A stretch of DNA of 64,000 nucleotides from Pseudomonas sp. ok272 (GTDB lineage: Bacteria > Pseudomonadota > Gammaproteobacteria > Pseudomonadales > Pseudomonadaceae): assembly GCF_900109995.1 (NCBI RefSeq), contig NZ_FOCB01000010.1:1-64000 (forward strand), written 5' to 3'. Positions within the stretch are counted from its first letter, which is position 1. The number at the start of each line of letters is the position of its first letter. This document shows positions 1 through 64,000 of this stretch, in pieces. The position numbers and the translations under genes are program-made. A model generated the notes under the pieces. The model was not told the origin of the DNA. It did not search any database and saw only the letters and a program-made list of their open reading frames with translations.

Positions 1-438
1 GCTGGAATATCTGAACCTTTGCTCGGGTGGCTTATTGGTGCTAAGGGACTCAAGGGTATGGAGGCGAAAAACTACATGGACCGTGCTAGTAGTGAAATAA
101 AGAACATAACCATATCTAGAAAGCAGCAACACGATTTGTTTTTGCCCATATACGAATCTATGGTGAGTGAGGTATTGCGCATATCTAAAAGCACCGAGGC
201 ACTGGAGAAATATGGTGCGTTAAATTGGAGCAACACCAATAAAAAAATTCAAGACGTGACAGTTGATCTAATTTATCGAGGAGATTACACACGAGACACC
301 AGAATATTTTTACAAACCCACATCATAAACAATGATATCCCTCGATTTTCAGAAACCATTCGTTCTCGTTCAAACTGGCCGACCGTACCACTGGATAGAT
401 TTAATAAGCGCTCACAACACCTGGAAAATAACAGATGA
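1..438 (+). CDS. C-terminal part of a pesticin/lysozyme-like muramidase toxin (5' end outside window)
   Basis: The reading frame is open from base 1, so this is the 3' end of a longer gene; the TTG at 19 is probably internal. The visible ~145 residues are polar and end in a block containing YRGDYT and, near the C-terminus, DRFNKR. I associate this pattern with the catalytic domain of pesticin, a T4-lysozyme-fold muramidase that cleaves peptidoglycan, but this rests on memory of the family. The stop codon overlaps the start of the next gene as ATGA (435-438), and that gene encodes a secreted small protein, the arrangement expected for a cell-wall toxin and its periplasmic immunity protein. Base composition is clearly AT-richer than the DNA after 1.1 kb, suggesting horizontal acquisition. 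It could be the C-terminus of a T6SS effector or a bacteriocin; the delivery domain is not in view. Confidence 0.55.
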   Translation, partial: AGISEPLLGWLIGAKGLKGMEAKNYMDRASSEIKNITISRKQQHDLFLPIYESMVSEVLRISKSTEALEKYGALNWSNTNKKIQDVTVDLIYRGDYTRDTRIFLQTHIINNDIPRFSETIRSRSNWPTVPLDRFNKRSQHLENNR

Positions 439-851
439 AAAAAACAATCACCACAACCCTCTTAACCCTACTGACATTTCAATTTGCAAAAGCCGACACG
501 CCAAATTACTCAACTGTATATGAAGTAAAATCCGAGAGAGCGGGAGGGGAATTAGTTCGCCATATAAAGAGATTTGATGATGACTGCTTTGACATTGAGA
601 TTCTTAGTGCGAAACAAAAATGGAAAGTCACTTCAACGCTGAATTTGTGCAGCTTCGAAGGCAAGTCATTTTCAAACGGTTTCGCTGACGTTGAATTTAA
701 AGATATTTCATTCAAAGCAGACGGCCTTCACTTCAATCTAAGTACAACCCCTCTAGAACCTATTGGCGAGCAAATACGAGAGTGCTTAATCCCCATATCA
801 AATAACAAACTAGGCAAACTTCAATGCTCCGACGTAAGAACTCCGGAGTAA
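435..851 (+). CDS. small secreted protein, probable periplasmic immunity protein for the upstream toxin
   Basis: 138 residues. The N-terminus (MKKTITTTLLTLLTFQFAKA-D) is a classic Sec signal peptide with cleavage expected near residue 20, so the mature ~118-residue protein should be periplasmic. The mature part has two or three cysteines (in DDDCFDIE, NLCSFEG, IRECLIP, LQCSD) that could form disulfides. I do not recognise a named domain. The start overlaps the stop of the preceding gene by ATGA, so translation is coupled. A muramidase-like toxin acting on the cell wall would need neutralising in the periplasm, which fits this location. The immunity role is inferred from context only. Confidence 0.6.
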   Translation: MKKTITTTLLTLLTFQFAKADTPNYSTVYEVKSERAGGELVRHIKRFDDDCFDIEILSAKQKWKVTSTLNLCSFEGKSFSNGFADVEFKDISFKADGLHFNLSTTPLEPIGEQIRECLIPISNNKLGKLQCSDVRTPE

Positions 852-948
852 AAATATTGTGATCACTCCCACGCCCTGCGCGGGAATACAATAACGAAAG
901 ATTTCACTACAGAGAAGTAGCCTAGCGCTTAGTAAAAAAGATACCAAC

Positions 949-1101
949 ATGAATAAATACTCAAGACACCTCCTGTACCCAGCCCTGATAACACTATTCT
1001 CTGTTCCAGCTCAAAGCTGCGAAGAAAACTTGCGTCCACACTACCTCACTTTTAATCAGACAAAAAAATGGCGCACCGACCGAGTGCGCCAAAAGCCGTA
1101 G
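949..1101 (+). CDS. short signal-peptide ORF, probably the 5' remnant of a secreted protein gene
   Basis: 50-codon ORF (ATG 949, TAG 1099). The first ~24 residues (MNKYSRHLLYPALITLFSVPA...) look like a signal peptide followed by QSCEEN. The rest is short, and its last 14 codons lie in the inverted repeat that forms the eda terminator, so the original 3' end appears to have been replaced by the core-genome flank. It resembles the preceding gene in being AT-rich and secreted. I read it as a truncated orphan immunity-type gene at the junction between accessory and core DNA; it may not be expressed as a stable protein. Confidence 0.35.
   Translation: MNKYSRHLLYPALITLFSVPAQSCEENLRPHYLTFNQTKKWRTDRVRQKP
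1062..1091 (-). terminator. intrinsic terminator of zwf-pgl-eda
   Basis: A perfect 8-bp stem, TGGCGCAC (1069-1076) pairing with GTGCGCCA (1084-1091), has a 7-nt loop. Read on the minus strand it is followed by seven T residues (1062-1068). It lies about 40 bp downstream of the eda stop. Confidence 0.9.
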
Positions 1102-1131
1102 AACACACAACGAAGTGTTAGGTAAGCCGTA

Positions 1132-1818
1132 TCAGTCCAGCAGGGCCAGTGCCTCGGCGGTGCATTCCTGGATGCGGGCCCAGTCACCGTTCTTGATCCA
1201 CTCCGGATCCAGCATCCAGCTGCCGCCCACGCACATCACGTTTTTCAACGCCATGTAGCTCTTGATGTTGGCCGGGCTGACGCCGCCGGTGGGGCAGAAT
1301 TTCACTTCACCGAACGGGCCGCCCAGGGCCTTGATCGCGGCCACGCCACCACTGACTTCGGCCGGGAACAGCTTGAAGCGACGATAGCCCAGGCCGTAGC
1401 CCTCCATGATCCCCGAGGCATTGCTGATGCCGGGCAACAGCGGAATCGGGCTGGCCACGCTGGCTTCCAGCAGGTCGCGGGTAATGCCGGGGGTGACGAT
1501 GAACTGCGAGCCGGCGGCCTCGGCAGCGGCCAGCATGTTGCGATCCAGGATGGTGCCGGCACCGGTGACGAGTTCCGGACGCTGCGCGCGCAGGATCTCG
1601 ATGGCCTTGAGGCCGAACGGTGAGCGCAAGGTCACTTCCAGCGCCGTCAAGCCACCCGCGGCGAGGGCATCGGCCAGGGGCAGGACATCTTGCTCGCGGG
1701 CAATGGTGATGACCGGCAGGATCCGCGCCTGGGCGCAGAGGCGGTCAATCAGGGCAACTTTATCCGCCATGGAAACGACTGGGGATGGGTTTGGCATAGC
1801 GGCTGATCCTTGGCTCAT
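1132..1818 (-). CDS. eda: 2-dehydro-3-deoxy-phosphogluconate (KDPG) aldolase
   Basis: Cleaves KDPG to pyruvate and glyceraldehyde-3-phosphate, the last step of the Entner-Doudoroff pathway; cytosolic. 228 residues from the ATG at 1818, which overlaps the pgl stop as ATGA; a GTG two codons upstream (1824) is possible. The Schiff-base lysine sits in YRRFKLFPAE (about K149) and the general-base glutamate in LEVTLR (about E61). GAGT, TPG and FCPTGG phosphate/substrate motifs are present. It is the last gene of zwf-pgl-eda and ends just before a strong terminator. Family, length and context agree fully. Confidence 0.97.
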   Translation of the reverse strand: MSQGSAAMPNPSPVVSMADKVALIDRLCAQARILPVITIAREQDVLPLADALAAGGLTALEVTLRSPFGLKAIEILRAQRPELVTGAGTILDRNMLAAAEAAGSQFIVTPGITRDLLEASVASPIPLLPGISNASGIMEGYGLGYRRFKLFPAEVSGGVAAIKALGGPFGEVKFCPTGGVSPANIKSYMALKNVMCVGGSWMLDPEWIKNGDWARIQECTAEALALLD

Positions 1819-2528
1819 GGGCACCAGTAAATCTCTAACGTGGGTTGCAGAAATGCGCGAATCGGCATGGCGGCGACATCATCACCGGCCAGCGCGGCGT
1901 TCAGGGTGGTCAGCTTGGACTGACCGCAAATCGACAGGATCGTGACCTGTGCCGACGCCAGCAGGGCGCGGCTCATGGTCAGGCGCTGATGGGGCACGGT
2001 TGGCGCGAGCATCGGCCAGCAGCGGCGGGTGCCGTCGGCCTGCAGGGCCATCTCCAGGTTCGGGCTGCCGGGAAACAACGAAGCCGTGTGGCCGTCGTCG
2101 CCCATGCCCAGCACCAGCACATCGATGGCGGGCAGCTCTTCCAGCAATCGTTCAGCCCGCTGCGCCGCCTCTTCAAGGCTGGCGGCCGCGCTGTACAAAC
2201 TCAGGAACTGCGCCTTGGCGGCTACGCCCTGGAGCAAGTGACGCTTGAGCAGGCCGGCATTGCTATCGGCATGCTCCACCGGCACCCAGCGTTCATCCGC
2301 CAGGCTGACCACCACCTTCGACCAGTCCAGCCCTTGCTTGGCCAGGCTCTGGAAAAACGCCACCGGGCTGCGGCCACCGGACACCACCAGGGTCGCCGCA
2401 CCGCGCGCGCTGATCGCGTTGCGCAACTGCTCGGCAACCTCATTGGCCAGGCCTTCGGCGAGCAACGCAGGGCTACGAAAGCCGTGGGCGTTGACGCCCT
2501 GCGGCAGTTTCACTTCAGATATCGCCAT
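1815..2528 (-). CDS. pgl: 6-phosphogluconolactonase
   Basis: Hydrolyses 6-phosphogluconolactone to 6-phosphogluconate in the cytosol, between zwf and edd. 237 residues. Family motifs include LVVSGGRSP near the N-terminus, SLADERWVP in the middle and [14 protein letters not shown]. The ATG at 2528 is chosen because CCTCC on the plus strand (2536-2540) is a perfect Shine-Dalgarno 7 nt upstream; the frame stays open to 2543 but that would place the RBS inside the gene. The start lies inside the end of zwf (14-nt overlap) and the stop overlaps eda, so the three genes are translationally coupled. Confidence 0.95.
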
Positions 2529-3984
2529 ACCACGACCTCCCATCCCGCGTGATCAGTGCAATGGAACTCATGGGCCCCCAGGACCCAGCCGCGTACGGCT
2601 TGGGCGCGTCGCCGGACTTCTTCCACCCGGCGATCAACTGGTCACACCACTTCCACGCGGCTTCGATTTCATCTTTACGGACAAACAGGTTCTGATTGCC
2701 GCGCATCACTTCCAACAACAGCCGCTCGTAGGCATCGGGAATCCGCGCACTGCGATAGGTATCGGAAAAATTCAGTTGCAACGGACCGCTGCGCAACTGC
2801 ATGCCCTTGTCCAGGCCTTGTTCCTTGGTCATCACCCGCAGGGAAATACCTTCGTCCGGCTGCAGGCGGATGATCAGCTTGTTGCTGATCTGCAAACGCT
2901 GCTCGGGGGCGAAGATGTAGTGCGACGGTTCCTTGAAGTGGATGACGATCTGCGACAGCTTGTCCGGCATGCGCTTGCCGGTACGCAGGTAGAACGGCAC
3001 GCCGGCCCAGCGCCAGTTGCGGATGTCGGCACGCAGCGCGACGAAGGTTTCGGTGTCGCTCTGGGTGTTGGAGTTTTCTTCCTCCAGGTAACCCGGCACC
3101 GGTTTCCCCGCGCTGTAGCCAGCGATGTACTGGCCGCGCACCACCTGGGTGGTCAGGCCTTCCGGGCTGATGGGCGCCAGGGCCTTGAGCACCTTGACCT
3201 TCTCATCGCGGATGCTGTCCGCCGAGAGGTCCGCCGGTGGGTCCATGGCGATCAGGCACAGCAACTGCAGCAGGTGATTCTGGATCATGTCCCGCAACTG
3301 GCCGGCCTTGTCGAAGTAGCCCCAACGGCCCTCGATCCCGACCTTCTCGGCCACGGTGATTTCGACGTGGGAGATGTAGTTCTGGTTCCACTGGGTTTCG
3401 AACAGGCTGTTGGCGAAACGCAGGGCGATCAGGTTCTGCACCGTCTCTTTGCCCAGGTAGTGATCGATGCGATAGGTGCGGTTTTCCGGGAAGAAACGCG
3501 CCACGGCGTCGTTGACCTTGCGCGACGACTCCAGGTCCGAGCCGATGGGCTTTTCCAGGACCACGCGGGTATTTTCACTCAAGCCAACCTGCGCCAGGTG
3601 TTCACAGATCGAACCGTAGACGGCCGCCGGGGTGGCGAAGTAGGCAATCATCCGTTGCGCGGTGCCGGCCTGTTCGGCCAGGGCGACGTAGTCATCCGCC
3701 TTGAGGAAGTCGACATGCAAGTAGCTCAGGCGGGCGAGGAAGCGCTCGAGCACGGCTTCGTCCAGTTCCTTGTCATCCACATAGTGGCGCAGGTCACGGG
3801 CGATGAAGGCCAGGTGTTCCTCTGCACTGCCCGGCTCACGGGCCAGCCCGATAATGCGGGTATCTTCGTGCAACAGACCGGCGCCATCGAGTTGATACAA
3901 CGCGGGGAACAGCTTGCGCAGGGCCAGATCACCCAGGGCGCCGAACAAGGCAAAGGTGCACGGTTCAACCGTTATCGAAGGCAT
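2515..3984 (-). CDS. zwf: glucose-6-phosphate 1-dehydrogenase
   Basis: Oxidises glucose-6-phosphate to 6-phosphogluconolactone with NAD(P)+. 489 residues, normal for the family. The N-terminal dinucleotide-binding motif [10 protein letters not shown] is at residues 15-24, the EKPIG motif near 144-148, and the active-site signature RIDHYLGKE at 172-180. First gene of zwf-pgl-eda and divergent from hexR, whose product represses it in P. putida and P. aeruginosa. The 238-bp divergent region contains a degenerate HexR half-site pair (4052-4066). Confidence 0.97.
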
Positions 3985-4051
3985 GATGTTGGTTCTTTTA
4001 TCAAGTTAAGCTACAAATACCTTTTTTCAAGGCATCGCTCAAGGAAAAATG

Positions 4052-4066
4052 TAGTAATAACCACAA
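4052..4066. promoter_or_regulatory. candidate HexR operator between zwf and hexR
   Basis: TAGT-N7-ACAA, one base off the TTGT-N7/8-ACAA pattern described for P. putida HexR. It sits about 70 bp upstream of the zwf start in the divergent region. The two perfect copies in the edd/gap-1 region support the reading. Confidence 0.55.
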
Positions 4067-4222
4067 CATTTTCTCAGAATGCAGATTCGAAGTGGTGGTC
4101 GGCCAAGGCCATCAGTAGGATAGGCCACCGTTATGGGCCATATCAAAGGCCCAATTTGCATAGCCGCCGGCTTATTTGCAGGGCAACACCCTGATGGGCC
4201 GCGCCGAACCAAGGAATTCCAT

Positions 4223-5092
4223 ATGGACCGCGTGCGAAATTTACTGGAACAGATCCAGAATCGCCTTGCCGACCTGAACAAGGCCGAGCGCAAGGTCGCT
4301 GAAGTGATCCTGCTCAACCCACAGCAAGCCACTCGCTTCAGCATCGCCGCCCTCGCCCAGGCCGCCTCGGTGAGTGAGCCGACGGTCAACCGCTTCTGCC
4401 GCTCATTCGGTGTCAGTGGCTACCCTGAACTCAAGCTGCAACTGGCCCAGAGCCTGGCCAGCGGCGCGGCCTATGTCAGCCGGGCCGTGGAGGCTGACGA
4501 CAACCCCGAAGCCTACACCCGGAAGATTTTCGGCAGCGCCATCGCCTCCCTGGACAGCGCCTGCCAGGCCTTGGACCCGAACCTGATCAGCCGCGCCGTC
4601 GACCTGTTGATCCAGGCCCGGCAGATCCACTTCTTCGGCCTCGGCGCCTCGGCGCCCGTCGCCCTGGACGCGCAACACAAATTCTTCCGCTTCAACCTGG
4701 CCGTCACCGCCCACGCCGACGTGCTGATGCAACGCATGATTGCCTCGGTGGCCCACACCGGCGAATTGTTCGTGATCATTTCCTACACCGGACGCACCCG
4801 CGAGTTGGTGGAAGTGGCCCGCATCGCCCGCGCCAACGGTGCATCCGTACTGGGCTTGACCGCCGAAGGCTCGCCACTGGCCAAGGCCAGTACCCTGAGC
4901 CTGAACATTCCGCTGCCGGAAGACACCGACATCTACATGCCGATGACGTCGCGGATCATCCAGCTGACGGTGCTCGATGTACTCGCCACCGGCATGACCC
5001 TGCGCCGTGGCGTCGACTTCCAGCCGCACCTGCGCAAAATCAAGGAAAGCCTCAATGCCAGCCGGTACCCGGTGGGGGATGAGTTCAACTGA
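4223..5092 (+). CDS. hexR: HexR, RpiR-family repressor of the Entner-Doudoroff genes
   Basis: Transcription factor that senses KDPG and represses zwf, edd and gap-1 operons in pseudomonads. 289 residues: an N-terminal RpiR helix-turn-helix (about 1-77, with [22 protein letters not shown]) and a C-terminal SIS sugar-isomerase domain (about 125-260, with FFGLGASAP and ISYTGRTRE). The ATG at 4223 follows AAGGAA at 4211-4216; the frame is open to 4133 but that extension has no RBS and lies in the promoter region. Divergent from zwf. Downstream is only a REP pair, then the convergent mutarotase gene. Confidence 0.95.
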
Positions 5093-5115
5093 TTAGCCGG
5101 CCTGACACATCGTCA

Positions 5116-5187
5116 TCGCGAGCAGGCTCGCTCCCACAGGGGAACTCATTTTTCATGGGGCAACTGTGGGAGCGAGCCTGCTCGCGA
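5116..5187. repeat. REP pair (inverted orientation, 72 bp)
   Basis: TCGCGAGCAGGCTCGCTCCC and its reverse complement face outward around a short spacer. It lies between the convergent hexR and mutarotase genes and may act as a bidirectional transcript end. Unlike the other pairs in the window, the CGCGAGC arm comes first. Confidence 0.85.
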
Positions 5188-5218
5188 TAGCCCCAGCTGT
5201 AACCCCGCAACACCCAAC

Positions 5219-6073
5219 CTAAGCCCCCCTCCGCGCCTGCAAACTCAAATGCGCCCGCTCCCCCGGCGCCAGGCTCAAGCTGTGGGTGCCGCCGCGCGTG
5301 GCTTCGACGCAGACGAACTCCGAGACTTCATTCCAGCTCACCCCCAGCAGCGGTCGCGAGCCGGGGTGCCAGACCACGGTGTCGGCGCTGTCGCCGGTGT
5401 CGATGCATAACTGACGCTGCCAGGCGTGATCCTTGAGCTGTAATTCGCCCTCGTGCTGGAACACCCGCTGACAGCCGCCCTCGACCCGCAGCTCGCCTTC
5501 CTGCTGGCAGACTTCGCGCTTGAGCTGGTCGTAACCTTGCACGCCATCCAGCCCAGACAGCGCTACCTCACCAACATCGCCAATCCGCCAGTAAGCGTGC
5601 AATGCATGGCTCAACTGGCACGGCTGGCTGTCCTGGTGCTCGGTGCACAGGCGCAAGTCCAACTGTTCGCCCAGGTGCGCATGCAGGTCCACTTGCCAGT
5701 CGCACAGTTGCAACTGCCAGTGCAGGTGCACACCGTCGTCATCGCTGCGGCTGTCAATCAGCTTCCAATCGAGCAACCGTGCCCAGCCATGGGATGGCCA
5801 GGCGTTTTCACTCGGGTGGCGGCCATACCACGGCCAGCACACCGGCACGCCACCGCGAATGGCCCCGACCTGCGGCCACTTCGCCGCGCACCACAGCCAG
5901 GGCTTCTGGCCCGCCGGTTGGAAGTGCAACAACTGCGCCCCCTGGCGACTGAACACCGCCTGGCACAGCGGATGATCGATCACCAGCACCTCGCGCTGCT
6001 GGTACCGTTCCCAGGCGAACACCGGTCGCTCGCGCAGGGATTTGAAGAAGCGTTGTAGCGGATGCTCATGCAT
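5219..6073 (-). CDS. D-hexose-6-phosphate mutarotase (aldose 1-epimerase family, YeaD-like)
   Basis: Probably interconverts alpha and beta anomers of glucose or glucose-6-phosphate, feeding Zwf. 284 residues. Galactose-mutarotase-like motifs: IRGGVPVCWPWYG (about 70-82) with the following HGWAR, typical of the YeaD subfamily, and a C-terminal segment with WHPG and CVEATRGG. It follows oprB on the minus strand, but a terminator at 6121-6150 lies between them, so it may be read by readthrough or its own promoter. The corresponding P. putida gene also lies between oprB-1 and hexR. Confidence 0.85.
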   Translation of the reverse strand: MHEHPLQRFFKSLRERPVFAWERYQQREVLVIDHPLCQAVFSRQGAQLLHFQPAGQKPWLWCAAKWPQVGAIRGGVPVCWPWYGRHPSENAWPSHGWARLLDWKLIDSRSDDDGVHLHWQLQLCDWQVDLHAHLGEQLDLRLCTEHQDSQPCQLSHALHAYWRIGDVGEVALSGLDGVQGYDQLKREVCQQEGELRVEGGCQRVFQHEGELQLKDHAWQRQLCIDTGDSADTVVWHPGSRPLLGVSWNEVSEFVCVEATRGGTHSLSLAPGERAHLSLQARRGA

Positions 6074-6120
6074 GTACCGCAGTCCTGAAATCGTGTGCCC
6101 GCCAGAGGGTGCGCGTCGCG

Positions 6121-6150
6121 AAAAAAAAGCGGACAGCCTTGGCTGTCCGC
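6121..6150 (-). terminator. intrinsic terminator after oprB
   Basis: Stem GCGGACAG (6129-6136) pairs with CTGTCCGC (6143-6150), extended by CC/GG in the loop. Eight A on the plus strand (6121-6128) become a T-tract on the minus strand. It lies 40 bp after the oprB stop. Confidence 0.88.
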
Positions 6151-6189
6151 ACTCTGCGCACGTGTGGGAGGAGCTTATCGCAGCTGAAG

Positions 6190-7536
6190 TCAGAACACCG
6201 ACTGAATTTTCAAGCCGGCAACGACCGCATTGTCGACTTGATCGACACCGCCTGGGTGCGTGATGTACTGCAGGTTCGGGCGCACGGTCAGCCAGTTGGT
6301 GACGTGGAAACCGTAGTTGATCTCGTAGTTGTACTCGGTGCTGCGCAGCGGCGAATACAGCGGATCGTCGTAGTTGCCCACGCCATTGGCGAGGTTGAGC
6401 AACTCGGCGTTTTTCTTCACGTCATCGTTGACATGGATACGGGCGAAACCGATACCGACATCATCCTTAGGACGCGCATCGAACGGCCCTTTGTAGACAA
6501 ACATCAGCGACTGGTAGTTGTCGACGACGTTGGTGTCCTTGTCATGGAATGTGGCGTTGGCCGCAATGTTCAGGCCACGGGACGCATCGCCGTTATGACT
6601 GGTGAGCTGTTGCTGCACCACAAACCAGTAACCGTGCTTGCTGTCGTGGCTGCGATAGGCGTCGCCCGTCGTCGCGGCGTCCTGGCCATTGATGTCCTCG
6701 CGAACATCAGCCGCCGGCGCGGTGCTCTTGTAGTAACCGACACGGTACTCGCCCGGCAGGCTGTTGACCTTGGGCGACCAGACCAGCTCGACCGGCAACA
6801 CGGTGCCCTGGGTGCCGCTGCCGCTGAGCTTGAAGCCGTTACCGTGTTCCAACTGCGAGGGGTTCTGGTTATAGGCGCCGATCTGCGCAAAGAACTCAGG
6901 CGTGATGTTGTACTTGATGCGGATCGCCGCCTGGCTGACCGGCCAGTTGTACCAGATGTTGGTGGCCCAGTTGCCCACCTGGGAGCCGCAGAACGCCAGG
7001 TTCTGGAAGTCGCAAGGGAAGGTGTTGAAGTCCTCGCCTTCACCGAAGTAACCGGCCTTGACGTCCAGTGTGTTGTCGAGGAACTGGTGCTGGATCCACA
7101 GCTGGGTCAGGCGGACCATGTGGCCACGGCCGTAGACTTCCTGGGACGAACTCAAGGTGCCCGCACGCGGGTCGCCGACACGGTCATTGGAGATGTTCTG
7201 ACCATTACGGTTGGTGAGTTGGATCTTGGCCTGGGTGTTGTCCCAGCCCATCAGTTTTTGCAGGTCCAACGCCACACCCAGGCCAAACTGGTCGGCGTAG
7301 CGCGCGGTCTTGTCGTCGTTGTAGCCGCCGTGCAGATTAGCGCCCACTTCACCGACGTAATCCATCTTGATGTCGATGCCTTGCTCGATCAGCCTGGTAC
7401 GCTCGCCGCCCCAGTCGCCGGTCATCCACTGCGAGTCGGTGCTGAACGCCTCGGCCGCGTGCACGCTGGCCGCCAGGCTCATCGCCGCCACCGCTGACAG
7501 CTGGCAGATGAGCTGAACGTTGTTCTTGATCTTCAT
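6190..7536 (-). CDS. oprB: carbohydrate-selective outer-membrane porin OprB
   Basis: Forms the outer-membrane channel by which glucose and other sugars reach the periplasm. 448 residues with a signal peptide (about 1-27, ending SLAASVHA-AEAF). The mature part is rich in aromatic and alternating residues as in a 16-strand beta-barrel, and contains the OprB hallmark stretch WMTGDWGGERTRL near its N-terminus. The C-terminal residue is phenylalanine (IQSVF), the usual BamA recognition feature. It follows gtsD after a REP pair and ends at a clear terminator. Confidence 0.94.
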   Translation of the reverse strand: MKIKNNVQLICQLSAVAAMSLAASVHAAEAFSTDSQWMTGDWGGERTRLIEQGIDIKMDYVGEVGANLHGGYNDDKTARYADQFGLGVALDLQKLMGWDNTQAKIQLTNRNGQNISNDRVGDPRAGTLSSSQEVYGRGHMVRLTQLWIQHQFLDNTLDVKAGYFGEGEDFNTFPCDFQNLAFCGSQVGNWATNIWYNWPVSQAAIRIKYNITPEFFAQIGAYNQNPSQLEHGNGFKLSGSGTQGTVLPVELVWSPKVNSLPGEYRVGYYKSTAPAADVREDINGQDAATTGDAYRSHDSKHGYWFVVQQQLTSHNGDASRGLNIAANATFHDKDTNVVDNYQSLMFVYKGPFDARPKDDVGIGFARIHVNDDVKKNAELLNLANGVGNYDDPLYSPLRSTEYNYEINYGFHVTNWLTVRPNLQYITHPGGVDQVDNAVVAGLKIQSVF

Positions 7537-7630
7537 CCCTACATCCTCGTTTTATTGTTATTAACTGAATCGATCTAACGCGATTTACATCAGGTGCGAC
7601 GAGCGACAGGTCGCGTGCCGCATATCCCTT

Positions 7631-7718
7631 GTGGGAGCGGGCTTGCTCGCGAAGGCGGTACATCAGCTGACATCCGTTTTGAATGGCAGACCGCATTCGC
7701 GAGCAAGCCCGCTCCCAC
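7631..7718. repeat. REP pair between gtsD and oprB (88 bp)
   Basis: GTGGGAGCGGGCTTGCTCGC and its inverted partner (GCAAGCCCGCTCCCAC) flank ~40 bp. It is of the GGGCTTGC subtype. The second arm ends 10 bp from the gtsD stop, inside the presumed gtsABCD-oprB transcript. Confidence 0.9.
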
Positions 7719-7727
7719 AGTTGATCT

Positions 7728-8888
<1,161 letters not shown>

Positions 8889-8891
8889 GTT

Positions 8892-9728
8892 CTACCCCTT
8901 GACCGCGCCGGACGTCAGCCCGCGCAGGAAATACTTGCCGGCGAAGATGTACACCAGCAGTGTCGGCAACCCGGCGATCATCGCCGCCGCCATATCAACG
9001 TTGTATTCCTTGGCCCCGGTGCTGGTATTGACCAGGTTGTTCAGGGCCACGGTGATCGGTTGCGCGTCGCCACTGGCGAACACCACGCCAAACAGGAAAT
9101 CGTTCCAGATCTGGGTGAACTGCCAGATCAGGCACACCATCACGATGGGGATCGACATCGGCAGCAGGATCTTCGCGAAGATGGTGAAGAAGCCCGCGCC
9201 GTCCAATCGCGCAGCCTTGACCAGCGCATCCGGGATGCTCACGTAGTAGTTGCGGAAGAACAGCGTGGTGAACGCCAGCCCATAGACGATGTGCACCAGC
9301 ACCAGGCCGGTGGTGGTGTTGGCCAGGCCGAGCTTGCCGATGGTGAACGAGGCTGGCAGCAGCACGGTCTGGAACGGCAGGAAGCAGCCGAACAGCAGCA
9401 GGCCGAAGAACAACTGCGAGCCGCGAAAGCGCCACATCGACAGCACGTAGCCGTTCAGGGCACCGATAAAGGTGGAGATCAAGACCGCCGGCACGGTGAT
9501 CTTCACCGAGTTCCAGAAGTAGCCACCCACCGCGTCCCAGGCCTTGATCCAGCCAATACCGTCGATCACGTGCGGCCAGCTCAACAGGTTGCCGGTGCGA
9601 ATGTCCTCCGGGGTCTTGAAGCTGGTCAGCAGCATCACCACCAGCGGGATCAAGTACACGGCAGCGGCCAGCAGCAAGGTCGCGTAGATGGCGATGCGGC
9701 TGAGGTTCAAACGTGGCTGATCAGTCAT
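8892..9728 (-). CDS. gtsC: glucose ABC transporter permease (MalG-like)
   Basis: Inner-membrane permease subunit. 278 residues with about six membrane helices, the first at ~15-37 (IYATLLLAAAVYLIPLVVML). The EAA-type loop contacting the ATPase is visible in VSIPDALVKAARLDGAGFFTIF (first 20 or so residues, about 170-190). It overlaps gtsB by 8 nt and precedes gtsD by 3 nt, so the permeases and ATPase are translationally linked. Confidence 0.93.
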   Translation of the reverse strand: MTDQPRLNLSRIAIYATLLLAAAVYLIPLVVMLLTSFKTPEDIRTGNLLSWPHVIDGIGWIKAWDAVGGYFWNSVKITVPAVLISTFIGALNGYVLSMWRFRGSQLFFGLLLFGCFLPFQTVLLPASFTIGKLGLANTTTGLVLVHIVYGLAFTTLFFRNYYVSIPDALVKAARLDGAGFFTIFAKILLPMSIPIVMVCLIWQFTQIWNDFLFGVVFASGDAQPITVALNNLVNTSTGAKEYNVDMAAAMIAGLPTLLVYIFAGKYFLRGLTSGAVKG

Positions 9729-10629
9729 GGCGCTTGCCCCGCAACTCGGAGTACAGGTACGGCACCAGGATTGTCAGCACCGCGCCCAGCATCAGCATGG
9801 CGCTGGCCGAACCGATGCCCATCTGGCCCCGACTGAAGGTGAACGAATACATGAACATCGCCGGCAGGTCGGAGGAGTAGCCGGGACCACCGGCCGTCAT
9901 CGCGGCCACCAGGTCGAAGCTCTTGATCGCAATGTGGGACAGGATCATGAAGGCACTGAAGAACACCGGGCGCAGGCTCGGCAGCACGATCTTCAGGTAG
10001 ATGGTCGGCAGGCTCGCGCCATCGACCTGGGCGGCGCGGATGATCGACTGATCAACCCCGCGCAGCCCGGCCAGGAACATCGCCATGACAAACCCCGAGG
10101 CCTGCCACACGGCGGCGATCACCAGGCAGTACACCACGCGGTCCTGATCCACCAGCCAGTCCAGGCGAAAGCCTTCCCAGCCCCAGTCGCGCAGCATTTT
10201 GTCCAGGCCCAGGCCCGGGTTGAGCAACCACTTCCAGGCCGTACCGGTGACGATCATCGACAGCGCCATCGGGTACAGGTAGATCGTGCGGATGAAGCCT
10301 TCCTTGCGGATGCGCTGGTCCAGCAACACCGCCAAGAACACCCCCAGCACCAGGCTGATGCCAATGAACAGGCCACCGAACAACGCGAGGTTCTTGCTCG
10401 CCACCCACCAGCGGTCGTTGTCCATCAAGCGCAGGTATTGCTGCAGGCCGACCCATTTGTAGCTCGGCATGAAACTGGAGTTGGTGAACGACAGGACGAA
10501 GGTCCAGAGGATGTAACCGTAGAAGCCCACCAGCACGATCAGCATGCTCGGCGCCAACACCAGTTTGGGCAGCCAGCGTTGCAACGCGTCGAACGGTGAG
10601 GCTTTGCTAAAAACCGCCACAGAGCTCAT
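9721..10629 (-). CDS. gtsB: glucose ABC transporter permease (MalF-like)
   Basis: Inner-membrane partner of GtsC. About 302 residues from the ATG at 10629 (MSSVAVF); an in-frame ATG three codons upstream (10638) is an alternative and neither has a strong RBS. Six hydrophobic segments follow a short cytoplasmic tail; the EAA-like loop GVDQSIIRAAQVDGAS is near the middle of the second half. A REP pair separates it from gtsA, the same place where E. coli has REP sequences between malE and malF. Confidence 0.92.
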   Translation of the reverse strand: MSSVAVFSKASPFDALQRWLPKLVLAPSMLIVLVGFYGYILWTFVLSFTNSSFMPSYKWVGLQQYLRLMDNDRWWVASKNLALFGGLFIGISLVLGVFLAVLLDQRIRKEGFIRTIYLYPMALSMIVTGTAWKWLLNPGLGLDKMLRDWGWEGFRLDWLVDQDRVVYCLVIAAVWQASGFVMAMFLAGLRGVDQSIIRAAQVDGASLPTIYLKIVLPSLRPVFFSAFMILSHIAIKSFDLVAAMTAGGPGYSSDLPAMFMYSFTFSRGQMGIGSASAMLMLGAVLTILVPYLYSELRGKRHD

Positions 10630-10669
10630 CGAAGTCATCCAGGCAAAAAAAGATCGGAGAGTGCCTTGT

Positions 10670-10757
10670 GTGGGAGCGGGCTTGCTCGCGAAGGCGATGG
10701 ATCAGCAGACATCCATGTTGAATGTCAGCCCGCATTCGCGAGCAAGCCCGCTCCCAC
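10670..10757. repeat. REP pair between gtsA and gtsB (88 bp)
   Basis: GTGGGAGCGGGCTTGCTCGC and its inverted copy around ~42 bp, of the GGGCTTGC subtype. It lies within the gts transcript just after the binding-protein gene, a position suited to a 3' stabiliser giving more GtsA than permease. Confidence 0.9.
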
Positions 10758-10780
10758 AAGGGGTCGAATTGTGTCGAGGA

Positions 10781-12067
10781 TTACTGGGCCGCCTTGACGG
10801 CTGAAGCCAGTTGCTTGGCGGTCTTGGCCGGGTCGGCGTCTTTGTCGTTCATGAAGTTGGTCACGACATCGAAGATCGCGCCTTGCACCGCCAGGGACGT
10901 GGCCATGTTGTGCGCCATGCTCGGTTGCAGGCCGCCGGTCTTGTCGTCCGCCAGGAAGTCCTTGGCCGACGCCTGGGCGCAGGCGTCGAAGCCCAGCGCG
11001 CTCATGTCGTCGAGCATGTCGGTACGCACCGGGATCGAGCCTTTGTTGATGCTGAAGACCTTCTGGAAGTCCTTGCCCAGCGCGACCTTGGCCAAGTCCT
11101 GTTGGGCCGCCTGGGTACCGGCGTCCTTGACCTTGAACACCGCCAGGGAGTCGATGTTGTAGGTGAAGGCTTTTTCGGTGCCCGGGAATGGCACGCACTG
11201 GTAGTCCTTGCCGGCGACCTTGTGCGCGGCGGTCCACTCGCTCTTGGCCCAGTCGCCCATCATCTGCATGCCGGCCTTGCCATTGATCACGTCGGCGGCG
11301 GCGATGTTCCAGTCACGCCCGGCGCGGTTTGGGTCCATGTAGCCGGTGAGTTTCTTCAGTTCGGTGAAGGACTTGACCATCTGCGGCCCGGAGAGCGTGT
11401 TCTGGTCCAGATCGACCAGGGCTTTCTTGTAGCCCTCGGCGCCCATGACCGACAGCACCACGTCTTCGAACACGGTGCTGTCCTGCCACGGCTGGCCGCC
11501 ATGGGCCAGGGCGATGAAGCCCGCAGCCTTGAGCTTGTCGCCGGCAGCGTAGAACTCGTCGAGGGTGGTCGGGGCTTTGTCGATACCGGCTTTCTTGAAC
11601 ACCTCGGGGTTGATCCACAGCCAGTTGACGCGGTGGATGTTCACCGGCACGGCGACGTAATCACCTTCGTACTTCACGGTGTCGGAGACTTTCCGGACCA
11701 GCAGGCTGTCCCACTTTTCGTCCTTGGCCACGCCTTTGAGCAGGTTGCTGTCCAACAGGCCGATGCTGGCCCATTCCTGGATGTCCGGGCCCTTGATCTG
11801 GGCCACGCCTGGCGGGTTGCCGGCCACGGCGCGGCTCTTGAGCACGGTCATCGCGGTTGCGCCACCGCCACCGGCGACGGCGCCGTCCTTCCAGGTGAAG
11901 CCGTCTTTTTCGACTTGGGCCTTGAGCACATCGACCGCGGCTTTTTCGCCACCGGAGGTCCACCAGTGCACGACTTCCACGGTGCCTTTGGCATCGGCAG
12001 CAAAAGCGCTCAAGGGAAACAGGGAGGCAACGGAAATGGCAGCCGCGAGGCGAGCAATCGAATTCAT
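10781..12067 (-). CDS. gtsA: glucose ABC transporter periplasmic binding protein
   Basis: Captures glucose in the periplasm for GtsBCD. 428 residues from the ATG at 12067, giving a good signal peptide ([28 protein letters not shown]); the frame is open to 12121 but the extension is charged and would bury the signal. AAAGG lies about 10 nt upstream. The mature protein begins with [20 protein letters not shown], typical of family 1 sugar-binding proteins. First gene of gtsABCD-oprB. Confidence 0.93.
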
Positions 12068-12185
12068 CTGGGAAGTACCTTTCTTGTTGTTATGCATGCA
12101 AGTCTGGTGCTTGCGCTGCAAACGAGTTTAGACAGCGTAGTCCGTGCGGCAGGTAACGAAGCGACGCCGGAATGTCACCGCTTGG

Positions 12186-13445
12186 TTACATCGCCCTTGA
12201 GATAACGCCCTGGGCCAAGGCTGTCGCCATGCTCGGGGCCAGCGGCAAGCGCGGAATCAGCACCGCCTGCCAGGCGTGATAGAGGTCGGGCTTGCCACCC
12301 CAGATCCGCGCGCTGGGACGGTTGTGTTCATCGAGTTCGTGGTGCCAGCTGCCGTGGGCCCGGTCGATCAGGTAGCGCTCGTTGTACGTCCACAGGCGCT
12401 GATACCACACCTGGTACGACGCCAGCCCGGTGCGTTGAAACAAGGCACTGGCCGCCGCGCTCGCCTCGCAATGCACCCAATGCAAGCGCTGGCGCACCAC
12501 GGGGCGGTGGTCCCAATCGAGGGTGTAGACCAGGCCCGGCGCCCCATCGACGGCCCAGGCATGCAGGCTGTTGTTGGCAAACAACGACTGCGCGTCCGTC
12601 AGCAGCCACTCGGGAACCGGCAAGCCGGCCTGCGTCCGCGCCGCCTCCAGGTGCAACAGCAGTCGTGCCCACTCAAACCCGTGGCCCGGCGTGGTGCCGT
12701 AGGGCCGGAAGCCGTCGGCCGGATGGGCGTGGTTGTAGTCCTTGAGCGGTTGCCAGCGCCGGTCGAAATGCTCGACCACCAGGTAGTCGTTGGCGGCCGC
12801 GTGAGCGTGGATGACCCGCTCGACAATCCGCAGGGCGCGGTCCAGCCAGCGGTGGTCCTGGGTCGCATCGGCCAGGGCGAGGAAGGCCTCGGTGGCGTGC
12901 ATGTTGCTGTTGGCACCGCGATAGGCCTCTTCAACACCCCAATCCCGACTGAAGGACTCGCGCATCGCTCCCTCCCCTTCGCTCCAGAAATGCCCCTCGA
13001 TGATCCGGATCGCTTCGTCCAGCAACCCCTGGGCACCGGGTCTGAGGGCAACCACGGCGGAGCTGGCTGCCAGGGCGACAAAGGCATGCAGGTAGGCGGC
13101 CTTGTCGGTGTCGCCCGCGCGGTGCTCAGCAGCGGCGAACCAGCCACCGGACTCGGCGTCACGCAGCGGCCCGAGCAAGGCGCTGACCCCATGATCGACA
13201 AGCTCGGCGTAACCCGCCAGCCCCTGGAGATGGGCCAAGGCGAAACTGTGGGTCATGCGCGCGGTGTTCATGGTCTGGGCGCAGGCCCCGGCCGGCAGTT
13301 GCCCCCGTGCATCCAGATTGCCGAAGCCTTCGGCGAGCGCCGAGGCCTTGGCGAAGTCCAGCAGGCGCAGGCCTTCGTCGGCCAGCCAGCGGTGATGGGC
13401 AGGCGTGTCCAGCCAATGGCGGGAGGTCGATGGGGGAGTGTCCAT
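12186..13445 (-). CDS. AGE-family (N-acylglucosamine 2-epimerase/mannose isomerase-like) protein
   Basis: 419 residues from the ATG at 13445 (AGGT just upstream; the frame is open to 13490). It resembles the (alpha/alpha)6-barrel AGE superfamily, which includes N-acylglucosamine epimerases, cellobiose epimerase and the mannose isomerase YihS. Family-like features are NTARMTHSFALAH near residue 75, a DAESGGWFAA segment, NSNMHATEAFLAL about two thirds of the way to the middle, PGHGFEWARLLL, and the C-terminal LYHAWQA. His residues in MTHS, NMHAT and PGHG match positions commonly near the active site. An equivalent gene sits here in P. putida, so it may convert mannose or another hexose into a form the ED route can use. 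The substrate is not known from sequence. Confidence 0.75.
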   Translation of the reverse strand: MDTPPSTSRHWLDTPAHHRWLADEGLRLLDFAKASALAEGFGNLDARGQLPAGACAQTMNTARMTHSFALAHLQGLAGYAELVDHGVSALLGPLRDAESGGWFAAAEHRAGDTDKAAYLHAFVALAASSAVVALRPGAQGLLDEAIRIIEGHFWSEGEGAMRESFSRDWGVEEAYRGANSNMHATEAFLALADATQDHRWLDRALRIVERVIHAHAAANDYLVVEHFDRRWQPLKDYNHAHPADGFRPYGTTPGHGFEWARLLLHLEAARTQAGLPVPEWLLTDAQSLFANNSLHAWAVDGAPGLVYTLDWDHRPVVRQRLHWVHCEASAAASALFQRTGLASYQVWYQRLWTYNERYLIDRAHGSWHHELDEHNRPSARIWGGKPDLYHAWQAVLIPRLPLAPSMATALAQGVISRAM

Positions 13446-13568
13446 GGTGTACCTGTTTTTGTTGTGATGACGGTGTAGGAGTCTAAACACGCGGGAGGTG
13501 GGTGCAGGTCACGAAGGGGGTGGGGTGTGTCACCGGGCAGTGACATTGGTGTTGAGGCGAGCGGCGCT

Positions 13569-13591
13569 TTCGCGAGCAGGCTCGCTCCCAC
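13569..13591. repeat. solitary REP arm
   Basis: One TTCGCGAGCAGGCTCGCTCC-type arm without a partner nearby, between gtrS and the epimerase gene. Confidence 0.7.
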
Positions 13592-13666
13592 AGGTGACTG
13601 AGCTGCGCCCCATATGTTGGACATTTAAGGGGGTAAGGCTAGGCGGCGAAGAACGATAACGCGGGC

Positions 13667-15139
13667 TCACTGGTCCGCACTGCGCGGCAACTGCAACGTC
13701 ACCCGCAACCCGCCCTCGCGCAGGTTCTGCAGGCTGACTTCGCCGCCATGGCTGTGGGCGATGTTGCGGGCGATCCCCAGGCCCAAGCCATAGCCCTGCT
13801 GCTGGCCGGCCAGGCGAAAGTGCGGCTCGAACACTTGCTCCAGGCGTTGCTGTGGCACGCCTGGGCCTTCGTCATCGACGTGCACGACGAGGGCGTGCTC
13901 ATCGTCTTCGATATGCAGGTGCGCGTTCTGCCCGTACTTGAGGGCGTTGTCGATCAGGTTGCCGATGCAGCGCTTGAGCGCCAGGGGCTTGCCCGGATAG
14001 GCCGCCAGCGCCCGGCCTTGCTGGGTCACACGCCCATTGCCGTTGGGCGCCAGGTAAGGCTCGACCAGGCAATCGAGCACATGATTGAGGTCCACCGGCT
14101 CGATGTTCTCGTGGATGTCGGTGTCCTTGACGCACTGCAACGCGCCCTTGACCAACAACTCCAGCTCATCCAGGTCACGGCCGAACTTCATCTGCAGTTG
14201 CTCGTCCTCCAGCAACTCGACGCGCAATCGCAGGCGGGTGATGGGCGTGCGCAAGTCATGGGAGATCGCGCTGAACAACTGGCTGCGCTCGGTCAGGTAG
14301 CGGCTGATGCGCTCGCGCATGCTGTTGAAGGCGCGGGCCACCTCAACCACTTCGCTACCACCAACCTCCGCCACCGGCTGTACGTCCGCACCCAGCGACA
14401 GGTCCCGGGCCGCCCGCGCCAGACGCTTGAGCGGCCGGCTTTGCCAGTGCACCAGCAGGCCAATGAACAGCAACAGGAAACTGCTGGTGAGCAGGATGAA
14501 CCACACTTGCTGCGACGGCAGGCCCTGTTCTTCAAGGCTGGTGTAGGGCTCGGGCAACAACGACGCGATGTACAGCCATTCGCCCTCGCTCAGTTTGATC
14601 TGGGTCACCAGCACCGGCGGGTTGATCGGTTCCAGGGTCAGGGCGTAGTGCGCCCAGGAGCGCGGCAGTTCGTCCAGCTTCAAGCCACTGTTGAAGATGC
14701 GCAGGTCATCGGGGCTGACGAAGTTCACCGAGATATCGGTCGTCGCCCCCAGCGACTGGCGCAGCACGTCATCCACCGCCGCCAGCACCGCCTGCTTGCG
14801 CGGGGTGGGGGGCAGCAATTGCATGTCCAGGGGTTTGTCGTTGAGGGTCACCACAAACCGGGTGCCGCCCATGCTGCGCAGTTGGTCGAGGACCATCGGC
14901 CGATAGGCCACGGGCAGCGAGCGAAAGTAGCTGACGCTGGCCGTCATCGAATGGGCCAGGCTGCGGGCGGCGGTGACCAGCCCTGCGAGTTGGGTGGCGC
15001 GCAGTTGCGAGACCCAGATCACGCTGGACAACGCCTGGGCGAACAACACCGCCAGCAAGGTCAGCAGCAACATGCGCCCCAAGAGCGAACGCGGCACCGG
15101 CACCTTGCGGATCAACCGCCTGATCACCTCAGCGGCCAT
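13667..15139 (-). CDS. gtrS: sensor histidine kinase of the glucose-responsive two-component system
   Basis: 490 residues. TM1 at about 20-45, a periplasmic sensor region to about 210, TM2 near 212-231, HAMP to ~285, then the dimerisation/phosphoacceptor motif SAISHDLRTPITRLR (His about 294) and an HATPase_c domain with NLIDNALKYG (N-box) and DEGPGVP (G1). Its start overlaps the end of gltR by 11 nt. In pseudomonads GtrS/GltR control the gts/oprB glucose uptake genes and respond to 2-ketogluconate or 6-phosphogluconate. Context and domain order fit well. Confidence 0.92.
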   Translation of the reverse strand: MAAEVIRRLIRKVPVPRSLLGRMLLLTLLAVLFAQALSSVIWVSQLRATQLAGLVTAARSLAHSMTASVSYFRSLPVAYRPMVLDQLRSMGGTRFVVTLNDKPLDMQLLPPTPRKQAVLAAVDDVLRQSLGATTDISVNFVSPDDLRIFNSGLKLDELPRSWAHYALTLEPINPPVLVTQIKLSEGEWLYIASLLPEPYTSLEEQGLPSQQVWFILLTSSFLLLFIGLLVHWQSRPLKRLARAARDLSLGADVQPVAEVGGSEVVEVARAFNSMRERISRYLTERSQLFSAISHDLRTPITRLRLRVELLEDEQLQMKFGRDLDELELLVKGALQCVKDTDIHENIEPVDLNHVLDCLVEPYLAPNGNGRVTQQGRALAAYPGKPLALKRCIGNLIDNALKYGQNAHLHIEDDEHALVVHVDDEGPGVPQQRLEQVFEPHFRLAGQQQGYGLGLGIARNIAHSHGGEVSLQNLREGGLRVTLQLPRSADQ

Positions 15140-15860
15140 TGCCGGCGACCACGTTGGCCGCCAGTTGGTAGCCGCTGCCGCGCACGGTGCGGATCAACCG
15201 CGCCGGCTTCTCGGTGTCACGCAGGCGCTGACGCAGGCGGCTGACGGCCATGTCGACGATCCGGTCCAGCGGCATCAGGTCACGGCCACGGGTGGCGTTG
15301 CCGATGGTGTCGCGGTCGAGGATTTGCTGGGGGTGATCGAGGAATAGCTTGAGCAGGGCGAAGTCGGCGCCGGAGAGAATCACTTCCTCGCCGTCGGTGT
15401 GGAACAGCCGGTGGCTGACCATGTCCAGGTGCCACTCATCGAAGGCCAGCACCTCGCCACCGCTGCGCTCCTGACCGAACTGGGCCCGGCGCAACAAGGC
15501 CTTGATCCGCGCCTGCAACTCGCGCGGGCTGAAGGGCTTGCCCAGGTAATCGTCGGCGCCCAGTTCCAGGCCAATCACCCGGTCGGCCTCATCGGAACTG
15601 GCGGTGAGCATGATGATCGGCACGCAGGCCTGGCGCGGGTGTTGGCGGATCCAGCGGCACAAGCTGAAACCGTCCTCGTCCGGCAGCATCACGTCCAGGA
15701 TCACCAGGTCGCTCGACGCCTCGTTCAACGCCTGGCGAAACCCCGCGCCATCGGGCGTGGTGCGTACCTGGAACCCGGCTCGGCTCAGGTAGGTGTCCAG
15801 CAACTCGCGTATCTCTTGATCGTCATCGACCAATAAAATCGACTTGTTGACTGCGCTCAC
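15129..15860 (-). CDS. gltR: OmpR-type response regulator of glucose transport
   Basis: 243 residues from the GTG at 15860 (VSAVNKSILLVDDDQ), preceded by AAGGAC. The frame is open to 15986, but that extension is translated REP sequence and is spurious. Receiver domain with acidic pocket LVDDDQ and phospho-acceptor Asp in VILDVMLPDEDG, plus Lys in LGKPFSPREL; the C-terminal winged helix has VSRLRQRLRD and a TVRGSGYQL end. It regulates gtsABCD and oprB in P. putida and P. aeruginosa. Confidence 0.93.
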   Translation of the reverse strand: MSAVNKSILLVDDDQEIRELLDTYLSRAGFQVRTTPDGAGFRQALNEASSDLVILDVMLPDEDGFSLCRWIRQHPRQACVPIIMLTASSDEADRVIGLELGADDYLGKPFSPRELQARIKALLRRAQFGQERSGGEVLAFDEWHLDMVSHRLFHTDGEEVILSGADFALLKLFLDHPQQILDRDTIGNATRGRDLMPLDRIVDMAVSRLRQRLRDTEKPARLIRTVRGSGYQLAANVVAGNGR

Positions 15861-15936
15861 TGGGTGGCGTCCTTGTTGTGATGAGTGGGGCGGATCATGC
15901 CTTAAACAGCGCATCGACAAACACTGCACAGACCCT

Positions 15937-16021
15937 GTGGGAGCGAGCCTGCTCGCGAAGCGTCCTGTCAGCCACCGTGTATTCACTGGATGGACACCTT
16001 CGCGAGCAGGCTCGCTCCCAC
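15937..16021. repeat. REP pair between glk and gltR (85 bp)
   Basis: GTGGGAGCGAGCCTGCTCGC and its inverted partner around ~40 bp, of the GAGCCTGC subtype, in the intergenic gap downstream of glk. Confidence 0.88.
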
Positions 16022-16034
16022 ACTGAACGGCATT

Positions 16035-16994
16035 TCAGGTCGGGATTGATTGCTCCAACGCCACGCCCGCGCCGGTCAGCCCGGAGTATGGCGCCGTCAC
16101 CAACCACACTGGAATGCCGGCGAAATACTCGCTCATACATCCCTTGTCGGCAAAGCAGCGGGCGAAGCCGCTTGCCAGGAACAACTCGGCGAACCGCGGA
16201 ATCACGCCACCGACGATGTACACACCGCCGCGCGCGCCCGTGGTCAACACGTTATTGCCGGCTACGCGCCCCAGCCAGCAACAGAACTGCTCCAGCACCT
16301 CCAGGGCCACCGGGTCGCCCGCCAGCGCCGCGGCGGTGATCGCCTCCGGGGTATCGAGCACCGGCCGGTGCCCGTCCACCGCACAGATCGCCCGGTAGAC
16401 CCGCGGCAATCCTGCCCCGCTAAGGGCAGTCTCGGCGCTGACGTGGCCCATCTCCGCGTGAAGGTGCTGCCACAGTTGGGTTTCTCGCGGGTGGCTCAGC
16501 GGCAGGTCGACATGCCCGCCCTCGCCCGGCAGTGCGGCCCAGCGGCCCTCGCCAAGATCGAGCAACGTGCCGACCCCCAAGCCGGTGCCGGGGCCCATCA
16601 CCACCGCCGGGCACAGCGGCTGCGGCGTGCCTTCGCACACCACGCGGAACTCGCCCGGCTGCAGGCGGGTCATCCCCAGGGCCATGGCCGAGAAGTCGTT
16701 GACCAGCAGCAGCCGCTCGACCTGCAAGGCCTGGCAGAACGCCCGGCGACTGAGGCGCCAGTGATTGTTGGTGAAGCGAAACTCATCGCCGCTGACGGGG
16801 CCCGCCACCGACAGGCACACCGCACCGATGGCGCCGAGGGCCAGGCCTTGCGCCTTCAGATACACCGCAATGGCGTCTTCCGGGCAGGCAAAGTCAGCGG
16901 TCGCCAACACCTGGACCGACGCCAGTTGCTGGTCTTTCCACACGGCAAAACGGGCATTGGTGCCACCGATGTCACCGACCAGCGCTAACGTCAC
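16035..16994 (-). CDS. glk: glucokinase
   Basis: Phosphorylates glucose with ATP to glucose-6-phosphate. 319 residues, Glk family length. N-terminal phosphate-binding motif [12 protein letters not shown], catalytic region with [19 protein letters not shown], and [11 protein letters not shown]. Translation starts at a GTG (16992-16994) that overlaps the edd stop as GTGA, so it is coupled to edd. Confidence 0.95.
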
Positions 16995-18817
16995 TTAAGG
17001 TTCTCCAGGGCCGAGGTAAAGGCGCTGGCGCCCTGCTCCGCCGAGCTGAAGGCCATGCGCATGAAACCGAACAGCTCGCGTCCGCAGCCAATGCCGTTGT
17101 CCAGCAGGCCCTTGGCCGGTTCGCGGGCGGCAAACGCATCGGCGTCCACCAGCAGTTGCAGGGTGCCGTTGACGCCATCGACGCGGATCATATCGCCCTC
17201 GCGCACGCGCGCCAAAGCACCGCCGACAAACGCCTCGGGGCTGACGTGGATGGCCGCCGGGATTTTCCCCGAAGCCCCGGACATGCGCCCGTCAGTCACC
17301 AGCGCCACCTTGAACCCGCGGTCCTGCAGCACGCCCAGGAACGGCGTCATCTTGTGCAACTCCGGCATGCCGTTGGAGCGCGGGCCCTGGAAGCGCATCA
17401 CCGCGACAAAGTCCTTCTCCAGCAACCCGGCCTGGAAGGCATCGGCCAGGTCCTGCTGGTCCTGGAACACCATCGCCGGCGCCTCGACCACTTGATGCTC
17501 CGGCGCCACGGCCGAGACTTTCATCACCCCGCGTCCCAGGTTGCCTTCCATCACCCGCAGGCCGCCTTCGGGCGAGAAAGCGCGGGCCACCGGGCGCAGG
17601 ATGTTTTCATCGAGGCTCGCGATCGGGCCTTCGTGCCAGACCAACCGGCCATCCTCCAGGAATGGTTCCTGGGTGTACCGGCTCAGGCCATGGCCGGCGA
17701 CGGTGTTGACGTCCTCGTGGAGCAGCCCGGCGTCGAGCAGCTCGCGGATCAGGAACGACATGCCACCCGCCGCCTGGAAGTGGTTGATATCGGCCTTGCC
17801 GTTCGGATAGACGTGGCTCAGGGTCGGCACCACCTCGGAGAGGTCGGCCATGTCCTGCCAGGTCAGTTGGATCCCCGCTGCCATGGCGATAGCCGGCATG
17901 TGCAAGGTGTGGTTGGTCGAGCCGCCGGTGGCGTGCAGGGCCACGATCGAGTTGACCAGCGAGCGCTCGTCGACGATTTCGCCGATGGGCATGAAGCTAC
18001 CGCTTTGCTTGGTCAGGCGCGTGATCTGGTGCGCCGCTTCGCGGGTCAAGGCGTCGCGCAGCGGGGTGTTGGGATTGACGAACGAGGCACCGGGCAAGTG
18101 CAGGCCCATGACTTCCATCAACAACTGGTTGGTGTTGGCGGTGCCGTAGAACGTGCAGGTGCCGGGGCTGTGGTAGGACTTCATCTCCGACTCCAGCAAC
18201 TCTTCGCGGCTGGCCTTGCCCTCGGCGTAGCGCTGGCGCACGTCGGCCTTTTGCTTGTTGGAGATCCCCGAGACCATCGGCCCGCCCGGCACGAAGATCG
18301 TCGGCAGGTGACCGAAACGCAGCGCGCCCATCATCAGGCCCGGCACGATCTTGTCGCAAATGCCCAGCATCATCGCCGCGTCGAACATGTTGTGCGACAG
18401 CGCCACGGCGGTGGACATCGCGATCACCTCGCGGCTGGCAATGCCCAACTCCATGCCCGGCTCACCCTGGGTCACGCCATCGCACATGGCCGGCACGCCA
18501 CCGGCGAACTGGCCGACCGAGCCGATCTCGCGCAACGCCTGCTTGATTTGCTCCGGGTAGGTCTCGTAGGGCTGATGCGCCGACAGCATGTCGTTATAGG
18601 ACGAAACAATCGCCACGTTGGCGGCATTCATCATCCGCAGGCTTTGCTTGTCCTCGGTGCCGCATCCGGCCACGCCATGGGCAAAGTTGGCGCACTGCAA
18701 CTTGCCACGCATCGGCCCGTCACTGGCGGCGCCGCGAATCAATGCAAGGTAGGCCTCACGGGTAGCGCGGCTACGGGTGACGAGCCGTTCGGTGACCTCA
18801 AGAACGCGGGGATGCAT
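16991..18817 (-). CDS. edd: 6-phosphogluconate dehydratase
   Basis: Converts 6-phosphogluconate to KDPG, the first committed ED step. 608 residues, IlvD/Edd family. Cysteines suited to iron-sulfur coordination lie in [21 protein letters not shown] and [13 protein letters not shown]. Family signatures include CDKIVPG and [16 protein letters not shown] near the C-terminus. It starts the edd-glk operon, divergent from gap-1, with a TTGT-N7-ACAA HexR site 123 bp upstream. Confidence 0.96.
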
Positions 18818-18939
18818 GTGTTGAACTCCAGGCTAACGGATGTGGCGACCTGTGCAGTCCATTCTGCTCAAGAGGCATCGACGCCAGTGGCGGCGGACGG
18901 GATTCTTGAGCATGCGGACCCGTTGAATCAGGCCACTCG

Positions 18940-18954
18940 TTGTAGATAGAACAA
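18940..18954. promoter_or_regulatory. HexR operator (edd side)
   Basis: TTGTAGATAGAACAA is a perfect TTGT-N7-ACAA pair in the 222-bp edd/gap-1 divergent region, nearer to edd. This is the published HexR recognition pattern in P. putida; KDPG releases the repressor. Confidence 0.8.
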
Positions 18955-19001
18955 AATATTGCCATCAAAAAGGCTTGTTTTCTATTTTTTTGCGAATAAT
19001 C

Positions 19002-19016
19002 TTGTAATTCCAACAA
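19002..19016. promoter_or_regulatory. HexR operator (gap-1 side)
   Basis: TTGTAATTCCAACAA is a second perfect TTGT-N7-ACAA pair, 24 bp upstream of the gap-1 start. Position so close to the start suggests it covers the gap-1 promoter or transcription start. Confidence 0.82.
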
Positions 19017-19039
19017 CAAAATAGCGAAGGCGCTTTCAA

Positions 19040-20041
19040 ATGACTCTACGAATCGCAATCAATGGTTTTGGCCGTATCGGCCGTAACGTCCTTCGCGCAC
19101 TGTATACCCAAGGCTATCGTCAGGATCTGCAGATCGTTGCCATCAACGATCTGGGTGACAGCGCAATCAACGCTCACTTGCTCAAATACGACACCGTTCA
19201 CGGCATGTTCGCCGCCGATGTCCAGCATGACCTGGAAAGCCTGACCGTCAATGGCGACCGTATTGCCGTCAGCGCCATTCGCAACCCCGCCGACCTGCCG
19301 TGGGCCGCGGAAAAAATCGACGTGGTGTTCGAATGCACCGGCCTGTTCACCGACCGGGCCAAGGCCGCCGCCCATATTAGCGCCGGCGCGCGCAAAGTAA
19401 TCATCTCGGCCCCGGCCAAGGGCGCCGATGCCACGGTGGTGTACGGGGTCAACCACGACATCCTGCGCCCGTCGCACCAGATCATCTCCAACGCCTCGTG
19501 CACCACCAATTGCCTGGCCCCGGTGGCCCAGGTGCTGCACCGCGAACTGGGGATCGAAAGCGGCCTGATGACCACCATTCACGCCTACACCAACGACCAG
19601 AACCTGACGGACGTCTACCACAGTGATCCGTACCGCGCCCGTTCGGCCACCCAGAACATGATCCCGAGCAAGACCGGCGCCGCCGAGGCGGTGGGCCTGG
19701 TCCTGCCGGAACTGGCGGGCAAGTTGACCGGCATGGCCGTGCGCGTGCCGGTGATCAACGTGTCGCTGGTGGACTTGACCGTACAGCTCAAACGCGAAGC
19801 CAGCGCCGAGGACGTCAACGCCTTGCTCAAGGAAGCCAGCCGGCACTCCAAGGTGCTGGGCTACAACAGCCTGCCGCTGGTCTCCAGTGATTTCAACCAC
19901 AACCCGCTGTCGGCGATTTTCGACGCCAATCACACCAAATCCACCGGCAAGTTGCTCAAAGTCCTCGCCTGGTACGACAACGAGTGGGGCTTCTCCAACC
20001 GCATGCTCGATAATTGCCTGGCCTTGTGTCACGCCGAATAA
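19040..20041 (+). CDS. gap: glyceraldehyde-3-phosphate dehydrogenase, type I
   Basis: Oxidises GAP from the aldolase step to 1,3-bisphosphoglycerate. 333 residues. NAD-binding NGFGRIGRN at the N-terminus, catalytic [12 protein letters not shown] with Cys154, and C-terminal [12 protein letters not shown]. It is divergent from edd-glk and shares the HexR-controlled intergenic region; it corresponds to gap-1 of P. putida. Confidence 0.97.
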
Positions 20042-20128
20042 GACCGTGCCGCTGCAAACCCTCGTCCCGGCCTGTGCATCAGGCCGTGCACATCCCCTGC
20101 AATAACTAACACTTGACCTTCGATATGG

Positions 20129-20145
20129 ATGATAAGCATTATCAT
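20129..20145. promoter_or_regulatory. Fur box upstream of the ECF sigma gene
   Basis: ATGATAA-GCA-TTATCAT is a perfect 7-3-7 inverted repeat about 27 bp before the sigma factor start. It closely matches Fur-box half-sites, so the heme-signalling cluster is probably iron-repressed. Confidence 0.82.
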
Positions 20146-20171
20146 TCGCTCGAAATGGATCAGGTTCTCTT

Positions 20172-20690
20172 GTGAGTCAATCTCGCTTCAATCACGTTTT
20201 CCTCGCGCAGCGCGTGTCGCTGCTGCGCACGCTGGAGCGGATGGTCAATAACCACAGCACCGCCGAGGACCTGCTGCAGGAAACCTACCTGCGCGTGACC
20301 CGGGCGCTGAGCGAGCGCGCCATCGACCACCTGGAACCCTTCGTCTTCCAGACCGCCCGCAACCTGGCGCTGGACCACCTGCGGGCACGGCGCATTCAAT
20401 CCCGGACGATGCTTGAGGACGTGCCCCTGGACGTCCTGCAAAGTGTCGTCGCACCGCTCAGCAGCGCCGAGGACGCCGCCCACGCCGAACAAATGCTCGA
20501 GCGCTTGAACATCAGCCTCAATCAACTGACCCCGCGCCAACAGCAGATGTTCATCCTCAGCCGCTTGCACGGGCACAGCTACCTGGAAATTGCCGAACGA
20601 CTCGACGTCTCCCTGAGCACCGTGCAAAAGGATTTGAAGCTGATCATGGCGATTTGTGTCGGTGTGGCCGATCGCCTCAACGGCAACTGA
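20172..20690 (+). CDS. ECF sigma factor (FecI-type) of a heme-uptake signalling system
   Basis: 172 residues from a GTG at 20172. Region 2 is visible as AEDLLQETYLRVTRAL with an FVFQTARNLALDHLRARR segment, and region 4 as LTPRQQQMFILSRLHGHSY followed by a helix-turn-helix (LEIAERLDVSLSTVQKDL). It heads a sigma, anti-sigma, receptor, heme-oxygenase set and follows a Fur box. The set matches the Hxu/Hur heme cell-surface-signalling systems of P. aeruginosa and P. putida, in which heme binding to the receptor releases the sigma factor to transcribe the receptor gene. Confidence 0.88.
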   Translation: MSQSRFNHVFLAQRVSLLRTLERMVNNHSTAEDLLQETYLRVTRALSERAIDHLEPFVFQTARNLALDHLRARRIQSRTMLEDVPLDVLQSVVAPLSSAEDAAHAEQMLERLNISLNQLTPRQQQMFILSRLHGHSYLEIAERLDVSLSTVQKDLKLIMAICVGVADRLNGN

Positions 20691-20808
20691 ATGTCCAGGC
20701 ATGGGTTTTACGCCACTGCGTCAGCACGCAGGCTTTGCTACCCTTGACCGGCGTTTGCACCATCCCCATTAAAAACCAGCCGCGCGCAGACGTGGCCGAG
20801 GAACACCC

Positions 20809-21780
20809 GTGACGGACAGCCCACACTCCCACCCGCCGGACCCGGCGCGGGACTCAACCCGCGCCAGTGCGATGGACCAGGCACTGGACTGGCTGATCGT
20901 GCTGGACAGTCCGAGCGAGGCGCAACGGCGTGAGTTCCAGGGGTGGCTGGCGGCCGACCCGCGTAACGTCGAGGCCTACACCAAGGCCCAGGCCATTTGG
21001 GACGGCCCGCACGTGGCGCAATGCGCACACTCGCTCGACACCCGCCAACGCAAACCCAACCTGGTCGCCCGCCTGCGCCCGCACTGGAAACCGCTGACCA
21101 CTGCAGCCATCCTGGTCCTCGGCCTGCTCAGTTTCAGTAACCTGCCCATGCGCCTGCAGGCCGATCACCTGACAGTGGTCGGTGAGCGCCAGCGCTTGCA
21201 GTTGGAGGACGGCTCCAACGTCCTGCTCAACACCAACTCGGCGTTCTCCAGCACCATCAACGAGCAAAAGCGCGTGGCCCGCCTGTATCAAGGCGAGGCT
21301 TACTTCGAAGTCGCGGCCAATCGCGGCCAGCCAATGGAAATCGCCGCCGGCCCGGTGACCGCCAGCGTGCGCGACACCACGTTCGCCGTACGCTACCTGG
21401 ACGGCATCGCCCAGGTCCGCGTACAGCGTGGCGCCGTCGATCTGCGCAGCACGCAAAACGATGCCCGCGTGCGCTTGAGCGCCGGCGAAAGCATCCGCAT
21501 CGGCCCCAATGGCTTTGATCAGCCGGCGCGACTCGACCCGCTCACTGAGCTGGCGTGGGTCCAGGGACGCCTGGTGTTCGAGAACTGCCCGCTGAACCAG
21601 GTGCTGGCCGAATTGAGCCGCTACTACCCTGGCTGGATCATCAACAACAACCAGCAATTGGCCAACGTCGCCGTGACGGGCAACTACCGCCTCGATCGAC
21701 CGCTGGACGTGGTCCGCTCGCTGGCCCACATCACCCGCGCCAAGGTCCAGGAGTTCCCGGCCCTGGTGATCCTGAACTGA
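20809..21780 (+). CDS. FecR-like anti-sigma factor
   Basis: 323 residues from a GTG at 20809. The N-terminal cytoplasmic DUF4880-like region (AMDQALDWLIVLDSP, then FQGWLAADPRNVEAY) binds the sigma factor. One transmembrane helix lies near 98-116 (AAILVLGLLSFSNLP). The periplasmic FecR domain follows, with GERQRLQLEDGSNVLLNTNS and YQGEAYFEV. A C-terminal secretin/TonB-short-N-like part (NQVLAELSRYYPG) would meet the receptor's STN domain. It lies 118 bp after the sigma gene and 121 bp before the receptor. Confidence 0.9.
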   Translation: MTDSPHSHPPDPARDSTRASAMDQALDWLIVLDSPSEAQRREFQGWLAADPRNVEAYTKAQAIWDGPHVAQCAHSLDTRQRKPNLVARLRPHWKPLTTAAILVLGLLSFSNLPMRLQADHLTVVGERQRLQLEDGSNVLLNTNSAFSSTINEQKRVARLYQGEAYFEVAANRGQPMEIAAGPVTASVRDTTFAVRYLDGIAQVRVQRGAVDLRSTQNDARVRLSAGESIRIGPNGFDQPARLDPLTELAWVQGRLVFENCPLNQVLAELSRYYPGWIINNNQQLANVAVTGNYRLDRPLDVVRSLAHITRAKVQEFPALVILN

Positions 21781-21781
21781 A

Positions 21782-21796
21782 TGAGAATTATTTTTA
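21782..21796. promoter_or_regulatory. possible second Fur-like site before the heme receptor
   Basis: TGAGAATTATTTTTA matches 11 of 14 defined positions of the 7-1-7 Fur consensus TGATAAT-N-ATTATCA. It starts at the anti-sigma stop codon and is 106 bp upstream of the receptor gene. Weak on its own. Confidence 0.35.
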
Positions 21797-21901
21797 CTCG
21801 GTAGTCACTTCCCGTACGTCTCGTTATAGTCAATGCAACTTATTCGCATCCTTGATGCCAATTTGCACCTATTCAGATTCGTGCGACACGGAGCGCTATC
21901 G

Positions 21902-24487
21902 ATGTCCTCTCGCCTTACCCGCCGGTCCTCTTCACCTTCCGCCCGCGTGCAGAACTGCACGTTGTCCCTGCTGACGGTCGCCCTCCTGGTCGCCGGCGCG
22001 CACGCCGCACCCGTCCTGGCCGCCACCGCGACCCCGCAACCAAGCAGCATGGGCGATTACGCCTTTGCCATTGCCCAGCAGCCGCTGGTGTCGGCACTCA
22101 ACGCCTTCACCGCTGTCACCGGCTGGCAGGTCGGCCTACCGGCAGAACTGGCGGAAGGCATCGCTTCACCCGGCGTGCACGGCGCCTTGAGCCCGGAAAA
22201 AGCCCTGGACCGCCTGCTGGCAGGGACCAACCTGAGCTACCGCAAGCTGGGCAACAACACCATCGTGCTGGAGAAGCGCACCGCGGCCGGCACCCTCGCC
22301 CTGCAACAGACCACCATCAGCGCCACCCGCCAAGAACAGAGCATCGACAGCGTCCCGGCCACCGTCACCGTGCACACCCGCGAAGAACTGGACCGCAACA
22401 ACGTCAACACCATCAAGGAACTGGTGCGCTATGAGCCGGGCGTGTCGGTCGGCGGCACCGGCACCCGTGGTGGCATCAGCGGCTACAACATCCGCGGCAT
22501 CGATGGCGACCGGATCCTGACCCAGGTCGACGGCGTCGAGATCCCCAACGGTTTCTTCAACGGTCCCTACGCCAAGAGCCAGCGCAACTACGTCGACCCG
22601 GAGATCATCAAGCGCGTGGAAATCCTCCGCGGCCCGGCGTCGGTGCTGTATGGCAGCAACGCCATCGGCGGCGCGGTCAGCTACTACACCCTCGACCCGG
22701 ACGACATCATCAAGCCCGGCAAGGACGTCGGTGCCCGCCTCAAGACCGGCTACAGCTCCGCCGATGACAGCTGGCTGAAGTCCGCCACCGTCGCCGGCCG
22801 CACCGGTCAGTTCGATGGCTTGCTGCACTTCAGCCAGCGCGACGGCCACGAGACTGAATCCTACGGCCACAACAACGGCACCGGCCTCGACCGCACCGCC
22901 GCCAACCCGGAGGACGTACGCACCACCAACGTACTGGCCAAGGCCGGCTGGAACTACGCCGACGACGCCCGCCTGGCCCTGACCTACGAGAAGTACAAGG
23001 ACGACCGCGACAGCGACCAGCAAAGCGTCGTCGGTGGGCCGTTCGACAAGGGCCAACCGTTGGGCATGTACCGCTGGCGGACCGGCAATGACACTGTCAG
23101 CCGCGAGCGCTTCGGCCTGCAAAACACCTTCGCCCTCGACTCCCGGTGGGTCGATAACGTCAAGTGGAGCCTGAACCACCAGATCGCCAAGACCCACCAG
23201 ACCACCGTGGAAGACTACTTCCCGGTAGTCCGTCACGTGATTCGCTCGCGTGAAACCGTGTATGAAGAAAAACAGTGGGTATTCGACGCCCAATTGGACA
23301 AAGCCTTCGACATCGCGAACACCAGCCATGTGCTGACCTACGGCACCACCCTCAAGCAAGAAAAAGTCACCGGCTCGCGCAGCGGCAGTGGCACGTGCCT
23401 GGCGGTCGGTCGTGGGTGCAGCGCCATCGGCGCCATCAGCCCCGGCGACGTGCTGAAAAAGTCCAGCGACTTCCCGGACCCGACCATCAACACCTACAGC
23501 CTGTTCGCCCAGGACCAGATCAGCTGGAACAACTGGACCTTCCTGCCGGGCGTGCGCTACGACTACACCCAGCTCAAGCCGCACATCACCCAGGAGTTCC
23601 TCAACACCGTGAACCCCGACGGCAAGGGCACGGTCAGCAGCGAGAACAAGACCTGGCACCGTGTCTCGCCCAAGTTCGGCCTGACCTACGCCCTGACCGA
23701 CAACTACACCTGGTACGGCCAATACGCCGAAGGTTTCCGCACCCCGACCGCCAAGGCGCTGTACGGTCGCTTCGAGAACACCAGCACCGGCTATCGCGTC
23801 GCGCCTAACCCCGACCTGGAACCGGAAAAGAGCCAGAGCTACGAAACCGGCCTGCGCGGCAACTTCGAGTCGGGTAACTTCGGCGTGGCGGTGTTCTATA
23901 ACAAGTACCGCGACTTCATCAACGAAGACGCGATCAAACCTGGCTACGACGAGCTGACGTTCAAGAGCGAGAACATCAAGCACGCGACCATCAAGGGCGT
24001 GGAAGTCAAAGGTCGCCTGAACCTCGACCCTTTCGGCGCGCCACAGGGCCTCTACACCCAGGGCTCGATTGCCTATGCCTACGGTCGCAACAACGACACC
24101 GGCGAGCCACTCAACTCCGTCAATCCGATGACCGGCGTGTTTGGCCTGGGTTACGACCAGGACAACTACGGCGCCTTGCTGAGCTGGACCCTGGTACAGA
24201 AGAAAAACCGCGTCGACGACAGCACGTTCAAGTCGCCAGACGGCATCAATGCGCAGTTCAAGACCCCTGGCTACGGCGTACTTGATCTGTCCGGTTTCTA
24301 CAAGGTCACCGACGACGTCACCGTCAGCGCCGGCCTCTACAACCTGGCCGACAAGAAGTACTGGCAGTGGGACAACGTGCGCGGTTTCGACGCCTCGGGG
24401 GAAGCCGCCGTGCTCGCCCCCGCCAACCTCGACCGCCTGACCAACCCTGGCCGCAACGCCTCGATCAACGTGGTCTGGGATATCTGA
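21902..24487 (+). CDS. TonB-dependent heme/hemoprotein receptor with signalling (STN) domain
   Basis: 861 residues from the ATG at 21902 (GGAG 10 nt upstream; the frame is open to 21833). A long signal peptide ends near AAPVLA. Next come an STN signalling domain (about 55-120, with PLVSALNAFTAVTGWQVGLP), the TonB-dependent plug (about 155-265, with RGIDGDRILTQVDGVEIPNG and LRGPASVLYGSNAIGGAV) and the 22-strand barrel. FRTP and NPDLEPEKS correspond to the FRAP and NPNL boxes of heme receptors. The C-terminus is WDI rather than phenylalanine. STN plus adjacent sigma/anti-sigma genes indicates transport and signalling; the downstream heme oxygenase points to heme. Confidence 0.9.
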   Translation: MSSRLTRRSSSPSARVQNCTLSLLTVALLVAGAHAAPVLAATATPQPSSMGDYAFAIAQQPLVSALNAFTAVTGWQVGLPAELAEGIASPGVHGALSPEKALDRLLAGTNLSYRKLGNNTIVLEKRTAAGTLALQQTTISATRQEQSIDSVPATVTVHTREELDRNNVNTIKELVRYEPGVSVGGTGTRGGISGYNIRGIDGDRILTQVDGVEIPNGFFNGPYAKSQRNYVDPEIIKRVEILRGPASVLYGSNAIGGAVSYYTLDPDDIIKPGKDVGARLKTGYSSADDSWLKSATVAGRTGQFDGLLHFSQRDGHETESYGHNNGTGLDRTAANPEDVRTTNVLAKAGWNYADDARLALTYEKYKDDRDSDQQSVVGGPFDKGQPLGMYRWRTGNDTVSRERFGLQNTFALDSRWVDNVKWSLNHQIAKTHQTTVEDYFPVVRHVIRSRETVYEEKQWVFDAQLDKAFDIANTSHVLTYGTTLKQEKVTGSRSGSGTCLAVGRGCSAIGAISPGDVLKKSSDFPDPTINTYSLFAQDQISWNNWTFLPGVRYDYTQLKPHITQEFLNTVNPDGKGTVSSENKTWHRVSPKFGLTYALTDNYTWYGQYAEGFRTPTAKALYGRFENTSTGYRVAPNPDLEPEKSQSYETGLRGNFESGNFGVAVFYNKYRDFINEDAIKPGYDELTFKSENIKHATIKGVEVKGRLNLDPFGAPQGLYTQGSIAYAYGRNNDTGEPLNSVNPMTGVFGLGYDQDNYGALLSWTLVQKKNRVDDSTFKSPDGINAQFKTPGYGVLDLSGFYKVTDDVTVSAGLYNLADKKYWQWDNVRGFDASGEAAVLAPANLDRLTNPGRNASINVVWDI

Positions 24488-24508
24488 TTACCTGCACCCC
24501 CAAGAAAC

Positions 24509-24547
24509 CCTCGCTGCGATTTTATGAAGTCGCCGCGAGGATTTTTT
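24509..24547 (+). terminator. intrinsic terminator between the heme receptor and heme oxygenase genes
   Basis: Stem CCTCGC/GCGAGG continues as GCGA/TCGC around a TTTTATGAAG loop, followed by ATTTTTTA. It is strong; hemO would need readthrough or its own promoter in the next 60 bp. Confidence 0.85.
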
Positions 24548-24609
24548 ACTGTGCCGCGTCTCCTTGTTCGTCTAGTTACCAAGCGCCTCTCATTCTCAAG
24601 GACATTTTC

Positions 24610-25218
24610 ATGACCGCCGCCGACACCTCCCAACGCCCGAGCCTGCGCTCACAACGCCTGAACCAGATCACCCACGAGCCGCACGCCAAGCTCGACGCCT
24701 TGGTCAAAGCTCACTCGCCGTTCGAGACCCAAGTCAGCTTCGCCCGTTTTGTGGTGGCCCAGTACCTGTTCCAATCGGAACTGGTGTCGCTGTACAACGA
24801 CCCAGCGCTGATCGCCATCGTCCCGGACCTGGCGGCACGCTGCCGTGCCGAAGCGGCCAAGGCCGACCTGAGCGACCTGGACACCGAAGTCCCGGCCCCG
24901 GTGGCAGGCGCGGTGAACCACCCCAGCAAGGCCGAGGCCCTGGGCTGGCTGTTCGTTTCCGAAGGCTCGAAACTCGGTGCGGCTTTCCTGATCAAGCGTG
25001 CTGTTGGCTTGGGCCTGAGCGACACCTTCGGTGCCCGTCACCTGGGCGAGCCTGAAGGCGGCCGAGCCGAAGGCTGGAAGCGCTTCGTCAAGACCCTCGA
25101 TGGCCTGGCGTTCACGGCCGAGGAAGAAGCAGCTGCCGACAAAGGCGCAATCGACGCCTTCAACCGCTTCACCGTCTTGCTGGAACAGGCCTACGCCAGC
25201 GCGCCAGAACTGGCCTGA
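24610..25218 (+). CDS. hemO: biliverdin-producing heme oxygenase
   Basis: Opens the heme ring to release iron, biliverdin and CO in the cytosol. 202 residues, from the ATG at 24610 with AAGGA 7 nt upstream. The N-terminus SLRSQRLNQITHEPHAKLDALV (first part) is very like the PigA/HemO family; the proximal heme ligand is probably the His in EPHAKLD (about H25). The distal-helix glycines are in FVSEGSKLGAAFL. It follows the heme receptor after a terminator, completing uptake plus degradation. Confidence 0.93.
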   Translation: MTAADTSQRPSLRSQRLNQITHEPHAKLDALVKAHSPFETQVSFARFVVAQYLFQSELVSLYNDPALIAIVPDLAARCRAEAAKADLSDLDTEVPAPVAGAVNHPSKAEALGWLFVSEGSKLGAAFLIKRAVGLGLSDTFGARHLGEPEGGRAEGWKRFVKTLDGLAFTAEEEAAADKGAIDAFNRFTVLLEQAYASAPELA

Positions 25219-25225
25219 GTCCCCT

Positions 25226-25313
25226 GTGGGAGCGAGCCTGCTCGCGATAGCGACCGGTCAGTCAATGATGATGTTGGATCGACGACCGCCTTCGCGAGCA
25301 GGCTCGCTGCCAC
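25226..25313. repeat. REP pair after hemO (88 bp)
   Basis: GTGGGAGCGAGCCTGCTCGC and an inverted partner that has one mismatch (GCTGCCAC instead of GCTCCCAC). Confidence 0.85.
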
Positions 25314-25370
25314 AGGATCAACGCAAGCCAGGTTCCTCCCACCCAACCGCGCAGCCATTTGCCAAGACCT

Positions 25371-25766
25371 ATGTCCCGCCCCGCCTCTTCGAAAATCGCC
25401 CGCCTACTCTACGGCCTGCTGGCCTACGTCAGCCTGGGCATAGGCCTGATCGCCATTGTGGTGCCAGGGCTGCCCACCACCGAGTTCATCCTGCTGGCCG
25501 CCTGGGCTGCCACCAAGAGTTCGCCGCGCCTGAGTGCCTGGCTGGAAAACCATCGCCTGTTCGGACCGATCCTGAGCAACTGGCGCAACGGCAAGATCAT
25601 CGCTCGCCGGGCGAAAGTCAGCGCCACCGCCAGCATGCTGCTGTGCGCCGGCCTGATGCTGGTGATGCTCGACCACGGCTGGCCGATCTACCTGGCCATC
25701 GCCGGCATGGGCCTGGGTAACCTGTGGATCTGGTCGAGACCGGAGTCCCTGGCCCAGGTTTCCTGA
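25371..25766 (+). CDS. DUF454 (YbaN-like) inner-membrane protein
   Basis: 131 residues from the ATG at 25371; a TTG at 25359 is possible. Small membrane protein with helices near 14-36 (LLYGLLAYVSLGIGLIAIVV) and two more near the C-terminus. GLPTTEFILLAAWAATKSSPRL is the DUF454 hallmark (LPTTPFLLLAA-type). Function unknown in general. In P. putida a DUF454 gene also sits beside the heme oxygenase, so a link with heme or membrane homeostasis is possible but unproven. Confidence 0.85.
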   Translation: MSRPASSKIARLLYGLLAYVSLGIGLIAIVVPGLPTTEFILLAAWAATKSSPRLSAWLENHRLFGPILSNWRNGKIIARRAKVSATASMLLCAGLMLVMLDHGWPIYLAIAGMGLGNLWIWSRPESLAQVS

Positions 25767-25991
25767 GGCAGAATGTTAAATTTATTCAACGAAAAATGAG
25801 CTTTAGCGGCGAAAACACCCACTGATTCTGCCGAAACATCCTCTATTCACGACAAATCGATGACCGCACATCGATTTTCCCTCATGCATCTCATCTGTAA
25901 GCCGATGTGTCAGACATGGCGCCGAATGGACTTGACGAGCAGGTCGATCAAGACCCATTGCCAACCGGTCATTCATTCGCGAGATCACTCC

Positions 25992-28130
25992 ATGCTCGAC
26001 TCTCTTTCCATCCGCCTCAAAATCGTGCTGTTGTCCGGACTGTGCCTACTGGGTGTGGTCGGGTTGATTGTCGGCATGAACCTCTACCAGACCAATCAAA
26101 ACGACGAACTGGTCAGCGACTCCAGTAGCAAAATGCTCACCCGCAGCGTCGAGAACCTGCTCCAGGCCAAGGCCGCCGAGCAGGCCGTGCGGGTGCAGAA
26201 GACCTTCGGTGAAACCCTGGCGCTGGTGACCGCCCTGGCCGACCAGTTGAGCGACCTGCGCACCATGGCCGGCACACGCTCGCTGGACGCCGGCAGCTTG
26301 CGTGAAGAACTCAACCAGAGCCTGAAAACCACCTTCGAGCGCAATGGCGGGGTGCTGGGCATCTGGCTGGCCTACGAACCCAACGCCCTGGATGGCAAGG
26401 ACAGCGAGTTCGTCAACGATGAAGCGCGGATGTCCAACGAAATCGGGCGCTTCGCCAGCTATTGGAGCCGCGCCACCGGCCCCGGGCTCAACAGCGTGAT
26501 GATCGAAGAGGACATGACCAAGACCACCCTGAACCTCAGCGGCAAGGCCTATAACGTCTGGTACACCTGCTCGCGCGACAGCAAGCGCACCTGCCTGCTC
26601 GACCCGTACTCCGACATCGCCGACGGCAAGGAGATGCTGATGACCACCATCACTGTCCCGTTGCTGGTCGAGGGCAAGGCCATCGGTGTGGTCGGTGTCG
26701 ACCTGGCGCTGGACTCCCTGCAAGCCGCCGCCCTCGACTCCCAGAGCGAACTGTTCAACGGCGCCGGGAACATGCTGATCGTCTCCGGCAGCGGCGTGAT
26801 GGCGGCCTACAGCAACAACGCCAAACAAGTGGGCAAGAACATCACCCAGACCCTGGGCAATGACGGCAAGGACGTGCTGCAACTGCTCGGCGCCAATACC
26901 CCGAAGATCCTCAAGCAGGGCGATCTGATCCGCGCCGTGTTCCCGGTCAGCCCGATACCCGACACCCAGCCCTGGGGCGTGGTGATCGACCTGCCCCAGC
27001 AAGTGCTGCTGGCCGATGCGCTGAAACTGCAAGGGGTACTCGATGACATGCGCAACAGCGGCACGCTCAAGACCCTGCTGGTCGCCAGCGTGGCGGGCGT
27101 GATCGGGTTGTTGCTGATCTGGCTGACGGCCTCCGGCGTGACGCGCCCCATCAACAGCGTGGCCGCCATGCTCAAGGCGATTGCCAGCGGTGACGGTGAC
27201 CTGACCCAACGCCTGAACTACACCAAGAAGGACGAACTGGGTGAGTTGGTGAGCTGGTTCAACCGCTTCCTCGACAAGCTGCAACCGACCATTGCCCAGA
27301 TCAAACAGAGCATCATCGAGGCACGCGGCACCGCCGACCAGTCTTCGGAAATCGCTCGCCAGACCAGCGAAGGCATGCAAGTGCAGTTCCGCGAAATCGA
27401 TCAGGTCGCCACCGCCTCCAACGAGATGAGTGCCACCGCCCATGACGTTGCCAACAGCGCCTCGAATGCCGCCAGCGCCGCCAAAGGTGCCGACCAGTCG
27501 GCCCGTGACGGCATGTCGATCATCGAGCGCAGCACCCGCGACATCAGCCAACTGGCCGAGGAAGTCAGCAAGGCCGTGACCGAAGTCGAAGCCTTGGCGG
27601 TCAACAGTGAACAGATCGGCTCGGTACTGGAAGTGATCCGTAGCATCGCCGAGCAAACCAACTTGCTGGCCCTCAACGCCGCCATCGAGGCGGCCCGGGC
27701 TGGCGAGAGCGGTCGCGGCTTCGCGGTGGTCGCCGATGAAGTGCGCAACCTGGCCAAGCGCACCCAGGATTCGGTGGAGGAAATCCGCCTGGTGATCGAG
27801 CGTATCCAGACCGGCACCCGTGATGTGGTCGCCACCATGCATTCGAGCCAGACCCAGGCGCACAACAACGCCGGACAGATCCAGCAGGCCGTGCAAGCTC
27901 TGGGCAAGATCAGCGAGGCGGTCACGGTCATCAGCGACATGAACCTGCAAATCGCCAGCGCCGCCGAGCAACAAAGCGCCGTGGCCGAAGAGGTCAACCG
28001 CAATGTCTCGGCGATCCGCAGCGTCACCGAAACCCTGACCGAACAGGCCACCGAATCGGCGCAGATCAGCAGCCAACTCAACTCACTGGCCAGCCAGCAG
28101 ATGAAATTGATGGATCAGTTCCGGGTGTAA
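25992..28130 (+). CDS. methyl-accepting chemotaxis protein with dCache-like sensor
   Basis: 712 residues from the ATG at 25992; the frame is open to 25860 but an N-terminal membrane helix right after [10 protein letters not shown] is usual. TM1 about 12-32, periplasmic sensor about 33-355, TM2 about 361-380, HAMP ([20 protein letters not shown]) to ~435, then the methylation helices and signalling hairpin with [19 protein letters not shown] near 553-572. The sensor is long enough for a double Cache domain and contains [13 protein letters not shown], as in the membrane-distal Cache module. The ligand cannot be read from sequence. It has no C-terminal CheR-binding pentapeptide. Confidence 0.93.
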
Positions 28131-28178
28131 GTGCCTCGACCTCTTGTATCCTCAGGCCCTCTTACCGGAGGGCCTTCG

Positions 28179-29528
28179 ATGACGGATCTACTCACGTCCA
28201 TTCAAGCCGCGCTCGGCTTGCCAGCAACCGCCATCCCCTGCACCGGCGAAGGCGCCCTGCCCTCGGCGTTTGCCGTCACCGAACTGGCCTGCGCCAGTAT
28301 CGGCGCCGCGGGTCAGGCGGTCAGTGAACTGCTGCGCCAACACACCGGCCGCTCGCCCGCCCTGGAAGTGGACCGGCGCCTCGCTTCGTTCTGGTTTGCC
28401 CGTTCAATCCGCCCTATCGGCTGGAACGTACCGCCGTTATGGGACCCGATTGCCGGTGACTACGCGACGAAAGACGGTTGGATCCGCCTGCACACCAACG
28501 CGCCCCACCACCGCGCGGCGACTGAAACCGTACTCGGCGCCTGCACTGACCGCATCGCGATGGCGGCCAAGGTCGGCCGATGGACCGCAAGCGAGTTGGA
28601 ACACGCGGTCGTCGACGCCGGCGGTTGCGCTGCGCAAATGCGCACCTGGCCAGCCTGGCAATCCCACCCCCAAGGCCTGGCCGTCAACGCCGAACCGCTG
28701 GTTCACGTCCAGGCCCACCCTGGCGAGCGCCCCGGCACCTGGCAGGGTTCGATTGCCCAGCCACTGGCGGGGATCAAAGTGCTGGACCTGACCCGTGTGC
28801 TGGCGGGGCCGATTGCCAGTCGGTTTCTTGCCGGCGTCGGCGCGGATGTGTTGCGCATCGATCCGCCGCACTGGAACGAGCCGGGGGTGATCCCGGAGGT
28901 GACCCTGGGTAAACGCTGCGCCTGCCTGGACCTGCGCAACCCCGACGAGCGCCGGGTCTTCGAAAGCCTGCTCAAGGACGCCGACATTCTGCTGCACGGC
29001 TACCGCGCCGACGCCCTGGACCAACTTGGCTACGGCAGCGACGAACGACAGGCGCTGGCCCCTGGGCTGATTGACGTCAGCCTCAATGCCTATGGCTGGA
29101 ACGGCCCCTGGCGCAACCGCCGGGGCTTCGACAGCCTGGTGCAGATGAGTTGCGGTATCGCCGACGCCGGCATGCGCTACACACACGCCGACAACCCCAC
29201 CCCCCTGCCGGTCCAGGCACTGGACCACGCCACCGGTTACTTGATGGCGGCCAGTGCGATCAAGGCATTGACCGAGCGCCTGGCAACCGGACACGGCCGT
29301 TCGGCCCGCCTATCGCTGGCGCGCACCGCAAAACTGTTGATTGAGCATGGGCCCGGCACTCAAGCGCCGCTACGCGCCGAAGACACGGACGATCACGGCC
29401 TGCTGGTGGAGCAAACCGCCTGGGGACCGGCGCATCGACTACAGGTGCCGCTGAAGATTAGCGGCAGCCCACTGCAGTGGGCATTGCCGGCCACAGAACT
29501 GGGATCACATCGCCCGCAGTGGCGGTGA
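28179..29528 (+). CDS. class III (CaiB/BaiF-type) CoA-transferase family protein
   Basis: 449 residues from the ATG at 28179 with GGAGG upstream (frame open to 28131). The second half is a recognisable CaiB/BaiF N-domain: LAGIKVLDLTRVLAGPIASRFL (first residues of it), GADVLRIDPP, LGKRCACLDLRN, ADILLHGYRADAL. The expected catalytic aspartate is in RRGFDSLVQ (about D318). The first ~200 residues look like a rearranged partial copy of the same fold (WFARSIRPIGWNVPPLWDP, GWIRLHTN), so the domain order is unusual. It likely moves CoA between carboxylic acids; the substrate is unknown. No pathway genes adjoin it. Confidence 0.8.
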   Translation: MTDLLTSIQAALGLPATAIPCTGEGALPSAFAVTELACASIGAAGQAVSELLRQHTGRSPALEVDRRLASFWFARSIRPIGWNVPPLWDPIAGDYATKDGWIRLHTNAPHHRAATETVLGACTDRIAMAAKVGRWTASELEHAVVDAGGCAAQMRTWPAWQSHPQGLAVNAEPLVHVQAHPGERPGTWQGSIAQPLAGIKVLDLTRVLAGPIASRFLAGVGADVLRIDPPHWNEPGVIPEVTLGKRCACLDLRNPDERRVFESLLKDADILLHGYRADALDQLGYGSDERQALAPGLIDVSLNAYGWNGPWRNRRGFDSLVQMSCGIADAGMRYTHADNPTPLPVQALDHATGYLMAASAIKALTERLATGHGRSARLSLARTAKLLIEHGPGTQAPLRAEDTDDHGLLVEQTAWGPAHRLQVPLKISGSPLQWALPATELGSHRPQWR

Positions 29529-29540
29529 CAGTATGGACAC

Positions 29541-29637
29541 CTTCGCCGGCAAGCCGGTCTCACTCCCACAGGGGGCCAGGGCCAGGCACTGGTGTTGTGT
29601 CGCTGATAGACCTTGTGGGAGCGAGCCTGCTCGCGAA
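29541..29637. repeat. mixed REP pair after the CoA-transferase gene
   Basis: The left arm is of a different type (TTCGCCGGCAAGCCGG then CTCCCACAG), while the right arm is the standard GTGGGAGCGAGCCTGCTCGC. The arms are in tail-to-tail order. Confidence 0.65.
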
Positions 29638-29655
29638 AGCATCAGCCTGCGGCAA

Positions 29656-30534
29656 TCAGTCAGCCCGGCCCAACGACGTCCACAACAGCTGCGCCGCATA
29701 CCCCCGGTACGGTCGCCAGCGCTCGGCACGGGCCTGCAACGCCCGGGCCGTGAGCGGTGTGCCCTCCAGCGCCAGCAGCGCGTTGAGCAAGCCCACATCC
29801 CCCACGGGAAACCCATCCGGGTCGCGCAACTGACGCAAGGCAATGTACTGCGCCGTCCACTCGCCAATGCCCCATAACGCCAACAACTGCGTCACCTGCG
29901 CCTGCACATGCTGCGCCGGCTCGAACAACCGGGGCTCATCCAGCAACGCTTGCGCCACCCCCGACAACGTCCGCCCACGACTACGAGGCATGCCAAGGGT
30001 CGCCAGATCGGCATGAGCCAGGACACTGACCACAGGAAAGACATAGGTCAGTTGCGGCAACGCAGGCTGCGCAACCGCCAAGGGTTCACCATACTGCGCC
30101 ACCAACTTGCCGGCCAACTTGATCGCCGCTACCACGCTGATCTGCTGCCCCAGCACCGCACGCATCGCCAACTCCAAGCCGTCCCACGCCCCGGGGACGC
30201 GCACGCCAGGGTGGCGGGCAATCAACCACGCCATCAGCGGATCCGCCGCCAGGTTCAGATGGACACGGGGCAGATCCGCATCCAGGTCGAACATCCGCCG
30301 CACCCGCGCCACGATTTCGGGCACGGCCGCCGGCTCAGGAAAATTCAGCGTCAACGCCAAGGCATCGCCCCTCGCCTGGGCTACCGAAAATGTACCCTGC
30401 ACCCCATTTAGGCAGATGCTGCGCGAGTACACACCGTCGGCCACCCACTCAAGCCCGGTGATCGCCCGTGTCGAGAAGAACCCCAACATCGCCGGCCAGT
30501 CATAGAACCCTTGGTAGTCGAGCCGCAACTTCAC
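29656..30534 (-). CDS. alkA: DNA-3-methyladenine glycosylase II (AlkA-like)
   Basis: Removes alkylated bases in base-excision repair. 292 residues starting at a GTG (30532-30534) that overlaps the stop of the upstream arcD-like gene as GTGA. N-terminal AlkA_N-like domain, then GAWDGLELAMRAVLGQQISV, the helix-hairpin-helix LLALWGIGEWTAQYIALR and the catalytic aspartate in GFPVGDVGL (about D246). No Ada methyltransferase domain is fused. The coupling to an amino-acid antiporter gene is unexpected. Confidence 0.92.
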   Translation of the reverse strand: MKLRLDYQGFYDWPAMLGFFSTRAITGLEWVADGVYSRSICLNGVQGTFSVAQARGDALALTLNFPEPAAVPEIVARVRRMFDLDADLPRVHLNLAADPLMAWLIARHPGVRVPGAWDGLELAMRAVLGQQISVVAAIKLAGKLVAQYGEPLAVAQPALPQLTYVFPVVSVLAHADLATLGMPRSRGRTLSGVAQALLDEPRLFEPAQHVQAQVTQLLALWGIGEWTAQYIALRQLRDPDGFPVGDVGLLNALLALEGTPLTARALQARAERWRPYRGYAAQLLWTSLGRAD

Positions 30535-31958
30535 AGCGTCAGGTGGCCGCTGTAGAGCCCATAAGCGGCCAGCACCGCGCCGATCACCACGCCGGTAAAA
30601 ATGCCTTTTTCAATGTGGGTAAACAACGGCAGGTTCTGTTCACGCTTGGCCTTGGCGAACAGGATCACCCCCGGCGCATAGAGCAGGGCCGAGAGCAGCA
30701 GGTACTTCATCCCGCCGGCATACAACAACCAGACCGCATAGCTGAGTGCAACGGCGCCGATGATCAGGTCCTTGGTGCGCTCGGCGCTGGCGTGCTCATA
30801 AGTCTCGCCGCGCCCGCTCAACAGCACCGCATACGCCGCCGACCACAGGTACGGCACCAGGATCATCGAGGACGCGAGGTAAATCAGGCTGGTGTAGGTG
30901 CCGGCGGAAAACAGGGTGATCAGCAGGAAGATCTGGATCATCACATTGGTCAGCCACAGGGCGTTGACCGGCACGTGGTTGGCGTTTTCCTTCTTCAGGA
31001 ACGCCGGCATCATCTTGTCCTTGGACGTGGCGAACAGGATCTCGGCGCACAGCAACGCCCATGACAACAGCGCCCCCAGCAACGACACCGCCAGGCCGAT
31101 ACTGATCAGCAACGCTCCCCACGGCCCGACGATATGCTCCAGCACCGCCGCCAGCGAAGGGTTTTGCAGCCGGGCCAGCTCCGGCTGACTCATGATCCCC
31201 AGCGACAGCACGTTGACCAGGACCAGCAACGCCAGCACCCCGATGAAACCGATGACCGTGGCCCGGCCGACGTCCGAACGCTTCTCGGCGCGGGCCGAGT
31301 ACACACTGGCGCCTTCGATGCCAATGAACACGAAGACGGTGACCAGCATCATGTTGCGCACCTGGTTCATCACGCTGCCCAGGTCCGGGTTCTTCAGGCC
31401 CCAGATGTCGGCGGTAAAGATATCGGCCTTGAACCCCACTGCCGCAATCACGATGAACATCACCAGCGGCACGATCTTGGCCACGGTGGTCAGTTGATTG
31501 ATGAACGCCGCCTCCTTGATCCCACGCATCACCAAAAAATGCACCGCCCACAGCAGCACAGACGCGCACGCGATGGCGATGGGCGTGTTGCCCTGGCCAA
31601 ACACGGGAAAGAAATAGCCCAGGGTGCTGAACAGCAGCACGAAGTAACCGACGTTGCCCAGCCAGGCGCTGATCCAGTAGCCCCAGGCCGAGGAGAAACC
31701 CATGTAGTCGCCGAAACCGGCCTTGGCGTAGGCATACACCCCGGAGTCGAGTTCCGGCTTGCGATTGGCCAGGGTCTGGAACACAAAGGCCAGGGTCAGC
31801 ATGCCCACCGCCGTGATGGACCAGCCAATCAGGATCGCACCGACGTCGGCCCGGGCGGCCATGTTTTGCGGCAGGGAAAAGATCCCGCCACCAATCATTG
31901 AGCCGACGACCAGGGCGATCAATGCCCCCAGTCGGAGTTTTTGTGCCGGTTGCGACAT
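30531..31958 (-). CDS. arginine/ornithine antiporter paralogue (ArcD-like, APC family)
   Basis: 475 residues with 12 predicted membrane helices and the APC signature GSMIGGGIFSLPQNMAA in TM1. By eye about four of five residues match the ArcD encoded head to head at 32405, with the same length, so this is a duplication. It is separated from arcABC and reads the other way, into alkA. The divergent 446-bp region has only a TTGAT half-site on this side. It may exchange arginine or lysine for a decarboxylated or deiminated product under different conditions from ArcD. Confidence 0.88.
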   Translation of the reverse strand: MSQPAQKLRLGALIALVVGSMIGGGIFSLPQNMAARADVGAILIGWSITAVGMLTLAFVFQTLANRKPELDSGVYAYAKAGFGDYMGFSSAWGYWISAWLGNVGYFVLLFSTLGYFFPVFGQGNTPIAIACASVLLWAVHFLVMRGIKEAAFINQLTTVAKIVPLVMFIVIAAVGFKADIFTADIWGLKNPDLGSVMNQVRNMMLVTVFVFIGIEGASVYSARAEKRSDVGRATVIGFIGVLALLVLVNVLSLGIMSQPELARLQNPSLAAVLEHIVGPWGALLISIGLAVSLLGALLSWALLCAEILFATSKDKMMPAFLKKENANHVPVNALWLTNVMIQIFLLITLFSAGTYTSLIYLASSMILVPYLWSAAYAVLLSGRGETYEHASAERTKDLIIGAVALSYAVWLLYAGGMKYLLLSALLYAPGVILFAKAKREQNLPLFTHIEKGIFTGVVIGAVLAAYGLYSGHLTL

Positions 31959-32404
31959 TTCTACCTCTTCATTCGGTGCGTTACGGCTGGTGAAAGCGTA
32001 ACAAATGTTTGATCCACTAAATTCGTACAGCGTAATTACGTTTATCAGGTAACGCCAATGAAGATGCCGATATTTATAACTATTCCATCTATCGAAGGCC
32101 GGGCACTAAGTGTCATTTTCGTAACATTTTGACCCCGGCCTGTTACCTGGAAAAAATCACGACGAAAATTTGCACATTCCGGAAAACCAACTAGCGTCTA
32201 ACTTCGCAACATTACGATCAATTCCCAAATATGACACACCAAGGCCTCTGGAAAGGGCCTTCCAGGCCAGCCGAAAGCCTATCGAAAGTCTTCCTAAGTC
32301 ATTCATTAACAATGGAATGTGACAATGCACTGATCTAAGTCAGCTATTTAAATCGCACGCAGATTTACGCTGTGGTCTCTCTTCTCCTGCACTGGAGTCA
32401 TGCA
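31959..32404. other. 446-bp divergent regulatory region between two arcD genes
   Basis: AT-rich for this genome and without any plausible gene. It contains the candidate ANR box and -10 at its right end (32330-32371) and a lone TTGAT half-site at about 32010 on the left. Operators for ArgR are likely here but I cannot place them reliably by eye. Confidence 0.7.
32330..32371 (+). promoter_or_regulatory. candidate ANR-dependent promoter of arcDABC
   Basis: CTGAT-CTAA-GTCAG (32330-32343) matches the ANR/FNR pattern TTGAT-N4-ATCAA at 7 of 10 positions. If its centre (32336.5) is at -41.5, transcription would start at about 32378 and the -10 hexamer would be TACGCT at 32366-32371, which is acceptable. 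The P. aeruginosa arcD promoter is also activated by ANR from -41.5. Confidence 0.5.
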
Positions 32405-33832
32405 ATGTCTGAATCACCCGGAAAACTACGACTAGGTGCCTTAGTCGCGCTGGTAGTCGGCTCAATGATTGGTGGCGGGATCTTTTCCCTGCCGCAAAAC
32501 ATGGCGGCCAGTGCTGACGTTGGCGCCGTACTGATTGGCTGGGCCATCACGGCCGTGGGCATGCTGACCCTGGCCTTTGTGTTCCAGACCCTGGCCAACC
32601 GAAAGCCTGATATCGATGGCGGTGTCTACGCCTATGCCAAGGCCGGTTTCGGCGACTACATGGGCTTTTCCTCGGCCTGGGGCTACTGGATCAGCGCCTG
32701 GCTGGGCAACGTCGGTTACTTCGTGCTGCTGTTCAGCACCTTGGGGTATTTCTTCCCGATCTTCGGCGAAGGCAACACTGTCGCGGCCGTGATCGGTGCC
32801 TCCGTGCTGCTGTGGGCCGTGCATTTTCTGGTACTGCGCGGGATCAAGGAAGCAGCCTTCATCAACCTGGTGACCACCGTCGCCAAGGTCGTTCCCCTGG
32901 TGCTGTTCGTGTTGATCGCGCTGTTCGCCTTCAAACTGGACATCTTCACCGCCGACATCTGGGGCATCAAGAACCCGGACCTGGGCAGTGTGATGAACCA
33001 GGTGCGCAACATGATGCTGGTCACCGTCTGGGTATTCATCGGTATCGAAGGCGCGAGTATTTTCTCCGCCCGCGCCGAGAAACGTTCGGACGTCGGCAAG
33101 GCCACCGTGATCGGCTTTATCACCGTGCTGCTGTTCCTGGTGCTGGTGAACGTTTTGTCCCTGGGCATCATGACCCAGCCTGAACTGGCCAAGCTGCAGA
33201 ACCCGTCGATGGCTGCCGTGCTGGAGCACGTGGTCGGTCACTGGGGGGCGGTGCTGATCAGCGTCGGCTTGATCATTTCCTTGCTCGGTGCACTGCTGTC
33301 GTGGGTATTGCTGTGTGCGGAGATCATGTTCGCCGCCGCCAAAGACCACACCATGCCGGAGTTCCTGCGCAAGGAAAACGCCAACCACGTGCCGGTCAAC
33401 GCCTTGTGGCTGACCAACGCGATGGTGCAGTTGTTCCTGATCATCACCCTGTTCTCCGCCAGTACCTACCTGTCGCTGATCTACCTCGCCACCTCGATGA
33501 TCCTGGTGCCGTACCTGTGGTCTGCGGCCTACGCCCTGCTGCTGGCGGTGCGCGGCGAGACTTACGAGAACGCCCTGGCCGAACGCAAGAAGGACCTGAT
33601 CATCGGCGCCATCGCCCTGATCTACGCGATCTGGCTGCTGTATGCCGGCGGCACCAAGTACCTGCTGCTGTCCGCCCTGCTCTATGCCCCTGGCGTGATT
33701 CTGTTCGCCAAGGCCAAGCGCGAGTTGGGCAAACCGATTTTCACTAATGTCGAGAAGCTGCTTTTTGCCGCAGTGGTTGTGGGTGCCCTGGTGGCTGCCT
33801 ACGGCCTCTACGACGGTTTCCTGACCCTGTAA
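32405..33832 (+). CDS. arcD: arginine/ornithine antiporter
   Basis: Electroneutral exchange of external arginine for internal ornithine, feeding the arginine deiminase pathway. 475 residues from the ATG at 32405 with GGAG upstream. Twelve membrane helices; GSMIGGGIFSLPQNMAA in TM1 and a conserved FIGIEGAS in mid-protein are typical of the basic amino-acid antiporters. First gene of arcDABC, 37 bp before arcA. Confidence 0.95.
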   Translation: MSESPGKLRLGALVALVVGSMIGGGIFSLPQNMAASADVGAVLIGWAITAVGMLTLAFVFQTLANRKPDIDGGVYAYAKAGFGDYMGFSSAWGYWISAWLGNVGYFVLLFSTLGYFFPIFGEGNTVAAVIGASVLLWAVHFLVLRGIKEAAFINLVTTVAKVVPLVLFVLIALFAFKLDIFTADIWGIKNPDLGSVMNQVRNMMLVTVWVFIGIEGASIFSARAEKRSDVGKATVIGFITVLLFLVLVNVLSLGIMTQPELAKLQNPSMAAVLEHVVGHWGAVLISVGLIISLLGALLSWVLLCAEIMFAAAKDHTMPEFLRKENANHVPVNALWLTNAMVQLFLIITLFSASTYLSLIYLATSMILVPYLWSAAYALLLAVRGETYENALAERKKDLIIGAIALIYAIWLLYAGGTKYLLLSALLYAPGVILFAKAKRELGKPIFTNVEKLLFAAVVVGALVAAYGLYDGFLTL

Positions 33833-33869
33833 CACCTGAGTTTTTTATGTCATCTGGAGGATCACTGTA

Positions 33870-35126
33870 ATGACCACGGAAAAAGTTAAGTACGGCGTAC
33901 ATTCCGAAGCCGGCAAACTGCGCAAAGTCATGGTTTGCTCCCCAGGCCTGGCCCATCAGCGGCTGACCCCGAACAACTGTGACGAACTGCTTTTCGATGA
34001 TGTGCTGTGGGTTGCCCAAGCCAAGCGCGACCATTTCGACTTCGTGACCAAGATGCGCGAGCGCGGCATCGATGTCCTGGAGATGCATAACCTGCTGACC
34101 GACATCGTTGCCATGCCCGAAGCGCTGGACTGGATCCTGGAGCGCAAGGTCACCGCGGACTCGGTGGGCCTGGGCCTGATCAATGAAGTGAAAACCTGGC
34201 TGCGCAGCCTGGAGCCACGCCAGATCGCCGAGTACCTGATTGGCGGCGTCTCCGCCGACGACCTGCCGGACAGCTTCGGCGGCAAGACCATTCAGATGTT
34301 CCGCGACTTCCTCGGGCACACCAGCTTCATCCTGCCACCGCTGCCCAACACTCAGTTCACCCGTGACACCACCTGCTGGATCTATGGCGGCGTGACGCTG
34401 AACCCGATGTACTGGCCAGCGCGACGTCAGGAAACCCTGCTGACCACCGCCATCTACAAGTTCCACCCGCAGTTCACCAATGCCGACTTCGAGATCTGGT
34501 ACGGCGACCCGGACAAAGACCATGGCAGCTCCACCCTTGAAGGCGGCGACGTAATGCCGATCGGCAACGGTGTGGTCCTGATCGGCATGGGCGAGCGTTC
34601 GTCCCGCCAGGCCATCGGCCAACTGGCACTCAACCTGTTCAAGAACAAAGCGGTCGAAAAAGTAATCGTCGCCGGCCTGCCGAAATCCCGTGCCGCCATG
34701 CACCTGGACACCGTGTTCAGCTTCTGCGACCGCGACCTGGTGACCATCTTCCCGGAAGTGGTGAACCAGATCGTCGCCTTCACCCTGCGCCCGGATGAAA
34801 GCAAACAGGGCGGCATCGACATCCGCCGCGAAGAAGCCAGCTTCATCGACACCGTGGCCAAGGCCCTGAACCTCAAGGCCCTGCGCGTGGTGGAAACCGG
34901 CGGCAACAGCTTCGCCGCCGAACGCGAACAGTGGGACGACGGCAACAACGTGGTGGCCGTGGAGCCAGGCGTGGTCATCGGCTACGACCGCAACACCTAC
35001 ACCAACACCCTGCTGCGCAAGGCCGGGATCGAGGTGATCACCATCAGCGCCGGCGAACTCGGCCGGGGCCGTGGCGGCGGCCACTGCATGACCTGCCCAA
35101 TCATCCGCGACCCAATCGACTACTAA
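33870..35126 (+). CDS. arcA: arginine deiminase
   Basis: Hydrolyses arginine to citrulline and ammonia. 418 residues. The nucleophile is Cys406 in [10 protein letters not shown], the same number as in P. aeruginosa. Other active-site segments are FTRD (with Asp near 166), ExxD-type [12 protein letters not shown] and the His of [17 protein letters not shown] upstream at about 33855. Confidence 0.97.
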
Positions 35127-35133
35127 CCTTTAA

Positions 35134-35165
35134 CCCTGGCCGACACCTATCCGGTGCGGCCAGGG
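35134..35165 (+). promoter_or_regulatory. stable hairpin between arcA and arcB
   Basis: CCCTGGCCG (35134-35142) pairs perfectly with CGGCCAGGG (35157-35165), and the interior CACC/GGTG extends the stem. No T-run follows, so it is more likely an mRNA processing or stability element within the arc transcript than a full terminator. Confidence 0.75.
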
Positions 35166-35193
35166 GGATAACCGAAACCCAAGGAGATCCAAA

Positions 35194-36204
35194 ATGGCTT
35201 TTAACATTCATAACCGCAACCTGCTGAGCCTGGAACACCACACCCCTCGCGAGTTGCGTTATCTGCTCGACCTGTCCCGCGACCTCAAGCGCGCCAAGTA
35301 CACCGGTACCGAGCAGCAGCACCTCAAAGGCAACAACATCGCACTGATCTTCGAGAAGACGTCGACCCGCACCCGCTGCGCGTTCGAAGTGGCCGCTTAT
35401 GACCAGGGCGCCAACGTGACCTACATCGACCCGAACTCCTCGCAGATCGGCCACAAAGAAAGCATGAAGGACACCGCCCGCGTCCTGGGGCGCATGTACG
35501 ACGCCATCGAATACCGTGGCTTCAAGCAGGAAATCGTTGAAGAGCTGGCCAAGTTCGCCGGCGTGCCGGTGTTCAACGGCCTGACCGATGAATACCACCC
35601 GACGCAAATGATCGCCGATGTGCTGACCATGCGTGAGCACGCTGACAAGCCGATTCATGAGATCAGCTACGCCTACCTGGGCGACGCCCGCAACAACATG
35701 GGCAACTCGCTGCTGCTGGTGGGTTCCAAGCTGGGCATGGACGTGCGTATCTGCGCGCCCAAAGCCCTGTGGCCCCATGACGACCTGGTGGGGCGCTGCA
35801 AGAAGTACGCAGAAGAAAGTGGCGCACGCATCACCCTCACCGAAGACCCGAAAGCCGCGGTCAAGGGCGTCGACTTTATCCACACCGACGTCTGGGTCTC
35901 GATGGGCGAGCCGGTTGAAGCCTGGGCCGAGCGTATCCAGCAACTGCTGCCGTACCAGGTCAACGCCGAGCTGATGAAAGCCACGGGCAACCCGCGCACC
36001 AAGTTCATGCACTGCCTGCCAGCCTTCCACAACAGCGACACCAAGATCGGCAAACAGATCGCCGAACAGTACCCGCACCTGGCCAACGGCATCGAAGTGA
36101 CCGATGACGTGTTCGAGTCGCCGGCCTGCATCGCCTTCGAGCAAGCGGAAAACCGCATGCACACGATCAAGGCGATCCTGGTATCGACCCTGGCTGATCT
36201 GTAA
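35194..36204 (+). CDS. arcB: catabolic ornithine carbamoyltransferase
   Basis: Converts citrulline and phosphate to ornithine and carbamoyl phosphate in this pathway. 336 residues, as for P. aeruginosa ArcB. Carbamoyl-phosphate loop [12 protein letters not shown] near 57-68, HPTQ in [11 protein letters not shown], and ornithine-side [12 protein letters not shown]-type RBS precedes the ATG. Confidence 0.96.
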
Positions 36205-36236
36205 AGGGCCCGACTCCCACAGGGAACACCGCCCCT

Positions 36237-36324
36237 GTGGGAGCGAGCCTGCTCGCGAATGCAGACGGACATTCACTATGGATGTCGACAGGTACACCGC
36301 TTTCGCGAGCAGGCTCGCTCCCAC
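36237..36324. repeat. REP pair between arcB and arcC (88 bp)
   Basis: GTGGGAGCGAGCCTGCTCGC and its inverted copy inside the arc operon. A further solitary CTCCCACAGGG lies just before it at about 36214. Confidence 0.9.
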
Positions 36325-36392
36325 ACTGACCGGGTTCCAACAGGGAGACCGAGTCGCTGGTCACTACTCTGCTTATTAGAAGGACTGCAATT

Positions 36393-37322
36393 ATGCGTAT
36401 CGTCGTTGCACTGGGCGGTAACGCCCTCCTGCGTCGTGGTGAACCCATGACCGCCGAAAACCAACGCGCCAACATCCGAATCGCCACTGAACAGATCGCC
36501 AAGATCCACCCCGGCAATCAGTTGGTGATCGCCCACGGCAATGGCCCGCAAGTCGGCCTGCTGTCATTGCAGGCAGCCGCCTACACCGCCGTATCCCCTT
36601 ACCCACTGGACGTGCTCGGTGCCGAGACCGAAGGCATGATCGGCTACATCATCGAACAAGAGCTGGGTAACCTGCTGGACTTCGAGGTGCCGTTCGCCAC
36701 CCTGTTGACCCAGGTTGAAGTCGACGCCAACGACCCGGCGTTCAAGAACCCGACCAAGCCCATCGGGCCGGTCTACTCCAAGGCTGAAGCCGAGGCGCTG
36801 GCGAAGGAAAAAGGCTGGGCCATCGCCCCGGACGGCGACAAGTTCCGCCGCGTGGTGGCCAGCCCCAAACCCAAGCGCATCTTCGAGATCCGTCCGATCA
36901 AGTGGCTGCTGGACAAGGGCAGCATCGTGATCTGCGCCGGTGGCGGCGGCATTCCGACCATGTACGACGAGAACCGCAAGCTCAGGGGCATCGAGGCGGT
37001 GATCGACAAGGACCTGTGCTCGGCACTGCTGGCCGAACAACTCGACGCTGAACTGCTGGTGATTGCCACCGACGTCAGCGCGGCCTTCATCGACTTCGGC
37101 AAGCCGACCCAGAAAGCGATCGCCCAGGCCCACCCGGACGAACTGGAACGCCTGGGCTTCGCGGCTGGCTCCATGGGCCCGAAAGTCCAGGCCGCCTGCG
37201 ACTTCGCCCGTAACACTGGCAAAGTCGCGGTGATCGGTTCACTGTCGGACATCGAGGCGATTGTCCAGGGCAAGGCCGGCACCCGTGTCAGCACCGCCAA
37301 GCCTGGCATCACCTATCTATAA
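36393..37322 (+). CDS. arcC: carbamate kinase
   Basis: Makes ATP from carbamoyl phosphate and ADP, the energy-yielding step. 309 residues. Amino-acid-kinase motifs: [15 protein letters not shown] at the N-terminus, [19 protein letters not shown] and [12 protein letters not shown]. The gap to arcB (188 bp) holds a REP pair, unlike the tighter arcD-arcA spacing. Confidence 0.96.
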
Positions 37323-37330
37323 TTAACGCC

Positions 37331-37353
37331 GGGGCAGGACACGCGCCTGCCCC
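37331..37353 (+). terminator. likely terminator of arcDABC
   Basis: GGGGCAGG (37331-37338) pairs with CCTGCCCC (37346-37353) around a 7-nt loop. The T-run after it is poor (CCGCTTTC), so the end may be leaky. Confidence 0.55.
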
Positions 37354-37383
37354 CCGCTTTCATGCCTTGAGGAGGAGACGCCT

Positions 37384-37746
37384 ATGGCCACGTTTGAGCC
37401 TGGTCACCTGCACATCGAACGCCACGCGCTGGACAAGCACGATGTCAGCTACAACATCCACATCGACTATGAAGTGGTCCAGGATCCCAAGGAAGGCAAG
37501 GGCATGCAGTTCACGATGCATGGCACCATCCAGGGCAAGGAGGTCAACGAGCCCTTCTTCCTGCGCAAGGAAGAGGCCTACAACTTCGCGAAAAACGTGA
37601 CCGACATTGCCGAGAAGTACGGCATCCCACGGGCGATGAGCAGCATCGGCTCGGTGCACAAGCACTACGACGCCATGTTCGAGGATGTCCGGGTGCAATT
37701 GAACATGAAGTCCGGCGACCCGGTCAGCCCTGAGTTGTTCGAGTAA
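37384..37746 (+). CDS. DUF5064-family protein
   Basis: 120 residues, soluble, no signal peptide or membrane segment. I recognise the overall pattern (MATFEPGHLHIERHALD..., with HGTIQGKEV and FFLRKEEAYNFA) as the Pseudomonas DUF5064 family, whose role is unknown. The mix of strand-like segments and one helix fits a small beta-rich domain. It lies downstream of arcC beyond the probable terminator, with its own GGAGGAG RBS. Confidence 0.75.
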   Translation: MATFEPGHLHIERHALDKHDVSYNIHIDYEVVQDPKEGKGMQFTMHGTIQGKEVNEPFFLRKEEAYNFAKNVTDIAEKYGIPRAMSSIGSVHKHYDAMFEDVRVQLNMKSGDPVSPELFE

Positions 37747-37772
37747 TCCCGGACCCCGCACACACTGCACCC

Positions 37773-37850
37773 GTGGGAGCGAGCCTGCTCGCGAAGGCAC
37801 TAGATCCATGTCGGATGCCAGTGCGCTTTCGCGAGCAAGCCCGCTCCCAC
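37773..37850. repeat. REP pair with arms of two subtypes (78 bp)
   Basis: The left arm is the GAGCCTGC subtype and the right arm the complement of the GGGCTTGC subtype, so the arms are not exact partners. Shorter spacer than the other pairs. Confidence 0.85.
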
Positions 37851-37852
37851 GA

Positions 37853-37892
37853 GGGGATTGGTGAAATCCCCTGCTGGATTTCACCAATCCCC
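37853..37892. repeat. perfect 17-bp inverted repeat upstream of gcsR
   Basis: GGGGATTGGTGAAATCC (37853-37869) and its exact reverse complement (37876-37892) flank a 6-nt loop (CCTGCT). It directly follows the REP pair and lies 53 bp before the gcsR start. There is no T-run on either side. Confidence 0.85.
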
Positions 37893-37944
37893 CGCGCCAA
37901 GGCATACTGGCCACCCTCTGCTACCCAGACCACTGAACCGCCCC

Positions 37945-39453
37945 ATGCGTATCCACGTCAGCTTCATCGACCGCGTCGGCATTACCCAGGAAGTCCTGGC
38001 CTTGCTCGGTGGGCGTAATCTCAACCTGGATGCGGTGGAAATGGTCCCGCCCAACGTCTACATCGACGCCCCGACCTTGAGCCCGCAAGTGCTCGATGAG
38101 CTGCGTGATGCGCTGTTCAGCGTGCGTGGCGTGCAGGCGGTGACCGTGGTCGACATCCTTCCCGGCCAGCGCCGGAACCTGCAACTCGATGCGCTGCTGG
38201 CCGCGATGACTGACCCGGTGCTGGCGCTCGACAGCGCCGGCAATATCCTGCTGGCCAACCCGGCGCTGATCGCCCTGTACGGCCGTGAGCCGGCCGGGGA
38301 AAACATCGCCGAACTGTTTGCCGACCCGGCGTTGCTCGACGCCTTGCTCGAACAGGGTTTGCGCCTGCCGCTGCGGGAAATCACGGTCAACGGCCAGACC
38401 TTGCTGCTGGATGCCACCCCGATCACCGACGCCGGCGCCCTGCTGACCCTGTACCAACCCAATCGCATCGGCGAACAGCTGTCGGCGTTGCACCACGACC
38501 ACGCCGAAGGCTTCGACGCGCTGCGGGGCGAGTCGCCGGCCATCCGCACCCTCAAGGCCCGGGCGCAACGGGTGGCGACACTCGACGCGCCACTGTTGAT
38601 CCAGGGCGAAACCGGCACCGGCAAAGAGCTGGTGGCCCGCGCCTGCCACGCCATCAGTGCACGCCACAGCGCACCGTTCCTTGCGCTGAACTGCGCGGCA
38701 TTGCCGGAGAACCTCGCCGAAAGCGAACTGTTCGGCTACGCCCCCGGCGCGTTCACCGGCGCACAACGCGGTGGTAAGCCTGGGCTGATGGAACTGGCCA
38801 ACCAGGGCACGGTGTTTCTCGATGAAATCGGCGAGATGTCGCCGTACCTGCAGGCCAAGTTGCTGCGCTTCCTCAACGATGGCAGCTTCCGCCGCGTGGG
38901 CGGTGACCGCGAGGTCAAGGTCAACGTGCGCATCCTCAGCGCGACCCACCGCGACCTGGAAAAAATGGTCAACGAAGGTACCTTCCGCGAAGACCTGTTC
39001 TACCGCCTCAACGTCCTCAACATCGAAGTCCCGCCATTGCGCGAACGCGGCCAGGACATCCTGCTGCTGGCACGCTACTTCATGCAGCAAGCCTGCGCAC
39101 AGATCCAGCGCCCGGTCTGCCGCCTGGCGCCCGGCACCTACCCGGCCCTGCTGGGCAACCGCTGGCCGGGCAACGTGCGGCAACTGCAGAACGTCATCTT
39201 CCGCGCCGCGGCCATCTGCGAAAGCAACCTGGTGGACATCGGCGACCTGGACATCGCCGGCACCTCGGTCGCACGCCAAAGCGACAGCGAAGTCGACAGC
39301 CTCGAACAAGCCGTCGACGCATTCGAGAAAACCTTGCTGGAAAAGCTCTACGTCAACTACCCCTCGACCCGCCAACTGGCCAGCCGCCTGCAAACCTCCC
39401 ACACCGCCATCGCCCACCGGCTGCGCAAATATGGGATACCGGGGAAGGTGTAA
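37945..39453 (+). CDS. gcsR: GcsR, TyrR-like sigma54 activator of the glycine cleavage operon
   Basis: 502 residues from the ATG at 37945; an open extension to 37858 would read through the inverted repeat. Order: N-terminal ACT domain (about 1-75, MRIHVSFIDRVGITQEVLAL), a PAS-like domain (about 78-190), and the AAA+ domain with Walker A GETGTGKE, GAFTGA sigma54-contact loop (written YAPGAFTGAQRGG), and Walker B TVFLDEIGEM. It ends with a TyrR-type HTH (YPSTRQLASRLQTSHTAIAHRL). In P. aeruginosa GcsR senses glycine and turns on gcvH2-gcvP2-glyA2-sdaA-gcvT2; the same operon follows here. Confidence 0.93.
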   Translation: MRIHVSFIDRVGITQEVLALLGGRNLNLDAVEMVPPNVYIDAPTLSPQVLDELRDALFSVRGVQAVTVVDILPGQRRNLQLDALLAAMTDPVLALDSAGNILLANPALIALYGREPAGENIAELFADPALLDALLEQGLRLPLREITVNGQTLLLDATPITDAGALLTLYQPNRIGEQLSALHHDHAEGFDALRGESPAIRTLKARAQRVATLDAPLLIQGETGTGKELVARACHAISARHSAPFLALNCAALPENLAESELFGYAPGAFTGAQRGGKPGLMELANQGTVFLDEIGEMSPYLQAKLLRFLNDGSFRRVGGDREVKVNVRILSATHRDLEKMVNEGTFREDLFYRLNVLNIEVPPLRERGQDILLLARYFMQQACAQIQRPVCRLAPGTYPALLGNRWPGNVRQLQNVIFRAAAICESNLVDIGDLDIAGTSVARQSDSEVDSLEQAVDAFEKTLLEKLYVNYPSTRQLASRLQTSHTAIAHRLRKYGIPGKV

Positions 39454-39503
39454 GGCCCGCGACCCGCACCAGGCCAGTATTGATGTTGAATGTGCTGACC
39501 TCA

Positions 39504-39532
39504 TCGCCGGCAAGCCGGTCTCGCTCCCACAG
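39504..39532. repeat. solitary variant REP arm
   Basis: TCGCCGGCAAGCCGG followed by CTCGCTCCCACAG, matching the variant left arm at 29541. No partner is seen within 100 bp. Confidence 0.6.
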
Positions 39533-39565
39533 AGGGGCAAAATCATTCCAAATGCGACCTGCACC

Positions 39566-39602
39566 TGTACTGAAAGCGCTACAGCGGAACGATATCGCTA
39601 CA
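39566..39602. promoter_or_regulatory. two adjacent GcsR-like 18-bp sites upstream of gcvH
   Basis: TGTACTG-AAAG-CGCTACA (39566-39583) is followed after one base by CGGAACG-ATAT-CGCTACA (39585-39602). Read on the other strand, the second is TGTAGCG-N4-CGTTCCG, one base from the GcsR repeat TGTAACG-N4-CGTTCCG that I recall for P. aeruginosa. They lie 145-180 bp upstream of the -24/-12 promoter, a normal enhancer distance. Confidence 0.72.
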
Positions 39603-39665
39603 GACTCAATCCGACACGTCTGCGCAAGGCTTTGATCCGCCTTAACTTTTTTCCCCACCCGCAAC

Positions 39666-39683
39666 TGTATCGATTTCGCTACA
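39666..39683. promoter_or_regulatory. third GcsR-like site
   Basis: TGTATCG-ATTT-CGCTACA has the same 7-4-7 layout and sits exactly 100 bp after the first site, about 65 bp before the sigma54 promoter. Confidence 0.65.
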
Positions 39684-39746
39684 GCCCTCACTTTTCGTCC
39701 ACCTGAAATAATCATCAACCCATTGATTTGTAACGACTTAATAACA

Positions 39747-39764
39747 TTGGCCGCGATCTTGCTA
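39747..39764 (+). promoter_or_regulatory. sigma54 (-24/-12) promoter of gcvHP-sdaA-gcvT
   Basis: TTGGCCGCGATCTTGCTA has GG (39749-39750) and GC (39761-39762) separated by 10 nt, as sigma54 requires, and matches TGGC-N7-TTGCT. Transcription would begin near 39774, giving a leader of ~70 nt before gcvH. Confidence 0.82.
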
Positions 39765-39842
39765 CGTAGCAATCCATTCAGCTCTGCCCTGCAAGAGCAT
39801 TCAATCGCGTCCACCAGACAAGTCTGGCCCTGAGGAGTTTCC

Positions 39843-40226
39843 ATGAGCGAGTTGCGTTTTACCGAAGATCACGAATGGCTGCGCACCGAAGCTAACGGCA
39901 GCGTTACCGTCGGCATCACCGCCTTCGCCCAGAACGCCCTGGGTGACGTGGTCTATGTGCAACTGCCGGAACTGCAGGCCTACGAACAAGGCGCCGAAGC
40001 CGCCACCGTCGAATCGGTCAAGGCCGCCAGCGGCGTCTACATGCCATTGACCGGTGAAGTGGTCGAAACCAACCCGGCGCTGGAAACATCCCCGGAACTG
40101 GTCAACGAAGACCCGCTGGGCGAGGGCTGGTTCTTCCGCTTCATGCCCGCGGATGCGAGCGCCGTGCGCGACCTGCTCGACCAGGACGCCTACGACCGCC
40201 TGATCAAAGCCCAAGCCGACGCCTGA
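39843..40226 (+). CDS. gcvH: glycine cleavage system H protein
   Basis: Lipoyl carrier shuttling the aminomethyl group among P, T and L proteins. 127 residues. Lipoylated lysine is K60 in [12 protein letters not shown]-terminal RFTEDHEWL is characteristic. GAGG-type RBS precedes the ATG. First gene of the sigma54 operon. Confidence 0.97.
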
Positions 40227-40237
40227 GGAGAGCTGAC

Positions 40238-43090
40238 ATGACTCACGTCAACCTGACCACTGCCAACGAATTCATCGCCCGCCACATCGGCCCCCGTGCC
40301 GGTGACGAGCGCGCCATGCTGGGCACCCTGGGCTTTGATTCGCTGGAGGCGCTGAGCGCCAGCGTCATCCCCGACAGCATCAAGGGCACCAGCGTGCTGG
40401 GCCTGGAAGACGGCTTGAGCGAAGCCGATGCCCTGGCCTCGATCAAGGCCATCGCCGCCCAGAACCAACTGTTCAAGACCTACATCGGCCAGGGCTACTA
40501 CGGCACCCACACACCGTCGCCGATCCTGCGCAACCTCCTGGAAAACCCGGCCTGGTACACCGCCTACACGCCCTACCAGCCAGAAATCTCCCAGGGCCGC
40601 CTTGAAGCGCTGCTGAACTTCCAGACCCTGATCAGCGACCTCACTGGCCTGCCGATTGCCAACGCCTCCCTGCTCGACGAAGCCACCGCTGCCGCCGAAG
40701 CCATGACCTTCTGCAAGCGCCTGAGCAAGAACAAGGGCAGCCAAGCGTTCTTCGCCTCCGCGCATTGCCACCCGCAAACCCTCGACGTGCTGCGCACCCG
40801 TGCCGAGCCACTGGGCATCGAGGTGGTGGTCGGTGATGAGCGCGAGTTGACTGACGTCAGCGCCTTCTTTGGCGCCCTGCTGCAATACCCGGCGAGCAAC
40901 GGTGACCTGTTCGACTACCGCGAACTGACCGAGCGCTTCCACGCCGCCAACGCCCTGGTGGCCGTGGCCGCCGACCTGCTGGCCTTGACCGTGCTGACCC
41001 CGCCAGGCGAGTTCGGTGCCGACGTGGCCATCGGCAGCGCCCAACGCTTCGGCGTACCGCTGGGCTTCGGTGGCCCGCACGCGGCCTACTTCTCCACCAA
41101 GGATGCATTCAAGCGCGACATGCCGGGCCGCCTGGTCGGCGTGTCCGTGGACCGCTTCGGCAAGCCGGCCCTGCGCCTGGCCATGCAGACCCGCGAGCAA
41201 CATATCCGCCGCGAGAAGGCCACCAGCAACATCTGCACCGCCCAGGTGCTGCTGGCCAACATCGCCAGCATGTACGCGGTGTACCACGGTCCCAAAGGCC
41301 TGGCCCAGATCGCCCTCCGCGTGCATCACCTGACCGCGATCCTTGCCCAGGGCTTGAGTGCCCTGGGCCAGACGGTCGAGCAAGAACATTTCTTCGACAC
41401 CCTGACCCTGCACACCGGCGCGCACACCGCAGTCCTGCACGACAAGGCCCACGCCCAGCGCATCAACCTGCGCGTCGTGGACAGCGAACGCCTGGGCCTG
41501 TCCCTGGACGAAACCAGCACCCCGGCCGACGTCCAGGCCTTGTGGAGCCTGCTGGCCGCTGGCAAGGCGTTACCGGACTTCGCCGCGCTGGCCGCCTCGG
41601 TGCACAGCCGCCTGCCAGCAGCCCTGGTGCGTCAATCGCCGATCCTCAGCCACCCGGTGTTCAACCGCTATCATTCCGAAACCGAGCTGATGCGCTACCT
41701 GCGCAAGCTGGCCGACAAGGACCTGGCCCTGGACCGCACCATGATCCCGCTGGGGTCGTGCACCATGAAACTCAACGCCGCCAGCGAAATGATCCCTGTC
41801 ACCTGGGCCGAATTTGGTGCCCTGCACCCCTTCGCCCCAGCCGAGCAAAGCGCCGGTTACCAGCAACTGACCACGGAACTGGAAGCGATGCTCTGCGCCG
41901 CCACCGGCTACGACGCGATCTCACTGCAACCGAACGCGGGCTCCCAGGGTGAGTACGCCGGCCTGCTGGCCATCCGTGCCTACCACCAGAGCCGCGGCGA
42001 CGCCCTTCGCGACATCTGCCTGATCCCCTCCTCCGCCCACGGCACCAACCCGGCCACCGCCAACATGGCCGGTATGCGCGTGGTCGTGACGGCCTGCGAT
42101 GCCCAGGGCAACGTCGACATCGAAGACCTGCGCGCCAAGGCCATCGAACACCGCGAACACCTCGCGGCCTTGATGATCACCTACCCCTCGACCCACGGCG
42201 TGTTCGAAGAAGGCATCCGCGAGATCTGCGCGCTGATTCACGACAACGGCGGCCAGGTGTACATCGACGGCGCCAACATGAACGCCATGGTCGGCCTGTG
42301 TGCACCGGGCAAGTTCGGGGGCGATGTGTCGCACCTGAACCTGCACAAGACGTTCTGTATTCCCCACGGCGGCGGTGGCCCGGGCGTCGGCCCGATTGGC
42401 GTCAAGTCGCACCTGACGCCGTTCCTGCCCGGCCACGCGGCCATGGAGCGCAAGGAAGGCGCGGTCTGCGCGGCACCGTTCGGCAGCGCGAGCATCCTGC
42501 CGATCACCTGGATGTACATCCGCATGATGGGCGGTGCCGGCCTCAAGCGCGCCTCGCAGCTGGCGATCCTCAACGCCAACTACATCGCGCGCCGCCTGCA
42601 AGCGCACTATCCCGTGCTGTACACCGGCAGCAACGGCCTGGTGGCCCATGAATGTATCCTTGACCTGCGTCCCCTCAAGGACAGCAGCGGCATCAGCGTC
42701 GATGACGTGGCCAAGCGCTTGATCGACTTCGGCTTCCACGCCCCGACCATGTCGTTCCCGGTCGCCGGCACCTTGATGATCGAGCCGACCGAGAGTGAAT
42801 CCAAGGAAGAGCTGGATCGCTTCTGCAACGCCATGATCCACATCCGCGAAGAAATCCGCGCCGTGGAAAACGGCACCCTGGACCCGAACGACAACCCGCT
42901 GAAAAACGCCCCGCACACCGCCGCCGAAATCGTCGGCGAATGGACGCACCCCTACAGCCGCGAACAGGCGGTGTACCCAGTGGCGTCGTTGATCGACGGC
43001 AAGTACTGGCCGCCGGTTGGCCGGGTCGACAACGTGTTCGGCGATCGCAACCTGGTGTGTGCCTGCCCGTCGATCGAAAGCTACGCTTAA
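40238..43090 (+). CDS. gcvP: glycine dehydrogenase (decarboxylating), P protein
   Basis: PLP enzyme that decarboxylates glycine and loads the aminomethyl group on GcvH. 950 residues, single-chain form. N-terminal FIARHIGPR is the usual start. The PLP lysine is about K704 in [17 protein letters not shown]. The stop is followed by a REP pair before sdaA. Confidence 0.97.
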
Positions 43091-43142
43091 CCCTGTGAGG
43101 GGCGGGTTCGCCCGTCTCTCGCAAGAACACCGCCTATCCCCT

Positions 43143-43230
43143 GTGGGAGCGGGCTTGCTCGCGAAAGCGTCAGTCCATTCAGCATCAACGGTGAGTGACA
43201 CACCGCTTTCGCGAGCAAGCCCGCTCCCAC
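43143..43230. repeat. REP pair between gcvP and sdaA (88 bp)
   Basis: GTGGGAGCGGGCTTGCTCGC and its inverted copy inside the glycine cleavage operon, of the GGGCTTGC subtype. Confidence 0.9.
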
Positions 43231-43292
43231 AAGGGTTGTACCAAGTTCTTAGATCCCGCCAATCCCCATAACAAGAAACCGGAGAACCACTC

Positions 43293-44669
<1,377 letters not shown>

Positions 44670-44705
44670 CGTCCACGCACGTCCGTACGTTTTCAGGAGC
44701 TGCAT

Positions 44706-45830
44706 ATGTCCACCGAAACCCTGTTGAAAACCCCGTTGCATGCCTTGCACCTGGAGCTTGGCGCACGCATGGTGCCATTCGCCGGCTACGACATGCCGGT
44801 GCAGTACCCGTTGGGCGTGATGAAGGAGCACCAGCACACCCGTGAGCAGGCCGGGCTGTTCGATGTCTCGCACATGGGCCAGATCCGCCTGACCGGCGCC
44901 AACGCCGCCAAGGCCCTGGAAACCCTGGTGCCGGTGGACATCATCGACCTGCCGGTGGGCATGCAGCGCTACGCCATGTTCACCAACGACAAGGGCGGCA
45001 TCCTCGATGACCTGATGGTCGCCAACCTGGGCAACGACGAACTGTTCCTGGTGGTCAATGCCGCGTGCAAGGACCAGGACCTGGCCCACTTGCGCCAGCA
45101 CCTGGGCGATCAGTGCCAGATCGAGCCGCTGTTCGAAGAACGCGCCCTGCTCGCCCTGCAAGGCCCGGCGGCGGTGACGGTGCTCTCGCGCCTGGCGCCT
45201 GACGTGGCGAGCATGACCTTCATGCAGTTCACCCGCATAACCTTGCTCGGGGCGCCGTGCTTCGTCAGCCGTTCGGGCTACACCGGCGAAGACGGCTTCG
45301 AGATCTCCGTGCCCGCCGCCCACGCCGAAGCCCTGGCCCGCGCCCTGCTGGCCGAGCCAGAAGTTGCCGCCATCGGCCTCGGCGCCCGTGACTCGCTGCG
45401 CCTGGAAGCCGGGCTGTGCCTGTACGGCCACGACATGAATGCCGACACCACCCCCATCGAAGCCAGCCTGCTGTGGGCCATCTCCAAGCCACGACGTGCC
45501 GACGGCGCGCGTGCCGGTGGTTTCCCGGGGGCCGAGACGGTGTTTGCCCAGCAACAAAACGGCGTCAGCCGCAAACGCGTCGGCCTGCTGCCACAGGAGC
45601 GCACCCCGGTGCGCGAAGGCGCGGAGATCGTCAACGACGCCGGCGAGATCATCGGCCACGTCTGCAGCGGCGGTTTCGGGCCTACGTTGGGTGGCCCCCT
45701 GGCAATGGGTTACCTCGACACGGCGCACACCGCACTTGAAAGCCAAGTCTGGGCGATTGTTCGTGGGAAGAAGGTGCCAATGCTTGTAAGCAAACTGCCA
45801 TTTGTTCCACAACGCTACTATCGCGGCTAG
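44706..45830 (+). CDS. gcvT: aminomethyltransferase, glycine cleavage T protein
   Basis: Releases ammonia from the H-bound aminomethyl group and forms 5,10-methylene-THF. 374 residues. Typical segments are [30 protein letters not shown] and [11 protein letters not shown], with a C-terminal GxVTSGGF-like [11 protein letters not shown]. It is the last gene of the operon, followed by two hairpins and a T-run. Confidence 0.96.
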
Positions 45831-45851
45831 TTGACTGTTCCCATAAGTAAC

Positions 45852-45890
45852 GCAGTTGCGTAACAGTGCACCACGCTGTCACGCAACTGC
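45852..45890 (+). repeat. 10-bp inverted repeat after gcvT
   Basis: GCAGTTGCGT pairs with ACGCAACTGC around a 19-nt loop that itself can pair ACAG/CTGT. It precedes the terminator hairpin by 6 bp and may protect the 3' end. Confidence 0.75.
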
Positions 45891-45896
45891 CACATA

Positions 45897-45920
45897 ACAG
45901 TGCAAGGCACTGTTTTTTTT
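45897..45920 (+). terminator. intrinsic terminator of gcvHP-sdaA-gcvT
   Basis: ACAGTGC/GCACTGT stem with an AAG loop, followed by a run of T to 45920. Confidence 0.9.
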
Positions 45921-46226
45921 CGCTTATGAACTGTGCTTATAACAATCGAAAACAACTGAACCACGTTATCGAATAAGCCGCACTACACACCCACAACATG
46001 ACCCCAAGCCCAGCAATACATGGCTTTCACGGGGGGTTGTTTTTCCTCCCGTAGTTGGCGTAGAGTTTGCCCACTGTGTTTGCATGGGTCCCTTGGAATC
46101 GTGACCTGGGCAGTAGCCAACAAGTTAGCTACACCCGTTCTACGTCGTTCTACTTCCTGCAACCAGCCCCAGTACTCTTTCATGAGAAAGAGGCTGTCAT
46201 TAATTTTGTGTCATAGGAAATAAGAA
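45921..46226 (+). other. upstream region and probable long 5' leader of the cold-shock gene
   Basis: About 300 bp with no convincing gene between the gcvT terminator and the cold-shock ORF. Cold-shock genes often have long structured leaders that control translation. I do not see a strong canonical promoter and make no placement. Confidence 0.4.
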
Positions 46227-46439
46227 ATGTCCCAACGTCAGAGCGGCACCGTCAAGTGGTTTAACGACGAGAAAGGTTTTGGTTTTATCACGCCAGAAAG
46301 CGGCCCGGATCTGTTCGTACACTTCCGTGCCATTCAAGGCAACGGCTTCAAGAGCCTGAAAGAAGGCCAGAAAGTCACCTTCATCGCCGTGCAGGGCCAA
46401 AAAGGCATGCAGGCTGACGAAGTTCAAGCAGAAGCCTGA
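46227..46439 (+). CDS. cold-shock domain protein (CspA family)
   Basis: 70 residues, a complete OB-fold cold-shock domain that binds single-stranded RNA/DNA. RNP1 KGFGFI at 16-21 and RNP2-type LFVHF at 29-33; [12 protein letters not shown] is the family start. Followed by a strong terminator, so monocistronic. Confidence 0.96.
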
Positions 46440-46455
46440 TCATCGAGCAACAAAA

Positions 46456-46486
46456 AGCCCCTGATGCTGACATCAGGGGCTTTTTT
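46456..46486 (+). terminator. intrinsic terminator of the cold-shock gene
   Basis: AGCCCCTGATG pairs perfectly with CATCAGGGGCT (11 bp) around a CTGA loop, followed by TTTTTT. Confidence 0.95.
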
Positions 46487-46536
46487 ATGGCCGTAAACCC
46501 GTAAAATGGCTTCTTTTTTCGCTCCGAGGCCATTCC

Positions 46537-47025
46537 ATGTCGAAACACCTGCTCAGCCCCCAGGGTGAATTCCCTATCGCCGGTCTCGGCCGTCGCCTGG
46601 CAGCGATGTTCTACGACTTCCTGTTATGCACCGCCCTGCTGATCGTCACCGGCGGTCTCTACAAGATGGCGCAGATGGCCATCCTCGGCGAAGAACGCAT
46701 GCGGGCCTTGACCGATGCCGGTGCCCTGGACGGCGACCCGCTGTTCTCGACCCTGCTGCTGTTTGTGCTGTTCGGCTTCTTCGCCAAGTTCTGGACCTAC
46801 ACCGGGCAGACACTGGGCATGCAGGTGTGGTGCATCCGCGTGCAGAACGCCGACGGTACAGCCATCAGCCTGTGGCAGGCGCTGCTGCGTTTCGTGGTGT
46901 CGATTGCCTCACTGCTGTGCGTGGGCCTGGGTTTTTTCTGGGTACTGCTGGACAAGAAGAAGCGCAGTTGGCATGACATCTATTCCGACAGCCAACTGGT
47001 ACGGATCCCCAAGAAGAAGAAATAA
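46537..47025 (+). CDS. RDD-family membrane protein
   Basis: 162 residues. The RDD pattern starts with GLGRRLAAMFYDFLL (conserved Arg and Asp), with hydrophobic helices near 25-47, 72-92 and 110-135. TYTGQTLGMQVWCIRV is the typical second motif and the C-terminus is very basic (DKKKRSWHD ... KKKK). Family members include Na+/H+ antiporter-like and poorly characterised proteins; function here is unknown. It stands alone between the cold-shock terminator and a REP pair. Confidence 0.85.
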   Translation: MSKHLLSPQGEFPIAGLGRRLAAMFYDFLLCTALLIVTGGLYKMAQMAILGEERMRALTDAGALDGDPLFSTLLLFVLFGFFAKFWTYTGQTLGMQVWCIRVQNADGTAISLWQALLRFVVSIASLLCVGLGFFWVLLDKKKRSWHDIYSDSQLVRIPKKKK

Positions 47026-47030
47026 GTCCT

Positions 47031-47118
47031 GTGGGAGCGAGCCTGCTCGCGAAAGCCATCTTACATTCAACATCACCGTTGACTGATCTGACGCCATCGC
47101 GAGCAGGCTCGCTCCCAC
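47031..47118. repeat. REP pair between convergent RDD and nadA genes (88 bp)
   Basis: GTGGGAGCGAGCCTGCTCGC and its inverted partner around ~42 bp. It fills the whole convergent gap and may end both transcripts. Confidence 0.9.
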
Positions 47119-47133
47119 AACGAGCCGTTGCTA

Positions 47134-48195
47134 TCAGGCGTTGCCCGCCGCCAGCCTCATCCGCGCGGCGGCGGTGAAGTCGAGCATGCGCTTGAGCGGG
47201 CGAATCGCCTGGGGGATCAACGCCGGCTCGACGAAAATCTCCCCCGAACCCTCACGCAGGCACTGCAGCGTACGCTCCAGGGTGTTCATCGCCATCCACG
47301 GGCAGTGCGCGCAACTGCGGCAGGCCGCGCCGTTACCGGCGGTCGGGGCTTCGATGAAGACCTTGTCCGGGCACAGCTGCTGCATCTTGTAGAAGATGCC
47401 GCGATCGGTGGCCACGATCAGGGTCTGGTTGGGCAGGCTTTGCGCGGCGGCGATCAACTGGCTGGTGGAACCCACCGCGTCGGCCAGCTCGATCACCGCG
47501 GTCGGCGACTCCGGGTGCACCAGGATCGCGGCGTCCGGGTACAACGCCTTCATGTCTTCGAGCTGCTTGGCCTTGAACTCTTCGTGGACGATGCAGGCAC
47601 CGTCCCACAGCAGCATGTCGGCACCGGTCTTGCGCTGGATGTAGGTGCCCAGGTGCTTGTCCGGGCCCCAGATGATCGTCTCGCCGTTGTCCATCAGGCT
47701 TTCGACGATCTCCAGTGCGCAACTGGACGTCACCACCCAGTCTGCCCGCGCCTTCACCGCCGCCGAGGTGTTGGCATACACCACCACCGTGCGCTCCGGG
47801 TGCTGGTCGCAGAACGCCGAGAACTCATCGACCGGGCAACCCAGGTCCAGGGAGCAGGTTGCTTCCAGGGTCGGCATCAGCACGCGTTTTTCGGGGTTGA
47901 GGATTTTGGCGGTCTCACCCATGAACTTCACGCCGGCAACCACCACGGTCTTGGCCGGATGGGCGTTGCCGAAGCGGGCCATTTCCAGGGAGTCGGAGAC
48001 ACAGCCACCGGTCTCTTCAGCCAGGGCCTGGATGATCGGATCGCAATAAAAGTGAGCCACCAGCACCGCGTCCTGAGCCTTGAGCTCGGCAGCGATGGCA
48101 GCGCGGTAATGGGCCTCCTCCTCGCTCGTCAGCGGCTTTGGCTGCTTGGCGTCGAGGTGGGCTTGAACCAGAAGGCGTTCGGAAATTTGCGTCAT
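47134..48195 (-). CDS. nadA: quinolinate synthase
   Basis: Condenses iminoaspartate with dihydroxyacetone phosphate to quinolinate in NAD synthesis, using a 4Fe-4S cluster. 353 residues. Likely cluster cysteines are in SSCALEIVE and in the [10 protein letters not shown] motif (CxxCxxC). [16 protein letters not shown] and [13 protein letters not shown] are family segments. Monocistronic and convergent with the RDD gene. Confidence 0.96.
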
Positions 48196-48380
48196 GATCG
48201 CAAGACCTGCGGGCGCTTTCGCGCGAAAGTCGAGTATACACCCGGCTCCGGACCACTAACGGGTACCGCCGGGAGAGTGAGTTTTCATCAGGAACGGACT
48301 GCATTGCAGGTGCGCAAGGCTACAGAATATCCCCGCGATGCAAAAGACCATTGTGACCGGTCGCCAGTCACCGTCTTCGC

Positions 48381-48887
48381 TCACTCGGTGGCGTCAAAGG
48401 CTGCGTGGTACTTCACCTCGCCGGTTGGCACCGCCCCCCCAAAGGAAATGGCCTGGAAGTATTGCGCCGGGATACCGGGCAGTTCGAGTCCCGGATAGAC
48501 CTCAAATCCAAAGCGGTCATAGTAGCCAGGGTCCCCCAGTACCACACAGCCCGCCGCGCCAAGCTGCCGTAGCCGCTCAAGTGCCGCGCTCATCAAGGCC
48601 GAGCCGATGCCCTGGCCCTGACGATCCGGCCACACGGAAATCGGCCCCAGGCCATACCAACCGGGTGCGCCCGACGAAATGCTCACTGGGGAAACGGCAA
48701 CATGCCCGACCACCTCCTCGCCCGCCACCGCTACCAGGGAGACGGTCAGTTGATCGGCGCGGCGCAACGCCGTGACGATGAATTGCTCAGTGTGGCTGGA
48801 GTGCTGCTCGTGTTGAAACGCCGCTTCGGTCAGTTGCGTGATGGTGTCGATGTCTGCGGCGGTTTCGTTGTGAATGCTGATGTTCAT
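48381..48887 (-). CDS. GNAT-family N-acetyltransferase
   Basis: 168 residues from the ATG at 48887 with GAGG upstream; the frame is open to 48971 without RBS. The acetyl-CoA site is GLGPISVWPDRQGQGIGSALM (pyrophosphate loop QGQGIG). The C-terminal VVLGDPGYYDRFGFEVYPGL resembles the YhbS group of predicted acetyltransferases. The substrate is not known. It stands alone between nadA and the LysE gene. Confidence 0.88.
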   Translation of the reverse strand: MNISIHNETAADIDTITQLTEAAFQHEQHSSHTEQFIVTALRRADQLTVSLVAVAGEEVVGHVAVSPVSISSGAPGWYGLGPISVWPDRQGQGIGSALMSAALERLRQLGAAGCVVLGDPGYYDRFGFEVYPGLELPGIPAQYFQAISFGGAVPTGEVKYHAAFDATE

Positions 48888-48967
48888 GCCGGGCCTCTTG
48901 GGAATGTCTTGGCCGATGATAGGCCAAGTGCCCGAGAAAACCTGCCCTGCGAAGTGAAACCGCTCAC

Positions 48968-49588
48968 TCAACGCACCACGATCATCGCCGCCGCGACCGC
49001 CATGACTGCCGCCGCGCCCCGGAACAATCGCCGTTGCGCCCGTTGCCCCGACAGCAGGTGACGGATACGCACGGCGGCGAAGATGAACAGCGCGCCGACG
49101 CCCAGCAACACCAGGATCGTCAGCGGCACCAGGACCAGCGCCCAGGTGTGCAGCGAGACCGTTTCCAGGTTGATCGCCAGCGGCAGCAACGCCAGGTAGA
49201 AGGCGATGGTCTTCGGGTTACCCAGGGTGATGGTCAGCCCTGAAACCGCCGCCGACAGCAGCTCCGTCTTCTTCACCGGCCGGTCCATGTCGATCGCCTG
49301 ATGGTCGGCGCGCCAGAACTGCCAGGCCAGGTAGCCCAGGTACAGCGCGGCGCCCCAGCGCACCACGTGAAACAGCGCCTGGAAGTGCTCGGCAATCATC
49401 GCCAGGCCAAACACGGCAAAGGAGAGGTAGGCCAGGTCCCCCAGGATCAAGCCCGACAACAGGCAAAAGCCCGACAACGTGCCGCCACTGACGCTGCGTG
49501 CAACCAGCGCCGCCATGCCAGGACCGGGAATGGCGGCAGCGATGCCCAGGGCGATCGAGTAGGTGAGTGCTTGTGTCAGATCGAGCAT
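48968..49588 (-). CDS. LysE-family amino-acid exporter
   Basis: 206 residues, about six membrane helices: AALGIAAAIPGPGMAALVAR near the N-terminus is the LysE signature region (PGP), and SGLTITLGNPKTIAFYLALLP is the conserved fourth-helix motif. Probably exports an amino acid or derivative. It is divergent from an Lrp/AsnC regulator 386 bp away, a common exporter-regulator pairing. Confidence 0.9.
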   Translation of the reverse strand: MLDLTQALTYSIALGIAAAIPGPGMAALVARSVSGGTLSGFCLLSGLILGDLAYLSFAVFGLAMIAEHFQALFHVVRWGAALYLGYLAWQFWRADHQAIDMDRPVKKTELLSAAVSGLTITLGNPKTIAFYLALLPLAINLETVSLHTWALVLVPLTILVLLGVGALFIFAAVRIRHLLSGQRAQRRLFRGAAAVMAVAAAMIVVR

Positions 49589-49643
49589 GGGGTGTCCCTT
49601 GGTGGATTGATCGAAGGCCTATGCGCCTTCACTTGACGGCTGG

Positions 49644-49857
49644 CTACTTGAACAACGCCAGGTTGCCGATCAGCGTGCGGATGGTTTTCTGTGTCCCGAT
49701 CAAGCCGATGGCCAGCCGTCCGATGGCCGAACTCTCGGCCTCGGAGATCCAGCCCCAGGTCGCTATCGACCACGATCACGCACTTGTGAACCGCCGCATC
49801 AAAAATCATCTGCCCCCCGCTACCGCGCGCCAAAAGCCCTTGGAACTTCAACGGCAA
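49644..49857 (-). pseudogene. possible gene remnant between LysE and Lrp genes
   Basis: On the minus strand one frame ends in a protein-like stretch (SEAESSAIGRLAIGLIGTQK... to LALFK and TAG at 49644-49646), interrupted upstream by TGA, while a neighbouring frame carries MIFDAAVHKCVIVVDSDL. A frameshift around 49760 would join them. The homologue is unknown and this may be chance, so treat it as tentative. Confidence 0.25.
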
Positions 49858-49935
49858 ACGCCTTGAAGTGGGAAAAATACTACGCGCTTCACCCAGGATT
49901 ATTTTGTCTATGTTGATTGCCAGACATGCATAAAT

Positions 49936-49950
49936 AGGTAGAACCTACCT
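49936..49950. promoter_or_regulatory. inverted repeat before the Lrp/AsnC gene, candidate operator
   Basis: AGGTAG-AAC-CTACCT is a perfect 6-3-6 palindrome 24 bp upstream of the regulator start, in the divergent region with the exporter. Lrp-family proteins often bind such repeats for autoregulation. Confidence 0.5.
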
Positions 49951-49974
49951 CCATTCAAATAAAAAGTGGAATTT

Positions 49975-50472
49975 ATGACCGGACCAGCCCTCAGCCTGAC
50001 AGACATCAATATCCTCACCGCCCTGCAACAGGACGGTAGGGTCACCAACCAGACCCTGGCCGATCAGCTCGGCATGTCGGCCTCACCGTGCTGGCGACGG
50101 GTCAAGCAGTTGGAGGAGCATCGCTACATCCTGGGTTACCGCGCGGTGTTGGACCGACGCAAGATCGGCTTGGGCGTGATGGTGTTCGTGCGGGTCAGCA
50201 TTGACCGCCACAGCGAAGCCGAAGCACGCAAGTTCGAGCAAGAGGTCATGCAGTTGGAGGACGTGGTGGCGTGCTACAGCATCGGTGGCGACGCCGATTT
50301 CCTGCTGCAAGTGGTGGCCCGCGACCTGGACGCCTACGCCGAGTTTTCCATGACCGTGGTGCGGCGATTAACCGGGATCAAGGAAATGCAGAGCATGTTC
50401 GTGCTCAAGGAAATCAAGCCCTTCATCGCGTTCCCGGTCAAGCAGCCCCCGGTGACAACCGAGGGCCGTTGA
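49975..50472 (+). CDS. Lrp/AsnC-family transcriptional regulator
   Basis: 165 residues from the ATG at 49975; a GTG at 49966 is an alternative. Winged HTH (LTDINILTALQQDGRVTNQ, then LADQLGMSASPCWRRVKQLE) and a C-terminal RAM effector domain (VMVFVRVSIDRHSEAEARKFEQ...). Probably controls the divergent LysE exporter in response to an amino acid. It ends 9 bp before the convergent enolase-superfamily gene. Confidence 0.92.
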   Translation: MTGPALSLTDINILTALQQDGRVTNQTLADQLGMSASPCWRRVKQLEEHRYILGYRAVLDRRKIGLGVMVFVRVSIDRHSEAEARKFEQEVMQLEDVVACYSIGGDADFLLQVVARDLDAYAEFSMTVVRRLTGIKEMQSMFVLKEIKPFIAFPVKQPPVTTEGR

Positions 50473-50481
50473 GCACGGGGG

Positions 50482-51606
50482 CTAGCGCGCGACGCTCAAG
50501 TGGATATCGGCACCGCGCTGGATCTGCTGCCAATCAATCTGCAGCCCCAGCCCTGTGCCATCCGGCGCGGTCACTTGCCCTTGCCGGTTGGTGCGGATCG
50601 GGTTGGCCGTGGCGAACTCGAACAGCTCGACCTCGCAGGCCTGCTCGAAGTAGCTGCACACCGGCTGCCCCAGCATCAGGTGCAGGTTGGCCGCTTGCGC
50701 CAAGGAGTGCCCCCAGCTTTGCAACTCGACCTTGATCCCGCTGGCGGCCGCGTGATGGATGATCTTTAGCGCAGGCGTGATCCCGCCGCAGGTCATCACA
50801 TCCACACGCACTCGGCTCCAGCACTGTTGGCTGGCTGCGAATGCCACCAGTTGGTGGTCAGTGATCGCATTGCCCGCCGCCAGCACCGGTACGTCGAGCC
50901 GGGCGCTCAACTGCCGATAGCCCGCCAGGTCGTAGTCATCCAGCGGCGCTTCGAACCAGGCGTAATCCAACTCGCCCAGTACCCGCCCGACTTTCAGCGC
51001 GGCGTCCAGGTCGTAGCGTTGCTCGACATCCAACATCAAGGCCAAGCCCTTGTCCCCATGGGCCCGTTGCACCTGCTCAATCAATCGCAGGTCGCGCGCC
51101 GGGTCGCACCAGCAATGAAACTTGATCGCGCGAAACCCTTGCTCGACCAGGTGCTGCACGGTCTCGACATAGGCCTCGGGCGTTGCCAGTACTGGCGTGC
51201 TGGCGTAAGCGTCGATGCGCTCGCGGTAGCCGCCGAGCAACTTGAACAACGGCTGCCCGGCCGCCTGCGCGGCGATGTCCCACAGCGCCACATCGATCAA
51301 CGCCTGGGCCTGGGCCGAGCGGGCGTAGGCCTTGGGCCGCAAGTGCGACCACAGCCCTTCGCGCTCCAGGGCCGAGCGCCCCAGCAGGTCGGGGATCATG
51401 TCGCGCAGGGTCTCGGCCAGGACCGCGTCGGCGTGATGGCTGGTGTAGGAGTCCGTCGCCGCGACGCCTACGATGCCATCCCGGGTGGTGACCCGGATAA
51501 AGGTGTGGGTCGTGCAGGGTTCGGGCTGCTCCGGGGTCCAGGTCGAGCCGCGCACCGGCGGTACGCAGGCGAACACCTCGACCCGGTCGATCAAAAGGTT
51601 GGTCAT
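50482..51606 (-). CDS. enolase-superfamily enzyme (mandelate racemase/muconate lactonizing-like) I
   Basis: 374 residues: N-terminal capping domain (1-125) and TIM barrel (about 130-350). Visible active-site candidates are K162 and H164 in AIKFHCWCD, metal ligands D193 (MLDVEQRYD) and E219 (FEAPL), and D269-like Asp before CGGIT. The third metal ligand, normally Glu in a GE motif, appears as N246 in VLAAGNAITD, so metal binding may differ. It is the last gene of a BCCT transporter/enolase/enolase operon, 15 bp after the second enzyme. Likely a dehydratase or epimerase of a hydroxy acid; the substrate is not readable. Confidence 0.82.
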   Translation of the reverse strand: MTNLLIDRVEVFACVPPVRGSTWTPEQPEPCTTHTFIRVTTRDGIVGVAATDSYTSHHADAVLAETLRDMIPDLLGRSALEREGLWSHLRPKAYARSAQAQALIDVALWDIAAQAAGQPLFKLLGGYRERIDAYASTPVLATPEAYVETVQHLVEQGFRAIKFHCWCDPARDLRLIEQVQRAHGDKGLALMLDVEQRYDLDAALKVGRVLGELDYAWFEAPLDDYDLAGYRQLSARLDVPVLAAGNAITDHQLVAFAASQQCWSRVRVDVMTCGGITPALKIIHHAAASGIKVELQSWGHSLAQAANLHLMLGQPVCSYFEQACEVELFEFATANPIRTNRQGQVTAPDGTGLGLQIDWQQIQRGADIHLSVAR

Positions 51607-51621
51607 TGGTCTCTCCCAGGT

Positions 51622-52743
51622 TCAAGGCCGTACGCGATAGCGTTCGATCAGGGCTTCGTCCAGGACCACGCCCAGGCCCGGGGTATCCGGCACCGCGACA
51701 TGACCGTCTTCAAGGGGCAGCAGGTTCTTCACCAGGCCCCGGAACAGCGGGCTGTCGCTTTGCGAGTACTCGATCAACTCACCGAACTCACTGGCCGCCA
51801 GAAAGTGCACAGTGGCCGCCAGCAGGATCCCGGTGCTGAAACCGTGGGGCACCAGTTGCGCGCCGTGCAATTGCGCCAGCTCATAGATGTGGCGCATCTC
51901 GCTGATGCCACCGCAGCGGGTGATGTCCGGCTGGATGATCGCCGGGCGCGAGGCCTCCAGGAAGTGGCGGAACTCATGCCGCGTCGCCAACCCTTCGCCG
52001 CCGGACACCCGCAGCCCGGAACGCTCGGCCAGGTGCGCCAGGCCTCGCGTGTCGTCGGACGGCAACGGTTCTTCGATCCAGTTCAGTTTGAACTCGCGCA
52101 GCGCCTCGCATTGCGCCAACGCGTGCGGGTAGTTGCGCCAGCGCCCCACCAGGTCGATCTGCAACTGCACGTCATCGCCGATCTCCTCGCGCACGACCCG
52201 CAGCAGCTCACGGTCCTTGCGCAGGTCTTCGCCAAACCCGGCACCGCCCAGCTTGATGCTGCGCAAGCCCTGGGCCAGCAGGCCGCGGACCAGCTCGCGG
52301 TTGCCGGCCTCGTCGGGACGCGGGATGAACGTGCCGTAGGCGGCGATGCGCGTGCGGTACTTGCCGCCCAGCAAGGTGTGCACCGGCACCCCGTAATGCT
52401 GCCCGGCGATGTCCCACAGGGCGATGTCCAGTGCGCTGATGGCATGGATCGCCGCGCCGCGCCGGCCCATGTACTCGGACTGGCGGTACATCTTCTTCCA
52501 CAGCCGGTCGATTTCCAGCGGGTTTTCACCGATCAGCAGGTCGCGCAGGCCCTGGCAGGTTTCATGGGACGCCGGGGTTTCGATCAAGGCCTTGACCACG
52601 GCCGGCGAGCTGTCGGTTTCACCGATACCCACGAGGCCAGTGTCAGTGTGGATGCGCACGATCAACGCATCCTCGCCCCACTCACATGGCTGGTCGAGCG
52701 CCGGCACGCGCAACCAGATCGCTTCTACATCCACTATTTTCAT
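51622..52743 (-). CDS. enolase-superfamily enzyme (mandelate racemase-like) II
   Basis: 373 residues. Metal ligands D197 (LQIDLVGRW), E224 (WIEEPL) and E250 (SGGEG) are all present. K164 (SIKLGG) is a candidate base and D273 ([10 protein letters not shown]) with H300 (VPHGFS) forms the His-Asp dyad of the mandelate-racemase subgroup, suggesting acid-sugar dehydration or racemisation. Its start overlaps the stop of the BCCT gene as ATGA. Only distantly like its neighbour, so the pair probably does successive or alternative steps. Confidence 0.86.
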
Positions 52744-54365
52744 GGCTGGGTTTCCAGGACTTTCGAGGCACCCTGACGGACCACGGATCGCGCTTGATTG
52801 ACCTCGGCGGTGCTCATCGCCGCCAGGCGCGCGGACTGCTCTTCAATCAAGTGGGCCGGCATGGCCGCGTAGTCTTCACGCAGCCACTTGAGCAGGCCCC
52901 AGATCTTCACTATCAGGATAAAAATGAACGGGATCGCAGTGAGGATCACGGCGGTCTTGAGGGTGTTGAGGGAGGCGTTGATGTACAGCATCGCCAGCGG
53001 CAGCACCGCCAGCATCAGGCACCAGAACAGGCGCAGGTTGGGCGACGGGTCCTGGCCTTCACGCAGGTTGCGGGTACTGGTAGCCGCCACGGTGTAGGCC
53101 ACCGCATCCAGGTGGGAAGCGAGGAACACCAGCATCAGCAGGAAGTACACCACCGACAGCAACTTGCCAAACGGCAGGCTGGTCAACAGCATCGAGACCG
53201 CCGCCTCACCGCCGGCCCCACTGAGCATGGCCGGCGCGTTGACCAGGTCCGTGACGAACTGGTGAATGGCAAAGCTCTGCAAACTGCCGAAGAAGAACCA
53301 GCACCCGCCGCAGCCGCCGAGGATCATCGCCAGCACCACTTCCTTGATCGTGCGGCCCTTGGACACACGGGTGACGAAGATCGCCACGCCCGGGGTGTAG
53401 GTGATCCAGTACAGCCAGTAGAACACCGTCCAGCCACGGGAGAATTCGCCATCCCCGGTCGGGTCGGTGAACAGACTCATGTGGATGAAGTTTTGCAGGG
53501 TCAGGCCAATCGCGTTGGCGATGTTGTTGACGCTGAACAGGGTCGGACCGAGGACCAGCACGATCAAGGCAAAGACCATGGTCATGCCGCACGCCAGCTT
53601 CGCCAGGCGCTGCATGCCGGAGCTGATGCCGATGTAGGAACTCAGGGAAAACACCACCGTCACCAGCAGCACCAGGCACGCCTTGAGCATGAAGCCGTCG
53701 GTGATGCCGGTCAGGTCCGACAGGCCCTTGGCCACGGTGGACGTGGTCAGGGTGGTGGTCAGCACCAGGCCGCCGAAGGTGGCGAATAGGAAGATCAGGT
53801 CGATGATCCGCCCGACCGGGCCGTGGGCCTTGAAGCCGGTGATCGACTCAATGATGCCGGCCAGGCTCAGGCCTTTGTTCTTGCGCACGTGGAAGTGATA
53901 CGCCATCGCCAGCGACGCAATGCCGTAGATCGCCCACGGGGTGATGCCCCAGTGGAAGAACGAATAGGCGATGCTCATTTCCAGCGCTTGCTTGCTCGCG
54001 GCGGCGATGTTCAGCCCCGGCGTGAGGTAGTAATACGCCCACTCCATGAAGGCCCAGTACATGGTCGCCGACCCCAGGCCCGCGCAGATGAACATGAAGA
54101 TCCAACTGGTGTTCTTGTACTCCGGCTTGCCCTCGCCCAGGCGAATGTTGCCGTACTTGCTAAAGCCCAGGCCGATGATCAGCACCACACAGGCAAAGCC
54201 GAGCACCTGCACCAGGGTGCCGAAGGTAGAGGTCGCGCTGGTGAAGAGTTGATCGGCCAGCACCTTGGCCTGATCGGGAAACATCATCAATCCGATGACC
54301 GTCATTGATATCACCACGATGCTGGTGAATATCAGGGTCAGGTCTTTCTGCGTGTTCTGCTGCAT
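52740..54365 (-). CDS. BCCT-family (betaine/carnitine/choline) transporter
   Basis: 541 residues from the ATG at 54365; a TTG at 54377 is possible. Twelve membrane helices. The BCCT tryptophan region is [19 protein letters not shown] followed by [10 protein letters not shown]. The substrate-site segment [18 protein letters not shown] resembles carnitine transporter CaiT more than the glycine-rich GMGIG segment of Na+-coupled BetP, so it may move carnitine-like compounds or another trimethylammonium acid. First gene of the operon, divergent from a LysR regulator. Confidence 0.9.
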
Positions 54366-54487
54366 AGGGAGTCCCAACTATTGTAATTATTGGAGAGACC
54401 CCGTCTTGGCGGGATCTGCGGCTACTGTAAGCTGGCGTCCTGCGCCGAGAGAATCGCGTTTTGGTAATGGACTAATAACGAAGTCTT

Positions 54488-55396
54488 ATGAATAAATTCA
54501 CCGAACCGTTCGCCCTGACCCGCCTGCCGCACATGACCTTGCTGCTGGCGTTCAAGACCGTGGCCGAGCAAGGCAGCTTCACCCGGGCGGCGACCGTGCT
54601 GCACTTATCGCAGTCGGCCGTCAGCCAGCAAGTGGTCAAGCTGGAGGAAGCCCTGGGCGTGGTCCTGTTCGCCCGCTCGACCCGCACCGTCACCTTGACC
54701 AAGGCCGGCGCAGGACTGCTGCAGGATATCGGCGCGCCGTTCGAGCAACTGCTCAGCGCGTTTGAAAAGTGCGCCCGGCAGACCGCACCGCCAGTGCTGC
54801 ACATCGAGGCGGAACCGGTGATGAGTGCATTCTGGCTGACCCCGCGCCTCAAGCATTTCACCCAACGCTTCCCCGCCCTGCGCATCCAGCAACTGTTGAG
54901 CACCCAGCGCGTCGAGTTCCCTGACGGGGTCGAGCTGGCGATCAAGTGGGGAACGGCCGAATGGCCAGGCTTCGACGCCGAGTTCCTGATGGGCCTGAAC
55001 TACGCGCCGATGTGTTCGCCGTCCTTGCTCGATGGGCTGCGCGTACCGGCCGACCTGGCGCACCAGGCGCTGCTGCACGACCGGCATTATCACGACTGGG
55101 AAAGCTGGCAGGCGCTGTACCCCACGCCGGGGCTTGAGGTGCGCAGCGGCCACGTCGTCACCGACTCCAACGTCCTCGCCCAACTGGCCATCGAAGGCCA
55201 CGGCGTGGCGCTGTGCGCGATCGAGTTGACCGAACGCGCGGTGCGCAATGGCGAGTTGGTCCTGCCCTTCCCCGACATGCTCATGCCGCACCCACTCGCC
55301 TACTACCTGCTGACGCAGCCGCAACGGGGCGTCAGTGAAATGACCCGTCAATTCATTGCCTGGCTCAGGGAAGAGGCGGCGGCCCTCAGCAGTTGA
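54488..55396 (+). CDS. LysR-type transcriptional regulator (GcvA-like)
   Basis: 302 residues. N-terminal HTH with LLLAFKTVAEQGSFTRAATVLHLSQSAVSQQV (split here: first part, then LHLSQSAVSQQ as recognition helix). The substrate domain includes HIEAEPVMSAFWLTPRLKHF and ELAIKWGT, which resembles the GcvA/AmpR subgroup. It is divergent from the BCCT-enolase operon (122 bp) and presumably its activator. Confidence 0.92.
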   Translation: MNKFTEPFALTRLPHMTLLLAFKTVAEQGSFTRAATVLHLSQSAVSQQVVKLEEALGVVLFARSTRTVTLTKAGAGLLQDIGAPFEQLLSAFEKCARQTAPPVLHIEAEPVMSAFWLTPRLKHFTQRFPALRIQQLLSTQRVEFPDGVELAIKWGTAEWPGFDAEFLMGLNYAPMCSPSLLDGLRVPADLAHQALLHDRHYHDWESWQALYPTPGLEVRSGHVVTDSNVLAQLAIEGHGVALCAIELTERAVRNGELVLPFPDMLMPHPLAYYLLTQPQRGVSEMTRQFIAWLREEAAALSS

Positions 55397-55411
55397 CGCC
55401 GAGGTTGGCGC

Positions 55412-56068
55412 TCACCCCGCGCGACCCTGCCTATCACCGGACGTCAAGCCCGACAACAGCAGCCGGATGTCGCGGCGCACGAGGATAAGGGTGTCGGCGG
55501 TCAGGGCTGTGTCCGAGCACGCCAGGCTGCGGAAATGGAAGGCATAGATCGCGTAGACGACATCGATCAGCGCCTCGATGTCCACGCTTGCGGCGAACGT
55601 GCCACGGGCCACATACGCCTCAATCGCCAGCTTCAACGACGCCTTGAAACGATTGCGCGCCTGGCCGATCTGGGCGTGCTCTTCCACCGCAAACAACATG
55701 GCCGCCAGCAGTTCGCGCCATAGGCGTTTGTCTTCGAGCGTGTCCATGTCGCCATAGTCGGCGGCGATCATGTCGACGAACGCCTCTCGTGGGTCTTCCG
55801 GCAATGCGTTCACCACCTGGCTCACCGCCTCCTGGGCCAGCGCCACCTGGTTCTCGATGATGGCGATCAGCAAGGTGTGCTTGTTCGGGAAGTAGTTGTA
55901 CACCGTGGTCACGCCGGATTCAGCGACGGCAGCGATGTCTTCCATGCGCGTGTGCGTGAAACCGCGCTCGCGAAACAGTTCGATCGCAGTGTTGATCAGC
56001 AACTGGCGAAACTTTTCTTTTTTTCGCTCGCGCAGCGATGGCGCGGGGTGGTTCGGGTGGGTGGGCAT
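55412..56068 (-). CDS. TetR/AcrR-family repressor
   Basis: 218 residues from the ATG at 56068, with GGAG 5 nt upstream; GTG at 56074 is less likely. N-terminal HTH: LLINTAIELFRERGFTHTRM then EDIAAVAESGVTTVYNYFPNK. The C-terminal ligand domain is not diagnostic. Divergent from the binding-protein/esterase operon, with a perfect palindrome between them (56142-56157). It is therefore probably the local repressor. Confidence 0.9.
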   Translation of the reverse strand: MPTHPNHPAPSLRERKKEKFRQLLINTAIELFRERGFTHTRMEDIAAVAESGVTTVYNYFPNKHTLLIAIIENQVALAQEAVSQVVNALPEDPREAFVDMIAADYGDMDTLEDKRLWRELLAAMLFAVEEHAQIGQARNRFKASLKLAIEAYVARGTFAASVDIEALIDVVYAIYAFHFRSLACSDTALTADTLILVRRDIRLLLSGLTSGDRQGRAG

Positions 56069-56141
56069 AGTCACTCCAGGGCTTGGGGCCGATGGCCGGC
56101 ATTCTAGCGAATGTCGGACAGATATGGGCTCATCATTAAAA

Positions 56142-56157
56142 ATGTAGTTGACTACAT
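56142..56157. promoter_or_regulatory. 16-bp palindrome, probable TetR operator
   Basis: ATGTAGT-TG-ACTACAT is a perfect 7-2-7 inverted repeat in the 141-bp divergent region, 74 bp upstream of the TetR start and 52 bp upstream of the binding-protein gene. Size and position are typical of TetR-family operators that control both directions. Confidence 0.75.
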
Positions 56158-56209
56158 AATTGCACTCAAATACTTTTTAGCCACCCTCACCATTGAGATC
56201 GCTCGGGTT

Positions 56210-57298
56210 ATGAACAGACTCACACTGCTATTTGGCATTGCCATCGCTGTCACTGCGTCGATCAGTTCGGCCGCACCGCAACAGGTACGAATCTTCAACT
56301 GGTCCGAGCTGATCGGGCAGAACACGCTCAAGGACTTCCAGGACCAGACCGGGATCCAGGTCCAGTACGACACCTTCGACAACGAGTCGACGCTGCAGGT
56401 GAAACTGCTCACCGGCAACAGCGGCTATGACGTGGTGGTGCCCTCTGGCTCGTCGCTGGATCAACTGATCACGGCCGGCGCCCTGGCCGAACTGGACCGC
56501 AGCAAGCTGCCCAACTGGAAGAACCTCGACCCCGAGCTGATGCAGTTCGTCGAAGGCAAGGACCCGGGCAATCGCCACGCCTTCATCTATGACTGGGGCA
56601 CCACTGGCCTGGGCATCAACCAGGACCTGATCAAAGCGCGCATGAGCGACGCGCCACTGGACTCCTACGACCTGCTGTTCAAGCCCGAGGTGGTCAGCCG
56701 CTTCAAGGATTGCGGGGTCGGGATCATCGACAGCCCGGAAGACGTCTACCCGATCGTGCTCAATTACCTGGGGCTGGACCCGCAACAGCCGACACAGGAG
56801 AACCTTGCCAAGGCCAACACGCTGCTGGAGGCGATCCGGCCCAACCTGCGCTATATCAACTCGGGCAGCTACATCAACGACCTGGCCAACGCCAACATTT
56901 GCCTGATGCTGGGCTGGTCGGGCGATGTCGAGATCGCCGGGCGCCGCGCCCAGGAAGCCGGCAAGAACGACCACATCCGCTACATCGCACCACGGGAAGG
57001 CACTTCGGCCTGGTTCGGCTTCATGGCCATGCCCAAGGGGGCGCCCAATCCCGAGGCGGCCTATCGCTTCATGAACGAGATCCTCGAGCCACGGGTCAGC
57101 GCCGACTTCACCGCCACCGTCGGCTACGCCAACGCCGTGCCAGCCAGCCTCGCGCTGTTGCCCGAAGCCGTCGCACAGAACCCTACGATATTTCCCAGCC
57201 AGGCGGTGCGCAGCAAAATGTTCTGGCAGTCCAATCCGACCGCCACCGACCTGCGCCTGATGACCCGCGCCTGGAACCGCTTCAAGAGCGGCCTCTGA
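56210..57298 (+). CDS. PotF-like polyamine-type periplasmic binding protein
   Basis: 362 residues from the ATG at 56210; the frame is open to 56111 but that would run through the operator. Signal peptide about 1-21 (NRLTLLFGIAIAVTASISSA-AP). The mature start VRIFNWSELIGQNTLKDFQ is typical of PotF/PotD, with YDVVVPSG and a C-terminal region rich in the fold's usual aromatic residues. No permease or ATPase genes adjoin, so it works with a distant transporter, scavenges, or is a signalling protein. Confidence 0.88.
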   Translation: MNRLTLLFGIAIAVTASISSAAPQQVRIFNWSELIGQNTLKDFQDQTGIQVQYDTFDNESTLQVKLLTGNSGYDVVVPSGSSLDQLITAGALAELDRSKLPNWKNLDPELMQFVEGKDPGNRHAFIYDWGTTGLGINQDLIKARMSDAPLDSYDLLFKPEVVSRFKDCGVGIIDSPEDVYPIVLNYLGLDPQQPTQENLAKANTLLEAIRPNLRYINSGSYINDLANANICLMLGWSGDVEIAGRRAQEAGKNDHIRYIAPREGTSAWFGFMAMPKGAPNPEAAYRFMNEILEPRVSADFTATVGYANAVPASLALLPEAVAQNPTIFPSQAVRSKMFWQSNPTATDLRLMTRAWNRFKSGL

Positions 57299-57314
57299 CC
57301 TTAAGGAAACTGCA

Positions 57315-58910
57315 ATGGCATTCACCTCCACTCACCCGGCCACGGTCCACACCGAGCAAGGCTCGCTGCGCGGTGCCTTCGACGCAACCTGCGGCCTGCA
57401 CGGCTTCTTCGGTATTCCCTACGCCGAACCGCCACTGGGCGCCCTGCGCTTTCGCCCACCGCAGGCCCATCGCGGTTGGACCGGGGTGCGCGCCGCCGAG
57501 CGCTTCGGCTGCGCGTCGGCCCAACTCTTCGACTCGACCGAGGGCGAGTTCTGCGAGTTCAGCGACAGCGAAGCCGTCGAGGGGCAGCCGTGGGTCGGCG
57601 CCGAAGATTGCCTGACCCTGAACGTCTGGACGCCCTCGGTGGGCCCGGTTAAAAGACCGGTCATCGTGTGGATTCATGGCGGCGCCAACTGGCTGGAGAG
57701 CAGCCGCTTGAAGTGCTACCACGGTGACGTGCTGGCCAAGACCGGGGACGCGGTGTTCGTCTCGTTCAATTACCGGCTGGGGGTGTTCGGCTTCCTCGAT
57801 GTCAGCGTGCTGGGCGACGACTCCTACGCCGGCGCCCACTCCCACGGGGTGCTCGATCAGCTCGAAGCGCTGCGCTGGGTGCGGCGCAACATTCAAGCGT
57901 TCGGCGGCGACCCGCAGAACATCACGCTGATGGGCGAGTCCGCCGGCAGCATCGACATCAGTTGGCTGCTGGCCGGCGGGCACCTGGGCGGGCTGGTCAA
58001 GCGCGTGGTGATGATGAGCGGCTATGCCGGCCTGCCCGGCCTGAGCGGCGACATTCGCGAAGGGCTCAGCGACGCCAGCGCGGGCGAGCTCGCACGCCAG
58101 TTCTTCGCCGATTGCGCCATCGACAGCGTCGAGCAACTCCAGCAGATGAGCACCGCGCAGGTGATGATGAAGGTGCACCACCTCGCTGAGTCCTCGGACA
58201 TGCTGTTTCGCATGGACGCACTGTTTTGGCCCAAGACCTGCGCCCACTCATCGCCCGTGGACCCGATCGCGTTCGCCGAACAGGGCCGGGCGACCGGGAT
58301 CGAGGTGATGATCGGCTTCACCCACTATGAAATGGGCCTGTGGCTGAACTGGGACGAGACCCTGGATCACCTGGGCCTGGACCGCATGGTCGAGCGCCTG
58401 GACATCATCCCGCCCGCGCTCAAGGACGCCGCCAAGGCCTTGTACCGCCAGACCTTCCCCGACGAAGACGAAGGCCAGCGCGCCATGCACCTGCTGGGCG
58501 ATTGCGTGTTCGTCATGCCATCGTTGTGGGCGGCCGAGGGCCTGTCCAAGGGTAACGCGGTCAAGGTCTATCGCTTCGACCGCGAGACCGACCCCCGCCG
58601 CCGCGCCCAGCATGCGGCGGACCAGGTCTATTTCTTCGGCAAGCTCGACACCTACGTCGGCCGACTGCTGGCGGGAACCCCACGCGATGACGCCGAACAG
58701 GTCGAGCGCGAGGCATTGGCGAGCCTGATGCAAGGGCTGATCCTCAGCTTCGCCGGCGCTGCTGCAACGGACTCTGCGGCGTACCGCGACTGGGTTGGCT
58801 ACGACGGTGAGTCACGCACGCTGCTGGCGCTGGATACCCAGCCACAGATGCTCAGCGACCCATACCGTCAGCGGCGGGCGTGGTGGTTTGAGCACATCTA
58901 TCGTGGCTGA
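57315..58910 (+). CDS. carboxylesterase (type B, alpha/beta hydrolase)
   Basis: 531 residues. Type B signatures: EDCLTLNVW at 97-105, oxyanion hole HGGAN at 121-125, and the nucleophile elbow GESAG with Ser209. No signal peptide is evident, so it is probably cytoplasmic. It lies 16 bp after the PotF-like gene with AAGGAA RBS, so the two are co-transcribed and TetR-controlled. Linking uptake of a cationic amine with ester hydrolysis suggests an ester- or amide-conjugated amine substrate, which is inference. Confidence 0.88.
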   Translation: MAFTSTHPATVHTEQGSLRGAFDATCGLHGFFGIPYAEPPLGALRFRPPQAHRGWTGVRAAERFGCASAQLFDSTEGEFCEFSDSEAVEGQPWVGAEDCLTLNVWTPSVGPVKRPVIVWIHGGANWLESSRLKCYHGDVLAKTGDAVFVSFNYRLGVFGFLDVSVLGDDSYAGAHSHGVLDQLEALRWVRRNIQAFGGDPQNITLMGESAGSIDISWLLAGGHLGGLVKRVVMMSGYAGLPGLSGDIREGLSDASAGELARQFFADCAIDSVEQLQQMSTAQVMMKVHHLAESSDMLFRMDALFWPKTCAHSSPVDPIAFAEQGRATGIEVMIGFTHYEMGLWLNWDETLDHLGLDRMVERLDIIPPALKDAAKALYRQTFPDEDEGQRAMHLLGDCVFVMPSLWAAEGLSKGNAVKVYRFDRETDPRRRAQHAADQVYFFGKLDTYVGRLLAGTPRDDAEQVEREALASLMQGLILSFAGAAATDSAAYRDWVGYDGESRTLLALDTQPQMLSDPYRQRRAWWFEHIYRG

Positions 58911-58974
58911 GCCAGGCGGCCCTGGGCGTCGCCTTCGGACACGCGGAATCGGACGGATCAAGCCGTCCGGGCCT

Positions 58975-60807
58975 TCAGGGGTGCGCCCACCGCGACAGGG
59001 CGACGCTGTCCTCGGTCGATAGCCTGGGATCAGGCCAGGCCTCTACGCTATCGGCCAACGCCCGGTACAACTGCATCGGCGATACCGGCTTATGCAGCAG
59101 CGGCACGCCGCTGTCACGCGCTTCGCGCAAGCGCTGCGTGGTGGTGTCGCCGGTGATGATCAAGGCCGGCACCGAGATCCCCAGCGCCTCGCGGACCTGG
59201 TGGATGACCTGGGTTCCGGTTTCGTTCTGGCGCAGGCAATAGTCACTGATCAGCATCTGTACCGGCCAGTGGGCCACGTGTTGCAGGGCCTCATCGATAA
59301 ACTCCGCCGCCCGGCATTCGCAGCCCCAATCTTCCAGCAACTGGACCATGGCCTCGCGCACAAAGGCGTCATCCTCGACCACCAACACCCGCAGGCCTCC
59401 CAGGTGCATGGGCTGGCGCTGGGGAACATCGCTCAGGGAGAACACATCGTCCGCCCACACGGGATCGACCCTCGGCAAGCGCACCCGGAACACACTGCCA
59501 CGCCCTGGCCGGGACACCAGGCTCAAACCATGATCGAGCGAACGTGCCAGCCCTTCGGTGATCGCCAGGCCCAGTCCCAGGCCCTTGAGGCGGTCACGCT
59601 CCGGGTTGCCTAACTGGTGGAACTCACGAAACACCTCCGACTGTTGCGCCGGCTCGATCCCAATGCCGGTATCGAACACCTCGATCGACACCTGCTCGCC
59701 CCGCTGCCGGGCGATCACCAGCAAGCCGCCGCACTCGGTGTAGCGAATGGCATTGGTGATCAGGTTGCGCAGGATCAGTTCCAGCAGCGCCGGGTCGGAG
59801 TCCACGGACAGGTGAGTCTCGCGGCACCGATAGACGATGCCCTTGGCATCCGCCTGGCCACCCAGTTCGTTCTCCAGGCGATTGAACAGCGGCTGTAATT
59901 GGAACCCGCGACGCTGCGGCTCGATCACGCCCGCCTCGATCCGCGAGAAGTCGAGCAAGGTGTTGAGCATCTGCGCCGACGCCTGGCTGGCGGCGCGCGC
60001 GTGGCCCAGCACCTTGCGCTGGACCTCGGACAGGTCACTGCGCTCCAGCACCTCCAGGAACAGCTCCTGGGCATGGATCGGCTGGCGCAGGTCATGACTG
60101 GCCGCGGCCAGGAACTTGGACTTGGCCAGGTTGGCTTCCTCGGCCTTGAGCCGGGCCTGATCGGCGCGCTCGGACTCGATCTTCAGGCACTCGACCAAGT
60201 CGCGGTTCTCGAAGCGCAAGGCAATGGCACTGCGCGAGGCCCGCTGGGCAATCATCGCCTGGCCGATCAGGCCCGCGACAAACAGGGTGCAACTGATGGC
60301 CAGGACGCGGTAGGACTCATCCCCGATCATCCACAACTTGCCGTTGATGGACGCCAGTTGTGCCAGTTGCATGCACAAGAACAGCGGCAGCACTGGCGCC
60401 AGCAACGAGGCGGCATTGCCGCTGATCCCGGCCAGAGCAGTCATGGCCAGCAGTTGCGCGGCGAGCGAGCCCTGGCCCATCACAACCCAGGCCAGGCCCC
60501 CCCAGACCAACCCTTCAAGTACCTTGATCAGGCCCATGTGGATCAGCAACCGTCGGCGATTGTCCACCGTCACGCCACGGCGCAAGGCCAGGCTCGCGTA
60601 ACTCACGCACAGCACCCGTGCGCTCACCACGGCACCCAGCCAGAGCAGCAGCGGGGAACGGTCCTGCGGGGAATCGAAGGCCAGTACGAGCACCACCGCC
60701 AGGGCGCTGCCCAGGTACAGCGACTGCTTGATACCCGCCAACACCAGGCGCATCTGCTCGACGCGGATGTCGCTGTCCACGTCGCCGCCCGGCGCTACGC
60801 GGCTCAA
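58975..60807 (-). CDS. membrane hybrid sensor histidine kinase
   Basis: About 610 residues if started at the TTG (60805-60807) that overlaps the stop of the regulator gene as TTGA; GTG or ATG codons a few residues later are alternatives, and the frame is open to 60978 without coding character. Several N-terminal membrane helices form a MASE-like sensor block (LAGIKQSLYLGSALAVVLVL onward). Coiled segment, then HisKA with FLAAASHDLRQPIHAQE, HATPase_c with NLITNAIRYTE and FDTGIGIEP. A C-terminal receiver follows with LVVEDDAFV and phospho-Asp in LISDYCLRQ and Lys in LLHKPVSP. Paired with the LuxR-type regulator upstream. The signal is unknown. Confidence 0.87.
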   Translation of the reverse strand: MSRVAPGGDVDSDIRVEQMRLVLAGIKQSLYLGSALAVVLVLAFDSPQDRSPLLLWLGAVVSARVLCVSYASLALRRGVTVDNRRRLLIHMGLIKVLEGLVWGGLAWVVMGQGSLAAQLLAMTALAGISGNAASLLAPVLPLFLCMQLAQLASINGKLWMIGDESYRVLAISCTLFVAGLIGQAMIAQRASRSAIALRFENRDLVECLKIESERADQARLKAEEANLAKSKFLAAASHDLRQPIHAQELFLEVLERSDLSEVQRKVLGHARAASQASAQMLNTLLDFSRIEAGVIEPQRRGFQLQPLFNRLENELGGQADAKGIVYRCRETHLSVDSDPALLELILRNLITNAIRYTECGGLLVIARQRGEQVSIEVFDTGIGIEPAQQSEVFREFHQLGNPERDRLKGLGLGLAITEGLARSLDHGLSLVSRPGRGSVFRVRLPRVDPVWADDVFSLSDVPQRQPMHLGGLRVLVVEDDAFVREAMVQLLEDWGCECRAAEFIDEALQHVAHWPVQMLISDYCLRQNETGTQVIHQVREALGISVPALIITGDTTTQRLREARDSGVPLLHKPVSPMQLYRALADSVEAWPDPRLSTEDSVALSRWAHP

Positions 60808-61415
60808 TCGATCAACCCCATGCGTCGCGCCACGAACGTCGCCTGGGAGCGGCTGGACACCTGCAACGCCAGCAACGTGGCCTGCACGTGCCCGCGCACG
60901 GTGTTCTCCGAGAGGTTGAGCTGGCGGCCGATCATTTTGTTCGACAGCCCCTGGCTGAGCAGGTCGAGCACTTCCCATTGGCGCGGCGTCAACTTGATCG
61001 AGGGGCCGCTGGCGTCAGACAACGGGGATTGGGCCTGCACATCGCCCGCGAGCATCTGGGTAATCAGTTCCAACATCCGCGCAGGTGCCTCGGCCTTGCA
61101 GACGAAGCCTTGGGCACCGTGGGCCAGCGCTTCCTGCTCCACCCGCGGCCCCTGCAAGCCGGACACCACCAGCACCTTCGCCAGCGGCCACCGGCGCTTG
61201 AGCAGGGCGATACCATTCAGGCCGTTAATGCCTTCGAGCTTGATGTCGAGCAAGACCAGATCGAGGGTGTCACTCGAACACAGCAACGCCTCTTCCAGTG
61301 AGGCCGCCTCGAATATCTGCACAGCCTTCAAGCCGGAGGTCAGCATCATGCTCACCCCGGAACGAAACAAAGCGTGGTCATCAACAAGCAGCAGGTGCGC
61401 AGTCATGCCGGCCAT
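60804..61415 (-). CDS. LuxR/NarL-type response regulator
   Basis: 203 residues from ATG 61415 (ATG 61406 possible). Receiver domain with LLLVDDHALFR, phospho-Asp in LVLLDIKLEG and Lys in GFVCKAEAP. C-terminal LuxR HTH: LTPRQWEVLDLLSQGLSNKM then IGRQLNLSENTVRGHVQATL. It overlaps the kinase gene by 4 nt and forms the two-component pair. Target genes are not evident nearby. Confidence 0.9.
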   Translation of the reverse strand: MAGMTAHLLLVDDHALFRSGVSMMLTSGLKAVQIFEAASLEEALLCSSDTLDLVLLDIKLEGINGLNGIALLKRRWPLAKVLVVSGLQGPRVEQEALAHGAQGFVCKAEAPARMLELITQMLAGDVQAQSPLSDASGPSIKLTPRQWEVLDLLSQGLSNKMIGRQLNLSENTVRGHVQATLLALQVSSRSQATFVARRMGLID

Positions 61416-61601
61416 TCAATATCATCCATACCGCGCAAGCAACCAGTCCATGTGGACTATAGGAATGTCCCGTCGCAACTGATCAAGGTGGTCGGCACAC
61501 CTTAAGGATGAGTTCATGAACCGCGCTGATCGAGGGCTGTCGCTACATGCGTGACGCCGTCGACGCGCCTGCGTTGATGATGTCACCGCATCAGGCCGGT
61601 G

Positions 61602-61886
61602 CTACGTGTTCCCCGCCTCGTACTTTTCCCCTTCGCCCCTCGCCAACCAAGATTCATTGACGCTGAGCAACTGGGCAATCTCCGGCAGGCGCTGCCTGGG
61701 CAAGCCACGGGCGAACCAGTTCGTCATGTTCTGGGGGCTGACCCGCAAAAACAACGCGAAATCCATGGGTGAGATATTGCACTGGGCCAGTAGCGCCCGA
61801 AAACGTGGACCGGATCCACGAAGACTGCCCGAGCGCCGTGTCAGAGATTGCTGTCCTGCACACGCGCCGATACCTTGATTGGCCAT
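61602..61886 (-). CDS. small CI/XRE-like helix-turn-helix protein
   Basis: 94 residues from the ATG at 61886, chosen for the GAAGGGAAAAGGA RBS; longer frames to 61910 and 62084 lack one and run into the tRNA terminator. The segment RALLAQCNISPMDFALFLRV, then SPQNMTNWFARGLPRQRLPEI, followed by LLSVNESWLARGEG, looks like the DNA-binding half of phage CI-type repressors, which end in a similar WL.xG motif. There is no peptidase domain. It may be a host regulator or a prophage remnant near tRNA-Lys. Confidence 0.65.
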   Translation of the reverse strand: MANQGIGACAGQQSLTRRSGSLRGSGPRFRALLAQCNISPMDFALFLRVSPQNMTNWFARGLPRQRLPEIAQLLSVNESWLARGEGEKYEAGNT

Positions 61887-62060
61887 TCCTTTTCCCTTCT
61901 GTTGCTCCATGGGTTTACGGGTGCGCCCAACGCGTTGAGGTACCCGGCAACCAGTATAAACAAACGCTTGCGCTGCACGGAGCCGGCTACGGCAAGCGGT
62001 CCGCCCTAAAGCGGTTGTCCTGCTCACCTCCCAGCCCCGCGCGATCACCTTTTTAAAGGC

Positions 62061-62101
62061 AAAAAAAAACCCGGAAATCCTCACTTGCGTGGGCCTTCCG
62101 G
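62061..62101 (-). terminator. intrinsic terminator after tRNA-Lys
   Basis: On the minus strand CCGGAA pairs with TTCCGG and the inner CAC/GTG adds to the stem; nine T follow (A 62061-62069 on plus). Confidence 0.85.
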
Positions 62102-62121
62102 ATTTTCTAAACCGCCAAAAA

Positions 62122-62197
62122 TGGTGGGTCGTGTGGGATTCGAACCTACGACCAATTGGTTAAAAGCCAACTGCTCTACCAACTGAGCTAACGACCC
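62122..62197 (-). tRNA. tRNA-Lys (anticodon UUU)
   Basis: 76 nt with encoded CCA. The acceptor GGGTCGT pairs with ACGACCC; the D-stem (GCTC/GAGC), the T-loop GTTCGAATC and the anticodon loop CUUUUAA, giving UUU (62162-62164), are all present on the minus strand. It decodes AAA/AAG. A terminator follows 20 bp downstream. Confidence 0.97.
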
Positions 62198-62260
62198 GCT
62201 GTGTGGTGGCGCGTATAATACTGATTTTTAAGGACTATTCAACACCTATTTTGAAATAAA

Positions 62261-62953
62261 TCAAAAATAAGGTGTTGGGTCGCTGATTCCGGCCGCAGCG
62301 AAGCCTTCTGCACGCAGGCGGCAGCTGTCGCATTTGCCGCACGCATGGCCGCGCTCATCGGCCTGATAGCAAGAAACGGTCAGCCCGTAGTCGACCCCAA
62401 GCTTCACCCCAGCCTGAACGATTTGCGCCTTGCTGAGATTCTGTAGCGGGGCCTGGATGCGGAAGCCGTTGCCTTCAACCCCGGCCTTGGTCGCCAGGTT
62501 GGCCATGCGTTCAAAGGCCTCGATGAACTCAGGACGGCAATCCGGGTAGCCGGAGTAGTCCACCGCATTGACCCCGATGAAGATGTCACGGGCCCCCAGC
62601 ACTTCAGCCCAACCCAGGGCAAGCGACAGGAACACCGTGTTGCGCGCAGGCACATAGGTAATCGGGATGCCTTCGCTGGGCGCTTCAGGTACATCGATGG
62701 CGCTATCGGTCAATGCCGAACCGCCAATACCGTTCAGGTCCAAACCGATGACTTTGTGCTCGACGACACCCAGATCCCGCGCCACACGCTCGGCAGCACG
62801 CAGCTCGGAGCGGTGACGCTGGCCATAGTCGAAGCTCATGGTGTAGCAGCTATAGCCTTGCGCGCGGGCCATCGCCACGACGGTCGCCGAGTCCAGGCCA
62901 CCAGACAGCAGTATCACCGCACGTTTTTCGGTGGTGTTCAGTTGTTCAGTCAT
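62261..62953 (-). CDS. queC: 7-cyano-7-deazaguanine synthase
   Basis: Makes preQ0 from CDG in the queuosine pathway. 230 residues from the ATG at 62953. P-loop pyrophosphatase motif SGGLDS at about 17-22 and the zinc-binding C-terminal cysteines [17 protein letters not shown]. It nearly abuts queE, whose stop is at 62955, so the two form an operon. Confidence 0.95.
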
Positions 62954-62954
62954 T

Positions 62955-63602
62955 TCAGCGCCCCGGCTCGTCATTCCAAAGATATTTGTGTAGCTGCAAC
63001 TGCAGGCGTACCGGCAGGTTGTCGGCGACAACCCAGTCAGCCAGGTCGCGTGCGTTCAGATCGTGATGACTCGGCGAGAACAGGACCTCGCCGGCCCGCC
63101 GCTCCAGCCCGTACTGGATCAGCTTGGACACTGCCCAGTCATAGTCCGCGCGCGAGCAGATCACAAACTTGACCTGGTCATTGGCTGTCAGCAACGCGAT
63201 ATTTTCGTAGCGGTTACGCTGGGACTCTTTGGAGTCTGGGGTTTTCAGGTCAACGACGCGACTAACCCGCGGGTCGACCGCACTGATGTCCAAGGCGCCG
63301 CTGGTCTCCAGCGAGACCTCATAGCCTGCATCGCACAGTTGCTTGAGCAACGGGATGGCATTCGGTTGCGCCAACGGCTCACCGCCGGTGACACAGACAT
63401 AGCGAGGCCGGAAGCCGGCAACTTGCTCAAGGATGTCGTCGAGGGTTCGCAAGGTGCCGCCGCTGAACGCGTAGGCACTGTCGCAGTATCCGCAACGCAA
63501 TGGGCAACCGGTCAAGCGCACAAATACTGTGGGCAGCCCGGCAGTCCGCGTTTCACCCTGCAACGAGTAAAAAACTTCGGTGATTCTCAATGTGTCTTGC
63601 AT
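62955..63602 (-). CDS. queE: 7-carboxy-7-deazaguanine synthase
   Basis: Radical-SAM enzyme making CDG in queuosine synthesis. 215 residues from ATG 63602; a GTG at 63611 is an alternative. CX3CX2C cluster motif C33-PLR-C37-GY-C40, with [18 protein letters not shown] upstream and GGEPLAQ for SAM binding. First gene of queE-queC, downstream of cpoB. Confidence 0.95.
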
Positions 63603-63721
63603 AGTCGCCACGGGCGTAACAGCTAAACAGGCTGTCCGCCTCCGTCAGGCACTTGATGGAACCCCGCCAACGCGCGGACCCCAAAAAGCGGTGTTTCATA
63701 AAAAGGGCGTGAATTCTAACG

Positions 63722-63746
63722 AAAAAACCCGCGACAAGCGCGGGTT
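63722..63746 (-). terminator. intrinsic terminator after cpoB
   Basis: AACCCGCG pairs with CGCGGGTT around a 5-nt loop, with six A on plus (T on minus) at 63722-63727. Confidence 0.88.
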
Positions 63747-63769
63747 TCTTATGAACTGATCAAACAGCG

Positions 63770-64000
63770 CTACATGCGCTGCAGGTCGCGTTGAGCCAAC
63801 TGAGCAGCGGAAGTGCCCGGATATTGGGAAACCACCTGCTGCAGAATGCCTTTGACCTTGTCGGTATGACCCAGGCGGCGCTCCACGTCAGCAAGCTTGT
63901 ATAACGAATCCGGCACTTTGGCGTGCTTGGGGTACAACTGCGAAACCTTGGCGAAAGCCTGGCCAGCACCTTGTAAATCGCCCTTGGCCAAGTTCACTTC
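63770..64000 (-). CDS. cpoB: cell division coordinator CpoB (YbgF), C-terminal TPR part
   Basis: The 5' end lies beyond the window. The visible ~77 residues (NLAKGDLQGAGQAFAKVSQL..., DSLYKLADVERRLGHTDKVK, then QLAQRDLQRM) are TPR repeats ending as the YbgF/CpoB family does. This periplasmic protein works with the Tol-Pal complex and PBP1B in cell constriction. Its stop precedes a strong terminator; the order cpoB, queE, queC, tRNA-Lys, nadA region is as in other pseudomonads. Confidence 0.9.
   Translation of the reverse strand, partial: EVNLAKGDLQGAGQAFAKVSQLYPKHAKVPDSLYKLADVERRLGHTDKVKGILQQVVSQYPGTSAAQLAQRDLQRM

Follow-up and report, generated by a model that had tools for sequence, protein, structure and literature searches.

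A BCCT transporter with two enolase-superfamily enzymes in Pseudomonas sp. ok272: a candidate cassette for the catabolism of a hydroxylated, carnitine-like zwitterion

Which substrate would be served by a gene cassette in which a BCCT-family transporter stands beside two different enzymes of the enolase superfamily? Such a cassette is present in the window analysed here, a stretch of 64,000 nucleotides from Pseudomonas sp. ok272 (contig NZ_FOCB01000010.1). The four-gene anatomy proposed by the initial annotation, a LysR-type regulator followed by BCCT and two enolases, was confirmed by the ORFs and by Pfam domains (Table 1), with the two enzymes designated E1 and E2; both carry MR_MLE_N and MR_MLE_C domains that score above cutoff. 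The overlaps that had been described were found only between BCCT and E1 (ATGA, 4 bases), E1 and E2 being separated by 15 bases. Based on aligned upstream regions, the BCCT start is most likely ATG 54362 rather than TTG 54377.

Table 1. Features of the cassette and their positions in the window
Feature	Coordinates	Strand	Description
LysR-type regulator	54488..55396	+	302 aa; divergent from BCCT gene; HTH_1 and substrate domain (Pfam)
LysR/BCCT shared control region	54363..54487	.	Alignment of 8 loci
BCCT transporter	52740..54362	-	540 aa; PF02028, 402 bits
E1, enolase superfamily (mandelate-racemase type)	51622..52743	-	373 aa; PF02746 and PF13378
E2, second and different enolase-superfamily enzyme	50482..51606	-	374 aa; PF02746 and PF13378

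The flanking genes for TetR, a PotF-like protein and a carboxylesterase (55412-58910) and the Lrp/LysE pair (48968-50472) were rejected as cassette members because no similar ORF was found among those picked from 16 other loci (blastp at 1e-20, >32% identity, 60% length; ORF picking was poor in GC-rich loci). Recent acquisition as judged by base composition was also rejected, the GC content of the cassette (0.639) showing no contrast with that of the window (0.624). Cassette relatives were rare and scattered in the genome searches, which were samples with varying E-value limits; two were on Antarctic plasmids, and one plasmid cassette consisted of regulator, E2, E1 and BCCT alone. The gene set is apparently mobile.

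BCCT adjoins E1 at 17 of the 21 non-window E1 loci, which are spread over proteobacterial groups and also Alkalibacter. Five loci besides the window have the order LysR/BCCT-E1-E2, four of them in Pseudomonas (L010, L014, L015 and L016, with L014 belonging to Pseudomonas helleri DSM 29165) and the fifth (L027) from a member of the same family with another genus code (G076). The arrangement is therefore not due to chance. The earlier view of a self-contained catabolic module is supported, but the presence of two such enzymes is not intrinsic to it. Among the 21 other loci, E1 is partnered by E2 at six, by a UxaA/GarD-type dehydratase pair at 11 (UxaL carrying the domains GD_AH_C and GD_AH_second) and by neither at four; E2 and the UxaA-type pair were found together at none of the 21 within the fetched stretches. 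At L017 and L018, BCCT and E1 occur without a second enzyme of these types, and at six loci E2-type enzymes adjoin BCCT, together with an FAD enzyme, with no adjacent E1.

LysR orthologues of 65–85% identity occupy the equivalent position at seven other E1 loci. The best NCBIfam models for the regulator were of the GcvA and DsdC types, both under cutoff. The control region contains ATAAG followed by TKATNARTCCATTA in 7/8 aligned loci, with one base of the second part changed in the eighth (L010). No inverted repeat of at least 8 bases that could form an operator was found in the control regions of the 3/8 loci tested.

The initial annotation had drawn attention to a CaiT-like segment in the transporter. 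The family is correct, but identity to CaiT is just 26%, and the nearest relatives are YeaV of E. coli (57.7%) and transporters of Klebsiella (56.3%), A. baumannii (52.6%) and Psychrobacter pP32BP2 (50.9%). Judged from annotation or gene content, each of these four belongs to a carnitine-monooxygenase operon. BCCT also scored above the cutoff of the YeaV equivalog NF007412 (835 against 647 bits; NCBIfam). Of 31 BCCT sequences (that of the window and 30 fetched ones), 28 entered a first tree and 24 a second, both omitting L022, L023 and L025 as near relatives of L020 and the second also omitting the second BCCT of the host, the second MPC6 BCCT and both L044 rows. A 12-row clade with support of 100/100 united the window-type E1-linked rows with the carnitine-monooxygenase-operon transporters, and within it four CntAB-type rows (93/92 and 94/93) stood beside eight E1-linked rows (100/99). 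This grouping supports the carnitine- or betaine-type acid suggested earlier as the substrate class.

The CntAB carnitine operons (E. coli yeaUVWX, A. baumannii) share the transporter clade, a LysR regulator and a compact catabolic layout with the present cassette but encode a Rieske monooxygenase in place of enolase-superfamily enzymes. They also differ at the mobile-gate position, CaiT Trp323, where the window BCCT has Tyr318 and the Trp of the YeaV/Aci1347 type is absent. Tyr was found here in 22/24 enolase-linked BCCTs, many of them near relatives, and in 0/7 others, all seven of which had Trp; the two exceptions, both from L044, carry N and W, and L073, fetched later, is outside these counts. 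The contrast represents a minimum of two changes on the tree, one within the YeaV-like clade. Ten aromatic-box and neighbouring positions were conserved in the comparison. The host genome also encodes, elsewhere, a CntA homologue (68%), and its sole other BCCT is only 27% identical, so the cassette transporter may simply carry plain carnitine.

For E1, all catalytic columns of the alignment were unchanged in 22/22 sequences (all rows of >53% identity, window included). These comprise three acidic residues (D197, E224 and E250) and a strand-7 His-Asp dyad (D273-H300), which we take to be the metal ligands and the catalytic dyad on the model of the sugar-acid dehydratases. The second position of the KxK motif is glycine in 22/22 (K164xG166), leaving the His-Asp dyad as the only catalytic base. 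The sugar-acid dehydratases of the mandelate-racemase subgroup (galactonate, arabinonate and talarate/galactarate) likewise have the D/E/E ligands and the dyad, and the nearest named NCBIfam families were the galactonate, gluconate/galactonate, arabinonate and talarate/galactarate dehydratases. E1 nevertheless differs from these in its invariant WGED motif (W22GED25), its betaine-type transporter and its scores of 178–198 bits against cutoffs of 311–750. Both enzymes were under cutoff for galactonate (E1 198 and E2 85 bits; cutoff 311), talarate/galactarate (178 and 134; 500), arabinonate (188 and 93; 650) and mannonate dehydratase (142 and 100; 550), and scored 61 and 71 bits against cis-3-hydroxy-L-proline dehydratase (NF043002; 500).

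These family matches could indicate acid-sugar dehydratases lying by chance next to a BCCT of broad or shifted specificity. In its favour, an EamA transporter gene takes the place of BCCT at 2/21 E1 loci, both of the E1-UxaA type, and YeaV was reported to influence the uptake of several compounds, including pantothenate, kynurenate and, on overexpression, carnitine (PMC10971958). This reading is nonetheless improbable given the BCCT-E1 adjacency described above, the separate E2-BCCT linkage at six further loci and the conserved aromatic box.

The E2 active site is different. Its catalytic columns (K162xH164, D193/E219/N246, D269 and Q296) were unchanged in 12/12 sequences, with Asn as third metal ligand and Gln replacing the strand-7 His throughout. 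The group comprised all rows of >36.4% identity to E2, window included; L013 (36.4%) was excluded by name because it lacks a neighbouring BCCT and because its active site differs, retaining the His and having Tyr as third ligand, and L029 (35.6%), a fused reading frame, was removed from the enolase alignment. Both are about as near to E2 as the FAD-linked enzymes are, yet neither has a BCCT nearby, a point against the reading preferred below.

Hydroxyproline-betaine epimerisation had been mentioned earlier as the one known pathway that comes to mind for a quaternary amine with two such enzymes. HpbD, the hydroxyproline-betaine 2-epimerase, is a two-base enzyme of the same superfamily that acts on a betaine, and a racemase or epimerase pair of this style would account for both the superfamily and the betaine-type transporter. 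We take the KxK lysine and the strand-7 His to be the two bases, one per face. E1 lacks the former in 22/22 and E2 the latter in 12/12, the two-base site is thus conserved in neither enzyme, and a dehydratase-type pair takes the place of E2 elsewhere; the epimerase reading was rejected as very improbable. A study of an enolase-superfamily epimerase describes a two-base mechanism (PMC5808125). The closest solved structures were 3sjn for E1 (1e-144, best 60 of 89 matches) and 4jhm for E2 (1e-79, best 60 of 65), whose molecule names reveal no function; the HpbD PDB codes were absent from these best matches. Open-licence PMC literature yielded no relevant paper on either structure and, for BCCT with mandelate racemase or enolase with carnitine or betaine, nothing on this system, in line with the earlier remark that no known pathway comes to mind apart from hydroxyproline-betaine epimerisation.

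At the E2-type loci, the FAD enzyme had 38 weak PDB matches (best 2e-4), mostly to the FAD-binding part only. Of 25 plasmid records with relatives of this enzyme, 5 were examined, besides one from Vibrio. In three plasmid records such a relative adjoins genes for a CoA-transferase and an enoyl-CoA hydratase; the transferase is a CaiB-family member in L078 and L079, whereas that of the third record belongs to a different family. This neighbourhood, the clustering of BCCT with carnitine transporters and the host's own CntA homologue would suit a plain carnitine route, in which free carnitine would be dehydrated to crotonobetaine independently of CoA, one enantiomer by E1 and the other by E2. We consider this route unlikely. 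The substrates of the UxaA/GarD-type partners and of the nearest enolase families are 2-hydroxy acids, a class to which carnitine does not belong; the gate residue is unlike that of the CntAB-linked carnitine transporters; and no crotonobetaine-processing gene was recognised beside E1 by eye among the starts of unannotated ORFs, the choice of which is poor in GC-rich loci.

Gene content, transporter clade, conserved residues and partner swapping are directly established. The reading that we prefer, and hold to be about as probable as all others together, is a cassette for breaking down a hydroxylated zwitterion that resembles carnitine and would be imported by BCCT and subjected to elimination by E1 and E2 acting on opposite stereoisomers. 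From their active-site residues, the two enzymes would be single-base, stereo-complementary dehydratases or lyases rather than epimerases. LysR would presumably sense the substrate and mediate induction, and the symporter, kin to the carnitine transporters with an altered gate residue, would import a hydroxylated carnitine-like acid. In E1, with Mg2+ on D197/E224/E250, the H300-D273 dyad would take the proton alpha to the carboxylate in a single-base elimination, with loss of either OH or the amine from the beta position, to give a 2-keto acid. E2 would act likewise on the opposite stereoisomer of a common substrate, its KxH base presumably acting from the opposite face because the strand-7 His is lost, and in other hosts the UxaA/GarD-type dehydratase would occupy its place. 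Our leading guess for the substrate is 2,3-dihydroxy-4-trimethylammoniobutyrate ('2-hydroxycarnitine'), the structural type of anthopleurine. Anthopleurine has been named as a sea-anemone pheromone formed by dihydroxylation.

The presence of E1 as the only enzyme beside BCCT at L017 and L018 points to a product directly usable by the host. This would fit amine release better than formation of 2-keto-4-trimethylammoniobutyrate and counts against the dehydration of a hydroxylated carnitine, although both genomes carry other UxaA-type genes (34%) elsewhere. Beta-elimination of an onium group, by a trimethylamine or dimethyl sulfide lyase acting, for example, on 2-hydroxy-3-trimethylammoniopropionate, DMSP or beta-alanine betaine, would account for these loci and for the plasmid cassette without further genes, and the DMSP transporter DddT was the best solved-structure match to BCCT (336 bits). 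DddT is, however, more distant than YeaV, no acrylate genes were recognised by eye beside E1, and we know of no natural occurrence of a 2-hydroxy-3-onium propionate; such a lyase appears a slim prospect.

More broadly, and more tentatively than the hydroxylated-zwitterion reading itself, the locus may break down a hydroxylated quaternary-ammonium acid, either 2-hydroxycarnitine/anthopleurine or a 2-hydroxy-3-onium acid, in one step that needs neither CoA nor oxygen. Two stereo-complementary enolases and an enzyme of the UxaA/GarD type would then be interchangeable parts of a mobile cassette. The analysis connects two enolase families with a transporter clade and provides testable substrates for them; both families have solved structures, but we found no function assigned to either. 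If the broader reading is true, it would bring the first enolase-type dehydratase or lyase acting on a betaine, possibly a new source of trimethylamine, and an added bacterial route that turns over hydroxylated quaternary ammonium compounds with no need for an oxygenase or for CoA chemistry.

The four open reading frames lie where the initial annotation had placed them, and family searches agreed with their assignment. Of the overlaps it had described, that of BCCT and E1 is present as a shared ATGA, but E1 and E2 are 15 bases apart. ATAAG followed by TKATNARTCCATTA was conserved in the LysR/BCCT control region of seven of eight loci, the eighth having one base changed. The host genome, Pseudomonas sp. 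ok272, comprises 5.29 Mb in 50 contigs.

Positions of the cassette genes
Gene	Position	Strand	Basis
LysR	54488-55396	+	ORF call, family searches
BCCT	52740-54377, better from ATG 54362	-	ORF call, family searches
E1	51622-52743	-	ORF call, family searches
E2	50482-51606	-	ORF call, family searches

Genes for a TetR (-), a PotF-like binding protein (+) and a carboxylesterase (+) adjoin the cassette at 55412-58910 and look like a unit unrelated to it. A LysE-type exporter and an Lrp/AsnC regulator form a divergent pair at 48968-50472, the regulator gene ending 9 bases from E2.

The E1 group carried K164xG166, D197, E224, E250, D273 and H300 with the loop motif W22-G-E-D in 22/22 sequences. The E2 group carried K162xH164, D193, E219, N246, D269 and Q296 in 12/12, with a Trp in the loop aligned with that of E1 in all except the Psychrobacter sequence (11/12). 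Glucarate dehydratase likewise has Asn as its third metal ligand. Mandelate racemase has two bases, H297/D270 and the second Lys of KxK; we take H297/D270 to correspond to H300/D273 here. Judged from these residues, E1 would retain the first base only, and E2 would lack it and carry His in the position of the second. A superfamily epimerase is described as working with two bases (PMC5808125), and the reactions described for the superfamily also include beta-elimination (PMC6946804). Since each enzyme appears to keep one base, that epimerase uses two and beta-elimination is known, the simplest reading is that E1 and E2 would be two single-base eliminating enzymes acting on opposite faces.

The partners of E1 were compared across the 21 E1 loci other than that of the window. 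BCCT adjoined E1 in 17, the exceptions being L019 (a 4.8 kb contig), L026, L041, with an EamA transporter gene at the BCCT place (Pfam), and L042, with a similar gene judged by its start. E2 was present in six loci (L010, L011, L014, L015, L016, L027) and a UxaA/GarD-type dehydratase pair in 11 (L020-L025, L038-L042), the small subunit in L024 being a SAF-domain protein after BCCT. Four had neither (L017, L018, L019, L026), and within the fetched stretches none of the 21 had both. The large subunit, UxaL, has the domains GD_AH_C and GD_AH_second, as in galactarate/altronate dehydratases, and its sole PDB match at 0.001 was galactarate dehydratase 6u7l.

Across the whole genomes of L017, L018, L019, L024 and L026, the top E2 match was 33% identical and may be E1 itself; three of the five had no E2 match at 1e-30. 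P. proteolyticum (L020) carries an additional E2-type gene elsewhere (37%), beside an FAD enzyme and a BCCT, so both systems can coexist in one genome. UxaL matches at 1e-20 occurred in 8 of 12 genomes. Those outside Uxa loci included matches in genome G1277 (62%, with EamA and GntR genes, without E1), Desulforhopalus (37%, by eye beside sulfatase-like and tripartite-transporter-like genes) and the Roseateles and Burkholderia genomes (about 34%); partnerless E1 loci may therefore have a partner elsewhere in the genome. At L072:9002-12020 a UxaA-type gene lies beside EamA transporter and GntR genes, without E1.

In six loci an E2-type gene was grouped with BCCT, the FAD enzyme and a gene of the GntR family, with no adjacent E1; the GntR gene was assigned from annotation in L012 and from Pfam in L028, L043, L044, L045 and L073. 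In L013 the Polaromonas enzyme, 36.4% identical to E2, has tripartite-transporter genes as neighbours, and the L029 locus (enzyme 35.6% to E2) had no BCCT match, which counts against a fixed link between E2-type genes and BCCT. Adjoining the E2/FAD cluster of L044 are two BCCT genes together with an enolase of a third type (L044:11041-16235; 34% identical to E1, with the W-S-E-N loop of PDB 3mqt), which is another enolase family linked to BCCT. Among L076-L080, relatives of the FAD enzyme (PF12831) adjoin an IlvD/EDD dehydratase gene in Indioceanicola, a short one in Rhizobium, and CoA-transferase and enoyl-CoA hydratase genes in Glaciihabitans, Rhodococcus and Methylobacterium. In these five records, opened out of 25, the gene next to the FAD enzyme thus resembles one for a dehydrating enzyme, though the fold varies.

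The window BCCT was 57.7% identical to E. coli YeaV and 56.3, 52.6 and 50.9% to relatives from Klebsiella, A. baumannii and Psychrobacter; each of the four has carnitine-monooxygenase genes as neighbours (from annotation for E. coli and A. baumannii, from gene content for the other two). Because the A. baumannii protein is annotated as a carnitine transporter and lies within the cntA operon, it was taken for Aci1347, described as transporting carnitine and, more slowly, choline (PMC6562126, PMC11353897). CaiT was only 26% identical. In trees with long branches flagged by the program, CaiT above all, eight E1-linked rows (Pseudomonas-type, Roseateles, Burkholderia) and the four carnitine rows formed one clade (100/100), the carnitine rows alone having 93/92 and 94/93; the E1-linked Photobacterium-type, Alkalibacter and Psychrobacter urativorans rows fell outside these 12.

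In CaiT numbering, W107, E111, Y114, W142, W147, Y150, W316, Y320, W324 and Y327 were conserved in the window BCCT, and V104 was T, R262 A, W323 Y318 and M331 V. Among 31 proteins, many of them near relatives, position 323 was Y in 22/24 enolase-linked BCCTs (the N and W exceptions both in L044) and W in 7/7 non-enolase-linked ones. This contrast needs at least two changes on the tree and is therefore a lead, not proof. CaiT W323 is described as blocking the empty site and re-orienting upon binding, part of which is questioned by the same paper's data (PMC6406002); Trp320 of DddT, which aligns with position 323, is described as required for transport and also moving (PMC13270143).

In the samples drawn, the cassette genes were rare and scattered. 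E2 was found in 2/298 genomes of the family (1e-60) and 3/398 of the phylum (1e-50), the host genome counted in both; E1 in 1/274 of the class, the host only (1e-90), and 5/295 of another order (1e-80); and an E2-type gene in 4/146 of one further family (1e-60). The E1 scan gave 13 genome loci: three in Pseudomonas, five in Photobacterium and one each in Roseateles, Burkholderia, a Rhodospirillales MAG, Alkalibacter and Desulforhopalus. Close copies were found on two Antarctic plasmids: the conjugative Pseudomonas plasmid pMPC6-328K (E1 94%, E2 88%) and a Psychrobacter urativorans plasmid, there in the order GntR-E2-E1-BCCT (E1 61%, E2 43%). The base composition of the cassette gave no indication of recent arrival. 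In its stretch L010:1-37122, pMPC6-328K carries a catabolic island comprising aldehyde dehydrogenases, a ring-hydroxylating oxygenase and three genes that form an oxidase-like set, together with a second BCCT and another enolase.

In open-licence PMC, searches combining BCCT with mandelate racemase or the enolase superfamily with carnitine/betaine, and searches for the PDB codes, found no paper on the cassette; its parts are of known kinds, and their combination and the proposed reaction are undescribed in that literature. By sequence, the BCCT clade would point to a carnitine-like substrate. UxaA-type dehydratases act on 2-hydroxy acids with a leaving group at C3, and the nearest named families of E1, with its UxaA-type partners, point to such an acid. 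Because these clues overlap in a 2,3-dihydroxy-4-trimethylammoniobutyrate, this is our leading guess; the compound is presumably anthopleurine, the sea-anemone pheromone. Anthopleurine and its synthesis by dihydroxylation are named in PMC6270930.

Carnitine itself is a possible substrate of the BCCT, since the host genome has a CntA homologue (68% to A. baumannii CntA; L086:9082-11236, contig 11), adjoining a 2Fe-2S reductase gene on a contig other than that of the cassette, and its sole other BCCT is 27% identical to the cassette's. Neither BCCT gene lies on contig 11. Evidence against the dihydroxy compound comes from two loci having BCCT and E1 alone and from a Psychrobacter plasmid cassette without a further enzyme: these point rather to a product that would pass directly into central metabolism, for example pyruvate and trimethylamine formed from a 2-hydroxy-3-onium acid.
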